Positions 1 to 64,000 of a stretch of DNA of 64,000 nt are shown here, in pieces (position 1 is the stretch's first letter; each line of letters opens with the position of its first letter). This DNA comes from Candidatus Bathyarchaeota archaeon (GTDB taxonomy: Archaea > Thermoproteota > Bathyarchaeia > TCS64). The notes under the pieces were generated by a model. It was not told where the DNA came from. It worked only from the letters and a program-made list of their open reading frames with translations, and did no database searches. The DNA is taken from assembly GCA_026014815.1 (NCBI GenBank), contig JAOZHP010000072.1:62001-126000 (forward strand). Direction: 5' to 3'. The translations under genes and the position numbers were made by a program.

Positions 1-672
1 TCCTCTCCCAAGGCGGCGGTGAAGACTGTTGAAAACGTGCTTGAAGCCGTTGACGTTCCCATTAGTATCGGTGGATGCGGTGATCCTAAGAAGGATCTAG
101 AGGTGTTCACAGCCATCAGCGAGAACATCGAGGGCGAAAGGCTTCTCATCAACTCGGTGACCCTTGACATGGACATCGAGAAGACTGCGAAGCTCATCAA
201 TGATTATAACAACACGGTGGTTGCGTTCACCTCGATGGACGTGAACAAGGCACGTGAGCTCAACAGGAAGCTCTACGACTTCGTGGACAAGACTCAGATA
301 GTCATGGACACCACCACCGCGGCACTCGGATACGGCTTGGACTACGCGTTCACCGTCATGGAGAGGTGTAGACTCGCGGCCCTCAAGGGGGACCCTGAGC
401 TCAATCACCCCATATCCAGCGGAACCACCAACGCGTGGGCCGCCAGAGAGGCATGGATGAAGATGGGCCCAGAGTTCGCCCCCAGAGAACTGCGAGGACC
501 AATATGGGAAACCATAACAGGTCAGACACTGCTCCTCACCGGGGTAAACTACTTCATGATGATGCACCCAGCCGCGGTAAACTCCATCAAAGGATTCATA
601 GACAACTTGATGAATGGACAGAAACCCACCGAGCCAACTGACTGGGTCACGGTGAAAATAGGAGGCAAATAA
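1..672 (+). CDS. cdhD: CODH/acetyl-CoA synthase (ACDS) delta subunit, corrinoid protein small subunit; 5' truncated by window edge
   Basis: Open frame continues upstream of the called GTG at 19 (SSPKAAVKTV...). ...ISIGGCGDPKKDLEVF... and ...TTAALGYGLDYAFTVMER... match the CdhD family; directly followed by cdhE. Confidence 0.9.
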   Translation, partial: SSPKAAVKTVENVLEAVDVPISIGGCGDPKKDLEVFTAISENIEGERLLINSVTLDMDIEKTAKLINDYNNTVVAFTSMDVNKARELNRKLYDFVDKTQIVMDTTTAALGYGLDYAFTVMERCRLAALKGDPELNHPISSGTTNAWAAREAWMKMGPEFAPRELRGPIWETITGQTLLLTGVNYFMMMHPAAVNSIKGFIDNLMNGQKPTEPTDWVTVKIGGK

Positions 673-673
673 G

Positions 674-2086
674 ATGCCTGCTAAAGAACTGAGCCCCATC
701 GAGATCTACAAGCTCCTACCAGGTACAAGCTGCAAAGAGTGCGACGAGGCCAACTGCATGGCCTTCGCGGCCAAACTAGTCAACCGGGAGGCCCTCCTTG
801 AGGAGTGCCCGCCACTTCTAGAGCCCCAGTATAAGCAGTCATATGACCAGTTATGGGCTCTACTGAAGCCAGCTGTTAAGGCAGTGGAGGTTGGGATAGG
901 TAAACACATGGTCACCTTGGGAGGAGAATATGTCCTCTATAGACATGAGTTCACTTACTTTAATGAGCCCGCCATCGCGGTAGATGTCAGCGACGAGATG
1001 ACCGACGAGGAATTTGAGACTAGGATACATGTACTCAACGATTTTGCCTTTGACTATATTGGTATGCAGCTCAAACTGGATATGCTCTCAATCAGGTCCA
1101 GTAGCGGTGACCCAGCGAAGTTCGCGGATGCAGTAAGTAAGGCAAACGACCTAACGCGTAAACCATTAATGCTGTGCTCCCATGACCCGAAGGTCTTGGA
1201 GAAGGGACTAGAAGTTGTAGCTGATAAGCGTCCACTCATCTACGCAGCTACCAAGGACAACTGGAAGGATGTAGCGGAGCTAGCCCTCAAGTACAGTTGC
1301 CCCGTCGTCGCGTCTTCACCCCTCGACCTAGATGGGTTGAAGAGCTTAGCCTTGACTTTGAAGGCGTATGGGATTGATGACATTGTCCTTGACCCTGGTA
1401 CGCAGTCAACTCAGCATATGGGCTCCAACCTAGACACATTCACTGTGCTCAGGTTGGATGCCATAAACGAGGAGGAGGAAGGACTAGGGTACCCAATTCT
1501 CGGCATACCCATGATGGCGTGGACAGTCGAGGAGGAGGACCCTGTGCTCAACGAGTGGAACGAGGTTGTTCTGGCTGGAACACTCATCACAAGGTTCACC
1601 GACATGCTTGTCATCCACGGAATTAACGGGTGGGCGATACTTCCCCAAGTGTTCCTCAGGTCCAACCTGTACACGGATCCAAGAAAGCCCGTGAGCGTCG
1701 AGGCGGAGCTAGTGACCATAGGAGAGCCCGACGAGAACTCGCCTGTGCTCCTCACCACGAACTTCGCGTTAACCTACTACACAGTGGCCAACGACATCGA
1801 GAACGCAAAGGTTGACAGCTACCTGCTGGTTGTTGACAGCGAGGGCATGAGCGTCGAGAGCGCCGTCGCAGGCAGGAAGATGACAGCCGACACTGTCGCA
1901 GAGGCTATCAAGGACTCCAAGGTAGATGAGAAGGTGAAACACAGGAACATCATCATACCCGGGAGATCAGCGCGTCTCAGCGGCGAGATACAGGAAGCCT
2001 CAGGTTGGAGCGTCTCCGTAGGACCCCTTGACAGCTCTGGCATAGCCAAGTACGTCGAGGAGAAATGGAACCCCTACCCCGAGTAA
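674..2086 (+). CDS. cdhE: ACDS gamma subunit, corrinoid/iron-sulfur protein large subunit
   Basis: N-terminal 4Fe-4S motif LLPGTSCKECDEANCMAFAAKL typical of CdhE; 2-nt gap to cdhD. Confidence 0.93.
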   Translation: MPAKELSPIEIYKLLPGTSCKECDEANCMAFAAKLVNREALLEECPPLLEPQYKQSYDQLWALLKPAVKAVEVGIGKHMVTLGGEYVLYRHEFTYFNEPAIAVDVSDEMTDEEFETRIHVLNDFAFDYIGMQLKLDMLSIRSSSGDPAKFADAVSKANDLTRKPLMLCSHDPKVLEKGLEVVADKRPLIYAATKDNWKDVAELALKYSCPVVASSPLDLDGLKSLALTLKAYGIDDIVLDPGTQSTQHMGSNLDTFTVLRLDAINEEEEGLGYPILGIPMMAWTVEEEDPVLNEWNEVVLAGTLITRFTDMLVIHGINGWAILPQVFLRSNLYTDPRKPVSVEAELVTIGEPDENSPVLLTTNFALTYYTVANDIENAKVDSYLLVVDSEGMSVESAVAGRKMTADTVAEAIKDSKVDEKVKHRNIIIPGRSARLSGEIQEASGWSVSVGPLDSSGIAKYVEEKWNPYPE

Positions 2087-2087
2087 C

Positions 2088-3104
2088 CTACATCCACCTG
2101 ATGTAACCGTCAGTTGAACCGGCCCCGCCCACGACAAGGCGGAGATACCGGTCTTTTCCTTTTACTTCTTCGATAACGCCTTTGAATTCTATCCGGTCTC
2201 CTTCCTCGAATACGCCGCCGTATAGTCCCTCGTAGCTGACTATCTCTTCGATTTCCTCGTCACCTGTCTCAAGTTCAACGTCTCTGAGACTGTACTTTGC
2301 TGGGAGATAGATGGAGTTGCTCGCATCAGTAATCTTTGCGTTTCCCATCCCGTATCCTAATCGCTGGTATGTGTTGTCACCATAAGTCTCGGTGATCTCA
2401 TTATCGGTCCGGGTGGGATGTACCGAGAAATAGGTGCCATCGATGTATCCATAGTTCCACCGTTTTCTGGCTATTCTGTGGAGGTCATTCACGTTGAGGG
2501 GGAATCGTTCAGCTCGATTATTCACCCATCTCTCTAGCTCTATTGGAGGTATGGGTTGGATGACATCTGCCTCGCCCTTCAGCTTCACCAATGCCTCTTT
2601 TACTTTCATTGATGCGTCATGCCCGTAGACAGTGAGGTCGATATCACTGAACTCTGGGTTATGTATGCCAGTGAGTATGCTTCCAGTGACCCCAAGGCTC
2701 TCTGTCCCCGCCTCCCCAGATAAAACATCTCTAAGATCGAGTAGTTTCTGTTCAAGCGCGTCGTTTGCGCCTCTTGAACGAATCTGATTCAGCTTCTCAA
2801 CGGGCTGATAGTAATGTTTGACGCTGGTCTTTGGGATCCATGATAAAGTGATGTTCCTCACAGGGCAATCGTAGAGGTACTGAGGATAATTCTCTTTGAG
2901 GTACCTGTACGTGTTCTCCACCTGACTTACATGATAGAATGGCAAGGTCCTAGTGTATCTCGCTCCTTCTTTTCCCCATTTCCCATCCACGGATGGGATG
3001 TACTTGAGGTAAGCAGTGTAACCGTCCGGTGGATGAAGATACCCCACCACGCAGAACAAGTGCCCATCAGTGGTCTCGATGAAGTCCCTGTCCTTCGGCT
3101 TCAC
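2088..3104 (-). CDS. Nucleotidyltransferase (Pol beta superfamily) domain protein with C-terminal OB-like region
   Basis: LGVTGSILTGIHNPEFSDIDLTVYG matches the GS-x(n)-DxD nucleotidyltransferase motif; paralog of 12727-13725. Confidence 0.75.
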   Translation of the reverse strand: MKPKDRDFIETTDGHLFCVVGYLHPPDGYTAYLKYIPSVDGKWGKEGARYTRTLPFYHVSQVENTYRYLKENYPQYLYDCPVRNITLSWIPKTSVKHYYQPVEKLNQIRSRGANDALEQKLLDLRDVLSGEAGTESLGVTGSILTGIHNPEFSDIDLTVYGHDASMKVKEALVKLKGEADVIQPIPPIELERWVNNRAERFPLNVNDLHRIARKRWNYGYIDGTYFSVHPTRTDNEITETYGDNTYQRLGYGMGNAKITDASNSIYLPAKYSLRDVELETGDEEIEEIVSYEGLYGGVFEEGDRIEFKGVIEEVKGKDRYLRLVVGGAGSTDGYIRWM

Positions 3105-3108
3105 AGCA

Positions 3109-3981
3109 TCACCCTAGCTTAGACAACACGTGGTCGATGAGAGCCTCAGTTACATCAATCTCTGTGACTGTTTGAAGTCCCTCCCATCCCGGCGTACTGT
3201 TGAGCTCCACAACGTACGCATCCTTATCGGAGACTATGACATCAACCCCAGTGTACTCCAAGCCGAGGGTTTCCGCTGAACGTAGACTCATGTTGATTAT
3301 CTCATTACTTGGCTCGTAGAACTCAGCCTTCCCCCCGCTGCTGATATTAGTCTTCCAACTGTCCGCGACCCGCCGCATCGAGGCCACCACTTTCCCCCCT
3401 ATAACGAAGACCCGTATATCCTCGCCGCCGTGAGGAATGAACTCCTGGAGGTAGTAGACGCTTTTAGTCATCTCAAGAGCCCTGAACACCCTGTAGGCGA
3501 TATCCTCACTGGTCACCCTGGTTATACCCATCCCGAGGGAGCCGAAGAGGGGCTTAACAACGACGTCTCCCCCTAGCTCAGTGAAGGCTTCCATAGCGTC
3601 TCTAAAGCTCTCAGTGACGACGGTGCGAGGAGTCTTGATTCCTGCGTCCTCCAGAAGAGCCGAGGTATAATACTTGTCAACGGCTCTCTCGATGCTCAGA
3701 GCAGGGTTGAATACCGCTACGCCAATGTCCTCAAGCCTGTGCAGGACGTCCATCCTGTAGAAAACCTGCTCCGCTGTGCCCCCAGGGACTCTCCTCACAA
3801 TCACGGCGTCATAGTCATCGATGGGGTACCCCCTCACTGAAACTCGTGGCGTGGCACCTACGCGGCCTAGAAGTTTGGTGACTGGGAGAAGATGGGATTC
3901 CACTCCCCTTTCTTCCAGCTCTTTTAGGAGTCGCTGTATGTGCCACTCTTTCCTGTCTGAGCCTATGATGCCTATCTTCAA
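3109..3981 (-). CDS. RimK-type ATP-grasp ligase (MptN/CofF-like alpha-L-glutamate ligase)
   Basis: ATP-grasp signatures VVKPLFGSLGMGI, YYLQEFIPHGGEDIRVFVIGG and VVELNSTPGWEGLQ; cluster with H4MPT genes. Confidence 0.82.
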   Translation of the reverse strand: MKIGIIGSDRKEWHIQRLLKELEERGVESHLLPVTKLLGRVGATPRVSVRGYPIDDYDAVIVRRVPGGTAEQVFYRMDVLHRLEDIGVAVFNPALSIERAVDKYYTSALLEDAGIKTPRTVVTESFRDAMEAFTELGGDVVVKPLFGSLGMGITRVTSEDIAYRVFRALEMTKSVYYLQEFIPHGGEDIRVFVIGGKVVASMRRVADSWKTNISSGGKAEFYEPSNEIINMSLRSAETLGLEYTGVDVIVSDKDAYVVELNSTPGWEGLQTVTEIDVTEALIDHVLSKLG

Positions 3982-3985
3982 TTAT

Positions 3986-4828
3986 TTACGCCTTCTCCGC
4001 TACCAGGATCTCGGCGTTGCCGCCGACAGCCAAGTCACCCCTGTAACGTCTCATGGGTTTATCTATGTAACTTGTAGCAACATCGATGCCCAAGTTGCCT
4101 GCAAGCTGACGGAGATAGAGCCTCATAAACGTCGGCGTAAACGTGGTGTCGTACCTGTAAGTCGGTAGAAGCTCATCTATGCCTCCGAAGCACGCGATGA
4201 ACCCGCCGTTCCCTTTGGCCTGAGCTCCTGCACGTCTCCCAACCTTACCGAAGACGAATATCTCGCCGCCATTCATGTGAACACCGGTGAATGGACCGGT
4301 GTCACCCAGAACGACGATCATGCCCCGCCTCATGAAGGACGCCACCTCCGAGCCCACGCTTCCGTTTACCACAATACAGCCGCCTGTCATGCCATCGCTG
4401 CTACCACGGTACGCGGCGCCTAACAGGTTCCCAGCGTCGCCAAGGACCCTGAGTAGGCCACCCTTCATCTCGGCGCCAGTCCAGTCAGCAATGTTCCCGG
4501 TGACGGTGATGCTTCCTCCCTTCATCTGAGAACCGGTGTGCATCCCAGCGTCTCCTTGAACTACGATACGTCCGGTGGTCATGCCTTTCCCGATGTACTT
4601 TACGTGACTGGCGTCGCCATCGACCACGATATCCTGCTCGTCAGGTGTCTTTGCTATTCTTCCCCCTACGTCGAAGAACTCGCTGAGGGAGTGAACCTTG
4701 TTGCCGTATTGTACGCTGAGTGCTTTGACTTCAGGTAAAGTCTTGCCCCCAATGATGTCAGGGGAGATAACCTCCGCCTCGATAGGTATCTTGCTGAAGC
4801 CTTTCGGTTTTAACACTAGTTTCCTCAT
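3986..4828 (-). CDS. fwdC: Formylmethanofuran dehydrogenase subunit C
   Basis: GXXMXGG beta-helix repeats (TGSQMKGGSITVTG, TGAEMKGGLLRVLG, TGVHMNGGEIFVFG); adjacent to ftr and fwdA. Confidence 0.93.
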   Translation of the reverse strand: MRKLVLKPKGFSKIPIEAEVISPDIIGGKTLPEVKALSVQYGNKVHSLSEFFDVGGRIAKTPDEQDIVVDGDASHVKYIGKGMTTGRIVVQGDAGMHTGSQMKGGSITVTGNIADWTGAEMKGGLLRVLGDAGNLLGAAYRGSSDGMTGGCIVVNGSVGSEVASFMRRGMIVVLGDTGPFTGVHMNGGEIFVFGKVGRRAGAQAKGNGGFIACFGGIDELLPTYRYDTTFTPTFMRLYLRQLAGNLGIDVATSYIDKPMRRYRGDLAVGGNAEILVAEKA

Positions 4829-4829
4829 T

Positions 4830-5762
4830 TTAGATGCCTCCCAGGCTTTCTTTGAGACTCATCTGGAACTTGCCAAGCTTTCCCTCAAAGTTTACAGCCG
4901 TTATCCAAGTGACTCCAGGTACTTTCGTAGCCGCGTCAACACCTACTCCCATGGCTTTCATCACGGATTCCTCGTCCAGCCCGTTGATGACAACCTCCAG
5001 TACAGAGTTGACGCCTTCCGGTATCTTGCTGTCCTTAAGGCTGTGCTTTATGGCTGGGCAGAAGGGAGTGTTTGTGCTCGCCCTGAGGAACGCGTAGGTG
5101 GAACCCACCTTGCTGCCGCTCCTGCAGAGGCCGCCAGGGAAAGGAGTGACCACTCCAGGTACCTCGTGGATGGCTTCGATGGCTGCCTCCGATGCCTTTA
5201 ACGTGGCTTCCTCTGTGGCTCCCATTACTAGAAAGTTACCACCGGCGACGGCTTTCTTTGCTCCTATCTTTTCCTCGATGAGGAACTCGCCTTCCATGAC
5301 GGGTATCCTCCAGAAACGTTTGCGTTGATGCCACCCGTCACCCATCCGCATCTTGACCTGGAAACCGTCACCGAAGAACCTGATGCTCTTACCGATATCC
5401 AGCATTGCGTCGGCTTCCTCCTCAGGTAACCCGTTGAATACGGCGGTGCTGGGGCACGTCAACACGCATTGACCAAGCCTGTTGAGTATGGACGCAGAGA
5501 GTTTACCTCGGCTGAACCCGTATATCATTACCGCTATTCCCGGTCTGCCGTCGGGGGATTCCTCGGGGGGTATCTCCCTTTCGATGGCTGCCTCACAGTC
5601 GCACGCGATGACGCTAGTTGCATACCCTGTCAAGGATGTGGCTGCGATATTGGCCCACTTCTGGGTTACCGCAGTTATGATCAACCTGCTTCCCCACATG
5701 CCGAAGCCTTCAGCGAAGGTGTCCTCAATCTCTACTCCATTATGCTTGAAACTCACTTCCAT
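4830..5762 (-). CDS. ftr: Formylmethanofuran:tetrahydromethanopterin N-formyltransferase
   Basis: Family-typical N-terminus DTFAEGFGMWGSRLIITA and CRSGSKVGSTYAFLRASTN; overlaps fwdA start. Confidence 0.94.
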   Translation of the reverse strand: MEVSFKHNGVEIEDTFAEGFGMWGSRLIITAVTQKWANIAATSLTGYATSVIACDCEAAIEREIPPEESPDGRPGIAVMIYGFSRGKLSASILNRLGQCVLTCPSTAVFNGLPEEEADAMLDIGKSIRFFGDGFQVKMRMGDGWHQRKRFWRIPVMEGEFLIEEKIGAKKAVAGGNFLVMGATEEATLKASEAAIEAIHEVPGVVTPFPGGLCRSGSKVGSTYAFLRASTNTPFCPAIKHSLKDSKIPEGVNSVLEVVINGLDEESVMKAMGVGVDAATKVPGVTWITAVNFEGKLGKFQMSLKESLGGI

Positions 5763-7456
5763 GCACCTCTTGTCTTATGGACCTTTTGAATCGGCAGATA
5801 CTCGTCCTCCACAGGATAGTTCCGGAGACTCACAGTGTAATACTTCTTAAAGTCCTCGGCGAGGTCCTTCATCAGGTCTTCCTCGACCTCAGAGGGTATC
5901 TTGACGTCCACCCAGTGGGTCGCGCCGAGGGGCGTAGATACAACTTCCCCGTCCTTGACCACAACCTCTCCGCCTTTTATTGTGTACGCGGCGCTGGCGA
6001 ATGCTTTCTCCAGCATCTTGTACTGGCTCGGCCTCCAACCAGTGGGGTCGAGGTCGTAGATAGCGACGTCGGCGTCTGCACCTGCTCCAAGGTGGCCTTT
6101 ATCCTTCAACCCCAGTGCCTGAGCGGTCCCTGCCCTAGTCGATATGGCTAACTCGTTGAACGTGTATTCACGGTAGATGTTCGCTAGGCTTGTCCTCTTG
6201 AGCACGGCCTTGTTGAGTTCTCTCATGGTGTCTGTTCTGGCCTGTCTGCTCATGAGCCAAGCCATGACTTTGGGGTAGTAAGTGAAGGGTCCACCGTTGG
6301 GGTGATCAGTGGTCATGTAGACCTTCCAAGGGTCATCTATTAGGAGGGCCAATTCAAGCCCTATCCCCCACTGGACCGTGTTAGCGGGGTTGTTCTTCTT
6401 GAATGTGTATGGAACGACGCCTGCGCCTGCCTCCATCTCCACGTCGCTGTTCACCCACTTGTTTCCAGTCATGTTCCAGAGGGCGAACTGCCACGGGCCG
6501 TCACCCGTCATGGTTGTGGTGTCCGTGAAGATGAGCTGTCCCATGTCGAGGGTCACGTGGTCGTTACCGTTCACGTACTTTGCTATGTGTGGTGCCCCTG
6601 ACTTGACGTTCATCCAGTTGTCACCTGCTAGGGCGTTGAACTGGCAGTGAACAACATGTATAGTAGTTTTTCGACCTTTCTTAGGCTTGATTGCCTTAGC
6701 AACTTCCATGGTTTCTATTGTGGTCTTGTAGTTCCCTGGCATCCCCAGGTTGTTACAGTGTAAATGGATCGTGTGAGGTAACCCCAGCGCCTCGTTCGCC
6801 TTGGCCAGACTCGTCACTATCTGCCTTGGCGTAATGTCATAGTCCTCGACCTTCCCATCGAGACCATAGACGTTTCTGCCCCATTTCCAGTTCTCGACAC
6901 CGCCAGGGTTAACGATCTTAACCGCGTACCCCCTTGTGGCTCTAAGCATCCACGCCACGAAGGCGTTGAGCTTCTCCTGGTCTCCATCCCTCACGTACTT
7001 GAGAGTGAAGTAGTTGTTACCGAATAGGGGGAAAGCAGCCTTGTCGATTATCGGCGTGTCTATGAGTTCCTCGTGGACATGGCGCGCACCGAGGGGAGGC
7101 ATCGCCGCCTCCATGACGCTCGTATACCCCATCTGGGCGTACCTGTACCCGGTCACAAATGTTGATGGGCAACTGTACCCCACGCCGCCGCGTGTGTACT
7201 TTCCTTTAGGAACCTCGTCCTTTCTATGGTCCTCGGGCCTCATGAGGCGGCCTATATTGATCTTGCTACCGGCGATGTGGCTGTGGAGGTCTACTCCACC
7301 AGGCATCACCGTCTTCCCTGAGGCGTCTATGACCTTGGCGTTTTTCTTGGTTTTTTCAACGACCTTTCCATCGCTGAGGTGTATATCCACCTTCTCGCCA
7401 TCGATGCCATTCAACGGGTCGTAGACGTAGCCACCCTTGATCACTATGTCTTTCAT
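5753..7456 (-). CDS. fwdA: Formylmethanofuran dehydrogenase subunit A (amidohydrolase fold)
   Basis: GGVDLHSHIAGSKIN, KIVNPGG, HLHCNN, HCQFNA and TTDHPNGGPFTYYP motifs of FwdA. Confidence 0.95.
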   Translation of the reverse strand: MKDIVIKGGYVYDPLNGIDGEKVDIHLSDGKVVEKTKKNAKVIDASGKTVMPGGVDLHSHIAGSKINIGRLMRPEDHRKDEVPKGKYTRGGVGYSCPSTFVTGYRYAQMGYTSVMEAAMPPLGARHVHEELIDTPIIDKAAFPLFGNNYFTLKYVRDGDQEKLNAFVAWMLRATRGYAVKIVNPGGVENWKWGRNVYGLDGKVEDYDITPRQIVTSLAKANEALGLPHTIHLHCNNLGMPGNYKTTIETMEVAKAIKPKKGRKTTIHVVHCQFNALAGDNWMNVKSGAPHIAKYVNGNDHVTLDMGQLIFTDTTTMTGDGPWQFALWNMTGNKWVNSDVEMEAGAGVVPYTFKKNNPANTVQWGIGLELALLIDDPWKVYMTTDHPNGGPFTYYPKVMAWLMSRQARTDTMRELNKAVLKRTSLANIYREYTFNELAISTRAGTAQALGLKDKGHLGAGADADVAIYDLDPTGWRPSQYKMLEKAFASAAYTIKGGEVVVKDGEVVSTPLGATHWVDVKIPSEVEEDLMKDLAEDFKKYYTVSLRNYPVEDEYLPIQKVHKTRGAWK

Positions 7457-8736
7457 TGCGCTACCTCCTTCAAGCCCTCTAGAATCATGTCAAGCACCTT
7501 CTCGTCAGAGTGGATACCTTTGGGTGGCTCAACGAGCTTGCTCAGCCTCAGAGGCACGCCGTCCATCCTGTAAGCAGTGCCCTCTGCCTCGACACCCGCT
7601 GTGGCTACCGGTAATACTACTTTGCTAAGCATGGTTGTTGGTGTAGTTTTCTGCTCCAGCGTGATTGTTGGAATCTTGGCTAGGTGTCTCGCTGCGTCCG
7701 CTGGGAAAGTGGCTGCAGGGTCAGATGCGATAATCATTGCTGCGTCCACCTCCCCCGACGCGAGTAAGTCAACGGCAGTGAACTCCCCTGGGTTATACCT
7801 TGGGTATCCTTTACTGAAGTCAATGGCGTAAGGGTATCCTGTCTGCCATGTGGCCACCGTGTTTGCGCCAGCCACATTGTAGTGGCCCCTCATGGGAGTG
7901 AGCACGAACTTTGTGTGACGATTCAGTTCAGATACCAAGCCTACGGCTGCGTCGATGTTCATGTGCCTGCCTTCGCTCTGTGTCAGTCCCAACCCGAAGA
8001 AAACGATCCCAAACTTGCAGTTTTTCATCTCCTCGGCGAGTTCCTTGATCTCTTTCATTGGGACTCCCGAGACCTCGTCAACTGGTAGCTCGTCGCCCCT
8101 GACAGTGGCGCGGAGTGCTTGGAGTAGCTCAAAGTCGCTGTTTGGCTTGATCTTAACGAACTTGTCTGCCAGCCTGGTGGTGCCGGTCTGTCTCACGTCA
8201 ACTACGATGACTTTCCTACCTTTCCTGCCCTCAGTTGAGTACATCCCCTTCGGCATAACGGAGTACCTTACGATGTGACGTAGGTGCGCCGCCGTGGGGT
8301 TTGAGCCCCAGAACACGACCATGTCCGCTCTGTTTCTTGCCTCTCCGAGGGTAGCCTTAGACTCTCCTACCTGCTGGAGCGCCAGTATGGTTGGGCCGTG
8401 ACACACCGACGCGGTGTTGTCAACGATTCCACCGGTGACCTCGCCTATCTCGACAGCCTTGCTTATGGCTCCGCACTCTGTGGAGCTTAATCCATAGATC
8501 AATGGGCGACGCGCATTGGATAATATCTCGACTGCCTCCTTGACAGCTTTCTTCATAGATGCCTTCTTGCCATCCACGGCTGCTGAGGTGATCCTGTGGG
8601 ACCCGTGGTTAAGGAACTTGGATCTGGATACGGCGCATGCGTTCTTGATACCTGTAATATGTCCTTCCTCTACAGTTATCTCTAGGTCGTCGCATAGGCA
8701 CCCGCAGAATGGGCAAACAACGTCAACGTGCTCCAT
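7453..8736 (-). CDS. fwdB: Formylmethanofuran dehydrogenase subunit B (molybdopterin/tungstopterin oxidoreductase)
   Basis: CPFCGCLCDDLE Fe-S motif and NTASVCHGPT putative metal-ligand Cys; ATGA overlap with fwdA. Confidence 0.94.
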   Translation of the reverse strand: MEHVDVVCPFCGCLCDDLEITVEEGHITGIKNACAVSRSKFLNHGSHRITSAAVDGKKASMKKAVKEAVEILSNARRPLIYGLSSTECGAISKAVEIGEVTGGIVDNTASVCHGPTILALQQVGESKATLGEARNRADMVVFWGSNPTAAHLRHIVRYSVMPKGMYSTEGRKGRKVIVVDVRQTGTTRLADKFVKIKPNSDFELLQALRATVRGDELPVDEVSGVPMKEIKELAEEMKNCKFGIVFFGLGLTQSEGRHMNIDAAVGLVSELNRHTKFVLTPMRGHYNVAGANTVATWQTGYPYAIDFSKGYPRYNPGEFTAVDLLASGEVDAAMIIASDPAATFPADAARHLAKIPTITLEQKTTPTTMLSKVVLPVATAGVEAEGTAYRMDGVPLRLSKLVEPPKGIHSDEKVLDMILEGLKEVAQ

Positions 8737-9138
8737 CTAGCTCCCTCCTTTTAGTGAATCGACTATCTCGGTTAGAGACTGTACTTTTCCCCCCGCCTCA
8801 ACCGTAGCCTTGACTGCTTTCATGATTGGCATCCCAGTGCCATCGGTAACCGAGTTATAGACTTGGTTTGCCCAGGGCCCATATGGGAAGAAAATCATTC
8901 CAGACTCCAGGGTCTTTTCCTCGACCCAGTGCACGGTAACCGAGCCATGCTCTGTAGTAACCGTTACCGGTGAGTCCTCCTTGAGGTCCAGCTTTTCCGC
9001 GTCACCGGGGCAGAGCTGGATAAGTCTGACACTATCGACATAGCTCTCGGAGGGTTTTCCCTCTTCGAGACCCACGCCTTGCTTTGCGGTTCTCCCTGAG
9101 ATCAGGGTCACCTCGATCTTGTCCAATGCAGTCACCAA
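8737..9138 (-). CDS. fwdD: Formylmethanofuran dehydrogenase subunit D (molybdopterin dinucleotide-binding)
   Basis: LISGRTAKQGVGLEEGKPSESYVDSVRLIQL and FFPYGPWANQV; operonic with fwdB. Confidence 0.9.
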   Translation of the reverse strand: MVTALDKIEVTLISGRTAKQGVGLEEGKPSESYVDSVRLIQLCPGDAEKLDLKEDSPVTVTTEHGSVTVHWVEEKTLESGMIFFPYGPWANQVYNSVTDGTGMPIMKAVKATVEAGGKVQSLTEIVDSLKGGS

Positions 9139-9147
9139 AACCCGTGC

Positions 9148-10098
9148 CTAGTTCCAAGCCGACTGCTTGATTATCTCGTTGTTAATCTCGCCACGCGTAA
9201 ACGTGGCTCCTGTCTCGGCGCATGTTAGGGTTATAGCTGCGGGAGCGAATAACGCAGGGTCGACCTTTGTGAAGTCAAAGTCCACAGCCTTATAGATCTC
9301 GTAGCTGGTCTTGCCGTAGTCTTTACAGTTAGTGCTAGGCGCCTTTTCAACGATCTCTTTCAGCAAGTCCTCTGTCTCATCAACAACGTAGTTGGTGACT
9401 CCACCGTAGGTTAACGCGTCCTCAGCTCTCCCCATGGCTACTCCACCATCGGGGTGAACAGGCATTATTGGAGCGTATCCGGCTCCATACATGACCTTCT
9501 TGAGGTCAAGTCCAAGGATGTCTAGTCTGAATAGACCTGTCTCTACTATTCTTCCCGAGATCTGCACCATCCCCGCCATGGATGTAGTTGCGGTTAAGAC
9601 CATGTACACGTTCTCAGGCGCAACATTACATCTCTCCGCAATGTAGTACGCGGCTGAGTCCGGTGGCTTCTCTTCTGTCTCAAGGAGAATCACGGCGACA
9701 TCCGCCTCGTCCTTGTACTCGATCTTCTTGAACACGCCTTTGGGCTTCAACGCGAGAGCCCTTGCAGGCCCTGAGCCGTCAGCTGTGTATCCCTCGGGTT
9801 TTATTCTCCATCCTGCGAGCTGTGCGCCGAATAGTGCTACAGCCGGGTGATCGGTTGAGACTATTACCGTTGGAAGTTTGAGTCCGCCGTAGTCAGCGTA
9901 AATGAGTTCCGCTGTACCAGCGCCTCCCATGGCGATTCGTGTTACCATGAGACCTGCCTCGTATCCACCGTGTGCCTCCAGACCGGTGTCTATTACAGTT
10001 GCTCCTGATGGGAGTTTCTCGACGCCGACTCTGTAGTACTCAGGGTTCTCGATGAGTTTCTTTGTTAGCTTGTATGCAAGCTTGTTTATACTCAACAT
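9148..10098 (-). CDS. mch: Methenyltetrahydromethanopterin cyclohydrolase
   Basis: MLSINKLAYKLTKKLIENPEYYRVGVEKLPSGATVIDTGLEAHGGYEAG matches Mch family. Confidence 0.94.
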   Translation of the reverse strand: MLSINKLAYKLTKKLIENPEYYRVGVEKLPSGATVIDTGLEAHGGYEAGLMVTRIAMGGAGTAELIYADYGGLKLPTVIVSTDHPAVALFGAQLAGWRIKPEGYTADGSGPARALALKPKGVFKKIEYKDEADVAVILLETEEKPPDSAAYYIAERCNVAPENVYMVLTATTSMAGMVQISGRIVETGLFRLDILGLDLKKVMYGAGYAPIMPVHPDGGVAMGRAEDALTYGGVTNYVVDETEDLLKEIVEKAPSTNCKDYGKTSYEIYKAVDFDFTKVDPALFAPAAITLTCAETGATFTRGEINNEIIKQSAWN

Positions 10099-10253
10099 AT
10101 TTAGAACACAGGAATTTCTTGGTGTTTCTTACCTAAACCTTTTGCGGTAAATTAATTATTCTTATTATGATAAATATCTTAACAATTCTAGATTTTTTCA
10201 TCTAAAATTGCATAAACCAGTTAAATCGATGACATTTAGTCACTAGATCACGG

Positions 10254-10583
10254 CTATTTATCCATAAAGTCAACAACCTGGCCCTCCTGGGTCAAATTGA
10301 AAATGGCTATCTCTTCTCTCTGAACCCTATCCACACAGTATCCGTGCTCAAGAATTCTAAGATGCCAGTCAAGAGTCTTGGCGTCAATGCCCGTATCCTT
10401 CTCAAGGTCCTGGATAGTTTTGATTCCTTTCTGAATCGCCCTTAGGATATCTCTTCTAACCGGGTTGTTTATCGCCCTCAGGTATCTGCGGTGCCTCTCC
10501 TTGGTTTCCTCCATATCATCGGCTACAGTCTGGGACGGTTTGTCTGACACTGAATCACCCACCCCTTCATCGTGGCTGACCAT
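10254..10583 (-). CDS. ArsR-like winged-helix transcriptional regulator
   Basis: NNPVRRDILRAIQKGIKTIQDLEKDTGIDAKTLDWHLRILEHG HTH region. Confidence 0.75.
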   Translation of the reverse strand: MVSHDEGVGDSVSDKPSQTVADDMEETKERHRRYLRAINNPVRRDILRAIQKGIKTIQDLEKDTGIDAKTLDWHLRILEHGYCVDRVQREEIAIFNLTQEGQVVDFMDK

Positions 10584-10616
10584 TAAAACAGTAATGATGG
10601 AAAGAAGGATAATGTG

Positions 10617-11087
10617 TCATTTGATGAATTCTACTACACCCATCTGCTTCAATGGATCAGGGTCCTTTGTTTTTTTCTCGCTGTCAACAACGATCGCTGT
10701 ATCAAATGATTTACCACTTCCCGCGACGACGATGAACTGGCCTTCGACCAACTGTTTATCAGTGGCTATTGCCGCGGCTTCCATCGCTGCCTTGACCCCT
10801 GATCCGTGTTTCAGCAGTGCGGTCCTCTTATCCACATCGTCTTGAATGATGAGGTTCGCATTCTCGACCGGTGTGATCTTCTTTTTCTTCATCTTTTTCT
10901 TGGTATCGTCGCTGTACGAGAACTCTGTGACGCTTATGACTTGGGTCTCCTTACCAAGTTGCTCCGCGAGCCAAAGCGCCGATTTGCCTTGATGGCTCGC
11001 TGTCACAACCTGAGTAATTTGGTTCTCCTTAACATGAGCCTTCACGGCCTCGATGAGTTTCTCCTTGCTGGCTTTTCCGTCTCCCAA
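10617..11087 (-). CDS. Pyruvate kinase C-terminal (alpha/beta) domain-like protein
   Basis: TQVVTASHQGKSALWLAEQL ... GSGVKAAMEAAAIATDKQLVEGQFIVVAGSGKSFDTAIVV. Confidence 0.65.
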   Translation of the reverse strand: MGDGKASKEKLIEAVKAHVKENQITQVVTASHQGKSALWLAEQLGKETQVISVTEFSYSDDTKKKMKKKKITPVENANLIIQDDVDKRTALLKHGSGVKAAMEAAAIATDKQLVEGQFIVVAGSGKSFDTAIVVDSEKKTKDPDPLKQMGVVEFIK

Positions 11088-11275
11088 GATTAGTCAGATA
11101 ATACTGATTAACTGAGGCTATAACCTTTTTTTCCAGAATAACTTATCGTCTCTGTTCTGTCAATTTGTGATGTTGTTTGGAGCTGGGATGCACGAAACTA
11201 ATAATTTTAACTAATTTTCCTTATTGAAAACTAAATAAATAGGTGCATATACTATCATTACTGGTGGAATAAGGG

Positions 11276-11707
11276 TTGAGTACGGTATTAGACGCAGAGT
11301 TCTGTGAACTCCCTTGCAGAGTGCTGATGATGAAGGCACCCCCAACCGCGGACGCCGAGGAGAGGCTAGTTGATGTCACCAGTAGGCTACTAGGCGTTGA
11401 CTTCAAGGCTGTCATAGTCTACGACGATGACGAGCCGGCGGGACTCATAACCCTGAAAGATATCATGAAGTGGCTCGTGGAAGCCGAGGACAAGAACACT
11501 ATCCAAGTCAAGGAGCTCATATCTGTTCCATTGATCACCGTTGACATCGAGACACCTCTCCTGAAAGCATTAGATCTAATGAGAAAGTTCGAGATCAGAT
11601 ACTTGGCCGCGATTGAGAACAAGGTGGTTAAGGGGCTCATCACCGAGAAGGGTATCAAAGAGTTCTGTGAGCTTTACCCACATTACCTAAGAACCTACCT
11701 CGACTAG
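11276..11707 (+). CDS. Tandem CBS domain protein
   Basis: AVIVYDDDEPAGLITLKDIMKWL ... YLAAIENKVVKGLITEKGIKEF. TTG start. Confidence 0.75.
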   Translation: MSTVLDAEFCELPCRVLMMKAPPTADAEERLVDVTSRLLGVDFKAVIVYDDDEPAGLITLKDIMKWLVEAEDKNTIQVKELISVPLITVDIETPLLKALDLMRKFEIRYLAAIENKVVKGLITEKGIKEFCELYPHYLRTYLD

Positions 11708-11709
11708 CA

Positions 11710-12681
11710 TTAAAGCCTCCAGCCTTCTAGAAGTAGCAGGAATATCGATGCAGCGGTAAGGTCCGCTGTTGTACCTGGATTCATTGCACCGTTCTCACTC
11801 TGGAGTTCCTTATCGAACTCCCAAAGCATCTTTTCTCCGTCCTCTGTTGAAGATCCACCTGCCTCAAGGATCTGACGTGCCTTCATGCTAACTTTTTGCG
11901 CTGTCTCTATGCCCTGCTTTCTAAGCACCAATGCGTCCACGTGGTTTGAGAGTATGAATAAGAAGGTGTCAATGATGGCGTTGTTGATGTCGGTTTTCTC
12001 GTTGATTCTTTGCTTCAGGTATGGGTAGCCTTCCATGAAGACTAAGCTGAATCCTGAGACCCACTCATTGCATATGGTGTCTCTGCTTGCACATAGTTTG
12101 AAAACATCAATTGGTGTTTTTTGTTCTTCTATGATCTTGTTCAGTGATGATTCATCTGTGACGTCCAGCTCATCCGCGTCCCCAAGGTTCTCGGCAGACA
12201 TTGCAAGACCGATAGCATTATAGATCTCGACTGTGTCTTCCGGTGTCGCGCTCTGGATCATATCCCTTAGAACGGTTCTGAGTTCATGAATGTCAACTTC
12301 GCCATCTTTTACTGTGGCGCCCGCTGCCGCAGCGATGGGACAGAAAAGCAGAATGACTCCAAGATGAACATTGCCTCCACTCTGCCAAGAAAACATCTCC
12401 CTAACAGACTTGTAGACGGCCTCCCCAAGTCCGAGGGTCTGATAGTTACCTCCTTTTGACCTTAGCTCATATCCTTTCTCTGCCAGTGAACGTATTGTGC
12501 TCATCATGGCGACGCTTCCTGCGAGGAAATGCTCGTATCTGGTATCCGGATAATCGTGAACCCTGTGAATATTTCCCGGCTTCGGGTACGCAGAGACCTC
12601 TAGGAGCGCTGCGAGTGAGGCGCATCGAGCTACAAGGTCACCTATTTCACCGTGATTCACCAGTCTCACCCGCATAATCAT
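11710..12681 (-). CDS. CitG-like (triphosphoribosyl-dephospho-CoA synthase family) protein
   Basis: ALLEVSAYPKPGNIHRVHDYPDTRYEHFLAGS ... GGNVHLGVILLFCPIAAAAG ... NPGTTADLTAASIFLLLLE. Confidence 0.85.
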   Translation of the reverse strand: MIMRVRLVNHGEIGDLVARCASLAALLEVSAYPKPGNIHRVHDYPDTRYEHFLAGSVAMMSTIRSLAEKGYELRSKGGNYQTLGLGEAVYKSVREMFSWQSGGNVHLGVILLFCPIAAAAGATVKDGEVDIHELRTVLRDMIQSATPEDTVEIYNAIGLAMSAENLGDADELDVTDESSLNKIIEEQKTPIDVFKLCASRDTICNEWVSGFSLVFMEGYPYLKQRINEKTDINNAIIDTFLFILSNHVDALVLRKQGIETAQKVSMKARQILEAGGSSTEDGEKMLWEFDKELQSENGAMNPGTTADLTAASIFLLLLEGWRL

Positions 12682-12726
12682 GGTTGTTCATCTTATAAGC
12701 TTCAATCCATCCGGTATTGTTTAGAA

Positions 12727-13725
12727 ATGTCTGGGTTCAGGGAGGGAGACTATGTCAAGACCGTGGAGGGTCTTTTCTTCGCAGTAAAAGGAAATAGACA
12801 CCCCGAGGACAAAGTGATAACGTATCTCCGTTACATCCCTGACCCAGATGGAGATAGAACCCATGATGGGGCTGTTTACCGTAGAGTCTACGACCTTGAA
12901 ACAACGACCAAGTATCTTAAAGAAAAACACCCGTACTATCTTAATCACATCGAATGGCTCGACCGGACTCTTCAATCAGTTCCATTAAACCATATCGAAA
13001 AAGTATTCAAACCCGTGGAGAAACTCCAAGAGATTCTAGTTAACCAAGAAACAAGTTTAGAGCAAGAGATAACACGTTTTGTTAACCGTCTCTCAGACGA
13101 GAGCGCGGTGCCTACAATTGCTTTTGGTGTATCTGGCTCACTTCTCATAGAATTAGACACACCTGAGTCAGATATTGACCTGAATGTGTATGGAAGAGAG
13201 GCAGGGTTGAGCGTCTACAGGGCTCTAAAACGATTGCGAGAACATGAGGACTGGATCACTCCATATGATTCAGAGACCATCCGCGAGGTGCTAAACGCCA
13301 GGTGGGGTGCTACTGGGCGAGACTTGGATAAACTTGCGGTAATTGAAACCCGAAAAGTGCTCCATGGATTGATCTCTGGCATCGACTACTTCATCAGGTT
13401 AGTATCCGAAGAGGTGGATTCAACGAAATCAGTCTCTCGCGGAACAGTTACCATTAAAGCTAGAGTGGCTGACTCCTCTGACTCTATCTTTACTCCCTGT
13501 ACTTACAGAGTAGATGATGTCGATTATCTTAGAAATGGGTTCATCGGTAAGGTTTCTGAGTTGAAGAGTTACCGAGGCAAGTTCACTGAGCAAGCAAAGG
13601 AAGGCGACATCGTCGAGGTTAGAGGAACCATAGAGGAGGTTCAAGCACCTGAAAAGAACTTTTTCAGGATTATTCTAGGCGAGAAAAGCGATTACCTCGT
13701 TCCTGTGTCTGATCCCCTAGGATAG
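12727..13725 (+). CDS. Nucleotidyltransferase domain protein, paralog of 2088-3104
   Basis: FGVSGSLLIELDTPESDIDLNVYG. ORF caller start 12652 is likely too early; ATG at 12727 (MSGFREGDYV). Confidence 0.75.
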   Translation: MSGFREGDYVKTVEGLFFAVKGNRHPEDKVITYLRYIPDPDGDRTHDGAVYRRVYDLETTTKYLKEKHPYYLNHIEWLDRTLQSVPLNHIEKVFKPVEKLQEILVNQETSLEQEITRFVNRLSDESAVPTIAFGVSGSLLIELDTPESDIDLNVYGREAGLSVYRALKRLREHEDWITPYDSETIREVLNARWGATGRDLDKLAVIETRKVLHGLISGIDYFIRLVSEEVDSTKSVSRGTVTIKARVADSSDSIFTPCTYRVDDVDYLRNGFIGKVSELKSYRGKFTEQAKEGDIVEVRGTIEEVQAPEKNFFRIILGEKSDYLVPVSDPLG

Positions 13726-13768
13726 TTTTTAGTAAATCTATGGGGGAATCTATCTAGTCCGTCTGTTG

Positions 13769-14416
13769 ATGCCGATGAATGGAGCTACTATTACCGAGAT
13801 GCTGGATGAGCTAGGGTTTACACGCAACAGTATAGTGGAGACCATTCTCGTCACAAGTAGCAACGACGGGTCGTTGAACCCAGCACCAATGGGCGTTATC
13901 CGCTTAGATGACGAAATACTCGAGATCAGGGCTTTCAAAACAAGCAAGACACACGTTAACTTGAGCAACGGGGGGCAGGCATCAATAAACATCGTCAACA
14001 ACCCTATGCTGTTCTTAGCAACGGCGTTCAAAGACGAGATAAAGGCTCAGCCAAACATATGTGAAGAAATGAGCTTGGAGGAAGCCGAAGTATCGATACT
14101 TGTAGAGGTCTTAGAGAGAAAAGAGCACTCGGACCTTCAGGTTTCATACATGACGAGACCTTTGAAAATAGATATTAAACGCCGTCGCCCCCTCGTCTTT
14201 AGCAGGGGAAGAGCTAGGGCAGTTGAGGCCGTGATCCACGCAACACGGATCAAGGTGTTCAAAGCTGAAGGCTTATCCAAGGATGTTGACGCTTTGAAGA
14301 CACGGTTCGACAGATGTATAAACACGGTCAAACACGTATCCTCAGCGGATTCCGAGGAATACATGGTCGTTGAAAAATTAGTCTCGATGATGGAAGGATG
14401 GGGGACAAAGAGATAG
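13769..14416 (+). CDS. DUF447 family (flavin-reductase-like fold) protein
   Basis: IVETILVTSSNDGSLNPAPMGVIRLDDEILEIRAFKTSKTHVNL; overlaps next gene. Confidence 0.8.
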   Translation: MPMNGATITEMLDELGFTRNSIVETILVTSSNDGSLNPAPMGVIRLDDEILEIRAFKTSKTHVNLSNGGQASINIVNNPMLFLATAFKDEIKAQPNICEEMSLEEAEVSILVEVLERKEHSDLQVSYMTRPLKIDIKRRRPLVFSRGRARAVEAVIHATRIKVFKAEGLSKDVDALKTRFDRCINTVKHVSSADSEEYMVVEKLVSMMEGWGTKR

Positions 14417-15372
14417 AGATAACAATAACAACGCCTTCAAGGCTGCACTTTGGCATAGTGGACATGCGTGGCGACCTAGGCAGGATACATGGAAGCGTAG
14501 GCGTATCAATCCAGGAACCGCGACTAACTCTCAAGGCATACAAGAGCAACGAGACAAAAATCATTGGCGCTAGGTCAGGACGAGCATTAGACTTCTTGAA
14601 TAAACTACTCAGTATCAACCATGTGGAGACAAGTGTCACAGTCGAGATAACGCAGGACATCCCTGAACACGCAGGCTTTGGCTCAGGCACCCAGCTCGCG
14701 TTAAGCATCGGCACCGCCGTCTCCAGACTCTTTGACTTGGGGCTTCAGGCGAAGGAAATCGCTGTACGGCTTGAACGTAGCCGCGTCTCAGGAATAGGAA
14801 CCCTCGGGTTCCTCCATGGGGGCTTCATAGTGGATGGCGGACACGCCGTTGATCGCCGTGACACCGTGGCCCCGCTCATTCATAGATCGGATGTACCCAA
14901 TGACTGGGTGTTCGTTGTGGGTTTACCGGATATCATCAAAGGGTTCAGCGGTGAACAGGAACAGAACGCGTTCAAGAAGTTTGAGCCTCCACCCGCAGAC
15001 CTAGTCTCAGAGGTCTCTAGGATCGTTATGATGCAGATGATCCCGTCAATTCTTGAAGAGGATATCACGTTGTTCGGTGATGCGATGACGAAGCTGGACA
15101 CCAAGTTTGGTGACTACTGGGCTAAGGTGCAGGGAGGTAGATACAGTCACCCACGCATCGAGGAATGCGTCAACTTCCTTTTAGAAAATGATGCCTATGG
15201 AGCAGGTCAGAGTAGCTGGGGTCCCGCTCTCTATGGATTAGCAGACGGCATGATCCAAGCACGAAAACTATGCGACGAGCTATCAAAGTTCCTCCACAAG
15301 GATGACAACACCGGTAAGGCTTTCGTCACAAGAGCCGACAACAAGGGCGCATTGATAACAGATTCAAAGTGA
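14398..15372 (+). CDS. mptG: Beta-ribofuranosylaminobenzene 5'-phosphate synthase
   Basis: GHMP-kinase-like IPEHAGFGSGTQLALSIGTAVSRLF; TPSRLHFGIVDMRGDLGRIHGSVGVSIQEP. Confidence 0.9.
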   Translation: MGDKEIEITITTPSRLHFGIVDMRGDLGRIHGSVGVSIQEPRLTLKAYKSNETKIIGARSGRALDFLNKLLSINHVETSVTVEITQDIPEHAGFGSGTQLALSIGTAVSRLFDLGLQAKEIAVRLERSRVSGIGTLGFLHGGFIVDGGHAVDRRDTVAPLIHRSDVPNDWVFVVGLPDIIKGFSGEQEQNAFKKFEPPPADLVSEVSRIVMMQMIPSILEEDITLFGDAMTKLDTKFGDYWAKVQGGRYSHPRIEECVNFLLENDAYGAGQSSWGPALYGLADGMIQARKLCDELSKFLHKDDNTGKAFVTRADNKGALITDSK

Positions 15373-15376
15373 TCCT

Positions 15377-16942
15377 ATGCGTGTATTAATCGTAACAGGG
15401 ACAATGGCCGAGGAGTCAATTAGGTCCCAGACCCGAGACACGCCTCACATCGTTGACGTCATCGCGCTTCCCGTGACAGTGGCATCCTTCATCACAATTC
15501 ATTACGCGGCGGATATCCTCCGAAAAATGGATCTAAAAGAGTACGACATGATACTTCTCCCAGGAACAGTGCAAGGAGATGTTACTCCCGTCGAGGAAGC
15601 AACCGGTGTCCCCACGTTCAAGGGTCCAACCCACTATGCGGACCTGCCTCTGGTTCTAACAGCTGATATTGAGTACTCAAAGATTCTCCCCGCCTCTGAG
15701 CTTGTGAAAGATGAGGTAAACCGAAGAACCATCGGGGAGATCGAGGCCGCTGAGAAGGATTGGAGACGAATTCTCAAAGAAACAGGTGGCATAGTAATTG
15801 GTAGACCGGGACACGAGTTACCTGTAAGCGATGGTTTGCCAATGCGGGTTTTGGCTGAGATCGTGAACGCCCCAACTCTGAGCCTTGACGAGATAAAGAG
15901 ACGAGCCAGTTACTACGAGTCACAGGGAGCACAGATAATCGATATAGGGATGTTAGCCAGAAACCCCAAACCTGAGGCAATCCCTAAACTGATTGACGCT
16001 CTACGTAACACAGTCTCGATACCCCTCAGCGTAGACACCTTGGAACCCGTCGAGATCAAGGCATCAGTGGACGCGGGAATCGACCTCATACTCAGCGTTG
16101 ACGCCGGAAACCTTGAGGAAGTCGCCCCAATGATAACAGATGAAGCCGTGGTCGTCCTCCCCACAGATATGAGCAAGGGAATCCTTCCCAGAAAAGCAGA
16201 GGAGAGAGTAGCTGCACTTGAGATCAACATCGCCAAGGCTAGGGAACTGGGAATCAAGAACGTGATCGGTGACCTCGTGGTAGAACCCCTCCTAAAACCG
16301 GGGTTAATGGAGGGCCTGAAAGCCTTCCAATTATTCAAGCAGAGACAACCGGAGATACCTCTCCTTTTCGGAATAGGGAACGCCACGGAGCTCATCGACG
16401 CGGACAGCGTAGGAGTGAACGCAGCGTTGACCGCTTTGGCTCGTGAGGCAGGTTCAAACATGCTACATGTGCCAGAGCACAGCGTCAAGGCTAGGGGTAG
16501 CGTCCGGGAGGTAGTGCAGGCGTCACGGATGATGTTTCTCGCTGAGAGACGCGGGACATTGCCTAAGGACCTTGGCGTAGACGTGCTGAGACTGAAGGAG
16601 AAACGGTGGAACGAGGAGCCTTACAACCGTAATAGTGAGAAAGGAATCACCCTCGTGCCGGGAATAGGTGACACAGAGTTCTCCATGGATAAGCTAGGCT
16701 GGTTCAGAATAACGCTCGATAGAGAGATGGGTAAGATCGTTGCATCTCATTACCCCCCCGGACAGAGGGAGCCAGAGACAGTCATCAAGGGTGACACGGC
16801 GAGGGATATCTACCAGACTATCATAAGGATGAACCTCATTTCAAAATATGACCACGCCGCCTACCTTGGCAAAGAACTAGAGAAGGCGGCAATCGCCCTC
16901 AAGCTGGAGAGGTCCTACCAGCAGGACGCTGACATATTCTAG
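15377..16942 (+). CDS. Dihydropteroate synthase-like protein (archaeal pterin-cluster type)
   Basis: YYESQGAQIIDIGMLARNPKPEAIPKLIDALRNTVSIPLSVDTLEPVEIKASVDAGIDLILSVD. Confidence 0.88.
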   Translation: MRVLIVTGTMAEESIRSQTRDTPHIVDVIALPVTVASFITIHYAADILRKMDLKEYDMILLPGTVQGDVTPVEEATGVPTFKGPTHYADLPLVLTADIEYSKILPASELVKDEVNRRTIGEIEAAEKDWRRILKETGGIVIGRPGHELPVSDGLPMRVLAEIVNAPTLSLDEIKRRASYYESQGAQIIDIGMLARNPKPEAIPKLIDALRNTVSIPLSVDTLEPVEIKASVDAGIDLILSVDAGNLEEVAPMITDEAVVVLPTDMSKGILPRKAEERVAALEINIAKARELGIKNVIGDLVVEPLLKPGLMEGLKAFQLFKQRQPEIPLLFGIGNATELIDADSVGVNAALTALAREAGSNMLHVPEHSVKARGSVREVVQASRMMFLAERRGTLPKDLGVDVLRLKEKRWNEEPYNRNSEKGITLVPGIGDTEFSMDKLGWFRITLDREMGKIVASHYPPGQREPETVIKGDTARDIYQTIIRMNLISKYDHAAYLGKELEKAAIALKLERSYQQDADIF

Positions 16943-17778
16943 TCCGTCAATCTGAGTATGGAAACAGGATAATGGTCAACGCTTTCCAGCATCTCCCATG
17001 TTACTCCTGTTAACCCGGTATCCATTTTGCTGGACATACTCCAGACGGTTCTACCGGCTCCACCCGCGCATAACCTGTGAAATCGCCTCGCCAGCCATAG
17101 CGCCCTGTCAGGGTTGATTGGGTTTCCTGATATCGCTATTGGGGTTTGACGTGCCCTAAGCCCACATATTCTGCCTATGATGAATGTGAGAAAGCCCCCG
17201 AGGTGGATCAAGCCCGGTGTACTGACGTTTCTTGGGGCGATGTGAAGGTTTCTCCAACTGTACGTTGTGTCACCGTCAACGATCATTACCGTAACGTCTT
17301 TACCGGTATTTTCTTTGACTGCGTCCCGGATACGTGACGCCGACTCATATGAGTCCGCAAGAGGCAGGCTCACATATGAGAATGGAAGGTTACTGGCATC
17401 GATGCCCCCCTCCGAGTAATGGCGTAGAGACTGAAGAAGCCCTACGGTGCTCAAGGCCACCTGTTTATGGGCTGCCCCCTCCTCCCTCGGATAATTCCTC
17501 AAGTTATCAATAGTCGTATCCTTTAGCTTTGTGATTCTTCCAAGTGGTCCAGCCCACACCCGTGTAATCCATGGGTCAACGAGGAGTTTTGACAGTTTAC
17601 TCGGCCTAACCCGTGCCTCATCAATTAAATGTCCAGAAGCTGTGGAGATTGCTTTCTCGCTGACAGCGACGATATCGTTATCGGCTACTCTATTCTTTAT
17701 GGTCTCGGCGATCTCGGTGGCGTAGTCAGTTCCAGGTCTCCAGTAATGGGTTCTGAACCTGATCGCCTTGAGCTTCAT
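16939..17778 (-). CDS. F420-0:gamma-glutamyl ligase (CofE)-like protein
   Basis: NDIVAVSEKAISTASGHLIDEARVRPSKLSKLL and DVTVMIVDGDTTYSW. Confidence 0.7.
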   Translation of the reverse strand: MKLKAIRFRTHYWRPGTDYATEIAETIKNRVADNDIVAVSEKAISTASGHLIDEARVRPSKLSKLLVDPWITRVWAGPLGRITKLKDTTIDNLRNYPREEGAAHKQVALSTVGLLQSLRHYSEGGIDASNLPFSYVSLPLADSYESASRIRDAVKENTGKDVTVMIVDGDTTYSWRNLHIAPRNVSTPGLIHLGGFLTFIIGRICGLRARQTPIAISGNPINPDRALWLARRFHRLCAGGAGRTVWSMSSKMDTGLTGVTWEMLESVDHYPVSILRLTD

Positions 17779-17792
17779 CGCTAATAGTCCAG

Positions 17793-18590
17793 TTAAGGCT
17801 TGTAGCGATCAATAAGGTATTGTTTGAGGTTATCCACAGCATGGACCGCAGATGAGTCAGAGTCATAGTCTATTGTGGGCACCCCCTCCATATCCGCGTC
17901 AGCGACTGACACATCGTAAGGAATCATGGCGATGACGGGTATTCCCAGCTCATCCATCTTCCGCTGAATGAACTCTCTGTCCTTTTCACGTGTAATCTTG
18001 TTACCAACGGCAAATATCTCCTTGACCTCTATCTCTTCCGCCATCCTGATTATCCGTTTTAAGGTATCAACAGACTTCATCTTGGGTTCAAGAACTACCA
18101 GCATAGCATCCATCCTTCTCGCTGTGCCTCTACCGAGGTGCTCAAGCCCCGCCACCATGTCCATTACGAGAACCTCGCCCCGCTGAATCAGTAAATGTTG
18201 GACCAGCACTCGCAACAGCGCGTTGGCGCCGCACATACACCCTGTTCCTCCGCCTTTCACCGTGCCCATTATCAGTAACTTCACGTCGTCTGGGGCGTTC
18301 AAGCCATACTTGTCAACTAGGTCGTTGACCCTCGGAGTCATATTGAATACGGGACCGAGTGATTCCTCAAGGTCCAGCCCTGTTCTCTCACGTACTAGCT
18401 CCTCGTTTTCAGAAAGAGGCTGGACGCTGTCAGCTACATCATGGTCCACCCCAAGGCTATACGCAAGATTCAGGTTAGGGTCAGCATCCACAGCGAGAAC
18501 ATTGTACCCGTCCCTAGCCATTAACCTTGATAGAGTAGCCGAGACGAACGTCTTGCCCACGCCTCCCTTCCCTGCGACAGCTATCTTCAT
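17793..18590 (-). CDS. CooC-like nickel-insertion ATPase (MinD/ParA family)
   Basis: MKIAVAGKGGVGKTFVSATLSRLMARDGYNVLAVDADPNLNLAYSLG; GGTGCMCGANALLR. Confidence 0.88.
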   Translation of the reverse strand: MKIAVAGKGGVGKTFVSATLSRLMARDGYNVLAVDADPNLNLAYSLGVDHDVADSVQPLSENEELVRERTGLDLEESLGPVFNMTPRVNDLVDKYGLNAPDDVKLLIMGTVKGGGTGCMCGANALLRVLVQHLLIQRGEVLVMDMVAGLEHLGRGTARRMDAMLVVLEPKMKSVDTLKRIIRMAEEIEVKEIFAVGNKITREKDREFIQRKMDELGIPVIAMIPYDVSVADADMEGVPTIDYDSDSSAVHAVDNLKQYLIDRYKP

Positions 18591-18600
18591 GTGTCCACAC

Positions 18601-19377
18601 CTAGTAACCGACTTTTTTAAGGATGGTCTTCACCGACTGATAAGTCGGTGAATCCTCTGGGAGCTCAAGAAGAGACTTACCCTCGATATTATACTCTGTT
18701 ATCATCTCGTCGCTGCTGACCCTGCCGAGGAACCTGAACTTTTGTTTCTCCGCCTCTTTCTCAAGAGCTTCGGTGAACCGGTACCCTCCCACGATGTAGT
18801 AGTTGTCGAACTCTATGCCTACTTCCATCATGATCTTGTAGGATCGTACTGCGTTGTCGAAGCTCTTCTTGGATGGGTCGAGTATGTTGAATACATCCTT
18901 CACCTTCTTAGTTATCCTGCGGTTCAGGTGTTCGACGCCAGCGGGGCTATCCACCACCACGTACTCATAGTTAGTAGCCCACTTGTCCATTATCTGGCCC
19001 ATTGAACGATCGGGTAGACAGTAGCATCCTTCTATCCATTTTGTGCCTATCCCGATGAAGTCGAAGAAGCCGCGTCCCTCATATAGACACTCGCTGAAGA
19101 GATAGGGCTCGATCTTTTCTGTGGGAGTCATGCCCATCATTCTTGTCATCTTTCTCTCTTCAAGTATCTCAGACAGTACATCGGCGATGGTTTTCTTTCC
19201 CTCTGCCTCCAGGTCTATGCCCATCATCTCGGCTAAGCTCTCATCTGGGTCTGTGTCCACCATAAGCACTGGGTCAACACCGGACTCACCTAGATGCCGC
19301 GCAAGAAGCGTGGTAAACGTGCTTTTCCCTGTGCCTCCCCTGCCAGTGACTACGATTGTTCCTTTGTAATCCGCCAT
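18601..19377 (-). CDS. Second CooC-like P-loop ATPase
   Basis: TIVVTGRGGTGKSTFTTLLARHL and LMVDTDPDESLAEMMG; YEYVVVDSPAGVEHLNRR. Confidence 0.85.
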   Translation of the reverse strand: MADYKGTIVVTGRGGTGKSTFTTLLARHLGESGVDPVLMVDTDPDESLAEMMGIDLEAEGKKTIADVLSEILEERKMTRMMGMTPTEKIEPYLFSECLYEGRGFFDFIGIGTKWIEGCYCLPDRSMGQIMDKWATNYEYVVVDSPAGVEHLNRRITKKVKDVFNILDPSKKSFDNAVRSYKIMMEVGIEFDNYYIVGGYRFTEALEKEAEKQKFRFLGRVSSDEMITEYNIEGKSLLELPEDSPTYQSVKTILKKVGY

Positions 19378-19441
19378 TTCGTTACCTCTATACCACTTGG
19401 TTCAACGCCAGAAGTGGTTTCAACTATTATTGGAATGACAG

Positions 19442-21286
19442 TTAATCAGCCTTGCTTAGTGTGGGGAAGTATTCCTTGGCCCCAGGTATGTACAAAGCCT
19501 TGCTGTATTCGTCGATGAACTCGATATCAACCAGGAGATCCACATAGACCATCTTCTTGGCTACCTCAACAGCCTCCCGCCGCTTCTCCATGGACATCAA
19601 CGTCGCGTACGCACCAGACAGACTGCCATTTCCTATGGGTTGATACTTGCCGTTGGGGAACTCTGGGAAGATACCTAGCCTTTTCGCGCTCTCCATGTCA
19701 GTATATGTCCCAAACGCTCCCGCGAGATAGATGTTTTTCACGTCCTCGATTCCTATACGCAGCTTTTTCATGAGAACCGTGACGGCGCCACATGAAGCAG
19801 CCTTTGAGTCAACCACGTAGTCCAGGTCAGCCTGTGTCAACACGATATCCTTGCCTAGACTAGTCTCTTCAGCGGGGACCACCACATACTCTAATCCCCA
19901 TTTTCCCTCCCTCACTAATGGCGCTGATGGGACAAACTTTCCCGAGAAATCCATAACTCCCGCTCTGAAGACCTCGGCGACGAGGTCTATGAGTCCTGAG
20001 CCACAGATACCCTTAGGTTTGGCGTCCCCAATGACTGAGACCTCCGCTTTCTTAGTTTCTGGGTCTATAGTTACGTGGTCGATGCCCCCAATGGCTGCCC
20101 TCATGCCATGGCGAACCCCCTCGCCCTCAAAAGCGGGGCCACTGGCACAGCTGCAGGAGAATAGCCACTTGTTGTTACCGAATACAATCTCTCCGTTGGT
20201 GCCAAGGTCCACCATGAGACTCATATCCTCCGACTTATGCATCTCCGAGGCTATCACGTCGCCCACGGCGTCTCCTCCAAGGTACCGGCTTACGTTGGGG
20301 ACACAATAGATATATGTCTCTGGGTTGAGGTTTAATCCAACATCTTTTGCCTTCACAATGATGGGATCCCGTGGCACCTCGACGTTCGCGATCTCAAGGT
20401 AACCTGACTCCAACCCAGCGAACAGGTGGTTCATAACAGTATTTCCACCCACGGAGACATCGTTGATCGCGCTGAGTTTGACACCGGTTTCCTCTGAGAG
20501 CCTAGTGAGTATCACGTTTAACGCCTTGACGACGGTTCGCTGGAGCTTCTTCAAGCCCTCCTCGTTGCGCGCGATGGCTGTTCTGGTGACCAAGTCCTCT
20601 CCGTAAGTGATCTGAGTGTTCATTCCTGAGGCTCTGCCGAGGATCTCACCGTTAGCTAGGTCCACGAGGATAGCGACAAGAGTAGTTGTGCCGATGTCGA
20701 TGGCGAGTCCATAGTTTATTGAAGTTGTGTCTCCGGGCTCAACGTTGATTATCTCTGGGAAACCGTTGGTCCTGGAGACCGTGACAGTTATTGTATCGTC
20801 TTTAATGGCGTTGAGCCTCTCATAGACTTCGTCAGATATCCTGGGTGTGGTTCCCTTGTAGTCGTTGAGGTTCAGTCGCCTATATGATAGTAGCAGACTG
20901 CCCGGACTCTTTGATGGGAGCAAAGTGTGCTTAGACGTTGAGGGCATGGGCTCCGGTATATTCAGCTCGGAGCTGATGAGTATCTTCGGGTTCTCAATCC
21001 TGCTTTCGGTGGGGATGGTGAACTCACAGTCCTCGACGAGGCGAACCATACAGGCAAGGTGATACCCATTCTCCAGCTCCTCCTCGGATAACAGTTTATC
21101 GGGAAAAGTGGATCTTTTCTTTACTGCTCCATTGTCTAGTATGACCCTGCATTTGCCGCAGATTCCTTTTCCACCGCAGAGGGCCTCGATATGGATTCCT
21201 TCCTCCCTCATCCTTTCTAGTAGTAGGTCTCCTTTCTCTGCGGTTATCTCCCTGTTAATTGGGTTGAATAAGACCCGTATTGTCAC
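19442..21286 (-). CDS. RACo-like corrinoid activation protein (2Fe-2S ferredoxin plus ASKHA domain)
   Basis: CGGKGICGKCRVILDNGAV 2Fe-2S motif; GLAIDIGTTTLVAILVDLANGE; LMVDLGTNGEIVFG. Confidence 0.9.
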   Translation of the reverse strand: MTIRVLFNPINREITAEKGDLLLERMREEGIHIEALCGGKGICGKCRVILDNGAVKKRSTFPDKLLSEEELENGYHLACMVRLVEDCEFTIPTESRIENPKILISSELNIPEPMPSTSKHTLLPSKSPGSLLLSYRRLNLNDYKGTTPRISDEVYERLNAIKDDTITVTVSRTNGFPEIINVEPGDTTSINYGLAIDIGTTTLVAILVDLANGEILGRASGMNTQITYGEDLVTRTAIARNEEGLKKLQRTVVKALNVILTRLSEETGVKLSAINDVSVGGNTVMNHLFAGLESGYLEIANVEVPRDPIIVKAKDVGLNLNPETYIYCVPNVSRYLGGDAVGDVIASEMHKSEDMSLMVDLGTNGEIVFGNNKWLFSCSCASGPAFEGEGVRHGMRAAIGGIDHVTIDPETKKAEVSVIGDAKPKGICGSGLIDLVAEVFRAGVMDFSGKFVPSAPLVREGKWGLEYVVVPAEETSLGKDIVLTQADLDYVVDSKAASCGAVTVLMKKLRIGIEDVKNIYLAGAFGTYTDMESAKRLGIFPEFPNGKYQPIGNGSLSGAYATLMSMEKRREAVEVAKKMVYVDLLVDIEFIDEYSKALYIPGAKEYFPTLSKAD

Positions 21287-21377
21287 TCTTGAATCATATC
21301 CACTGATACACGGTTATTTAAAATAGTTAACGAGTCTGAGAGCAAGAAATATACAGAGTCATGCAAAGCTTCATACC

Positions 21378-21965
21378 ATGATTCTGGGCATATGCGGGAG
21401 CCCACGCTCACAGGCAACCGAGTACGCATTGAAACGGGCCTTGGTCCTCCTCGGAAAGGAGGGACACGAGGTAGAATACTGGGGGGCACGAGGAAAAAAC
21501 ATAGGTTTCTGCACGCATTGCGACTATTGTCTCAATGGGGAAGGTTGTATCGTCAAGGATGATGTTCAGGAGCTTTATCCTTTGCTCGCGGAGGCAGATG
21601 CATTCATTTTCGCGACCCCTGTTTACAACGGAGCGGTGAGTGCCCAGATCAAGGCAGTAATGGACAGGTCAAGAGCACTCTTCGCCAAGAACCCCGGCGT
21701 GTTCCATGATAAGGTTGGTATAGCCATCGCCGTTGGTGGGGATCGATCTGGTGGTCAAGAACTTGCGATTCAGCAAATTATCACCTATTACACCTTGACG
21801 GGGGTCTTTACACTGAGTGGTGGTGCTTTCGGATCTAATCTTGGAGCCTCGATATGGTCAAAAGACACGCTGGAGGGCGCTAAGGATGACGAGGAGGGGC
21901 TCAAAGCACTACGACGGACCGTTAAACGTCTAAGCAAGTACTTGAAGGAGGTTGAAGTTAAGTGA
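21378..21965 (+). CDS. Iron-sulfur flavoprotein (Isf)-like, NADPH-dependent FMN reductase fold
   Basis: MILGICGSPRSQATEYALKRAL; compact Cys motif GFCTHCDYCLNGEGC (CX2CX2CX5C). Confidence 0.85.
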   Translation: MILGICGSPRSQATEYALKRALVLLGKEGHEVEYWGARGKNIGFCTHCDYCLNGEGCIVKDDVQELYPLLAEADAFIFATPVYNGAVSAQIKAVMDRSRALFAKNPGVFHDKVGIAIAVGGDRSGGQELAIQQIITYYTLTGVFTLSGGAFGSNLGASIWSKDTLEGAKDDEEGLKALRRTVKRLSKYLKEVEVK

Positions 21966-22516
21966 AGATAGCGTGGGGTGTAACAGGTAGCGGTGACAAG
22001 TTAATAGAGACCTACGAGGTCATGAAAGCACTCAAGAAGAAACACGGCAATAAGCTGATCATCGAGGTTTTCCTCTCCAAGGCAGGAGAGAAGGTGGCAA
22101 AGTTCTATCGTCTCAGCGATGAGCTAGAAAGATTCGACAAGCATTGGGTGGAGAAAGATGCAAACACGCCTTTCCTATCCGGTAGACTCCAGTTGAACGA
22201 GTTCGATATTCTCCTTGTAGCCCCTGCTACTAGTAACACTGTGGCAAAGATAGCGGTAGGTATCTCTGACTCCCTGATATCGAACTCTGCGATACAGGCC
22301 ATCAAGGGCTTCATCCCTGTCTACATTATGCCAGTTGACTACCATGAAGGAACAATAACTACCACGATTCCTGATGGCAGAAAAATAAAGCTACGGGTAC
22401 GGAAAGAAGACGCGGATAACGTACGCACGCTGGAGGATATGGAAGGAATCATTCCTTTCGAGGAACCGGGGGAGATACCCAGCATAATAGAGAGAATCTT
22501 AAACACATCAGAATAA
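21962..22516 (+). CDS. Archaeoflavoprotein AfpA / DmrB-like flavoprotein
   Basis: MKIAWGVTGSGDKLIETYEVMKALKKKHGNKLIIEVFLSKAGEKVAKFY ... LLVAPATSNTVAKIAVGISDSL; overlaps Isf gene stop. Confidence 0.85.
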   Translation: MKIAWGVTGSGDKLIETYEVMKALKKKHGNKLIIEVFLSKAGEKVAKFYRLSDELERFDKHWVEKDANTPFLSGRLQLNEFDILLVAPATSNTVAKIAVGISDSLISNSAIQAIKGFIPVYIMPVDYHEGTITTTIPDGRKIKLRVRKEDADNVRTLEDMEGIIPFEEPGEIPSIIERILNTSE

Positions 22517-22624
22517 AACCTCTGTTCATATGCAAGCTTTTTTCAAATGAACCCTATCAATGAGGGCGTTCTCTGAAAAGGTTTAAAAAACGTTAGGACG
22601 GCTAACTTGGGATAGGTGTTAGAT

Positions 22625-22804
22625 ATGCCCACTATCACGATAAGCGATGCGTGTGACGGAGACGGAGTCTGCGTCGACATCTGCCCAATGAACTGTTATG
22701 ATTTAGTTGACAACAAGGCAGTCCCCGAGAGAGCTGACGACTGCATCATGTGCATGGCATGCGTAAACGCTTGCCCAACCCAAGCCATCACAGTAGAAGA
22801 CTAA
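22625..22804 (+). CDS. 2[4Fe-4S] ferredoxin
   Basis: CDGDGVCVDICPMNCYDL ... CIMCMACVNACPTQAI; ATG at 22625. Confidence 0.92.
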   Translation: MPTITISDACDGDGVCVDICPMNCYDLVDNKAVPERADDCIMCMACVNACPTQAITVED

Positions 22805-22833
22805 GTCTTCAAACCATTTTTTAAAAGATTTTT

Positions 22834-23505
22834 TTATCTTCGCCTGACAGCGATAGCTCTGACAATGTCGGCTGTATTCTCACACCAGTCGGCCACTGTT
22901 TCTACTGCGTCGAAGAACTCGTTCAATAGAATCAGTGAACCTGTGCTGAACTCGGGGAACTCCTCTTTAGCGAAATGGTACCTCGCTTCACCATATAGGT
23001 CATCTATTGTCTCCTCAAGCATCTCAACCTCATCTGCAAGGCTAAGAGCTTCGATAGGGTTAGTCGGGAGGACGTCAATGCACTTGATAAGCACTCTTAC
23101 GCAGTCAACATCAGCCCTGACCATGTTAATAGCCGCCGTTTTTATTGAGTCAGGCGTCTTCTCGAATGGGACTGTCCTGAGTATCCTTCCCGCTTCTTTC
23201 GACCAGTCCGCTATCCAGTCCACTGCACGGACCAGCTCCATAAGATCGTCCCTCTCCTCAGGATACATCTCTCCCTCGGTTAGCTTCACAACCATCTTCC
23301 TCCGGAGCTCGTCGGCTTCACGCTCATATCTGCTAATATCAGTGAAAACGACACTACCTTGTTTTTGATTACTTTCGGCCGCTACCTCTACCATCTTATG
23401 GAGGCTAATGACTGCTTTCTGTGTGAGTTCTAGGTGTTTCTCCACCATTTCCAGTACATCCTCCCCCCTTTTAGGGGCGAACCAGCCGAATAATCTTCGA
23501 GACAT
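22834..23505 (-). CDS. PhoU-like / DUF47 family protein
   Basis: Helical; DISRYEREADELRRKMVVKLTEGEMYPEERDDLMELVRAVDWIADWSKEAGRIL; paralog at 24719-25393. Confidence 0.85.
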   Translation of the reverse strand: MSRRLFGWFAPKRGEDVLEMVEKHLELTQKAVISLHKMVEVAAESNQKQGSVVFTDISRYEREADELRRKMVVKLTEGEMYPEERDDLMELVRAVDWIADWSKEAGRILRTVPFEKTPDSIKTAAINMVRADVDCVRVLIKCIDVLPTNPIEALSLADEVEMLEETIDDLYGEARYHFAKEEFPEFSTGSLILLNEFFDAVETVADWCENTADIVRAIAVRRR

Positions 23506-23557
23506 CTTAATACCACTTTATTTCCGTAATGCTGTTCTATATACTTGTCTATCAAAT

Positions 23558-24655
23558 TTACAGTGTAAGATAATAATACAAGATAACAGATGCAGGAATA
23601 ATGTGGAACAAAGCCGTAATAATTAAAGTCGTTCTGGGATCTTTCGATACATAATCAGCCACCTTCCTTGTCAGATCCGCGAATGGGTCAAGGATCGGCA
23701 TGAAAAGTATGGCACCTACAACGTTAATTGTAAGATGCACCAGCCAGACGCCTAAAGCAATAGGGTCACCAGTTGCCATTGCAGCTATCATTACATCGAA
23801 CACTGTTCCGATGTTAGCTCCCAAAATGTATGGGAGAATATAGTACTCTGCCTTGAATACACCCGAAGCCGCGAGTGGGACAAGCAGAGATACCATCACA
23901 GTTGTGCTCGGAACTAGAAGCGTGAACACGAATCCGGCAATAAAGGCTCTTCTTGGTTTGGTGAACGTTGACCTTATGAGGTTCCAGCTTCTCGGCATAC
24001 TAAATATCGCCGTCATGTACTTCTCGACTGCCCCGAGAGCTACGAGAAGCATGACGCCTCCAACAACCAGCCCGGCCCAAGGTGGGAGATAACTCAGCAA
24101 TGGTTTTACCCAAGGAGTTATCGTATCCAGAAGGTCCGGCACCGCATTGAGCCAAGTTATTTTCACGAACTGCTGAGTCCCCCATTCAGCGATTTTGGAG
24201 AATACGCCGAAGAAAAGCTCAAGAGGATAGAAGAGAGCCAATGTGAATAGGTTGTAAAGGACATGACTCATCGTTACGTTGAACGCCGCACTTGTATCGC
24301 CCTTTCCTTTTAGTCGCTCGATTACAGATATGAGGAAAGGAGTTACCGTAGTTCCGATCTCTGCTCCAATAATTGTGGCTACAGCGAGGCTAAGAGGTAT
24401 TACTCCGGAGGAAGTGAATGCGCAGATTATCGAGTCGAAAGCCCCGCTACTGTGAAGAAGCGCCGTACTAATCCAGCCAGCAAAGACGGCGCTCGTAGTA
24501 TCCCTGATCAATAGAACTATTGTCTCGGCCAGAGCAACGCCCATGATCTTTGCGCTATTCTTTACGAGCACAATGGCTGAGATAAAGAAATATATCGCTA
24601 CAATTGATCCTACGCCGTTTTTATATTTAGCACTCAATATGCCATTGAAGCACAA
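23558..24655 (-). CDS. Na/Pi cotransporter (NptA/PNaS) family protein, divergent signature
   Basis: Polytopic, two inverted-like halves; STALLHSSGAFDSI in place of QSSS. Confidence 0.8.
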   Translation of the reverse strand: MCFNGILSAKYKNGVGSIVAIYFFISAIVLVKNSAKIMGVALAETIVLLIRDTTSAVFAGWISTALLHSSGAFDSIICAFTSSGVIPLSLAVATIIGAEIGTTVTPFLISVIERLKGKGDTSAAFNVTMSHVLYNLFTLALFYPLELFFGVFSKIAEWGTQQFVKITWLNAVPDLLDTITPWVKPLLSYLPPWAGLVVGGVMLLVALGAVEKYMTAIFSMPRSWNLIRSTFTKPRRAFIAGFVFTLLVPSTTVMVSLLVPLAASGVFKAEYYILPYILGANIGTVFDVMIAAMATGDPIALGVWLVHLTINVVGAILFMPILDPFADLTRKVADYVSKDPRTTLIITALFHIIPASVILYYYLTL

Positions 24656-24718
24656 GAGTATAGATAAAAAAGTAATTTATTGAGTCTATATACATCTATA
24701 TAGAAGAAAGATTGGAGA

Positions 24719-25393
24719 TTAAATCACACGGATGGCGATGGCTCTAGCTACGTCGGCTGTGTTTTCGCACCAATCAGAGACGGTTTCTATGGACTTTATA
24801 AACTCATTTAGAAGGATCATTGCGCCACGAGTCATATCGATGTCTAGCTCGACGAAGTGGTTCCGGGCTTTCCCGTACAGATCGTCTAGGTTCTGTTCAA
24901 AGAGTTCCACCTGATCAGCGAAATCAAGGGCTTTTTTCGGATCATTCGATAATTCGTGGATACATTTTGCCAGAACGCGTACACAACTGTAGTTCTCTCT
25001 GCACATATCCTCAATCGCGCCTTTGAACTCTGTCGGAAGTATATGGAATGGAATTATGACTAGGATCCGTCCGGCTTCACGGGCCCAATCCGCTATCCAG
25101 TCAACTGCACGGACAAGCTCCATCAAGTCACCCCTCTCACTAGGATATAGTTCCCTTTTACTCAGCTCAGTAACCATCTCACGTCTTATCTGGTCTGCGT
25201 GCATCTCGTGCTGGCTTATGGTCTCGTAGAACCTCTTTTTATCATCTGGGCTCTCACCTACAGATCTAACCATCTCGTAGAGTTGTCTCACCGCCTCAGT
25301 GGTGTACTCGAGGTGTCTGTGCGTCATCTCTAGAACTGTCTCGTTTCGTCGGTCCCCGAACCATCTGAGAATTCTTTCACTCATTTCATTCAC
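24719..25393 (-). CDS. PhoU-like / DUF47 family protein
   Basis: EMHADQIRREMVTELSKRELYPSERGDLMELVRAVDWIADWAREAGRIL. Confidence 0.85.
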   Translation of the reverse strand: MNEMSERILRWFGDRRNETVLEMTHRHLEYTTEAVRQLYEMVRSVGESPDDKKRFYETISQHEMHADQIRREMVTELSKRELYPSERGDLMELVRAVDWIADWAREAGRILVIIPFHILPTEFKGAIEDMCRENYSCVRVLAKCIHELSNDPKKALDFADQVELFEQNLDDLYGKARNHFVELDIDMTRGAMILLNEFIKSIETVSDWCENTADVARAIAIRVI

Positions 25394-25394
25394 C

Positions 25395-26603
25395 TTAGAA
25401 TAAGTAGATTATGATTATCGGTATAACGAAGAAGACCGTGATTACCCAAGCAAAGAGGCTGTACACGGCGTTCTCGTTCTCCGTGATTTTGCCCCCCAAC
25501 CACTCTGCGATTGAGATGGGCACGAATCGAAGCGGGGAAATAAACCAAAATATCAGCGCCATTAAATTCAACAATACATGTGCTGAACCCAGAATCATCC
25601 CAACAGTTCCCCCTGCAATGTACCCATAAATCTGTGACATATCAACAGCTGTTGCTAGGTTACAGCCAACAAGGTATGGATAAGCTGTCCGGAGATTGAC
25701 AACTTTTGTGGCTAGGAATGGTATTACCAAACTACTTCCAATGCTGCTACTGCCGACAAGGAACGTGATAGAAAAACCAGTTAGGAAACCTCTTGTAGGG
25801 TTCTCAAAAGCGGCTTGAACCTTGTCCTCCCACCCTGTCTCTATTAGACGTTCGAGTCCTTTCGTAATCATACTCATTGATATAATAATTACAATAAACC
25901 AGAACATGAACATAAACAAGCCTCCACTTAGGTTACCAAGATAGTCCACTGCCATTGATTTAATGGGTTTGATAATTGGATCTACGATTATAATATCAAT
26001 GATGGTGTCCTCGAACGAAGCGAAGAAAGTCTCCATCTGCAATACTTCCGTGTAGAAACTACCTAACCTTAAGACAATATTACTGATCAGTCCAGTGGTG
26101 AGCTCAAGTATGAAGAAGATCGCGATGGTTAGACCCTCGTAGACGTCATCAACTATTACACCTGGGATGGTGTCCTTGAACTCGTTCATTGTCATTCCTC
26201 TCTCGATGCCGAAAGCCACGATTGTATTCGTTACTGTTGTTCCTATGTTTGCTCCAAGTATCATTGGTACGCCAAACCTGATCGCTGCTTCCATTGGAAG
26301 ACCGCTCGCTACCATCCCTGACATGCTCACCATCGTGGCGGCAACAACTGCGCTGCTACTCTGCACAAGGGCTGTGGATAGCATGCCTAAGGCAAGTCCA
26401 GTTATGGCAGCGGTGTTACTAGTGATCATAGCTAGGATACTTCCTTGCCACTCGGCGAATATCAGCTTGAAGCCGGCTTTGACGCCTTCAAGGCTGGAGA
26501 TGAAGAAATATATGCTTAGTGTAAGTGTGAGTGCGAGTCTTACTCTGTCGTTGGAGAGAATTGGTATGTTATCCCATATTGTTCCTCTTTTTTTTGACAT
26601 CAA
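25395..26603 (-). CDS. Na/Pi cotransporter (NptA/PNaS) family protein
   Basis: LSTALVQSSSAVVAATMVSMSGM and LVGSSSIGSSLVIPFLATK signatures. Confidence 0.87.
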   Translation of the reverse strand: MMSKKRGTIWDNIPILSNDRVRLALTLTLSIYFFISSLEGVKAGFKLIFAEWQGSILAMITSNTAAITGLALGMLSTALVQSSSAVVAATMVSMSGMVASGLPMEAAIRFGVPMILGANIGTTVTNTIVAFGIERGMTMNEFKDTIPGVIVDDVYEGLTIAIFFILELTTGLISNIVLRLGSFYTEVLQMETFFASFEDTIIDIIIVDPIIKPIKSMAVDYLGNLSGGLFMFMFWFIVIIISMSMITKGLERLIETGWEDKVQAAFENPTRGFLTGFSITFLVGSSSIGSSLVIPFLATKVVNLRTAYPYLVGCNLATAVDMSQIYGYIAGGTVGMILGSAHVLLNLMALIFWFISPLRFVPISIAEWLGGKITENENAVYSLFAWVITVFFVIPIIIIYLF

Positions 26604-26771
26604 ATGGCCTCCATCGCTTTATGTTGCTTTTTAAACAGGATATGGGCGTAGCTCATGATTGCTAATTGACCTACTAAGCTACCATAAAAACGCTATTTCT
26701 ATAGAATATATTGAGAACTATAGACTCCATAGATCATTAATATAGTTGATCTATACGTGGAAATTAAAAGA

Positions 26772-27404
26772 TCAATCGCTTGAACTCACATTTTCAAGAA
26801 TATCATAACCAAAATCACCAAGCATTTCACTTAGAAGCGGTAAGGGTAGCCCAATCACGTTGCTTATACACCCAATGATCCTGCCAACGAGGACACCGCC
26901 AATCCCCTGAATGGCGTATGCTCCTGCCTTCCCAATGGGCTCACCTGTCTCAACATAATGAAAGATCTCTGACTCAGTGAGAGGCTTTATATGAACCAGT
27001 GTTTTCTCAACGGAGACTGATTCCTTGCCTGTGGAAGTATCAATGACAGCCACACCAGTGAACACCTTGTGTACTTTCCCTGATAGTTTTACAAGCATAA
27101 CAGCTGCCTCGCCTCGACCTTCTGGCTTCCCAAGAGCCTCATCATCAACGTAGACAAGTGTGTCAGCGCCTATCACCAAGGATGACTGACTCTTATCATT
27201 CACGCTTTTTGCCTTGGCGTACGCGTTCTCCATAACTCTTTTCCTTGGATTGGGGTGGATACTGGGCTCGTCACACATAGGCGAGACTACATCAAAATCC
27301 AATCCAACTTGTTTTAATAGATCAACTCTACGGGGCGAGGTGGACGCCAACACAATTTTAAGCTCATGAGACAAATCTAGTTCCTCCGGTAACACGGATA
27401 CCAT
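26772..27404 (-). CDS. Maf family nucleoside triphosphate pyrophosphatase
   Basis: LASTSPRRVDLLKQVGLDFDVVSP; VIGADTLVYVDDEALGKP; YVETGEPIGKAGAYAIQGIGG. Confidence 0.93.
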   Translation of the reverse strand: MVSVLPEELDLSHELKIVLASTSPRRVDLLKQVGLDFDVVSPMCDEPSIHPNPRKRVMENAYAKAKSVNDKSQSSLVIGADTLVYVDDEALGKPEGRGEAAVMLVKLSGKVHKVFTGVAVIDTSTGKESVSVEKTLVHIKPLTESEIFHYVETGEPIGKAGAYAIQGIGGVLVGRIIGCISNVIGLPLPLLSEMLGDFGYDILENVSSSD

Positions 27405-27416
27405 AGAATAGGTGGC

Positions 27417-27986
27417 TTGATGGAGAAAATATATTATTCGGACATCGACACGCCCATTGGCAAGATCTGGTCCGCCATCTCCAAGAAAGGCCTGTTAAGG
27501 CTTAACCTTCCATGCGCCGAACAAAAGTTCCTTGATGAACTCGGCAAACAGATAGACTCGGAGCCAGAGTACAGACCAACGAAGCTTGACGGTCTGAGCT
27601 TATGGCTTGACGATTACTTCGTGGGGAAAACGCGATTATACAAGAAGCCATTCGACCTGAGAGGCACAAGCTTCCAGAAAAAGGTGTGGATGGAGATATA
27701 CAAGATACCTTACGGGGAGCTAACATCTTACGGTCTAATCGCTGAAGTGATTAAGAAGCCCAAAGCAAGCAGAGCCGTAGGAAACGCTGTGGGCCAGAAC
27801 CCCGTCGCCATCGTGATCCCATGTCACAGGGTAGTCTGGAGCAACGGGGGAATAGGCGGCTTCGGCGGTGGTCTTGAACGGAAACGGTTTCTCCTTAACG
27901 TCGAGTCGGTGCTACCCAGCGCTGAGGGTAAACCAGAGAAAGGCCTTGATCTAACAAAGTTCTTCTACAACCAGAAGAGCCAATAA
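27417..27986 (+). CDS. ogt: Methylated-DNA--protein-cysteine methyltransferase
   Basis: SRAVGNAVGQNPVAIVIPCHRVVWSNGGIGGFGGGLERKRFLLNVE. Confidence 0.93.
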   Translation: MMEKIYYSDIDTPIGKIWSAISKKGLLRLNLPCAEQKFLDELGKQIDSEPEYRPTKLDGLSLWLDDYFVGKTRLYKKPFDLRGTSFQKKVWMEIYKIPYGELTSYGLIAEVIKKPKASRAVGNAVGQNPVAIVIPCHRVVWSNGGIGGFGGGLERKRFLLNVESVLPSAEGKPEKGLDLTKFFYNQKSQ

Positions 27987-27997
27987 GAGATAATTTT

Positions 27998-29077
27998 CTA
28001 CCTTTTTTTCTCCAATATCTCAACGTAATGCTGCAAGTGTAAGTCGATTACTCTCTTCGTTTCATGGACCTCGCTGACGTACCTGTAACCCTTCTCGCCT
28101 TGCGTCTTCCAATGTTCATCGCCTAGGAGCCACGTGAGCCCTGAATCAAGACCGCTTAAAGATACATGATATCCGAAGCCAGTGGCGAAGCCATCAGGGT
28201 CATGTGGGCTTAGGATAGCGCACCTATGAGCAGCCGCCTCAATGAAAGAGACCGGTAGGCACTCAGAGACGCTGGTATTAATCAATATCCATGATTTCTC
28301 TAAAACCATGTCCTTCTCTTTGCCCGTAATAAACCCGGTAAACTCAAGGTTTGGTATATCTCCGTATTTTTCCCTTAGATACTCATCCCTATGTTGATCA
28401 TGAGCCTTGCCCATCATAATAAAATGGATTTCAGGGAACCTACTCGCTAGATTGATGAATCCTTCAGGGTTTTTCTCCTCGTCGAGCCTTCCAAGGAAAC
28501 AAACCGTTGGGACCTCGGCTTTCCTGGGCTTGTTAACTGGGACTCTGACAGGATTAGGTAAGAACGCGGGGGCATAGTCGAGGTCATAGAGTGCACGTGC
28601 CTTAGGTATGGTATACTTAGCTTGGCAGAAAACAGCGTCAGCGTTCTTCATCGAGCTGTTCACTAGGGGCTGGATAATCTTGTTGTAGACACGTCTTCTT
28701 GTGGTATAAAAATCGCTGACCATGTTCCAATCTGTTTCAGTCTTGGGGTTCTGGCAAGTTGCGACATGAGCCTTGTACTTCAGTTCATCCATCGCTATCT
28801 TGGTGCCCCAGCTCGGCTCTTGGGAGTGATAAATATCAGCGTTTATCCTTCTGAAGATCCACCCCGATAGAGGGTAGAGGTGAATGGGGTGACTGTACAC
28901 CTTTATTCCGTCCAGTTCCTCAATGTATTCTTGATTCTCTCCCCTCGGAACAACTGCGGAAACATCTACTCCTCTGTCCGATAGCTCTCTCCCAATATCT
29001 CTCGTCGCCTTGCCTATTCCCCCGTATTTACCCCAGTGAAAAAGCTCCAAGGAGATTAGGCACACGCTGAATGACAT
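27998..29077 (-). CDS. Glycosyltransferase family 4 type
   Basis: GGIGKATRDIGRELSDRGVDVSAVVPRG ... VCFLGRLDEEKNPEGFINLA ... ECLPVSFIEAAAHRC. Confidence 0.85.
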   Translation of the reverse strand: MSFSVCLISLELFHWGKYGGIGKATRDIGRELSDRGVDVSAVVPRGENQEYIEELDGIKVYSHPIHLYPLSGWIFRRINADIYHSQEPSWGTKIAMDELKYKAHVATCQNPKTETDWNMVSDFYTTRRRVYNKIIQPLVNSSMKNADAVFCQAKYTIPKARALYDLDYAPAFLPNPVRVPVNKPRKAEVPTVCFLGRLDEEKNPEGFINLASRFPEIHFIMMGKAHDQHRDEYLREKYGDIPNLEFTGFITGKEKDMVLEKSWILINTSVSECLPVSFIEAAAHRCAILSPHDPDGFATGFGYHVSLSGLDSGLTWLLGDEHWKTQGEKGYRYVSEVHETKRVIDLHLQHYVEILEKKR

Positions 29078-29115
29078 AATATTAAATTCACATAAAAGTA
29101 AATTTAAATTATATT

Positions 29116-30222
29116 ATGAAAGTAACGGTAGTCACCCCAAGTTACCCCCGGTACACAGGTGACTACCATGGCTCCTTCATACAGGCTCAGTGCCAAAGAC
29201 TATCCAGACACGTTGAGCTAACTGTGCTAGCGCCTAGAAGCCGCACAATGCAAAAGTTCCATGAGGCTTATCCTGTATTCCGGTTCCCGTACATGCCTAC
29301 AAAGCGTATGGAGCTTGTAGCCGAAAGAACAATGAAAGACGCCCCCATCCCTTACCTGTTGCAGTTACCTCCCTACCTCCTCAGCGCGTATCTCCACTCC
29401 GTGAAACTAAATGGAGATATTATTCACACTCACCTCGCCATCCCTCTTGGAGTACTCATGGCACATAACCCACGAAAAACCCCGCAGATCATCACATGCC
29501 ACGGAAGCGATTGCACGTTACCCCTCAAGAACCCCATCTATCTGCCATTTACGAGACACGCCCTCCGTAAAGCAGACAGGGTAATCACAGTATCTGAATA
29601 CATACGGGATATCGCCATCAGGCTAGGAGCAGAACCAGAAAAAACCCGTACAATCTACATTGGCGTCGACGTGAACAGGTTCCGACCAGTCAGGAGAAGG
29701 AACCACGCCGTTACATTAGGCACATTGGGTAGGCTTGTCCCTGAGAAAAACATAGAAGATATTCTTCACGCAGTGAAACGGCTTGAGGATAGCTTGGACT
29801 TGGAGTTAATAATTGGCGGAGATGGACCCCACAGGTCAGAGTTAACTAGAACCGCCAAAAGACTGGGGCTTCAAAATATCAGGTTCCTGGGAAGAGTTCA
29901 TGACGCTAAAAGCTTCCACAGAAGATGTGATGTCTTCATCCTCGCCTCAACAAGTGAAGGGCTATCCATCTCACTTCAAGAAGCTATGGCCTCGGGCAGT
30001 GTACCTGTAGCAGTCAACGGGTATGGATGCGATGAAGTGGTCAGCGACAACGTGAATGGGTACCTCTATGAGCCGAGAAACGTGAATGAGCTTACAAACA
30101 AGATCAGAAACGCTGTCCAGAATCTAGGTCTTGGAAAGACAGCCCGTGAGACCATTGTGCGTGACTTTGATATCGATAAAAACACAGTGAAGCTTCTGGA
30201 AGTCTACAACGAGTTTGAGTGA
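29116..30222 (+). CDS. Glycosyltransferase family 4 type
   Basis: LGTLGRLVPEKNIEDILHAV ... FILASTSEGLSISLQEAMASGSVPVAVNGYGCDEVV. Confidence 0.88.
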   Translation: MKVTVVTPSYPRYTGDYHGSFIQAQCQRLSRHVELTVLAPRSRTMQKFHEAYPVFRFPYMPTKRMELVAERTMKDAPIPYLLQLPPYLLSAYLHSVKLNGDIIHTHLAIPLGVLMAHNPRKTPQIITCHGSDCTLPLKNPIYLPFTRHALRKADRVITVSEYIRDIAIRLGAEPEKTRTIYIGVDVNRFRPVRRRNHAVTLGTLGRLVPEKNIEDILHAVKRLEDSLDLELIIGGDGPHRSELTRTAKRLGLQNIRFLGRVHDAKSFHRRCDVFILASTSEGLSISLQEAMASGSVPVAVNGYGCDEVVSDNVNGYLYEPRNVNELTNKIRNAVQNLGLGKTARETIVRDFDIDKNTVKLLEVYNEFE

Positions 30223-30264
30223 TCACCGTGTTTTTTATTTACCATCCACTATAGATGCCTCGTC

Positions 30265-30903
30265 ATGAGAGTCGCCGGCATAGATGAGGCAGGAAGAGGA
30301 TGCGTGATGGGTCCCCTCGTTATCGCTGGAGCCGTTTTCGATGAAAAGAAGGTGCCAAATCTCACTGAGATAGGTGTTAAAGACTCCAAGAAACTCTCAA
30401 AGCGTAGGAGGGAGAGCCTGGTTGCTGAGATCAAGGAGCTAGCCCTCGATTACACCTACTTTGAGCTTTCACCCTCCAGCATCGACAAGGTGGTTTTCAG
30501 AAACGTGCCTCTGAGGAAGCTCAACTACCTGGAAGCCATGGCGATGGCAAGCATCGTTAGAACACTTCACCCTGACTCTGCGTATGTTGACCCATGCGAC
30601 GTTGACAGCCAGCGTGTCGCTGATCAGATCCAGAGCGTCCTCAAGTTTAACGTAGACATCACATGCGAGCCTAAGGCAGACCAAAAATACGCAGTGACTG
30701 GCGCCGCGTCGATACTCGCCAAAGTTAAAAGAGATCAGAGCATCGAGGAGTTGAAGGCTCAGCACGGGGACTTCGGGTCAGGGTACCCTAGTGATAGGAA
30801 GACAGCAGCCTTCATCGAGGATTGGTTCAGAGAGAACGATGAGTGTCCTCCTTGGATGCGAGCGTCCTGGTCAACGGTGCGGAAGTACACCGGTGTCAAA
30901 TGA
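30265..30903 (+). CDS. rnhB: Ribonuclease HII
   Basis: MRVAGIDEAGRGCVMGPLVIAG; VKDSKKLSKRRRE; GSGYPSDRKTAAF. Confidence 0.96.
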   Translation: MRVAGIDEAGRGCVMGPLVIAGAVFDEKKVPNLTEIGVKDSKKLSKRRRESLVAEIKELALDYTYFELSPSSIDKVVFRNVPLRKLNYLEAMAMASIVRTLHPDSAYVDPCDVDSQRVADQIQSVLKFNVDITCEPKADQKYAVTGAASILAKVKRDQSIEELKAQHGDFGSGYPSDRKTAAFIEDWFRENDECPPWMRASWSTVRKYTGVK

Positions 30904-31585
30904 ACTCGGCTACAGCCATAGCGTGATCCTTCTCAAAAGGATCCAACTGGATTAATTCATGGACCTTTAGTCCACCGGCTTCTAGAATCTCTACCTGACT
31001 CTGATAGATGTCCTTTGGTTTCTCACGTACATCTATGCTCCGTGACTTTATGGAGAGCATGACCCAGCCACCTTTCTTAAGGAAAAACCGCGAGTTCTTA
31101 ACAACTATCTCTGCCTGATCCGGCTGAGCTACATCAGCGAACACGACGTCCACTTTTGGAAGCATCATCGCGTAGGACTCAGGTCTCCTAGCGTCTCCCA
31201 GAATGGGTGAGATGTTCTTCCTGAATCTTGATACCTTGTCGATTAGGTCCCTAAGTGACCTAGGGGCAAAGTCCAGTCCCCAAACATGGCCTTCCATGCC
31301 GATGATATCAGAGACATGGCTAACTGTCGTCCCTGAGGCAACCCCCAGATAAAGAACCTTACAAGCTGGGATAATAGGCAGATGCTTTAATCCCTTCAGG
31401 ATCACAGCACCCAGCTTGCTACGTGTAGGGTTCCATGAACGATACTCAACATCATCAACCAGAAACGTGGGCTCACCATAAACCGTCTTACCCGGAGTCA
31501 GGTTCATTGTGACAAGTAGCTCTTGTTTGTCGTTACGAAACTTGTAGACCTGAGGAAATATCTCCTCTAGAACTGGTTGCAGCAA
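30896..31585 (-). CDS. flpA: Fibrillarin-like rRNA/tRNA 2'-O-methyltransferase
   Basis: YRSWNPTRSKLGAVILKGLKHLPIIPACKVLYLGVASGTTVSHVSDIIG ... GLDFAPRSLRDL. Confidence 0.95.
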   Translation of the reverse strand: MLQPVLEEIFPQVYKFRNDKQELLVTMNLTPGKTVYGEPTFLVDDVEYRSWNPTRSKLGAVILKGLKHLPIIPACKVLYLGVASGTTVSHVSDIIGMEGHVWGLDFAPRSLRDLIDKVSRFRKNISPILGDARRPESYAMMLPKVDVVFADVAQPDQAEIVVKNSRFFLKKGGWVMLSIKSRSIDVREKPKDIYQSQVEILEAGGLKVHELIQLDPFEKDHAMAVAEFI

Positions 31586-31617
31586 CGGGATCGACTGGTT
31601 AGAAGCAGTAGATGGAT

Positions 31618-31863
31618 TTAAGTCTGCGTGGCTTCGATGTCAGTTATCATCATCTTGGCCTGGTCCACCGCCATCTTCTGTAGCCAGCTGATGGGTGTCT
31701 TGAGGTCACCTACACGCTTTGCAAAGTGATGGCAGTTCAGGTAGCCCGGTGTCTTGCATACCCTGCTGAAAAAGTCCTTAGTAATCGGTACCTGACAGTC
31801 ATGAATGAAAGGGCAGTCTTTTTTGCCGAACTTTTCCTGCATCGCTTCGGATAGTGTGGACAT
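31618..31863 (-). CDS. Small Cys-containing protein of unknown function (CX5CX12CX7C)
   Basis: MSTLSEAMQEKFGKKDCPFIHDCQVPITKDFFSRVCKTPGYLNCHHFAKR; adjacent and same strand as flpA. Confidence 0.6.
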   Translation of the reverse strand: MSTLSEAMQEKFGKKDCPFIHDCQVPITKDFFSRVCKTPGYLNCHHFAKRVGDLKTPISWLQKMAVDQAKMMITDIEATQT

Positions 31864-32290
31864 ACCTGTGGCTCACCTAGAACTGAATTATAGATCGGTG
31901 GTATATAGGGGTGTTCCTTCATGTTGATCAGTTATGGAGTTATAGATCAATGATCTATTGCATAAATCATCAAAAAACCATCAATAATAGGTGTGATGTT
32001 TTAATCTTTTAGGTCTGATTCATTGTTTTTCATATATATTTTATATATTTGTTTCTTTCGATGCATTATTTCATTATTCTGTTAATTATGATATTATTAT
32101 TCATGTTATTCCCACAATATGTTTAGATGTTTTTACAATCCTATTAGCTATTTTTTTTCAATGAATGCTAATGTTGCCTCTCATTATGATCATTAGTAAC
32201 TTTTTTACGTAAAATTTAGTGCCTGATGGTTAGTTTGATTGGTTAGTATAGCTTAAGTCTAATCATCTTGAAATCCATTTTAGAATAAAA

Positions 32291-32566
32291 ATGACTGAGA
32301 ACATCTATATCGGCTCCAAACCTGTGCTTAACTACGTCACAGCACTCGTGACCGCTTTTCAAAGAGAACCATCAGTCCACGTGTTCGCCCGAGGAAGAGC
32401 AATAAGCAGTGCCGTGGACGTTGTGGAGGTCTGCAAGCGAAGCTTTCTAAAAAACATCCATGTAGACGAGATAGCCATCGGAACAGATCAACTAGGCGAC
32501 GGAGACGACCTCAGAAACGTGTCAACCATCAAGATAACGCTGAGAAAAACAGATTATGATTCTTGA
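32291..32566 (+). CDS. albA: Alba chromatin/RNA-binding protein
   Basis: IYIGSKPVLNYVTALVTAFQREPSVHVFARGRAISSAVDVVEVCKR. Confidence 0.95.
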   Translation: MTENIYIGSKPVLNYVTALVTAFQREPSVHVFARGRAISSAVDVVEVCKRSFLKNIHVDEIAIGTDQLGDGDDLRNVSTIKITLRKTDYDS

Positions 32567-33669
32567 AGCTGCGCAAGCAACTCATCAGCGATAAAGTTCC
32601 CACTAAACCTGTCAGCCCTTGCAGCGATAGCTATCTTGGCTGCCAAACTCCTCGCACGGCTTCCCCTTTTATTCCTAGGCGCGCTATGCACATAGGCGTG
32701 CTGGAAGATCAATCCATGCTTAGGAGGTCTAGCCTTGGTCTTCAATGCCCTGAACATAGCCTTCTCTGCTCCCAGTACCTGTATAGTGCTTGCTGGCATC
32801 ATTGAAATCCGGTTGAGGCCTCCCGCTTTCTCGATGAGCTTTGCTCCGAGAACTGGTCCTGCTAGGTGAGCTATGTTCGGAGCCATCTCCTCGCTAATCC
32901 CTGTGATGTACTCTACGAGACGCTCTCTCTCATTGTAAAAGTCCATTACTCTCTGAGTGAATCCCTGAACCACCTCCATGTCGTCAGGGTCCATGGGAGC
33001 CCCCATGCTGGACTGGGCTGCCTCCGTTATCCTCTCGGCGTCACGTTTCTTGAAGCTCATCTCCTGGAGAGCCTTCACGGTGATGTTTTCCTTGTCCCCA
33101 AACTTGAGCACGATCCTAGCGTAGTCTTTGTGTTCTTTTACCCTGTGCCCCATCTCAGGGAAATGGACGCCGTACCATTCCCTCATCCTTCCTGAGAGGC
33201 TGTTGAGAATGGTGTCCATGTCGCCTAGTAGCTGAACCGTTGGGATGAGTAGGCTCTCCCTCTCTGAGAGTGCCTCATGGATGTCTCCGCGTGCGATGAG
33301 AGAGCTCACGTTGTAGCTGAACTCACCGTACTCATCCGCCGAGGATATGAAGCCCGCCTCCACAGCTGCCTCGATGATCCTTTCCCTGAGAACATCATTC
33401 GTGTCCGTGGTCAGTTCGATGGAAACATTGTACTTCTCCTCTATCGAGGTAAGCAATGGTTGATTCGTTGAGGCAACTGTCTCGACACCCTTCTCTAGCA
33501 ACTGGTCCATTAGGGATGCCACATGAGATGTAATTGTACCCTGTCTCAGTTGCTGGATTAAGACCACTATCTGATTAACGTTCCTAGGGTATAATGATTC
33601 GCCGATTATCTGCCCTTTCTCGTCGCTCGCGTATATCCCGATGATGGTTTCCTCGATGTTCGTCTTCAA
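32554..33669 (-). CDS. nop5: C/D box RNP protein Nop5 (Nop56/58)
   Basis: NIAHLAGPVLGAKLIEKAGGLNRISMMPASTIQVLGAEKAMFRALKTKARPPKHGLIFQH. Confidence 0.95.
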   Translation of the reverse strand: MKTNIEETIIGIYASDEKGQIIGESLYPRNVNQIVVLIQQLRQGTITSHVASLMDQLLEKGVETVASTNQPLLTSIEEKYNVSIELTTDTNDVLRERIIEAAVEAGFISSADEYGEFSYNVSSLIARGDIHEALSERESLLIPTVQLLGDMDTILNSLSGRMREWYGVHFPEMGHRVKEHKDYARIVLKFGDKENITVKALQEMSFKKRDAERITEAAQSSMGAPMDPDDMEVVQGFTQRVMDFYNERERLVEYITGISEEMAPNIAHLAGPVLGAKLIEKAGGLNRISMMPASTIQVLGAEKAMFRALKTKARPPKHGLIFQHAYVHSAPRNKRGSRARSLAAKIAIAARADRFSGNFIADELLAQLQES

Positions 33670-33722
33670 GTCTGTCTCCTCCGAAGCTTTATCTGTATGC
33701 TAGTTGAGTACGTAGGGGAGAG

Positions 33723-34640
33723 TTGTCTAAATTAAGCTTAGCCGTAGACATCGCCGGGCTTAAGCTCCGTAACCCCGTTATGAACGCCGCCGGCGTCTTG
33801 GGAATGACTCCTCTTCTTCTCAAACACGTTTACGACTCAGGTGCAGGTGCAGTAATCACCAAGAGCCTTGGACCCCACCCTAGAGCCGGGCACCCTAACC
33901 CCACTCTGGTCAGAGTTGAGGGAGGTGCACTCAATGCCATGGGGCTCCCAAACCCAGGAGCCGAGTACTTCGTAGACGAGATAAAGGAGTTGAAGAAGAT
34001 GGGAGTGCCCGTGATAGCCAGCTTCTTCGGGGGAAGCGTACAGGAGTTCGTGGATGTCGCTTACATCCTTACGAAGGCTGGTGCAGACGCGTTGGAGCTG
34101 AACGCGAGCTGCCCCAACGTCGCCGAGGAGATGGGTATGCTAGCCGCGGACGCGTCCAGCCTAGAGAAGGTTACAGTGGCTGTCAAGGATGAGACAAGTT
34201 TACCTGTGTTCGTGAAGCTGAGCCCAAACGTCACCAACATCAAGATCATAGCAAAAGCAGCGGAGTGGGGTGGAGCAGACGCCATCACGGCGGTAAACAC
34301 GCTCAAAGCAATGTCCATCGATATAAATTTCAAGAGACCAATCCTAGCGAACACGACTGGCGGCATGTCCGGTCCAGCAGTGAAGCCCGTTGCTCTCCGC
34401 TGCGTATGGGAAGTAGCCCAGGCAGTTGATATTCCAGTGATAGGGTCAGGTGGAGTGACGACTGGCGGGGATGCCATCGAGTTCATGCTTGCAGGCGCTT
34501 CAGCCGTTGAGGTGGGAACCGCGGTGATGACGCATGGAGTCGAGGTCTACGGACAGATTAATGACGGTATCAGAGAATACCTGAAAGAGAACGGGTTCAG
34601 TAGCGTTAAGGAGGTAGTGGGACTTGCCCAAGACAGCTGA
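33723..34640 (+). CDS. pyrD: Dihydroorotate dehydrogenase, class 1B catalytic subunit
   Basis: GLKLRNPVMNAAGVLG; ELNASCPNV; VIGSGGVTTGGDAIEFMLAGASAVEVGTA. Confidence 0.92.
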   Translation: MSKLSLAVDIAGLKLRNPVMNAAGVLGMTPLLLKHVYDSGAGAVITKSLGPHPRAGHPNPTLVRVEGGALNAMGLPNPGAEYFVDEIKELKKMGVPVIASFFGGSVQEFVDVAYILTKAGADALELNASCPNVAEEMGMLAADASSLEKVTVAVKDETSLPVFVKLSPNVTNIKIIAKAAEWGGADAITAVNTLKAMSIDINFKRPILANTTGGMSGPAVKPVALRCVWEVAQAVDIPVIGSGGVTTGGDAIEFMLAGASAVEVGTAVMTHGVEVYGQINDGIREYLKENGFSSVKEVVGLAQDS

Positions 34641-35439
34641 AAAGACTAGGATGGTAGAGATAAGTAGGGTAGTCCATGAGTGCACAGAAATCACCTCCAT
34701 CTGGTTCAGTGACGAGGAGACTAGGAAGGCTAAACCGGGGCAGTATCTCATGGTATGGATACCCGGAATAGACGAGGTGCCTATGAGCATCAGCGACATC
34801 GATAACGATGGGCAGTCACGGATATCCATCCGCGTCATCGGGCAGATGACACAGGAACTAGTTGACCTAAACCCGGGCGACAAGATAGGTATCAAGGGCC
34901 CATACGGCAACGGATACAAGGTTCAAGGAAAACATCCTCTGTTCGTTGCAGGAGGCTCCGGTACCGCCTCACTGATGCCCTTCCTCAAACAGATGGTTAA
35001 GGAAGGCATCCAACCCACAGTTGTTCTAGGCGCTAGAAGCGCCGATATGCTTCTCTTCGTTGAGGACCTCGAAAAACTTCTTGGTGAAAAGCTGGTGATA
35101 TCTACAGATGACGGTAGCCGAGGGTACAGCGGGTACGCTTCCGGGTACGCCGCTAAGCTCATGGAGTCCAACGGCTTTGACTCAGTCTACACGTGTGGAC
35201 CCGAGCTAATGATGGCTAAGGTCTTTAAGTCCGCCGAGGAAAACGAGCTGCCTCTTCAGGCAAGCCTTGAGCGCTACGTGAAATGCGCTGAAGGCCTCTG
35301 CGGAAGCTGCGCGATCGGAAAATACCGTGTTTGTAAGGACGGCCCCGTTTTCGACACCGTGATGCTCCGTGAGGTACGTGAGGAGTTTGCAGTGAGCAAG
35401 CTTGATCCCACTGGCAGGGTCGTCAGGGTAGACCATTAA
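34624..35439 (+). CDS. pyrK: Dihydroorotate dehydrogenase electron transfer subunit
   Basis: GIKGPYGNGYKV; FVAGGSGTASLMP; CAEGLCGSCAIGKYRVCKDGPVFD 2Fe-2S motif. Confidence 0.92.
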   Translation: MPKTAEKTRMVEISRVVHECTEITSIWFSDEETRKAKPGQYLMVWIPGIDEVPMSISDIDNDGQSRISIRVIGQMTQELVDLNPGDKIGIKGPYGNGYKVQGKHPLFVAGGSGTASLMPFLKQMVKEGIQPTVVLGARSADMLLFVEDLEKLLGEKLVISTDDGSRGYSGYASGYAAKLMESNGFDSVYTCGPELMMAKVFKSAEENELPLQASLERYVKCAEGLCGSCAIGKYRVCKDGPVFDTVMLREVREEFAVSKLDPTGRVVRVDH

Positions 35440-35478
35440 CCACAGAAGATATCAATCCAAAACCCTTTCTTTGTTGTA

Positions 35479-35814
35479 ATGCCCGTCCGAAACGTCAGAA
35501 GACGATACCTCGCGATACGTGTTCACTCAGAGTCCAGTGTCTCTGAAGAGGATTTACTCGATGCCATTAACCAGAAAATCCATTATCTGTACGGAGTGAA
35601 GGGAGCATCAGAGATTAATCTCAAAATGATCGAGTATTCACCCGAGGAAAAACATGGAATTCTTCGCTGCAGTCACAACCGGTTAACCGAGATGCGGGCA
35701 GCTCTAGCTCATATCACATCTATTAACAACATCGAATCGTCAATTCATGTTATACGGGTCTCGGGAACCATTAAGACATTGAGAAAGAAGCTCGCTCTAC
35801 CTGAATCCAAGTAA
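35479..35814 (+). CDS. rnp2: RNase P protein component 2 (Pop5/Rpp14)
   Basis: RRRYLAIRVHSESSVSEEDLLDAINQKIHYLYGVKGASEINLKMIEY. Confidence 0.85.
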   Translation: MPVRNVRRRYLAIRVHSESSVSEEDLLDAINQKIHYLYGVKGASEINLKMIEYSPEEKHGILRCSHNRLTEMRAALAHITSINNIESSIHVIRVSGTIKTLRKKLALPESK

Positions 35815-35877
35815 TTTTTCTCCTCTGTATTACCTCAAATACTTGTTTCCGCACATTGATGCATACGGTGTCAAACA

Positions 35878-37604
35878 TGGCTGAGATCAAAGTAATGGAT
35901 GCTGCACACGGTTACGTCGAGATGCTGAACAGACTAGGCGTAGACTATGTTTTCAGCTCCCCCGGCTCGGAGTTCATACCAATCTGGGAGCACCTAGCCA
36001 GATACAACTCAGAAAACAAGAAACCATACTACGTTAACGTGAGGCATGAGAGCGCTGCCCTCAGCATGGCTAAGGGCTACTATATGGCAACTGGAAGAGG
36101 CCAGGCATTGCTGACCCACGTCATCACAGGGTTACTCCATGGAGCCATGGAGCTTAAGGCAGCCTACACGGACCAGATTCCATTGCTTCTAATCGTAGGT
36201 CAGAATAGGACTCATGACAGGGAGGTCTACGGCGGTACACCTGGACCCCACTACTTGAGCTTCACCGAGGTTGGAGGTCAACAACGCCTAGTTCAGCCCT
36301 ACGTGAAGTGGGGAGACTCACCCGAGACCAATGCCAACATTCTTGACACGATTCAAAGGGCCTACCAGATAGCGTCAAGCGACGTCAAGGGACCTGTCTT
36401 GCTCAGCGTCTCCCGTGAGATACTCTTCGAGAAGATAAACACCATGAAGCTGCCCACTGAGTACGTTGAGCCCACGTCCATTTCAGCTGACCCCAAGGCC
36501 ATTCAGAACCTGAAAGAGATGCTCATGAAGGCAGAAAACCCTCTCATATATACAAGGTACTTGGGGAGGAACCGTGGAGCGGTTTCATCGCTGGTTGAGT
36601 TGGCTGAACTTCTGGGTGTTCCCGTCTTTGAGCACCCCGGGTACATGAACTTCCCCACAAACCATCCGCTCCACATGGGCACCAACATGTCTCAGTACCT
36701 TGAAGAAGCAGACTTGATACTTATCATTGACAGCAGTAGCTGGCCTCCGTGGTATCCCCCGGGAAGCATTAGAGGGAAAACCAATGCAAAGATAGTCTTC
36801 ATGGATCTTGACCCAATTCAAGAAAAGTATCCAACGTACGGATACCCCGCGGACATGCTTATGAAAGCTGACTCAAGCATCGCAGTACCTCAACTGATTG
36901 ATCAAATAAAATCCGAGAAACCAGACGAAGCAAAAACCATTGCACGCAGTGAACTGTGGGGGAAAGAGCATCAACGGATACGAAACGACCTCAAGGAAAA
37001 GGCGCTAGCTGTCAAAGACGAGTACCCAATCAACCCCCGATGGCTCAACTACTGCATCAACGAGGCAATAGACGAGAACACAATCATCGTAAACGAGACC
37101 ATAACACACGGCACGCAGATTCATCAATACATAGAGAAAAACAGGGTAGTCCCAGGGACCAGGTACGAGGCAACTGGACCCATAGCCCACACTGGGTTAG
37201 GTCAGGGAATGGGTGTCGCCCTCGGAGTGAAGCTCGCGGAGCCAGACAAGACAGTCATAGCCCTTGAGGGAGACGGCACCTTCAACTATAACCCAGTGCT
37301 GGCTTGTTTCGGGGCATCACAGGAGTATAACATCCCATACATGACAATCATATACAACAACAGCTGCTACGCTGCCATGAAGGGCCACGCAAGATACTAC
37401 CCCAACGGCCACTCAGTAACTCAAGACCAGTACTTCGGGGTAGGATGCGGCCCCACACCTCAATACGCCAAACTCGTTGAGGCTTATGACGGATACTCTG
37501 CGACAGTGGAAGATCCTTCAGAAGTAAAACCTGCTCTAACAAACGCTCTCAAAAAAGTAAGAGACGGGAAACTCACGTTGTTGGATATGAGACTTGCTCG
37601 TTAG
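35878..37604 (+). CDS. Thiamine pyrophosphate-dependent enzyme (acetolactate synthase-like)
   Basis: VRHESAALSMAKGYYMATGR; GDGTFNYNPVLACFGASQEYNIPYMTIIYNN; start likely MAEIK at 35878. Confidence 0.85.
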
Positions 37605-37638
37605 CCCGCTATCCCTCACTTTTTATCGTCAAACATTG

Positions 37639-38315
37639 ATGATGATAACAGGGGGATCAAGGCAGTAATCTTTGATCTGTTCAAGACCCTCGGTGAGTTT
37701 GAGTCATACATCACAGATGAGCAGGTTTCTGATTTACTGATAGGCCGAGGACACGCAGTTTATCCTCAGGCTTGGAGACACGCGTTCGCCTTCGTTGTAT
37801 TCGTTGATTACCCAAAACATGGGTATGATTCCTATGAGGCTTTGTTTCGTCAAGTTTTCAGTCGTCTTGAAGTGGATATCGATAAGGATACGGTTAACGC
37901 TGTATCATCCATCTTCAGGGACAGCCACTTCATGTTATACGATGAATCAATCGAGGCAGTGCTAAGATTAAAGAAAAAAGGATTGAAAACCGCCATCTGC
38001 ACTACAACGCCAAAACCATTCTTTATCGAAGAGATAGAACCCATAACCAAACACATCGACTTCATCTGTACCAGCTATGAAGCAGGATATGAAAAATCCA
38101 ACCCCCAGATCTACAACCGGATTCTAGACAGGATAAACACCAAACCCAGTGAAACAGTGGTCATTGGAGACAATCCAACTCTCGACATGTATAATGCCAA
38201 GCAGCTAGGGTTCCACACGATACAAGTTTTGAAAGATGAGGAACCATCCAGTCACGCAGATTCAGCAGCCCAGAACGTACTAGAAGCGGTAAAAATCCTA
38301 GAAACATGGATATAG
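37639..38315 (+). pseudogene. HAD-superfamily hydrolase with apparent N-terminal frameshift (or non-canonical start)
   Basis: HAD motif I (KAVIFDLFKTLGEF) lies in the frame of ORF 37842-38315 but upstream of its only ATG/GTG/TTG start. ATGATGATAACAGGGGG at 37639-37655 would join this frame if one more G were present. Confidence 0.65.
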
Positions 38316-38327
38316 ATATGAGAATAG

Positions 38328-38403
38328 TGCTCCCGCCGGGATTCGAACCCGGGATCTCTGGCTCGAGAGGCCAGAATCCTTGACCTGACTAGACGACAGG
38401 AGC
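38328..38403 (-). tRNA. tRNA-Glu(CTC)
   Basis: Acceptor GCTCCTG:CGGGAGC, anticodon arm CTGGC-CTCTCGA-GCCAG, T-arm CGGGTTCGAATCCCG. Confidence 0.92.
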
Positions 38404-38443
38404 GCGTACCGAATAAGGATAGTGCCCAAATAAAAATATTAGG

Positions 38444-39343
38444 CTACAGGTCATCCCGTAGGTTCATCATCTTCGCGATGTTTGCTCCGTCGTCGATAAC
38501 AGGCTCTATCATGCCTTTTTTTGACGTGAACAACGTTGTGACGCCTGGTCCATGTCCCGCGGTGACGCAGTCGCTATGGGTAACAATGCCGACGCTCATC
38601 GCGCCCTTCCGGAAGATCCTTCCATAGCTATGGTCAGCGTTCTCGATGGCAACTAGGTCGCCGAACCTAAGGTTTTCTAGTCCATACTCTTTGCATGTTT
38701 CCTCACAGAACATGGTGATATCGTAGTCGCCGCTGGCGACGTGGTTTCTCCCGAGCCCTGAGCCCATTATGGCGGCAGGTACCCTGTGGGTGACAGGTAT
38801 CTCCAGTTTGCCTTTCTTAATCTCTGGATCTATTTTTTCGAGGAAGTTGGGGCTCATGTTAAACAGTTTAACTTCAGGTAGATCAAGGAGTTTCAGACCG
38901 ACGCCGTATGCCTTGATCTGTACCTTGTCTTCGATAACTAGTTTTTCGAGGGTCTCCTGTGGAAAGTCCACCATGACGTGCTCGATTCCGCCATGCTTAC
39001 CCACGACGACTCCTTTTTCACCTTTTGCATCACCCTCGACTACTGTGGCCTTGTTTCCTATACAGCTCAGTACATTGAGTGCCCGGCTCTGAGCGTGAGG
39101 CATCCTGCTGTCTTTGACCCTGTTTTCAAGGCTTACCCCGGGTTCAACGTGGTCAGCCATCCATCCTGTGGCTTTGTCTCCCACACGAATATTGTAGGTT
39201 ATTCCGCCTACTCCCGGTAGTATAACTGGCTCCCCGTCTGCTGAAATTTTGTAGATGGAAGCCCCGATAACAGGGCTGACTACCTCACCGATGACTGAGA
39301 TCTTCACTATCTTGTCTTTATTTGTTCTTAACATGATTATCAA
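38444..39343 (-). CDS. DUF4438 domain protein
   Basis: Family-like HRVPAAIMGSGLGRNHVASGDYDI and GDLVAIENADHSYGRIFRKGAMSVGIVTHSDC. Confidence 0.7.
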   Translation of the reverse strand: MIIMLRTNKDKIVKISVIGEVVSPVIGASIYKISADGEPVILPGVGGITYNIRVGDKATGWMADHVEPGVSLENRVKDSRMPHAQSRALNVLSCIGNKATVVEGDAKGEKGVVVGKHGGIEHVMVDFPQETLEKLVIEDKVQIKAYGVGLKLLDLPEVKLFNMSPNFLEKIDPEIKKGKLEIPVTHRVPAAIMGSGLGRNHVASGDYDITMFCEETCKEYGLENLRFGDLVAIENADHSYGRIFRKGAMSVGIVTHSDCVTAGHGPGVTTLFTSKKGMIEPVIDDGANIAKMMNLRDDL

Positions 39344-39511
39344 CTACATTTACGTCGACATGGGTTTAGCTTTTTTCTGTCCTTCAGATACCCTTAAAAA
39401 TTATGCTGGATTCATGTGATTACTCTCAGCTAGGTAGGCTTATACTTAGTATTAGGCAGCGACAGACATAGAAACATAATCACAAATGAAGGATCAAGGA
39501 AGGACTGACCA

Positions 39512-40723
39512 GTGAGACTATCCGACATCATCTTCATATCCGCTGACGGACTCAGGGAACGAAAACGCCGCATGGCACTCAACGTACTAGGAATACTCAT
39601 TGGCTGCGCCGCAGTCACAGGGCTCGTAACGCTAGCTGATGGCATGAACAATCAGGTTAGAGACCAACTCAGCGTAATAGGTACCAACAGTCTGTTCATA
39701 CTTCCTGAAAAAGTTCAGAACGAAATTCAGTCCTTAGACGCATCCAGAGTCATGGAGACTAACGGGTTAACGTGGCGCGACCGCGAGACTGTGTCCCAGA
39801 CCCTTGGAGTGGATGCGATCTCAGAAATGTCCATCAATGAAGGACAATTCACGGTAAAAGGAGAGACCTATGATGCAAAGATCATGGGAGTCGGAGCCGC
39901 ATTTATAGAAATAAACACAGACCTCAAGATCAAGGAAGGTCGCTCCTTCACCCGAACCGACAAGAACGCGGTAATGCTTGGAAAAAACGTAGCGTACCCC
40001 ACTAACAAGGATGAGCAAATCCTCGACATAGGTGACAGAGTCAAACTCTATGTTCAGGTAAACAACCAGCCCAAGGAGATGACCTTCCGCGTCGTAGCCA
40101 TATTTGAGGAACATGGCAGCATGTTCGGTTTAAACGTGGACGACATGGTTGCGTTACCATTCAGGACATACGACCAGTTCTTCGAGACAGGTGGAACGTG
40201 CTCAGTGATACAGGCTCATGTCTCAGACGACAGGAACGCAGATGAGGTTGGCGAAGCATTAGAGGAGAGGCTTGGAGACGACTTTATTGTTGTCTCACCT
40301 ATGGCCGCGATGGACGTACAGAAACAGGTGACAGGCACAATTCAAGCAGTCCTCGGAGGCATCGCAGCGATCAGCATGCTCGTCGCTGGACTAGGAATTG
40401 TGAACACCATGGCCATCTCGGTGAACGAGAGAACCCGTGAGATTGGGACAATGAAGGCTATAGGTGCGAAAAGCGTAGATATTCTCTTCTTGTTTATGTC
40501 AGAGGCACTTTTTACCGGATTCTTGGGCGGTGTCGTGGGAGCCTCTTTTGGTATTGCCGTGGCAAAACTCGCAGGTCAAATGATAGGGCTACCCGTTGAA
40601 TCCAACTTCCTATTAGCTCTTGGAGTTGTTTTTTTCGCGATGATCACAAGCCTCTTATCGGGTGCCAGTCCTGCTTGGAGAGCCTCAAAACTAGACCCGG
40701 TGCATGCTCTCAGAAGAGAATAA
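39512..40723 (+). CDS. ABC transporter permease (MacB/FtsX-like)
   Basis: N-terminal MacB-like periplasmic region; LGIVNTMAISVNERTREIGTMKAIGAKSVDILFLFMSEALFTGFLGG. Confidence 0.88.
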   Translation: MRLSDIIFISADGLRERKRRMALNVLGILIGCAAVTGLVTLADGMNNQVRDQLSVIGTNSLFILPEKVQNEIQSLDASRVMETNGLTWRDRETVSQTLGVDAISEMSINEGQFTVKGETYDAKIMGVGAAFIEINTDLKIKEGRSFTRTDKNAVMLGKNVAYPTNKDEQILDIGDRVKLYVQVNNQPKEMTFRVVAIFEEHGSMFGLNVDDMVALPFRTYDQFFETGGTCSVIQAHVSDDRNADEVGEALEERLGDDFIVVSPMAAMDVQKQVTGTIQAVLGGIAAISMLVAGLGIVNTMAISVNERTREIGTMKAIGAKSVDILFLFMSEALFTGFLGGVVGASFGIAVAKLAGQMIGLPVESNFLLALGVVFFAMITSLLSGASPAWRASKLDPVHALRRE

Positions 40724-40729
40724 AAAAAG

Positions 40730-41932
40730 TTACCTGAGGTAAGCCCTGATAAGCTGAATTAGCTTCAAGGGGCTTCTCTTGATGAGACCGACAAGGGTAC
40801 TAGCGACGTTTATGCCATTGGCCAACGCCAGAACATCCTCGTTGCTTATTATCTCCGCCAAGGTGTCTAGGTCGTTGTCACTGAACTTGTCAAGCATCTC
40901 AAGGACCTTATAGCTGTCTCTTATTCTCTTACCCCAGTACTTTGCGAACTCATTGGGGTAAACAGAAAGACGCTTCGCGGAGATGTCACCTTCCTTCACT
41001 GCTTCTGCGGCGACTCTGCCGGCCATCTTTCCTGCCTCGATTCCGCTATGGATGCCTGCGCCTGTTATGGGGATAAGTTGACCTGCAGAGTCTCCTGCTA
41101 ACATTAGCCCATCCAACACGATCTTGTCCAGAACACCAGAAACGGGACAAATGCCTCCGTTCTTTCTGATGATCTTTGCATTCCGGAACCTCGGATCGTT
41201 GCCTATGAAATCCTTGAGGTACTCGATGGATGGCTTGGTATGTCTATTTCTTACACCGAGACCTACGTTAGCTTCTCTGCTACTTTTAGGGAAAACCCAC
41301 GCGTAGCCTCCAGGTGCGTATTTTGCGCCAATCCAGAACTCGTTTATTTTTGGGTTCTCAAGGTTGAGTCCACTCAGTAGATACTGTGCACAAGTCACAT
41401 AGTCAGCGAAGTACCGGGCTAAACCTGAACTACGCCTGATGATGCTCCAGTGTCCATCCGCTCCAATGACGATCTTAGCCCTGAACTCGATCTCCTCACC
41501 ATCTTTAACGGCTTTCACACCGACAACGACATCATCTTCCTTGATGACGCTCAATGCCTTGGTCTCTGTCATGAGCTTGGCACCTGCTTCCTCAGCTTTT
41601 TCTGATAGTGCCTTGTCGAAGAGTTGACGGTCTAATGTGTAGCCTGTCCAGTCTTCGCTAGTCAAGTCAACGGTGTTTCCGTTTGGAGCATAAACTCGTG
41701 CTGTAGTGATATGCTGTTTAACAAACGGTGGAACGGGTTCTATTCCTCCATTAAGAATACCGCTTACACTTAGTCCTTCTGCACAATATACAGGCGTACC
41801 AGGGACAGGGTGCTCCTCAATAAATATTACATCTACGCCATTCTCAGCGACTGTCCTAGCAGCCATGCTGCCTGCAGGACCGGCTCCAACAACCAAAACG
41901 TCGCATTGAATACGCTGCATATCAAGCATCAA
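40730..41932 (-). CDS. Geranylgeranyl reductase family flavoprotein
   Basis: DVLVVGAGPAGSMAARTVAENGVDVIFIEE; GLMLAGDSAGQLIPITGAGIHSGIEAGKMAG. Confidence 0.92.
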   Translation of the reverse strand: MMLDMQRIQCDVLVVGAGPAGSMAARTVAENGVDVIFIEEHPVPGTPVYCAEGLSVSGILNGGIEPVPPFVKQHITTARVYAPNGNTVDLTSEDWTGYTLDRQLFDKALSEKAEEAGAKLMTETKALSVIKEDDVVVGVKAVKDGEEIEFRAKIVIGADGHWSIIRRSSGLARYFADYVTCAQYLLSGLNLENPKINEFWIGAKYAPGGYAWVFPKSSREANVGLGVRNRHTKPSIEYLKDFIGNDPRFRNAKIIRKNGGICPVSGVLDKIVLDGLMLAGDSAGQLIPITGAGIHSGIEAGKMAGRVAAEAVKEGDISAKRLSVYPNEFAKYWGKRIRDSYKVLEMLDKFSDNDLDTLAEIISNEDVLALANGINVASTLVGLIKRSPLKLIQLIRAYLR

Positions 41933-41960
41933 AAGATGCCGACGCTGAATATATATTATA

Positions 41961-42179
41961 CTATCGCTCTAAAACTTTTTTAGCAGCAATCTCGATATCC
42001 CGCGCCTTCACGGTTTTTCTTCCAGCGTGACGAGCATAATCGATGGCTTCCTTGGCAACCTTGACGCCTATCTCCTCAAGTGCGACGCCCAAGGCAACAG
42101 CGCTCTCCTCGCTCACACGTTCAGCACCCGCTCTCTTGATTAGTTTATGCATAGGCGCTACCTTAATTTCATCAGTCAT
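41961..42179 (-). CDS. Archaeal histone (HMf type)
   Basis: PMHKLIKRAGAERVSEESAVALGVALEEIGVKVAKEAIDYARHAGRKTVKARDIEIAAKKV histone fold. Confidence 0.95.
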   Translation of the reverse strand: MTDEIKVAPMHKLIKRAGAERVSEESAVALGVALEEIGVKVAKEAIDYARHAGRKTVKARDIEIAAKKVLER

Positions 42180-42401
42180 TACGTACCCTTCTATTTCCTA
42201 CTTTCTTTTCGAAGAATATTTAATACTTACGAGTCTTTCGTCATAGAAGGCTAGATTTTTGCTTTTTTCATTCATTGACTCTATAAGGTGAGTTAGGAAC
42301 CTGAAAACCGTTTGAAAACGCTGAGAATCAAGGTTTTGATAAAAATAGAACCCGGTTTGGTTACATCACTCTTAAATCAATTTACTTTCACGATCATTTG
42401 A

Positions 42402-44381
42402 ATGGGTTTTTCAGATTATCTCAAGCGATATGAGTCAAAGATCATCGTGTTCTCATCAATAATAATTTACATCCTAGCATTATCCCTCTTCACGATCGCC
42501 AAACACAACAACTATACCACATATGCTTGGGATCTGGGTATCTTTGATCAAGCCTTCTGGACGACCTCAAACCAGAACAAGGTCTTCGAGTATACCTGTG
42601 AGCTTCATCTGGTGGAGTCAGGCAGTTTCTTTGGCATCCATTTCAGCCCAATACTGTTCCTACTTGTTCCAGTTTACTATCTGCGTCAATCAGCAACAAC
42701 GCTTCTAATTGCACAATCCATAATCATAGGATTATCAGCGTACCCCATCTATCTTATCGCAAAAGACATGTTCAAGGAACGAGTCGCCGCCTTGTTCTCA
42801 GTTATCTATCTCCTAAACCCCGCATTACACGGCGTAAACTCATATGACTTCCACGTCCAGAGTTTTCTACCTCTCCTCTTCAACTACCTATTATACTATA
42901 CATTGAAACGGGATCGGTCATCTATAATAATCACATTCATATTTTCCTTGGCTGTTCAGGAGCAAGTAGCTTACCTAATGATCGCCTATACTGGCTTCCT
43001 CATGCTCAACGACAGACTTGACGACAGGAGAATCCAGAACAACTTGTTTAGAAAGAACCTGGGATTCTACGCCTTCCTATTCATGATGAGTATTTCTTGG
43101 ATTATTCTGTCAAACAGCGTCATCCACTATTTTAACCCAAATATCCCCGCTCACCTCAAGGCGGGGCAACACTTCGCCGTCCTCGGTGTAAGCGAGCCCA
43201 GCGGGATACCATTAGCCTTGATACTTACCCCGGGTCGGGTCCTCGCGGCGTTTTCATTTGACTGGTTCGATAAAGTAGTGTATCTTTTGATCCTCTTCAC
43301 ACCATACGTGTTTCTCAGCCTCCTTAGGCCAAGTTTTCTCGTTTCAACCCTCCCATGGTTCGGCATATCTTTTCTATCAAACTACCCTCCATATTATAGG
43401 ATCGGGTTCCAGTACCCCGCCTACGTCGTGAGCTTCATTGTAGTCTCCTTCATGCTGGGGCTTGAAAAACTCAGAGACGCACTGAAAAACAGTGAAAAAG
43501 AGACATTCACGAAGATACTTACAGGAGTCTTAATTCTTAACCTAGCTAACGCGGTGGCGTTCAGCCCGGTCAGCGCCTTCACGGACGGGTTCCATCTGAG
43601 CCCCGCATACATCAAACCAGTCAGAGACCACAGGACCAACCAGCTAGACGACATCGTGAAGATGGTTCCCCGAACCGCGTCTATACTCACCCAAGACAAC
43701 GTGTTCCCCCACGTATCCAACAGAGAGCAAGCCTATGTCATCGTACCCAAGATAAGCCAGGATGAAGTCACCTGGATGAAAGCCATGAACCTACTAATGA
43801 CCCTCAAGACTGACTACATCCTCGTTGACTTGGAGACTGATCCCCATGGCACAGCAGAGACCGCGTTCAACCTCGTAGAATTGCATAACTACAGCCTCGT
43901 GGCCTACGACGACAACATATACCTCTACCAGCTGGAGCATAGAGACGAGCCATTGTTGCTGAAACCCCTCCAGAGGACTTACCTGCCAAGTGACCTCATC
44001 CTCATGAACGCGGAGATCACGAGGGATGACACAAGCCCAACAGGTGCAGCCATCACCTACAAACATGTAACACATAAAGCAAACACTATCTGGTACGGGC
44101 CATACGGGATCGCGCCTGAAGGAAACTACACTGCCACCTTCAACCTTAAGACATTGGACATCGACGAGACCGGCGCAGTGATACTGGACATCTACTCTGG
44201 AGGCAAAACGCTTCACAATATCACCGTGACTAAAGAAAACTTTTCAGAAAAGGACCGATGGACCCTTGTCTCACTCAACTTCACCCTCACTTGCATCGCC
44301 ACGGACCTTGAGCTACGAGGATTCATCGACTCAAACAGCACCACGATACGCCTCAGCCACATCCAGGTGACCCAGCGATAG
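42402..44381 (+). CDS. DUF2079 family polytopic membrane protein
   Basis: TTYAWDLGIFDQAFWTTSNQNKVFEYT ... FGIHFSPILFLLVPVYYL. Confidence 0.82.
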   Translation: MGFSDYLKRYESKIIVFSSIIIYILALSLFTIAKHNNYTTYAWDLGIFDQAFWTTSNQNKVFEYTCELHLVESGSFFGIHFSPILFLLVPVYYLRQSATTLLIAQSIIIGLSAYPIYLIAKDMFKERVAALFSVIYLLNPALHGVNSYDFHVQSFLPLLFNYLLYYTLKRDRSSIIITFIFSLAVQEQVAYLMIAYTGFLMLNDRLDDRRIQNNLFRKNLGFYAFLFMMSISWIILSNSVIHYFNPNIPAHLKAGQHFAVLGVSEPSGIPLALILTPGRVLAAFSFDWFDKVVYLLILFTPYVFLSLLRPSFLVSTLPWFGISFLSNYPPYYRIGFQYPAYVVSFIVVSFMLGLEKLRDALKNSEKETFTKILTGVLILNLANAVAFSPVSAFTDGFHLSPAYIKPVRDHRTNQLDDIVKMVPRTASILTQDNVFPHVSNREQAYVIVPKISQDEVTWMKAMNLLMTLKTDYILVDLETDPHGTAETAFNLVELHNYSLVAYDDNIYLYQLEHRDEPLLLKPLQRTYLPSDLILMNAEITRDDTSPTGAAITYKHVTHKANTIWYGPYGIAPEGNYTATFNLKTLDIDETGAVILDIYSGGKTLHNITVTKENFSEKDRWTLVSLNFTLTCIATDLELRGFIDSNSTTIRLSHIQVTQR

Positions 44382-44441
44382 AAGGGTAAACGTTTAAAAG
44401 CGGGGCTATGATGAGTACAACCGCAAAAAACCAGCGGTGCA

Positions 44442-44684
44442 GTGAATTTGGGAAAAGTACGCACAGAAATGATCAAGAGAATAAGCTTGGAGCTCATAGA
44501 AAGATACCCTTACAGTTTCCAAGCCGAGTTCGAGCCAAACAAGCAGTTCCTTAAACAGATCGGCCTCGATGTCTCCAAGAAGCTACGTAACAAGATAGCT
44601 GGATATGTCACAACAGTCGTAAAATCTGACTTGCTCGCCGAGGCAAAGGAAGCTGCACAGATGGCCCTCGAAGAGATTCAGTAA
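44442..44684 (+). CDS. rps17e: 30S ribosomal protein S17e
   Basis: GKVRTEMIKRISLELIERYPYSFQAEFEPNKQFLKQIGLDVSKKLRNKIAGYVTTVVK. Confidence 0.9.
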   Translation: MNLGKVRTEMIKRISLELIERYPYSFQAEFEPNKQFLKQIGLDVSKKLRNKIAGYVTTVVKSDLLAEAKEAAQMALEEIQ

Positions 44685-44738
44685 CCCCTCCTTCTTCAAA
44701 AGGTTAATAATATATCTGATACTTACGAATAATCTGAG

Positions 44739-45602
44739 ATGTCAGAGCCCCCCTCCGCTTATACAATAAACCATGAGGGGCTACGCATGGACGTGGCTCT
44801 CGTAGAGACTGACATGCTTCTAATCCACGAGGAAACCATCCCAATAAGACTCATGAGCCTAGAGCATAGCATCAGGCGGGACGGGGTTCAGTCAGCCCCC
44901 ATAATCGTGGACCGGGACTCCATGGTGGTCCTTGATGGGATGCATAGAACCGCCGTAATGAAGCGGATGGGATGCAGGTTCACATGCGTCTGCCTCCTCG
45001 ACTACTTCGACCCACGCATCAACGTACAGCGATGGTGCAGAGTCATCCCGCCAGCTTTCGACCCAGAGAAAGCCAAGAATATTCTATCTAGTTTTGACCT
45101 ACGCCTCGAAAGCATGCCCCAGTTAAAGAACCTTGACGATGAGGCTGGACTGATGCTCATCTACAAAGACCGGGCCTTCAAAGTCAACACATCAAACAAT
45201 GACCTCGGACAGGCATTCAAGCGAAGCTATGAACTCGAGAACCTACTGAGAAGCAGGAGCTACAAGATCATACATGGCACCGAGACCGAGGCACTGGCAC
45301 ACATTAGAAGTGGTGTATACGAGGCGGCGCTATGTCTCCCAAAAGTAACAAAGGATCAGGTGATCGAGGTAGCCACCAATAACATGATCTTAACACCGAA
45401 GGCCACCCGCCACAAGCTCCCAGCTAGACCGGTACAGGTCAATGTCCCACTGAGTCTACTCATGGATAAGAAACTGACGTTGGAAGAAGCAAATAAGACC
45501 CTAGCAGATACGCTGAATGAGCCAAAACGGTACAACTTAGGCACCAAGTGGATGGGGAGGGTCTACAACGAGGTTCTATACGTCTTCCACGATGATTCCT
45601 AA
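44739..45602 (+). CDS. ParB/SbnI-like protein, SerK-type serine kinase homolog
   Basis: EHSIRRDGVQSAPIIVDRDSMVVLDGMHRTAVMKRMGCRFTCVCLLDYFDP. Confidence 0.7.
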   Translation: MSEPPSAYTINHEGLRMDVALVETDMLLIHEETIPIRLMSLEHSIRRDGVQSAPIIVDRDSMVVLDGMHRTAVMKRMGCRFTCVCLLDYFDPRINVQRWCRVIPPAFDPEKAKNILSSFDLRLESMPQLKNLDDEAGLMLIYKDRAFKVNTSNNDLGQAFKRSYELENLLRSRSYKIIHGTETEALAHIRSGVYEAALCLPKVTKDQVIEVATNNMILTPKATRHKLPARPVQVNVPLSLLMDKKLTLEEANKTLADTLNEPKRYNLGTKWMGRVYNEVLYVFHDDS

Positions 45603-46178
45603 GTAGCGTTGAATCTGTTCCGCGCTGAAACCAATCTCCATAAGTTTCATGCTTAACTTCTCTTCCGGCACGCCTTTATCGAGAAACATCTGTTTCAAGT
45701 CAATCAAGCTCTCTCTTAGCTCCCAAGGATAGATTATCCACTTTTCCACCTCATCAGCGAAGTAATCTGGCTTGAATATGCTCCATGGCTTATGGTGAAG
45801 AGTCACGATTTTCACCGTCTCAGCTCCAAGTTTCTCGACGTGCTCTTTAACGACTCTCAGGCTGTTCCCTGAGTCAGCGACATCGTCCACCACGAGGACT
45901 TTTTGGTCCTTCACATCGGCGTTCAGGTGATACTGGACCTCGGGTGTCTCATTCCTCTCGTTTACTCCCTTGTAGTAAACGACTTGGACGCTGGCAAGGT
46001 TTCTTACTCCCAGCTGGTCGCTGAGTATCCTTGCAGGGTCAAAACCTCCCCTGCTCACAGCGACAATCACGTCTGGCGTGAACCCTGTTTCCTTGATCTT
46101 ATCTGAGGCTATCTCTGATAGACGCTGAACATCGTCCCACGTCAGGAAAAGGAATTTTAACTCGTTCGATGGGTTCAC
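45576..46178 (-). CDS. Phosphoribosyltransferase (xanthine/hypoxanthine PRTase-like)
   Basis: PRPP loop KVLVVDDVADSGNSLRVVKEHV; VIVAVSRGGFDPARILSDQL. Confidence 0.88.
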   Translation of the reverse strand: MNPSNELKFLFLTWDDVQRLSEIASDKIKETGFTPDVIVAVSRGGFDPARILSDQLGVRNLASVQVVYYKGVNERNETPEVQYHLNADVKDQKVLVVDDVADSGNSLRVVKEHVEKLGAETVKIVTLHHKPWSIFKPDYFADEVEKWIIYPWELRESLIDLKQMFLDKGVPEEKLSMKLMEIGFSAEQIQRYLGIIVEDV

Positions 46179-46252
46179 CTCACGTTGCTGTTAAAGAGGC
46201 TAGAAGCCCTGTTTAAATAAAGCCCTTACGGTACATCAAGCCGTGAGTTTCA

Positions 46253-47113
46253 TTGAATATCAACCATAAGGGTGAATGGATCGAGAAGATTGTAAAGGAC
46301 TATATTGCTGGGCCGGAGAACACATTGGAGAAGTGGGACGACGAACCCGCGTGGGCCGAGCCAATAGTAGGGTTCAGCAGCGGCGCCGATCCACTTTACA
46401 CATTCTACAAGAAGGATATTGGCAGCTTCTACGTCATGCCTGACGAGTTCCTGAGTCATGCATATCCTGACAAACAGTTCGACGCAGCGAAACTCACTGT
46501 TATAAGCTGGATACTACCGCAGACCGAGGCCACCAAGCATGATCACAGAAAAGAAACTCATTTCCCCAGTGAAAGATGGGCGCGTTCCAGAATTCTGGGA
46601 GAGAAAGTGAACGTCAAACTCAGGGAACACGTTGTGCAGGCACTAAACGACGCAGGCATCGAGGCTGTTGCACCCATGCTCAGCCCACTGTGGAAAGGAG
46701 CTACATCAGAGAAGTATCTGTACGCATCCACTTGGTCAGAGAGACACGCGGCTTATGCAGCGGGATTAGGGACCTTCGGCCTCTCAGATGCGTTGATTAC
46801 CCCGAAGGGCATGGCTCATCGGGCGGGCAGCGTGGTGGCTAACATAAAGATCACGCCATCCGAGAGGGTGTACGAGAATCATAACGCCTACTGTCTTTTC
46901 CTTGTGAATGGCTCATGCGGAAAATGTATTGAGCGATGCCCTATCGGGGCAATCACTGAGAAAGGACACGACAAGCAGCTGTGTAACAAGTATGTGGCTA
47001 TGACCCGTAAGTATGTGTCACGTCACTATGCGTTTGATGGCTACGGCTGCGGGTTCTGCCAGACAGATGTGCCCTGCGAGTCAGGGATACCTGAATCTCT
47101 AAAAATATTGTAG
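46253..47113 (+). CDS. Epoxyqueuosine reductase (QueG)-like 4Fe-4S protein
   Basis: CGKCIERCPIGAITEKGHDKQLC ... YGCGFCQTDVPCESGIP. Confidence 0.75.
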   Translation: MNINHKGEWIEKIVKDYIAGPENTLEKWDDEPAWAEPIVGFSSGADPLYTFYKKDIGSFYVMPDEFLSHAYPDKQFDAAKLTVISWILPQTEATKHDHRKETHFPSERWARSRILGEKVNVKLREHVVQALNDAGIEAVAPMLSPLWKGATSEKYLYASTWSERHAAYAAGLGTFGLSDALITPKGMAHRAGSVVANIKITPSERVYENHNAYCLFLVNGSCGKCIERCPIGAITEKGHDKQLCNKYVAMTRKYVSRHYAFDGYGCGFCQTDVPCESGIPESLKIL

Positions 47114-47123
47114 AATGAGCACG

Positions 47124-48134
47124 TTAAGGCTCGATTAGGTTTCCCTCAGAGTCTATCTGCCCTTCCCAGAGGAAGCCTGTGTCGTTATCATATTCTATTT
47201 TGATGTTGTAGATGGGCTCTAGAACCACTGCGTAGTGCACTTCAACTCTCCATCCCTCTCCGGTGAACTCCAATGTAGTCGCGCCAACCAAGCCTTCAGG
47301 GGTAAGGTTGCTCACAGTCCACTCATCGGGGTATGGCGCCTCCGCGAGTTCATGGTACTCATTCTTTACGTGCTGCACCGCGAGGTCTTTTGCGTGATCT
47401 GGAGAGATGACAAAGACAACAGTCACAGTTCTCTGTATTAGCTCATCCCACTGGTTGTCGATGATGGCGCTGCCTATCACGTCGTCGCTTAACGCTATCT
47501 TGATCACGTGAGGCGTAATTACTTGGGCAAGCATCTGTCCTTCTCTTTCTCCGTAGCCGGCGTGGCGGCACTCGAAGGCTATCGTGATAAAGTACTGGAC
47601 AGGGTAGCTCTCGGCGGCGATGACGTCTTTAACCTCGATGGAGCCGGGTATTCCGTCGAAGCTGAAGGTTGGTCCGTTTTTCAGGAACTCGATCGCCATC
47701 TTCTCTGCTTCGCCGTGAGGCGTGTCATCGATTCTTGCCTCTGCTTCACCTTGTTCATCCCAGACTTCATCGATTATCGCAGCGGTGACACTATCTCCTT
47801 CAACTGTCACCTCGATGACGTGGTCTGTGATGACTGTAGCAACAATCTGGTCTGATCTATCACCGTATCCAGCGTTCGCTGAAGTGAACGCAACGACGAC
47901 TTCCCAGACCGCATTAGGGTTTCTTGTCTTATATGCTTCCACGACTTCTATGGAGCCCTCGACTCCATCCCAGCTATAAGTGGGACTGTTCTCTACAAAC
48001 TGTAACGCGGCTTCTATCGCGTTTTGTACAGTGTATATGGGAGTGGTTTGCCAAGCGTATATTGAGAGCGCCGGTAATGCTCCTATTAGCAGGATCGCAA
48101 CAATCATAGTTTGTTTTGTATCCATTTGATTCAC
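47124..48134 (-). CDS. Predicted secreted/membrane-anchored protein with tandem domain repeats
   Basis: N-terminal hydrophobic segment; repeat pair FVENSPTYSWDGVEGSIEV...NAGYGDRSDQIVATVITDHVIEV and FLKNGPTFSFDGIPGSIEV...HAGYGEREGQMLAQVITPHVIKI. Confidence 0.65.
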   Translation of the reverse strand: MNQMDTKQTMIVAILLIGALPALSIYAWQTTPIYTVQNAIEAALQFVENSPTYSWDGVEGSIEVVEAYKTRNPNAVWEVVVAFTSANAGYGDRSDQIVATVITDHVIEVTVEGDSVTAAIIDEVWDEQGEAEARIDDTPHGEAEKMAIEFLKNGPTFSFDGIPGSIEVKDVIAAESYPVQYFITIAFECRHAGYGEREGQMLAQVITPHVIKIALSDDVIGSAIIDNQWDELIQRTVTVVFVISPDHAKDLAVQHVKNEYHELAEAPYPDEWTVSNLTPEGLVGATTLEFTGEGWRVEVHYAVVLEPIYNIKIEYDNDTGFLWEGQIDSEGNLIEP

Positions 48135-48257
48135 GTAACAGCAATATGCTTACTTTAGTATAATGCCAGTGATTAGAACATGTGTTCAACTACTTAGAAC
48201 GTTGGGAAAACACATAAACCAGATGTCCGCCCCATTCAACAAAAGGAAGATGCATCG

Positions 48258-48794
48258 TTGACACGCGCATTATTCGTTGGCAGGTTTCAGCCCTTCCATT
48301 ATGGGCACCTCTATGCAATCGAGACAATACTTAAACAATGTGATGAACTCATTCTAGTCGTCGGTAGCGCCCAGATGAGCCATGAACACGATAACCCTTT
48401 CACTGCGGGGGAGCGCATCGAGATGATACGCGCAGCACTCAACGCAGCCAAGATTCATCCAGACCGTTTCATGGTTATCCCTATCCCTGACGCCCCAGCT
48501 CACCGTGTATGGGTGAGCGCCGTGGAGAGCCAGACTCCTCGATTCGACTTAGTGTTTAGCAATCAGAGCCTCACGCGGAGGCTTCTCATTGAGGCGGGAT
48601 ACGAGGTTAAGTTCATCAAGCTCCATGAACGCGGTAAATTTGAGGCCACAGAGATCAGGCGAAGGATACTTGAAAGAGAAGACTGGAGCGACCTTGTGCC
48701 GCCGGAGGTGCACAGGATCGTCATGGAGATCGACGGCGAGAACAGAATACGTGACCTCGCAAAATCAGATTCAGTGAATAACAGGAAGCATTAA
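48258..48794 (+). CDS. nadM: Nicotinamide-nucleotide adenylyltransferase
   Basis: ALFVGRFQPFHYGHLYAIETIL; HDNPFTAGERIEMIRAAL. Confidence 0.94.
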   Translation: MTRALFVGRFQPFHYGHLYAIETILKQCDELILVVGSAQMSHEHDNPFTAGERIEMIRAALNAAKIHPDRFMVIPIPDAPAHRVWVSAVESQTPRFDLVFSNQSLTRRLLIEAGYEVKFIKLHERGKFEATEIRRRILEREDWSDLVPPEVHRIVMEIDGENRIRDLAKSDSVNNRKH

Positions 48795-49462
48795 TGATGC
48801 CAGAGTATCTTAGTATCGAGTTTAAGCTACAGGAACGGTTCCCAGGGCTAGCTGCACAGATCATCCGGTTCAGTGACGTGGAGATCTTTCGCGAGAAACC
48901 TGAGCTTGAGGCATATAAAGGCGAGATAGCGAACAGCGTTAAAACACGTTGGGCGGTGGAGGAGCTCAAGGACGATCCGGTGTTCAGGGCGTACCGTGAT
49001 TTCTTCTGGAAGCTGGGCATTGACCCAACCAAGAATAGGCCGGCGGCAGAGGCGCTTATAAGGAGGGTGCTCAGGGATCGCCCTGTTCCCAAGATCAATA
49101 CTTGGGTGGACGCCTACAACCTGGTTTCTATAGAAACGGCTGTACCTATCGCGAGCTTTGACTCTGATCTTCTGGAGGGTGACCTCCTCATGAGGGAGGC
49201 GGTGGAGGGTGAGGAGTTCCTTGGGATTGCAATGAAAAAGCCTGTGGTTCTTAAGGGAGGAGAGGCTGTCATCGAGGACGGTGAACGCCTGGTTGCTATC
49301 TACCCCTACAGGGACGCAGACTACAGCAAGGTATCGATGAATACTAGGAACGTGCTCATGCTCATGTGCGGGGCACCTGGGATAACCTTGGATTACCTTG
49401 AGAAGAGCTCCTTGACGGCAGCTGATGTCTTGACACGTTTCTGCGGCGGCGCAGCCACCTAG
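48794..49462 (+). CDS. Standalone B3/B4 (PheRS beta tRNA-binding/editing-like) domain protein
   Basis: FWKLGIDPTKNRPAAEALIRRVLRDRPVPKINTWVDAYNLVSIETAVPIASFD. Confidence 0.85.
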   Translation: MMPEYLSIEFKLQERFPGLAAQIIRFSDVEIFREKPELEAYKGEIANSVKTRWAVEELKDDPVFRAYRDFFWKLGIDPTKNRPAAEALIRRVLRDRPVPKINTWVDAYNLVSIETAVPIASFDSDLLEGDLLMREAVEGEEFLGIAMKKPVVLKGGEAVIEDGERLVAIYPYRDADYSKVSMNTRNVLMLMCGAPGITLDYLEKSSLTAADVLTRFCGGAAT

Positions 49463-49465
49463 TGG

Positions 49466-50509
49466 ATGACTATGATCAATGTTGACGGCTCCATGATGGA
49501 GGGAGGGGGACAACTCCTCCGTATGGCTACCACCTACAGCGCCATCCTCAGTGAACCCATCAAAGTCAACAACATTAGGGCAAACCGTAGCCCTCCGGGG
49601 TTGAAACCACAGCATTTAACGACACTTCTTACTGCATCAAAGATGTGTCGAGGGGAGCTGAAAGGAGCTAAACCCGGTTCCACTGAAATCGAGTTTCATC
49701 CGGGAGTCATCAAAGGGGGAGATTACCACGTAGATATCGGTACTGCGGGCAGCGTCTCCCTTCTCCTTCAATGCCTAGCCCCCATCGCGACATACGCGGA
49801 CTCACCAGTCAAGTTAAGTGTAAGAGGAGGCACCGCGGTGGCGTGGTCTCCGACTATATGTTTTGTGAAGAACGTTGTTTGGGGAGCCTTCAGATCTATG
49901 GGAATGAGCCTCAAGCTCGGTGTGATTAAGCATGGGTTCTATCCCAAGGGCGGTGGAGAAGTTGAGGCGTTAATCAAGCCTGTGAGGGAGCTCAGGGGCT
50001 TCACCATTGATCATGGGTCTGTGGAAACCATTCATGGATCATCTCTTTGTGGACGACTTCCAAGCCACGTAGCTGAGAGGCAGGCAGCATCGGCTCAGAG
50101 AGTTCTCAGTGAGACAGGAATCGAATCAATGATAGAAGTTGCCTCTCTGGAGGGAATAGACACTCCTCGTTCTCCGGGAAGCATGATCTGTCTCTGGGCA
50201 GAAAACATGCCAATGGGCGCTGACTCGCTGGGAAAGCGGGGAAAGCCAGCGGAGAAAGTTGGAGCTGAGGCAGCGATTAGCCTTTTGAGGCAGTTGAAGA
50301 CAGGAGCCAGCGTGGATTATCACACCTCGGATCACTTGATCCTTCCATGCAGCCTCGCAAGGGGCCAATCCAGTTTCAAGACCAGCAGGTTGACTCTTCA
50401 CACTCTCACAGCTATTGAACTCGCGAAGATGTTCACGGGCGCCGAGTTCAAGGTAAGTGGCAGGGAGGGGAAACCCGCGACGATACTCTGTAACGGCGTT
50501 GGTAAGTAG
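49466..50509 (+). CDS. rtcA: RNA 3'-terminal phosphate cyclase
   Basis: VDGSMMEGGGQLLRMATTYSAIL; NNIRANRSPPGLKPQHLT; GTAGSVSLLLQCL; GFYPKGGGEVE. Confidence 0.94.
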   Translation: MTMINVDGSMMEGGGQLLRMATTYSAILSEPIKVNNIRANRSPPGLKPQHLTTLLTASKMCRGELKGAKPGSTEIEFHPGVIKGGDYHVDIGTAGSVSLLLQCLAPIATYADSPVKLSVRGGTAVAWSPTICFVKNVVWGAFRSMGMSLKLGVIKHGFYPKGGGEVEALIKPVRELRGFTIDHGSVETIHGSSLCGRLPSHVAERQAASAQRVLSETGIESMIEVASLEGIDTPRSPGSMICLWAENMPMGADSLGKRGKPAEKVGAEAAISLLRQLKTGASVDYHTSDHLILPCSLARGQSSFKTSRLTLHTLTAIELAKMFTGAEFKVSGREGKPATILCNGVGK

Positions 50510-50532
50510 CTTATATTCGCCAGTTCACCAAC

Positions 50533-51873
50533 ATGGTTAGAGAATCGAGGCACATGATCACTCTACATTATCGAAGTGGCAGGATACAGTTGGAGGGCGG
50601 AGAGTTGATGTTAGATAGTCTTGAGTCCTCAGACGAGTATCCCGCCTACAAGTATAGGGAGATCAAGGAACGCCTCGAAGCATCAAGTACCGATTACACT
50701 GACAAAGCCCTCGATAAGCTGACTCCATCGAAGCTGGAGACGGATATCAAGTTAAGGGACTATCAGGAACAAGCTCTCACGGAGTGGAGTAGATACACAA
50801 GAGGCATCGTTGTGCTCCCCACAGGCGCAGGCAAAACCATATTGGCTGTGAAGGCTATGGAGTCCCTGCAAGCATCGACTCTCGTTGTTGTGCCAACCAT
50901 AGTCCTCGTGGATCAGTGGCGGGAGGTGCTTGAGAACGCCTTCAATGTTGAGGTAGGTGCATTGGGTGGTGGTCATCAGGAGATTAGACCTCTCACAGTT
51001 GCTACTTACGACTCTGCGAGTCTTCGCGCTAGAATCCTTGGAAACCGGTTCGAGTTCATCGTCTTCGATGAGGTACATCATCTAGCTGCCCCTACGTACA
51101 GGAGGATCGCGTCAAGGTATCTGTCTCCTCATCGTCTTGGGCTTACGGCGACGCTTCAGAAGGATGAGGCAACCATTGAACTCTTCAGTGAGTTGGTGGG
51201 CGATGTGGTCTTTGAGATGGGGGTGGACAGTCTCGCAGGCACCCATCTGGCTGAGTTCACCGTGAAGACGGTTCGGCTGCCGCTTACGGCCCACGAGAAA
51301 AACGAGTACGACCGCCAGTACGGGATCTACCGGAGTTTTCTGCAGCGAAGAGGGATCAGGATTCGGAGCAGCAGGGATTACCTCAGCTTCGTGAAGCGAA
51401 GCGGCAGGGACCCTGAGGCTAGGAGAGCCCTCCTCTCAAGGAACAGGGCCGTGAACATCGCTCTTAACAGTAGCACCAAGATCGCGTACCTGAAGAGCCT
51501 ACTCCAAGCTAACCCTGTGGATAAGACTCTCATTTTCACTAGTCACAATAAATTGGTGTACAGTCTAAGTAAGGAGCTTTTGATACCTGCCATCACTCAT
51601 CAGACGCCGAGGGAGGAACGGGGGCGTATCCTTAGCGGCTTTATGGATGGATCGTACAGGCGTATCGTGACCAGCCGTGTTCTTGATGAGGGTGTTGATG
51701 TTCCAGATGCAAGCATCGCGGTTATAATCAGTGGGTCAGGTAGTAACAGGCAGTTTATTCAGCGTCTGGGAAGGATTCTGAGGAAGAGGCCTGGGAAGCA
51801 GGCGGTTCTCTTTGAGCTTGTCTCGGCTGGCACCGTGGAGACACGTATCAGTGACAGGAGGAAAAAGAGTTGA
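50533..51873 (+). CDS. Superfamily 2 helicase, XPB/Rad25-like
   Basis: RDYQEQALTEWSRYTRGIVVLPTGAGKTILAVKAM; FDEVHHLAA; LGLTATLQKD; FIQRLGRILRKRPGK. Confidence 0.92.
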   Translation: MVRESRHMITLHYRSGRIQLEGGELMLDSLESSDEYPAYKYREIKERLEASSTDYTDKALDKLTPSKLETDIKLRDYQEQALTEWSRYTRGIVVLPTGAGKTILAVKAMESLQASTLVVVPTIVLVDQWREVLENAFNVEVGALGGGHQEIRPLTVATYDSASLRARILGNRFEFIVFDEVHHLAAPTYRRIASRYLSPHRLGLTATLQKDEATIELFSELVGDVVFEMGVDSLAGTHLAEFTVKTVRLPLTAHEKNEYDRQYGIYRSFLQRRGIRIRSSRDYLSFVKRSGRDPEARRALLSRNRAVNIALNSSTKIAYLKSLLQANPVDKTLIFTSHNKLVYSLSKELLIPAITHQTPREERGRILSGFMDGSYRRIVTSRVLDEGVDVPDASIAVIISGSGSNRQFIQRLGRILRKRPGKQAVLFELVSAGTVETRISDRRKKS

Positions 51874-53012
51874 TGCTGTCTACTGAGCATATCAGGGTGT
51901 ACAAGCGTAACGATGTTGTAAGGCCTGTATTCCTCAGTAACAAGATCAGCCTCGCCAAGACTCTAATCGCCGTATACAAGGATCATGTTGGCTCCAAAAG
52001 AGGGCCTCTAAAGGAGGCGTTATCTGACTGTGAGGAGCTTGGGTACGATTACAAGCTAGTCAGAGGCATGGCGGAGGTACTGGAATCCCGCGCTATCTTC
52101 AGGGTGGACGCAGCAGTACCACCATTAACGGCGAGAACTCGCGTGTTCACAGAGGCCGCGAAACACGTGATAACCGATGATAAGGACAGGGCGGAGATAC
52201 TGGGGGTTGTGGCAGAGAAGCTTAACGTTTCAATCGAGGCACTTGATGCGAGCCTGTACGCTGACCTTGAGGATGAGCAATCTATCGCTGAGTTTGATGA
52301 GCCGTCATCAGAGGAGCTTCACAGGTTCTACAACTACGTGAACACCGTGGCGTTGATGGCGTTCTCAAGGCAGATCAAGGCATCTGTCAACGGTTCAGAT
52401 GATTATCTTGTCATTCTTGCTGAGGCTATTGGGGATGCTGAGGCCACTAAGACGCGGAGTATGACTTCAGTAGTAATCCACCTCAAGGTTACTAATAGGT
52501 TGAACCAGAGAGGCAGCAAGGTAGACGAGTTTCTTGCACGGCTGTTGAAAGCTGATGACTGGAGTCTTGAGGCTCAGATAGTGTATCCTTCCCGGAACAA
52601 AAAGTACCATACTTTATCGCTTAGCAAGACGAGTCATGGCGGATTACTTGAAAAAGACCCGGAGCAGATAGAGGACGTAATCGAGATCAAGCCAAGGGCA
52701 CCCAAGAAGCCAGCATACGGGGATATAATAGTGTTGGAGGAGCTGGCAGCCAAGAAGGGCGTCACCGAGACCGCGGTCCTTAGGGAGATCAAACGTGAGG
52801 GTTTCACCTACAGGGACCTTGGAGGGGTTCTGGTGTTGCCTGAGAAGCTTGATGGGCTCAAGGATGCGTTGGATAACGTGGGGTCACTCGGTGAGGCGAG
52901 GAGCATTTTGAGGAGTCACGGTGTGAGGAACTTCATGCCGGTGCTTGAGGCGATGGGGTATCAGGTGGAGTGGGGTAAGCCCCGGAGTAGTAGCCGGGTC
53001 TACAGGCTTTAA
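51870..53012 (+). CDS. Bax1-like nuclease (DUF790), XPB partner
   Basis: Overlaps XPB gene; DUF790-like composition (LKVTNRLNQRGSKVDEFLARLLKADDWSLEAQIVYPSRNKKYHTLSLSK). Confidence 0.85.
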   Translation: MMLSTEHIRVYKRNDVVRPVFLSNKISLAKTLIAVYKDHVGSKRGPLKEALSDCEELGYDYKLVRGMAEVLESRAIFRVDAAVPPLTARTRVFTEAAKHVITDDKDRAEILGVVAEKLNVSIEALDASLYADLEDEQSIAEFDEPSSEELHRFYNYVNTVALMAFSRQIKASVNGSDDYLVILAEAIGDAEATKTRSMTSVVIHLKVTNRLNQRGSKVDEFLARLLKADDWSLEAQIVYPSRNKKYHTLSLSKTSHGGLLEKDPEQIEDVIEIKPRAPKKPAYGDIIVLEELAAKKGVTETAVLREIKREGFTYRDLGGVLVLPEKLDGLKDALDNVGSLGEARSILRSHGVRNFMPVLEAMGYQVEWGKPRSSSRVYRL

Positions 53013-53062
53013 GTAACGTATATATCGTGCCTACCCTACTCAACTCTGATAAGTGAGGCAAA

Positions 53063-53668
53063 ATGGGCTATCAAACAATTCAAGGAGCGACCACTGTTGG
53101 ACTCATTTGCAGTGACGGTGTGATTCTGGCCAGCGAGAAGAGGGTAAGCTGGGGCAGACTGGTGTCAAGCAGACACGGAATAAAGGTTTTCAAGCTCACC
53201 GATAACGTAGGTCTAGCCTTCGCTGGTCTCATGAGTGATATGCAGGCATTGGTGAGGGAGGCTTCGGCGTACGCTAACCTGTTCAGGCTTGATAAGGGGA
53301 GGCCCATTACTACCAAGGCGTTGAGTAAGCTCATCAGTAACATGTTGTTCAATAGGCGGATGATGCCTCTTCTCATGGAGACGGTTGTGGGCGGCTATGA
53401 TGCTGATGGTCCGAGTTTGTATAGTTTGGATCTTGCGGGGAGTCTGATCCCTGATGAGTTCATTGCCGCTGGGAGTGGTGCTCCTATCGCTATAGGTGTG
53501 TTGGAGGCGGATTACAGTAAGGAGATGGACTGTGAGGCGGGAGCAGAGCTGGCTGTGAAGGCTATAAAGTCAGCTATCGCGCGTGACGCTGTGAGCGGTG
53601 ATGGCATTGATATTCTCATCATTAGGGCTGATGGTGCTGAGGAGCGCACTATTTCGGTTCATAGCTGA
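53063..53668 (+). CDS. psmB: 20S proteasome beta subunit
   Basis: MGYQTIQGA/TTVGLICSDGVILASEKRVSWGRLVSSRHGIKVFKL; short propeptide before TTVG. Confidence 0.92.
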   Translation: MGYQTIQGATTVGLICSDGVILASEKRVSWGRLVSSRHGIKVFKLTDNVGLAFAGLMSDMQALVREASAYANLFRLDKGRPITTKALSKLISNMLFNRRMMPLLMETVVGGYDADGPSLYSLDLAGSLIPDEFIAAGSGAPIAIGVLEADYSKEMDCEAGAELAVKAIKSAIARDAVSGDGIDILIIRADGAEERTISVHS

Positions 53669-53925
53669 GATTTTTCTTACTATTACTTAATGTTTCGGTA
53701 ATTATCTGGTTTCTGTACAGTATTTGTTGTTTGTTGAGAATGGTTGGAAGTGGCGGTTATAATCTGACCAGACGAGGTTACGCAGAGGATATACGCCCCA
53801 ACAGCCGCCTCTTCCTTCCGTTACATGCCACTCTGATTCGGCTAAAAGCGTTTATGAAGCCAGAGTCCATTAATTTCGATTCTCGTCAATATTTATTTGC
53901 ATCGATGGATGCTTGGCTTGGTTTT

Positions 53926-53953
53926 TCGTAAACTTTTAAATTGGCGGTGATTG
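53926..53953 (+). promoter_or_regulatory. Putative tRNA-Ala promoter (BRE/TATA) resembling module M1
   Basis: TCGTAAACTTTTAAATTGGCGGTGATTG just upstream of the tRNA at 53968. Confidence 0.55.
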
Positions 53954-53967
53954 TTTCCCTTGGGTGC

Positions 53968-54043
53968 GGGCTGGTAGTTCAGGGGTATGAATGCTTGGTT
54001 CGCAACCAAGAGGTCGGGGGTTCAATTCCCCCCCAGTCCACCA
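53968..54043 (+). tRNA. tRNA-Ala(CGC), CCA encoded
   Basis: Acceptor GGGCTGG:CCAGTCC with G3:U70, anticodon arm CTTGG-TTCGCAA-CCAAG, T-arm GGGGGTTCAATTCCCCC, 3' ACCA. Confidence 0.92.
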
Positions 54044-54052
54044 TTCTGCTTC

Positions 54053-54147
54053 AAGTAACCTGTAATATTGGGAAAAAAAATTTCTTATTCTATCCACTGG
54101 GAGTTACGGAAAATGATTTTCCTGTCTTAGGGCATAACAGGTTACTT
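54053..54147. repeat. 95-bp inverted-repeat element next to tRNA-Ala with nested hairpin
   Basis: AAGTAACCTGT (54053-54063) and ACAGGTTACTT (54137-54147); inner GGAAAAT-G-ATTTTCC at 54108-54122. Confidence 0.6.
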
Positions 54148-54308
54148 ATTTTAAGGAAAAAATTGAGAATATTCCGTTATCCCTAGATTATTTTTTGATA
54201 CTCCAGCCTTTATCTATGAGCCGGGAGTTAGGGGTCGGGGGTTCAAATCTTCCTCTATCTGCATATATTGTCGATTTCCTACTGTGAGTATCCTACTCCC
54301 CTTTTTTC

Positions 54309-54336
54309 TCGTAAGTTTTAAGCGGTGATGCGCCCC
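54309..54336 (+). repeat. Module M1 copy A
   Basis: TCGTAAGTTTTAAGCGGTGATGCGCCCC. Confidence 0.85.
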
Positions 54337-54626
54337 GGAAAATCAGCTTTTCTTTATGAAGTTGCATTCGTCTCTGCACTGGATATGAACCTTTTTTCCC
54401 TCAGCCCTGCTTTCAATCCTATTAGAGCATCTATAGCAGTCCATGGCTGAGAAAAACCCCCGTGAAACCCACTGAGCCTTCTTTGCCGAGGAGGACAATA
54501 CAACAGCATGTACATCGGGCGAGATTTAAACGGATCAATCCACCAGATCAGTGCACACGCGTATAACAGTATCGCGCGCGCAGTAGATTATCTTTAAATA
54601 GATAGTAATGCATCTTGAATCTGATT

Positions 54627-55577
54627 ATGCCAGAAAATATTAGGTTCGGAGTTCATGATGGCATCGAAGGCTGGAACTTCGAGAGAGTGAAAGACTTCTG
54701 CTTAGAAGCTGAAACCCTTGGATTCGACTTCTTCACAGTCATGGACCATTTGATGAACCAGTGGGATCCACAGGGAGAGGGACCAATGGAGTGTTGGACA
54801 ACCCTTGCAGGACTAGCCGCGGTAACAAATAAGATCAAACTTGGCCCCCTTGTATCTTGTTATGGATACCACAGGCCCACGATGCTGGCGAAGATGGCTA
54901 CCTCAATAGACATCATTTCCAATGGACGGCTAATATTTGGATTAGGAGCCGGATGGCATGAGACCGAGTTCAAAGGCTTCACGGGTAGGTTTCCCTCGAC
55001 ACGAGAGAGGATGAGAGGACTGGAAGAGTCGTTGGAGATATGTAAGAGCATGTTCTCCAACGAATGGACTACCTATCATGGAAGGATCTATGAAGTCGAC
55101 AATGTTCAGAATAAACCGCAGCCAGTTCAAAGGCACATCCCCATCATTGTGGGGGGAGCGGGTGAGAAACGGACTCTCCGGATAGCGGCTAAACACGCTG
55201 ATATCAGCCATTTCTTGTCCCAGGGCTCCATCGAAGAGGATGCGAGGAAGTTCTCTGTTTTGGAGAAGCACTGTGAAGCTGTCGGGAGGGATTACACAGA
55301 CATCGTCAGGGGAACAGGTTTCCCGATATTTCTGGGCGCTTCGAAATCTGAGGTCATTTCTAAGTTTAGGAGATTTTGTGCCGAGTGTGATTGGCCTCCA
55401 CGAGTGATAGATTTCATGTTAGACAAGAGGAATCCAGTTCATGGATTTTTACCGGAGAACTATGTTGAGGCTCTACAGAGCTACATTGAAAAAGGCATCA
55501 CTTTCTTCACTTGCATGTTCTTAGATATCGACGATATGAGGACATTCGCTGAGGAAGTCATTCCAGAAGTCCTATGA
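54627..55577 (+). CDS. LLM-class flavin-dependent oxidoreductase
   Basis: FGVHDGIEGWNFERVKDFCLEAETLGFDFFTVMDH ... ISNGRLIFGLGAGWHETEFKGFT ... IPIIVGGAGEKRTLRIAAKHADI. Confidence 0.9.
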   Translation: MPENIRFGVHDGIEGWNFERVKDFCLEAETLGFDFFTVMDHLMNQWDPQGEGPMECWTTLAGLAAVTNKIKLGPLVSCYGYHRPTMLAKMATSIDIISNGRLIFGLGAGWHETEFKGFTGRFPSTRERMRGLEESLEICKSMFSNEWTTYHGRIYEVDNVQNKPQPVQRHIPIIVGGAGEKRTLRIAAKHADISHFLSQGSIEEDARKFSVLEKHCEAVGRDYTDIVRGTGFPIFLGASKSEVISKFRRFCAECDWPPRVIDFMLDKRNPVHGFLPENYVEALQSYIEKGITFFTCMFLDIDDMRTFAEEVIPEVL

Positions 55578-55647
55578 GTAATATCTCTTTACTTTTTTCC
55601 TGAACTAACATATTGTGTTACCTCCTTTCTTTATCCCAACTCTCATT

Positions 55648-55661
55648 TTCGCGCGCGCGAA
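55648..55661. repeat. Perfect alternating-CG palindrome
   Basis: TTCGCGCGCGCGAA, about 14 nt upstream of M1 copy B. Confidence 0.7.
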
Positions 55662-55674
55662 CCTTTACTTATTC

Positions 55675-55700
55675 ATAAGTTTTAAACGGTGATGCGCCCC
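55675..55700 (+). repeat. Module M1 copy B
   Basis: ATAAGTTTTAAACGGTGATGCGCCCC; 27 nt before ATG 55728. Confidence 0.85.
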
Positions 55701-55727
55701 ATTCAATGGTGCAAAGGCGGAAAGAAA

Positions 55728-56003
55728 ATGGCAAAGTATGTATATCTGTCGTATGTGATGCCGAAACCGGAACTGACTAGCGAGGTATTCCTAGAAAAGG
55801 TTCGACCACGGATGGAGAATGAGGAGGTAGAATACCTAGCCTTTGGACCCGCGATTGGGGTGCAGGAGGATTATTTACATATAAATAGCACCGATCTGGG
55901 GCTGAAGGAGTTCATAGACTTCCGCACGGAGGCCTTCACGGTCGACGGTAAAGACATGATAGATCACGCGAGGACTATAACCATCATTAACTACAGGGAG
56001 TAA
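55728..56003 (+). CDS. Small conserved-looking protein of unknown function
   Basis: MAKYVYLSYVMPKPELTSEVFLEKVRPRMENEEVEYLAFGPAIG; upstream M1 copy supports the later ATG. Confidence 0.55.
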   Translation: MAKYVYLSYVMPKPELTSEVFLEKVRPRMENEEVEYLAFGPAIGVQEDYLHINSTDLGLKEFIDFRTEAFTVDGKDMIDHARTITIINYRE

Positions 56004-56025
56004 TAACTCCCCTCCTTTTTTCCTC

Positions 56026-56074
56026 GTAAGTTTTAAGCGGTGATGCGCCTCCCCCATACTCTTTTCTTCACTTC
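56026..56074 (+). repeat. Composite repeat M1+M2 (copy C)
   Basis: GTAAGTTTTAAGCGGTGATGCGCCT-C-CCCCATACTCTTTTCTTCACTTC. Confidence 0.85.
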
Positions 56075-56119
56075 ACCGTAATCCTAGATTGATCAGAGAT
56101 AGTTGAGATCACGTACCAG

Positions 56120-56641
56120 ATGGTGTTGAGCACCCTCCAGACGGTGGCACTCATAGTAGGTATCACCTACTACCTGTTCATCATGAGGAACTCACAGAAA
56201 ACAAGGGAGTTAGCACTAAATGCTCAGGAACAGGCTCTTGAAACCAGACAGACTCAGCTCTTCATGGATGTATACAGGAGCCATACGACAAAGGAGCACC
56301 AGGCAGACGTTTCGGAGTTGTTGCTTAGTTGGGATTGGAATGATTTTGATGACTTCAAAGAGAAATATATGGTCCCGCCAGATAATGCGAAATATCTCAG
56401 TTATTTTGCGAATTTAGAGGGCTTGGGGCTACTTGTGAGAAATGGTTTGCTTGATGCTAATCTCGTCTATGACCTGCAGTATGTCTCGATTATCATGATC
56501 TGGGAAAAGTTCCTGCCCATAATACTTGAGTATAGGGAAGCATGGTCGACACCTCAATTATGGGGTACAGTAGAATATCTCTACGATGAGATGAAGAGAA
56601 TAAGAGTAGAGAGAAGCCACGGGGAAACAACCATCGAATAA
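56120..56641 (+). CDS. Single-TM protein of unknown function (DUF4760-like)
   Basis: TLQTVALIVGITYYLFIMRNSQKTRELALNAQEQALETRQTQLFMDVYR. Confidence 0.55.
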   Translation: MVLSTLQTVALIVGITYYLFIMRNSQKTRELALNAQEQALETRQTQLFMDVYRSHTTKEHQADVSELLLSWDWNDFDDFKEKYMVPPDNAKYLSYFANLEGLGLLVRNGLLDANLVYDLQYVSIIMIWEKFLPIILEYREAWSTPQLWGTVEYLYDEMKRIRVERSHGETTIE

Positions 56642-56671
56642 ACAATTTGCATAGCCTAAGCTCGAACATAA

Positions 56672-56694
56672 CCCCATACTCTTTTCTTAACTTC
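56672..56694 (+). repeat. Module M2 copy
   Basis: CCCCATACTCTTTTCTTAACTTC. Confidence 0.85.
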
Positions 56695-56710
56695 CACCTA
56701 ATGGTGGATA

Positions 56711-57502
56711 GTGTTTGCATTGCCGTACGTTGAAAGTGATGGTATCAATATTTATTATGAGGTTGAGGGCGAAGGCGCCCCCTTAATGCTCCTCCACGGA
56801 TTAGCTGGAAGTCTAAACGGCTTCAGAAACTTAGGCTACACAGAGAAGCTTAGCAAAGAACATCAATTGATCCTAATCGACGCACGAGGACATGGGAGAA
56901 GCGACAAACCCCATCAACCCGAGGCTTACAGGCTAAAACTCTTTGTAAACGACACCTTAGCAGTACTAGACGAACTTGGAGTAGAGAAGCCTCATTTTCT
57001 CGGTTACTCAATGGGAGGAATGGTGGGTCTAGGCATCGGCGTCTACTCTCCAGACAGATTCAGTTCATTGATTATTGGCGGCTGGGGAATGCGAGAGAGG
57101 CATACCGAGATGTCGATCAAATTTGAGCAGGGGTTAATAGAGAGATTTCAAAAGGGAATTGACGCAATGTGGTCTGTGCGTGCGGGGTCTCTCCAAGGGT
57201 TACCCTCTGAAGTGTTATCGAGGATGAAAGAGGAGTTTTACCTAAATGACCCGGAAGCACTCTTAGCGTTTCTTTCTGTAAGGGAACATGTTGGTTTCGA
57301 AGACTTTTTACCTTCGTTGGAGTTGCCCTGTTTATTCTATGCTGGTGATGAAGATTTTTTACATGATGGGGCCAAGCAGACGGCAGAGTTAATTCCGAAT
57401 GCAAGGTTTGTCTCTCTTCCGGGTTTGGATCATATGGGGGCTTTTCGACACAGCGACAAGGTTCTTCCCCATGTTTTAAGCTTCATTAAAGAAGCCGGTT
57501 AA
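56711..57502 (+). CDS. Alpha/beta hydrolase
   Basis: LMLLHGLAGSLNGFRNLGY; LIDARGHGRSDKPH; FLGYSMGGMVGLGIGVYSPDRF. Confidence 0.93.
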   Translation: MFALPYVESDGINIYYEVEGEGAPLMLLHGLAGSLNGFRNLGYTEKLSKEHQLILIDARGHGRSDKPHQPEAYRLKLFVNDTLAVLDELGVEKPHFLGYSMGGMVGLGIGVYSPDRFSSLIIGGWGMRERHTEMSIKFEQGLIERFQKGIDAMWSVRAGSLQGLPSEVLSRMKEEFYLNDPEALLAFLSVREHVGFEDFLPSLELPCLFYAGDEDFLHDGAKQTAELIPNARFVSLPGLDHMGAFRHSDKVLPHVLSFIKEAG

Positions 57503-57531
57503 ATCATACTCTAACTACGAAATATACCTAG

Positions 57532-57554
57532 CCCCATACTCTTTTCTTCACTTC
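57532..57554 (+). repeat. Module M2 copy
   Basis: CCCCATACTCTTTTCTTCACTTC. Confidence 0.85.
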
Positions 57555-57578
57555 GCCCTAATGATAAACGGTGTCTAG

Positions 57579-58529
57579 TTGAGACCTTTGAGGTTTGGAG
57601 TATTATCTTTTTTATCAAATCAAAGTCTTCCTGTCCAAGAATGGACGCATGCTGTACAAAAAATCGAAAAACTAGGATACTCAACCGTCTTCCGACAAGA
57701 TCACTTCGACACCACAGCATATGACCCAATAGCCATGTTGGCTTCAGCAGCATCGGTTACCAAGACACTGAATATTGGTTCATTCGTATTTGCCGTCGAC
57801 TTCCGTCATCCAGTAGTATTAGCAAAAGCAGCCGCGACATTACATCTATTATCCTCTGGAAGATTCGAGTTTGGAATCGGAACAGGGTTTCACCCATATG
57901 ATTACAATATGTCAGGCATTACCCTTGATCCAGCAAGTAAGAGAGTTGAACGCCTCGAAGAAGCCCTCAAAATCATCAAAGGGATGTGGACACAGGAGAG
58001 AACGAACTTCTCAGGAAAGCATTATCAGGTCACTGAGATTGAGAAGGCTGGTGAACTACCAGAAGGGGAGCGTCCCCCAATAATGATTGGTGGGGGTGGA
58101 AGAAAGATGCTGAGGCTGGCGGCTCAGCATGCAGATATCGTAGATATTATTCCTCCTTGGAGGGGGAGTTGGAGTAGAGCCTATAAAGAACAGACACTTG
58201 ATGGCATCAAACGAAAAATCAATCGCGTAAAAACAGCAGCTGAAGATTTTGGACGTGATCCAGATGATATCGAATTTCAGGTTGTATCGCTGAGGACGGA
58301 AATTACAGATAAACCTGAGCCAATAATTGAGAACTTGGCTAATGATTTTGGCATTACTACCGAAGATATTGAAAACAGTGAGTATGTCATGATTGGATCA
58401 AGTTCGGAGATTCGGAACAGGATTATGAGGTTTCGTGAAGAAACAGGAGTAAATTATTTTGTGTTTAGGTTAAGAAGTGATCAATTCGATGAGTATGCTG
58501 AATCGATAGTCAAACCATTGACGACCTAA
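57579..58529 (+). CDS. LLM-class flavin-dependent oxidoreductase
   Basis: LSSGRFEFGIGTGFHPYDY ... PPIMIGGGGRKMLRLAAQHADIVDI; TTG start. Confidence 0.9.
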   Translation: MRPLRFGVLSFLSNQSLPVQEWTHAVQKIEKLGYSTVFRQDHFDTTAYDPIAMLASAASVTKTLNIGSFVFAVDFRHPVVLAKAAATLHLLSSGRFEFGIGTGFHPYDYNMSGITLDPASKRVERLEEALKIIKGMWTQERTNFSGKHYQVTEIEKAGELPEGERPPIMIGGGGRKMLRLAAQHADIVDIIPPWRGSWSRAYKEQTLDGIKRKINRVKTAAEDFGRDPDDIEFQVVSLRTEITDKPEPIIENLANDFGITTEDIENSEYVMIGSSSEIRNRIMRFREETGVNYFVFRLRSDQFDEYAESIVKPLTT

Positions 58530-58608
58530 TGCTCAAATATAACTCTGCAGATTCAAACGTACAACTCTTCAACTCTGTATGTTGGATGGTTCAACCTGAT
58601 TCTCTGCG

Positions 58609-58631
58609 CCCCATACTCTTTTCTTCACTCC
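58609..58631 (+). repeat. Module M2 copy (copy D, left part)
   Basis: CCCCATACTCTTTTCTTCACTCC. Confidence 0.85.
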
Positions 58632-58640
58632 ACGCGCTCG

Positions 58641-58665
58641 ATAGTTTTAAGCGGTGATGCGCCCC
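58641..58665 (+). repeat. Module M1 copy D
   Basis: ATAGTTTTAAGCGGTGATGCGCCCC. Confidence 0.85.
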
Positions 58666-58730
58666 ACTCTGTGGTGTAACTTCCATTGGGGAGCTATACA
58701 AGCACCAAAAAGAATACGGAGAGCACATAG

Positions 58731-59306
58731 ATGAAGGTTGAACTCGGGCAGAAGAACTATCTCTACCCTGCGTTGGTGGTGCTCGTGGGTGCCAACGTCA
58801 ACGGCAAACCGAACTACACGCCTGTGGCCCACACGGGACTCTGGATAACCAGATCCTCTGTGGCGTTGACAGGTAACAGCCACTCGAACAAGGGGATAAA
58901 GGAGAATGGGACCTTCAGTTTCAACATCCCATCCCAGGAACAGCTGATCCTGACGGACTACTGTGGTCTGGTCTCGGGCAAGGACACGGACAAGGGGGCG
59001 CTTTTCACCAACTTCTATGGTGAGTTAGGGACGGCGCCAATGATAGAGGAGTGTCCCCTCAATATGGAGTTCAGGGTCGTGGAGACTACCGTTTCTCCGC
59101 GCTCGCGCGGCGTCCCCGCTGATGTCTACATCGGCGAGATCATCGCAACCTACTGCAACGAGGACGTGTTGACCGATGGTGAACTCGACTTGATGAAGGT
59201 CAAACCATATTTCGTAAGCGCTAGGGATCTATTCTATTATGGTCTGGGTGAGAGGATAGCGAGGGACGGAATCGGCGAACAGCTGAAGGAAAAACAGGAG
59301 AAATAA
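58731..59306 (+). CDS. Flavin reductase family protein
   Basis: LYPALVVLVGANVNGKPNYTPVAHTGLWITRSSVALTGNSHSNKGIKENGTFSFNIPSQEQL. Confidence 0.88.
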   Translation: MKVELGQKNYLYPALVVLVGANVNGKPNYTPVAHTGLWITRSSVALTGNSHSNKGIKENGTFSFNIPSQEQLILTDYCGLVSGKDTDKGALFTNFYGELGTAPMIEECPLNMEFRVVETTVSPRSRGVPADVYIGEIIATYCNEDVLTDGELDLMKVKPYFVSARDLFYYGLGERIARDGIGEQLKEKQEK

Positions 59307-59358
59307 TGAAAAAACATCTTCCATCTTTTTTCTTGAAACCACTCAGATGCTGACTCTA

Positions 59359-59377
59359 GTGAAGAAAAGAGTATGGG
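59359..59377 (-). repeat. Inverted module M2 copy
   Basis: GTGAAGAAAAGAGTATGGG is the reverse complement of CCCATACTCTTTTCTTCAC. Confidence 0.8.
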
Positions 59378-59386
59378 CGCGTTCTC

Positions 59387-59412
59387 GTAAGTTTTAAGCG
59401 GTGATGCGCCCC
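59387..59412 (+). repeat. Module M1 copy E
   Basis: GTAAGTTTTAAGCGGTGATGCGCCCC. Confidence 0.85.
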
Positions 59413-59451
59413 ATGGAAAATCAGCGATAAAAGCTTTACTACGTCGAAAAA

Positions 59452-59477
59452 GTAAAACTTAAGCGGTGATGCACCGC
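59452..59477 (+). repeat. Module M1 copy F (diverged)
   Basis: GTAAAACTTAAGCGGTGATGCACCGC. Confidence 0.7.
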
Positions 59478-59501
59478 ACCACGTATTACTTTAATTATAT
59501 G

Positions 59502-59527
59502 GTAAGTCTTAAGCGGTGATGTGCACC
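59502..59527 (+). repeat. Module M1 copy G (diverged)
   Basis: GTAAGTCTTAAGCGGTGATGTGCACC. Confidence 0.7.
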
Positions 59528-59806
59528 ACACAATGGTGCAGTAAGGGAGATCGGAGGAGAGACCATGGTTTTTGATGAACTCAAGGCAGCAGCGGGTCAG
59601 ATCACTGGCTTATTCAGGTACTGTAGACCGAAGGAGTATGCGCGGTGAGGGACCAACGACTACGATGACGTTAGCATAGAGTTAAACGCCATCAACAGAA
59701 GCTCAAAGAGGTACTGCGGTCGCGGGGCATGGCGACCCGAATTACGCTTGAGAAAACCTCAAAACAGCACGCCAACCTCTTTTTTCCGCTAAAAAAGGGT
59801 TTTGTA

Positions 59807-61582
59807 TTATTTCGTGTCCCTTGTCAGGATTTTCCCTGATCTAGCTCCCGTATGTTTGCCTTTCTCAATTACTGTCTCGCCGTTCACTATAACATGCTCA
59901 ATGCCTTCTGGGTACCTTCTCGTCTCCTTGGGCGTGCTCAGGAACATGAGGTTCTCCCAGTCAAGGAGGAGTATGTCGGCGTAGTTTTCTTCCTTGATGG
60001 TTCCGCGGTCGTTGATGTAGTGTGTCTCGGCTGGTAGGGAGGTGCATTTACGTATGGCTTCCTCGATGGTGAACAGACGCTGTTCCTTGACGTACCTGTT
60101 GAGGAACGAGGGGTAAGCTGAGAAAGCGCGGTAGAGGGGCTTGCTCCACGGTGGGCTCTTGGACTCGTGGTTGAGGTCAACCATGCTGGAGTCTATTCCC
60201 ACCATGCCTCTCGGGTGCTTGTAGAAGAGCCTGATGTATTCCTCGGTTAATCTGTAGTCCCGTGTTGAGCAAAGGGCATCCGGGTCCTCCGCGATGAGGT
60301 TGTACAGCGTGTCGAGGGCATCCTGACCGGTCTCGGCGGCTATCTCCTTCAGGGTCTTGTCGTTGTAGGTGGTGTTCCTGTGTTCGGTCACCTTGATCTC
60401 TTGGCTATAGTTCCGCTGCTGGGAGCGAGCCACGAGGGGTAAGTAGAAGTGACCGTCTTTCAAGGCCTGCCTAATCTCCGTCCTAAAGTCATGCATCTTG
60501 AGGGCCTTCGCGAGGGCTTCCCGTGAACCAAGCAACCTGATGTATGGCGGTAGGAGGTCGGCCATGTACTGGGAGGTGAACCACCAGTACATGATGACGT
60601 CGAACGAGACCTCTACTCCCTCGGCTATGTACCTGTCAATAACGTCTAGCGTGGCCTTGCCTATGGACTCCTGCACCACGGCTGGTGGCGGAGCCGGTGC
60701 CGTGTCCCAGCCCCCGCAGAGATGCGCCAACACAAGAGGGACCCCCGTCTTCTTGGCGGTCTCCAGTTCGTCCACTATGCCACCGATGCGGTTCCACGCT
60801 ATCCCGGGGCTATCTCCCTCTCTGCGCCCGGTTCGCCTCCAGTGGGGCGAGTATACGGTGGATGGGTAATCCCGGAGGATGGAGACGTGAGCATCTATCT
60901 CGGCTCTGGTAGCGTAGACGTCGGCGGGGTAGTCCATGCCCGTGGATAGGCCGACGCAACCGTCGTCGAGAGCCTGCCGTACAAGCTCACCGATGGCCTC
61001 TTCCTCGTCGGGCTTGGACTCCCGCTTGTAGTCGCGTCCAAGCACGGCTATCCTGCATGTGCTGTGACCCACGAGAGGCGCATAGTTGATGCTCAGCCCC
61101 TTCTCTTTTACGGCGGCGAAGTACTCCGCCATGGTCCGCCAGTTGATCTTCCAACCGTACCTCTCTTTCATGAGCGCGTTTACGTTGTCCAGCGGATAGG
61201 CGAGGCTCTTTGGGCTGTACATGTAAGGCTCAAGTTCCTGAGCCAGCTCCATGATCTCGCCCGTCATTATGGGTACGTAGTCGCCTAGGGGTGCGAAGGA
61301 TATGCCGCACTGGCCGCCGAAGAACGTTGTTATTCCCTGATGGACGTGGCTGTCACAGTTGGGGTAGAACAGGATGTTGATGTCTGAGTGGCTGTGGGAG
61401 TCTATGAAGCCGGGGGTCGCCACGAGTCCGGAGGCGTCCACTTCTTTGACTGCGTCGCCTTTGACGTCGCCAAGTGCGGCGATTCTGTCGCCGTGGATAC
61501 CTATGGAGGCTTTGTAGGAGGCTGCGCCTGTGCCATCGATTACCCTGGCGTCCTTGATGAGAATGTCGTATTCATCGGTCAT
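59807..61582 (-). CDS. N-acyl-D-amino-acid deacylase-like amidohydrolase
   Basis: GFIDSHSHSD; GCVGLSTGMDYPADVYATRAEI; PRGMVGIDSSMVDL. Confidence 0.87.
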   Translation of the reverse strand: MTDEYDILIKDARVIDGTGAASYKASIGIHGDRIAALGDVKGDAVKEVDASGLVATPGFIDSHSHSDINILFYPNCDSHVHQGITTFFGGQCGISFAPLGDYVPIMTGEIMELAQELEPYMYSPKSLAYPLDNVNALMKERYGWKINWRTMAEYFAAVKEKGLSINYAPLVGHSTCRIAVLGRDYKRESKPDEEEAIGELVRQALDDGCVGLSTGMDYPADVYATRAEIDAHVSILRDYPSTVYSPHWRRTGRREGDSPGIAWNRIGGIVDELETAKKTGVPLVLAHLCGGWDTAPAPPPAVVQESIGKATLDVIDRYIAEGVEVSFDVIMYWWFTSQYMADLLPPYIRLLGSREALAKALKMHDFRTEIRQALKDGHFYLPLVARSQQRNYSQEIKVTEHRNTTYNDKTLKEIAAETGQDALDTLYNLIAEDPDALCSTRDYRLTEEYIRLFYKHPRGMVGIDSSMVDLNHESKSPPWSKPLYRAFSAYPSFLNRYVKEQRLFTIEEAIRKCTSLPAETHYINDRGTIKEENYADILLLDWENLMFLSTPKETRRYPEGIEHVIVNGETVIEKGKHTGARSGKILTRDTK

Positions 61583-61651
61583 GGTATTGTCTAGGGGCGA
61601 ACAGGGTTTTATCGTTGGTGATTGATGAAAAATGGCTGGTTTGTCTCGGTT

Positions 61652-62977
61652 TTAGAGTTGGGTGGCTACCTCTCGCGCAGTCTTGTCGATGGAGTCGATG
61701 ATCTCGTCGATCTGTTCCTCTGTGATGATGAATGGTGGGCATAGGGTGAAGTGGTCTCCTAGTGTTCCGTCGGCGGTTCCTGTCCCTATGTATGGTAGCA
61801 CGCCGCGGCTGGCCATGCCTTTGAACATCCTGTGTGAGACCTGCTTCTCCCGCGGGAACGGCGCCTTTGTCGACTTGTCTTTGACGAACTCGACTCCGTG
61901 AAGCAGCCCCTTTCCACGGGTGTCTCCTATGATGGGGAGGTCGTCGAGCTCCTTTAGCCGCTTACTTAGGTAGCGCCCCATGGTTGCCGATCTCTCGATG
62001 AGCCTCTCCTTGACGAGTATGTCGAGGACCGCGGAGCCTGCCGCGGCGGACAGGGGGTTGAATCCATACGTGAAGATATGTGGGAAGCCAGATGAGGTTT
62101 CTTCGAAGGCTTCATCGATTCTTTTTCTCACAAGGATTGCGCCTAGGGGGGCATAACCTGAACTTATTCCTTTGCCTGTGATCATTATATCAGGCGTTAC
62201 ACCCCAATGGTCCATCCCAAAAGGCTTGCCTGTTCTCCCAAATCCCGTCATAACCTCGTCAGCTATTAAGAGAACGTCATGGTCGTCGCAGATCTCCCTC
62301 ACATAGGGGAAGTACTCATCAACGGGGGCAACGGCACCCAGCGTTGAACCCACAATGGGCTCGGCTATGAAGGCTGCAATATTTTCAGATCCTTCTCTCC
62401 GGATCGTAATATCAAGTGCGCGAGCGCAGTCGATATCACATTTTTCCGGAGTTTTCGAGTATGGGCATCTGTAACAGTAAGCTGGAGGTATATGGGTTAC
62501 ATCCAATAGGATTCTATGATAGGTTCGTCGCCTCCCTGTGTGGCCAGACACTGATGTAGCTGCAATGGTTGCTCCATGGTAGCTAGCCCACCGGCTGATA
62601 AGACGCGTTTTCCTAGGCTTTTTTCGTGCCAGATAATAGGAAAGAGCTAGTTTGATTGCAGTGTCAGTCCCCTCAGACCCACCCGATACGAAGTGGACAG
62701 AGCTCATTTCCTCTGGGGCGAGATCGATTACTTGTTTGGCCAGCCTGATTGCAGGCTCGTTTTGGAAGTGAACTCCGATGACGAACGCTACTTGCTCCGC
62801 TTGCTTCTTTAGAATTTTAGCTACCTCCTTTCTTCCATGTCCGATGGAGACCACGCAAGCACCAGAGCAAGCGTCGAGGTATCTTTTTCCTTCCTTATCG
62901 AAGAGAAATACTCCTTCTCCTCTATCGACTATAGGTAGTGAGGTGTATTTGTCACGTGGAAAAACTGGTATCACCAT
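61652..62977 (-). CDS. Class III (omega-type) PLP aminotransferase
   Basis: VHFVSGGSEGTDTAIKLAL; LLIADEVMTGFGRTGKPFGMDHWGVTPDIMITGKGISSGYAPLGAILV. Confidence 0.93.
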   Translation of the reverse strand: MVIPVFPRDKYTSLPIVDRGEGVFLFDKEGKRYLDACSGACVVSIGHGRKEVAKILKKQAEQVAFVIGVHFQNEPAIRLAKQVIDLAPEEMSSVHFVSGGSEGTDTAIKLALSYYLARKKPRKTRLISRWASYHGATIAATSVSGHTGRRRTYHRILLDVTHIPPAYCYRCPYSKTPEKCDIDCARALDITIRREGSENIAAFIAEPIVGSTLGAVAPVDEYFPYVREICDDHDVLLIADEVMTGFGRTGKPFGMDHWGVTPDIMITGKGISSGYAPLGAILVRKRIDEAFEETSSGFPHIFTYGFNPLSAAAGSAVLDILVKERLIERSATMGRYLSKRLKELDDLPIIGDTRGKGLLHGVEFVKDKSTKAPFPREKQVSHRMFKGMASRGVLPYIGTGTADGTLGDHFTLCPPFIITEEQIDEIIDSIDKTAREVATQL

Positions 62978-63106
62978 TTGAGTTCAAATCATATCTTTGA
63001 TATTATCTAAATATATATTATGAGATTGCCTGCGCGCGAGTTTGAAATAATAAATCTGAAAAGCATCTTTGGTCGATGTTATATATCTCACTAGAAACAG
63101 TGAATT

Positions 63107-64000
63107 ATGGATTTTGATTTCCTGATTAAGAACGCCAAGATTCTTGACGGAACAGGGAGCCCCTGGTTCCGAGGCGATATCGCTGTCAAGGATGGGAGGA
63201 TAGCTGGCGTAGGTAAGGTGTCAGGTGAAAGCACTGAGATCATCAACGTATCAGGGCTGGCGGTCTCGCCTGGATTCATTGATATCCACTCACACAGTGA
63301 TTTCTCGCTCATTGTGAATCCTGAGGCAGATAGCTTCATCAGGCAAGGAATAACAAGCGTCCTGAACGGTCACTGCGGTTTCTCAGCTATGCCATTTAAC
63401 GAGCTAGGGAGAGACATCATGAATGAGATCCGCGGGTTTGAGGGAGACTGGCTAACGACTCGCGAATACTTTAACGTAGTTGAGGCGAAAGGGGTGGCCT
63501 TGAACATAGGGACCTTGACGGGGCTCGGGAATCTACTAGTCTCTGTAATGGGGATGGATGCCTTCGACCGTTCACCCAGCCAAGACGAGGTTGAGGAGAT
63601 GAAGATGCTCCTAAGAACTTCGCTGGATGAGGGAAGTTATGGGCTTAGCTCAGGACTCGAATATGATCCACAGACTCTTACACCGACTGAGACCCTCATA
63701 GATCTATGTAATACCGTGGCATCCTGTGGTGGTCTCTACGCGACCCATGTGAGAAACAGGGACATAAAGGTGGTTGAGGCTGCTAAGGAGGCTATAAGGA
63801 TAGGTGAGGAATCAGGTGTACGTGTCGAGGGGGTGCACTGGGGAGCACGTTTTCCATCAGACGGGAAGACTAAGCATATCGTGGATCTATGCGACGAGGC
63901 AAGAAGCAGGGGGCTCGACATCGCGTTTGACCAGATTCCATGGACCATCGAGGACGGGTACGGCTGGTGTGGCTGCACCCTTATAGGGCCCATCATAATA
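63107..64000 (+). CDS. N-acyl-D-amino-acid deacylase-like amidohydrolase, 3' truncated by window edge
   Basis: Manual translation from ATG 63107: MDFDFLIKNAKILDGTGSPWFRGDIAVKDGRIAGVGKV...GFIDIHSHSDFSLIVN...GLSSGLEYDPQTLTP; open to window end. Confidence 0.88.
   Translation, partial: MDFDFLIKNAKILDGTGSPWFRGDIAVKDGRIAGVGKVSGESTEIINVSGLAVSPGFIDIHSHSDFSLIVNPEADSFIRQGITSVLNGHCGFSAMPFNELGRDIMNEIRGFEGDWLTTREYFNVVEAKGVALNIGTLTGLGNLLVSVMGMDAFDRSPSQDEVEEMKMLLRTSLDEGSYGLSSGLEYDPQTLTPTETLIDLCNTVASCGGLYATHVRNRDIKVVEAAKEAIRIGEESGVRVEGVHWGARFPSDGKTKHIVDLCDEARSRGLDIAFDQIPWTIEDGYGWCGCTLIGPIII

Follow-up and report, generated by a model that had tools for sequence, protein, structure and literature searches.

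Two short intergenic repeats, M1 (consensus GTAAnnnTTAAGCGGTGATGCGCC) and M2 (consensus CCCCATACTCTTTTCTTCACTTCnACCTAAT), which punctuate an accessory island in a Bathyarchaeota genome, are probably lineage-specific archaeal core promoters that carry part of a leader. This is the best supported of the readings that we considered, and it is firmer for M2 than for M1. From their sequence and placement, the two repeats read as a reusable promoter kit rather than as a gene-capture system. The island lies at 54.3-59.5 kb of the window, by which we mean the whole stretch of 64,000 nucleotides that was analyzed; it comes from contig C99, in a MAG of 3.09 Mb (159 contigs, 93% complete, 4.5% contamination). 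The genes and repeat copies of the island and its border are:

53968..54043, + strand, tRNA-Ala(CGC), bordering the variable slot on its left
54309..54336, + strand, M1 copy 1, about 290 nt 5' of the first LLM gene
54651..55577, + strand, LLM luciferase-like oxidoreductase (PF00296)
55673..55700, + strand, M1 copy 2, about 30 nt 5' of the small gene (likely ATG at 55731)
55731..56003, + strand, small protein without Pfam match
56024..56051, + strand, M1 copy 3, fused to M2 copy 1
56052..56074, + strand, M2 copy 1, 5' of the DUF4760 gene
56120..56641, + strand, DUF4760 protein (PF15956), the commonest gene family behind M2
56672..56694, + strand, M2 copy 2, about 17 nt 5' of the called start of the alpha/beta hydrolase gene
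56711..57502, + strand, alpha/beta hydrolase (PF00561)
57532..57554, + strand, M2 copy 3, 25-35 nt 5' of the second LLM start
57579..58529, + strand, second LLM luciferase-like oxidoreductase (PF00296)
58609..58631, + strand, M2 copy 4, opening half of an M2+M1 composite
58638..58665, + strand, M1 copy 4, second half of this composite, 5' of the flavin reductase gene
58731..59306, + strand, flavin reductase-like protein (PF01613)
59356..59378, - strand, M2 copy 5, inverted (M2a form), pointing at the 3' end of the flavin reductase gene
59385..59412, + strand, M1 copy 5, first of a triple M1 array
59450..59477, + strand, M1 copy 6, diverged, 65 bp past copy 5
59500..59527, + strand, M1 copy 7, diverged, 50 bp past copy 6, with module gamma in between

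Repeat finding, with the M1 copies set in register, returned the seven M1 and five M2 copies counted in the initial annotation, against a chance expectation of 0.00 for either repeat in the shuffled window. Five of the seven M1 copies are near-exact, those at 59450 and 59500 having diverged, and M2 is present in four + copies and one inverted copy (59356-59378). As first described, neither repeat recurs when the remainder of the window is scanned, and every gap from 55.6 kb onward holds at least one module. The copy at 56024-56074 is indeed a fusion of M1 and M2, but it is not the sole composite: M2 is followed by M1 at 58609-58665, and inverted M2 by M1 at 59356-59412. A genome-wide search, which had also been proposed, yields many copies outside the island, so the modules are not private to it. 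The MAG contains 27 M1 copies at up to 3 mismatches (0 in controls), 49 copies of the M1 core at up to 2 mismatches (0 for the reversed pattern) and 10 copies of M2. Both repeats are present in other genera of the family. Among 27 family genomes, M1 cores with at most one mismatch number 33 in G000, 13 in G018, 5 in G016, 3 in G022, 2 each in G010 and G004, and 1 in G024, while M2 matches occur in 11 genomes, chiefly G010, G024, G018, G020 and G000, isolated two-mismatch hits in the remaining genomes being at about control level.

One line of evidence for M2 as a promoter is its position. Measured from gene calls produced in this analysis, which underlie all gap and distance counts given here for M1 and M2, M2 is followed on its own strand by 35 starts within 250 nt, and 14 of these lie at 25-31 nt (P about 2e-13 against uniform spacing). 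Copies of M2 cluster at 0.4-1.3 kb spacing, mostly on a single strand per cluster, and punctuate single-gene units in other genera as well; the genes behind them that recur across genera are DUF4760, GNAT, LLM, HpcH/HpaI aldolase and hydrolase genes. Upstream of 23 DUF4760 genes, we found an M2-type element in 7 cases, a TATA-type element in 14, both in none and, by the patterns used, neither in 2. These elements mostly lie at -27 to -40, with outliers due to some uncertain start codons. The replacement of M2 by TATA-type elements, together with CCATAATTTTATCCTCACTTCACC, which is intermediate in form between the two types, suggests that M2 is a diverged TATA-type promoter, one that would travel with a recurrent set of single-gene units. 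In K-mer counts over 195 upstream regions, the excess of TTTTAT/TTTATC is modest only. A conserved tail resembling TCAGCATCTGAGTGGTTTCAAGAAAAAAG marks the variant M2a, which points at the 3' end of a gene on the opposite strand (examples at 59330-59378 of the window, L102:9675 and L112:10487); this placement counts against the promoter reading.

For M1, conservation spans GTAA-nnn-TTAAGCGGTGATGCGCC, with information limited to about -8 to +18. The repeat carries TTTTAAG, and GGTG follows at exactly +26 in 22 of 101 cores, where about 0.4 would be expected. Only 2 of these 101 cores fall inside genes, with coding sequence making up 81% of the 821,605 bases. In codirectional gaps, 47 cores point along the direction of the genes and 11 point the opposite way; convergent gaps hold 17 and divergent gaps 21. 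As convergent gaps are almost as well populated as divergent ones, some cores apparently drive no gene, and the distance from M1 to the start codon is broad. We suggest that M1 would combine a BRE/TATA-like element with a GGTG initiator at +26 and with a conserved stretch that lies between its TATA and the start site. It heads unrelated protein genes as well as two structured RNAs, zeta and eta.

These RNAs correspond to longer non-coding repeats headed by some of the M1 cores. Of the 18 full zeta copies (about 165 nt) in the family, G000 has 11 and G018 has 4, with single copies in G004, G011 and G024. The zeta loci include L175, L180, L182 and 15 others, and the ends of this RNA pair. G018 contains 8 strong copies of eta (about 105 nt), and matches outside it are weaker; the eta segments CTGGT and TAACC..TAAAA are strongly conserved. 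Eta loci comprise L128:2488-2613 and sites on contigs C3, C4, C41 and C46 of G018, with distant copies on G000:C69, G015:C90, G016:C196, and C86 and C110 of G024. Neither RNA has a match in Rfam 15. Covariation is 0.189 for zeta (0.139 shuffled) and 0.335 for eta (0.118 shuffled), in both cases above all 500 shuffles and every slid control, values biased in favor of the structures because the alignments had been fitted to them. Eta additionally has a pseudoknot, TGCGG/CCGCA, which is 97% paired and includes three two-sided pairs. G-U cells outnumber A-C cells 67:12 in zeta and 41:9 in eta, indicating that the folded strand is the strand in M1 direction.

A search around the match start, allowing up to 4 mismatches, detected M1 cores at 13 of the 18 zeta and 8 of the 13 eta copies. 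A single register accounts for 11 of the 18 zeta copies and all eight G018 eta copies (19 of 26), and the core is missing from it in seven zeta and five distant eta copies; the off-register zeta hits at L188 and L191 are probably due to chance. In this shared register, TTTAAG precedes the 5' helix of zeta and eta by about 24 nt. Distant eta copies occur without M1, and four of six M1-less copies have a TATA-like box at 24-31.5 nt (background 4%, P about 3e-5), by a pattern list that was in part post hoc, having been written after the sequences were viewed. Replacement by a TATA box is thus seen both upstream of DUF4760 genes and in eta, and a TATA-like element keeps a fixed distance of about 24-31 nt to the inferred 5' ends of zeta and eta and to GGTG. 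As in archaeal BRE/TATA promoters, an AT-rich box, here TTTTAAG or TTTTATC, precedes the inferred RNA start by about 24-31 nt, and canonical TATA-like boxes take its place at corresponding positions. Unlike such promoters, M1 has a long additional conserved block 3' of TATA, and copies are 80-90% identical over 40-100 bp across unrelated genes.

Of the explanations offered in the initial annotation, a shared promoter therefore fares best, by its spacing and by TATA replacement. The flavin-enzyme regulon attached to it does not hold, since the downstream genes are diverse; the flavin-enzyme character is a local impression, and elsewhere M1 and M2 precede genes of other kinds, among them DUF4760, GNAT, aldolase, collagen-like, SPFH and B12-binding ones. 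In other genomes, homologues of the flavin reductase have no M1 upstream, and several have TATA-like stretches there. If the promoter reading is correct, it provides a sequence-level definition of two promoter types for a mostly uncultivated archaeal group and hints at how unrelated accessory genes acquire common control sequences. The analysis also brings to light two RNA families outside Rfam 15, with a strand, ends and a promoter that are open to prediction. A search of the open-licence literature with a few terms returned no published account of M1 or M2.

M1 may be more than a core promoter. CGGTGATGCGCC, between TATA and the inferred start, is conserved while the neighboring spacer varies, and this conservation exceeds the needs of a plain TATA promoter. 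It is conceivable, and compatible with the promoter reading, that a dedicated regulator binds M1 between TATA and the start, which would make the repeat its operator and the M1 genes a true regulon; we entertain this tentatively for the CGGTGATG block of M1. Speaking against it, the downstream genes share no coherent function, and a regulator was not identified.

We consider it unlikely that M1 is a non-autonomous mobile repeat of the modular BOX or MITE type that brings promoters along, as the initial annotation had proposed for the repeats. Several features would suit such an element. Gaps contain up to three M1 cores with recurrent spacings (38-40, 50, 62-66, 111-115 and about 215 nt), and the bodies between cores are interchangeable and recur in different combinations. 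Zeta is 78-82% identical between genera, and in 10 of 18 copies another core follows within 45 nt downstream. The distribution of M1 is patchy, with many copies in G000, zero or two in each of seven congeners, and presence in other genera. Moreover, the 57 bp M2+M1 composite is 89% identical in G018, so that two genera share the unit in front of different genes, flavin reductase here and collagen-like in G018. Shuffled modules and a composite before unrelated genes thus speak for the idea, whereas no linked transposase outside the RAYT/Y1 class was seen, no target duplication or empty site was found, and eta occurs without M1. The ends of zeta pair with each other, as do those of eta, but the M1 units share no terminal inverted repeat common to all copies. 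Given the combinatorial shuffling of M1 modules and the hypervariable slot that the island fills, a mobile repeat may nevertheless have contributed.

Known repeat families show both parallels and differences. Pneumococcal BOX elements are modular intergenic repeats with folded RNA forms and reported effects on neighboring genes (PMC3049150). Modular composition and folded structure are found here too, with shared and variable modules between genes and RNA-like folding, but M1 is archaeal and sits at the module head as a putative promoter, and neither common terminal inverted repeats nor target duplication were found for it. GTAG-tagged REPs and BIMEs with RAYT transposases (PMC3733652) are also intergenic hairpin repeats in mosaics, but M1 cores within a cluster mostly point in the same direction, and by inspection the module sequences contain no GTAG/CGTC-tagged palindrome of 20-40 bp. 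Less probable again is a promoter-plus-RNA mobile system, in which M1 would spread with zeta and the pseudoknotted eta and be shuffled between RNA bodies and protein genes; if true, it would rewire accessory genes.

Very unlikely, finally, is cassette recombination as suggested earlier, here taken as an integron-like system with M1 and M2 for its sites, since co-oriented single-gene units, the slot adjoining tRNA-Ala and the single M1 orientation in most clusters, which would fit it, stand against a lack of RYYYAAC/GTTRRRY attC arms in the module sequences as judged by eye, one to three sites per gap instead of one per cassette, PF00589 hits confined to contigs C15, C131 and C63, none of which carries M1, a fixed distance of M2 to start codons, which is a promoter requirement, a folded strand that is the M1-direction strand and tolerates G-U as RNA does, and units with almost no genes in common. 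Archaeal integrons resemble the island in their tandem co-oriented accessory genes with repeats in between, and differ from it in that the island has no visible attC anatomy or nearby PF00589 integrase and has several repeats per gap (PMC9668308). By protein comparison, the genes around M1 have few relatives, and shared genes are almost absent among M1 units.

For the promoter reading, the genomic setting suggests how copies could have come together. The proteasome/tRNA-Ala neighborhood is kept in much of the family and the DNA beyond the tRNA varies between genomes, which places the island in a hypervariable slot beside tRNA-Ala. An empty site at the proteasome/tRNA locus was not found among the family genomes compared, and G010 has its own M2-DUF4760 array adjoining the proteasome gene. 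In such accessory slots, copies would be mixed as modules, most simply through duplication and homologous recombination between like promoters. The C99 proteasome gene, the one for which this comparison was made, shares 82-90% identity with its counterparts in five congeners; C99 therefore belongs to the host genus, and bin contamination does not explain the island.

Some further observations concern individual loci. In the region from tRNA-Ala onward (53968-54250 of the window), the tRNA is followed by the arms of an inverted repeat (54053-54066/54134-54147) and, at 54230, by a 20-nt fragment resembling a tRNA. The 3' flank of this tRNA-Ala is 91% identical to that of another tRNA-Ala on C107, which M1 also follows. 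Behind the triple M1 array, a short reading frame at 59565-59790 is interrupted by an in-frame TGA (59646) and resembles a broken gene. A viral origin was considered and rejected: the M1 core matches IMG/VR just once, within a reading frame on a contig with phage-like genes, which was taken as chance, and exact viral hits to M2, zeta, eta and a gapped M1 pattern were absent. A tyrosine-recombinase-like gene (L106:3490-4692, on G000:C126), with a weak match to PF02899 and none to PF00589, begins about 100 nt behind an exact M1. DUF4760 genes are amplified to as many as 15 per genome, some of them in tandem (G010:C1, G015, G020, G023). In each of two genera, a gene about 28 nt past M1 encodes a small acidic protein that ends in KKPWWKFW (L109:5375-5527 and L128:10562-10735).
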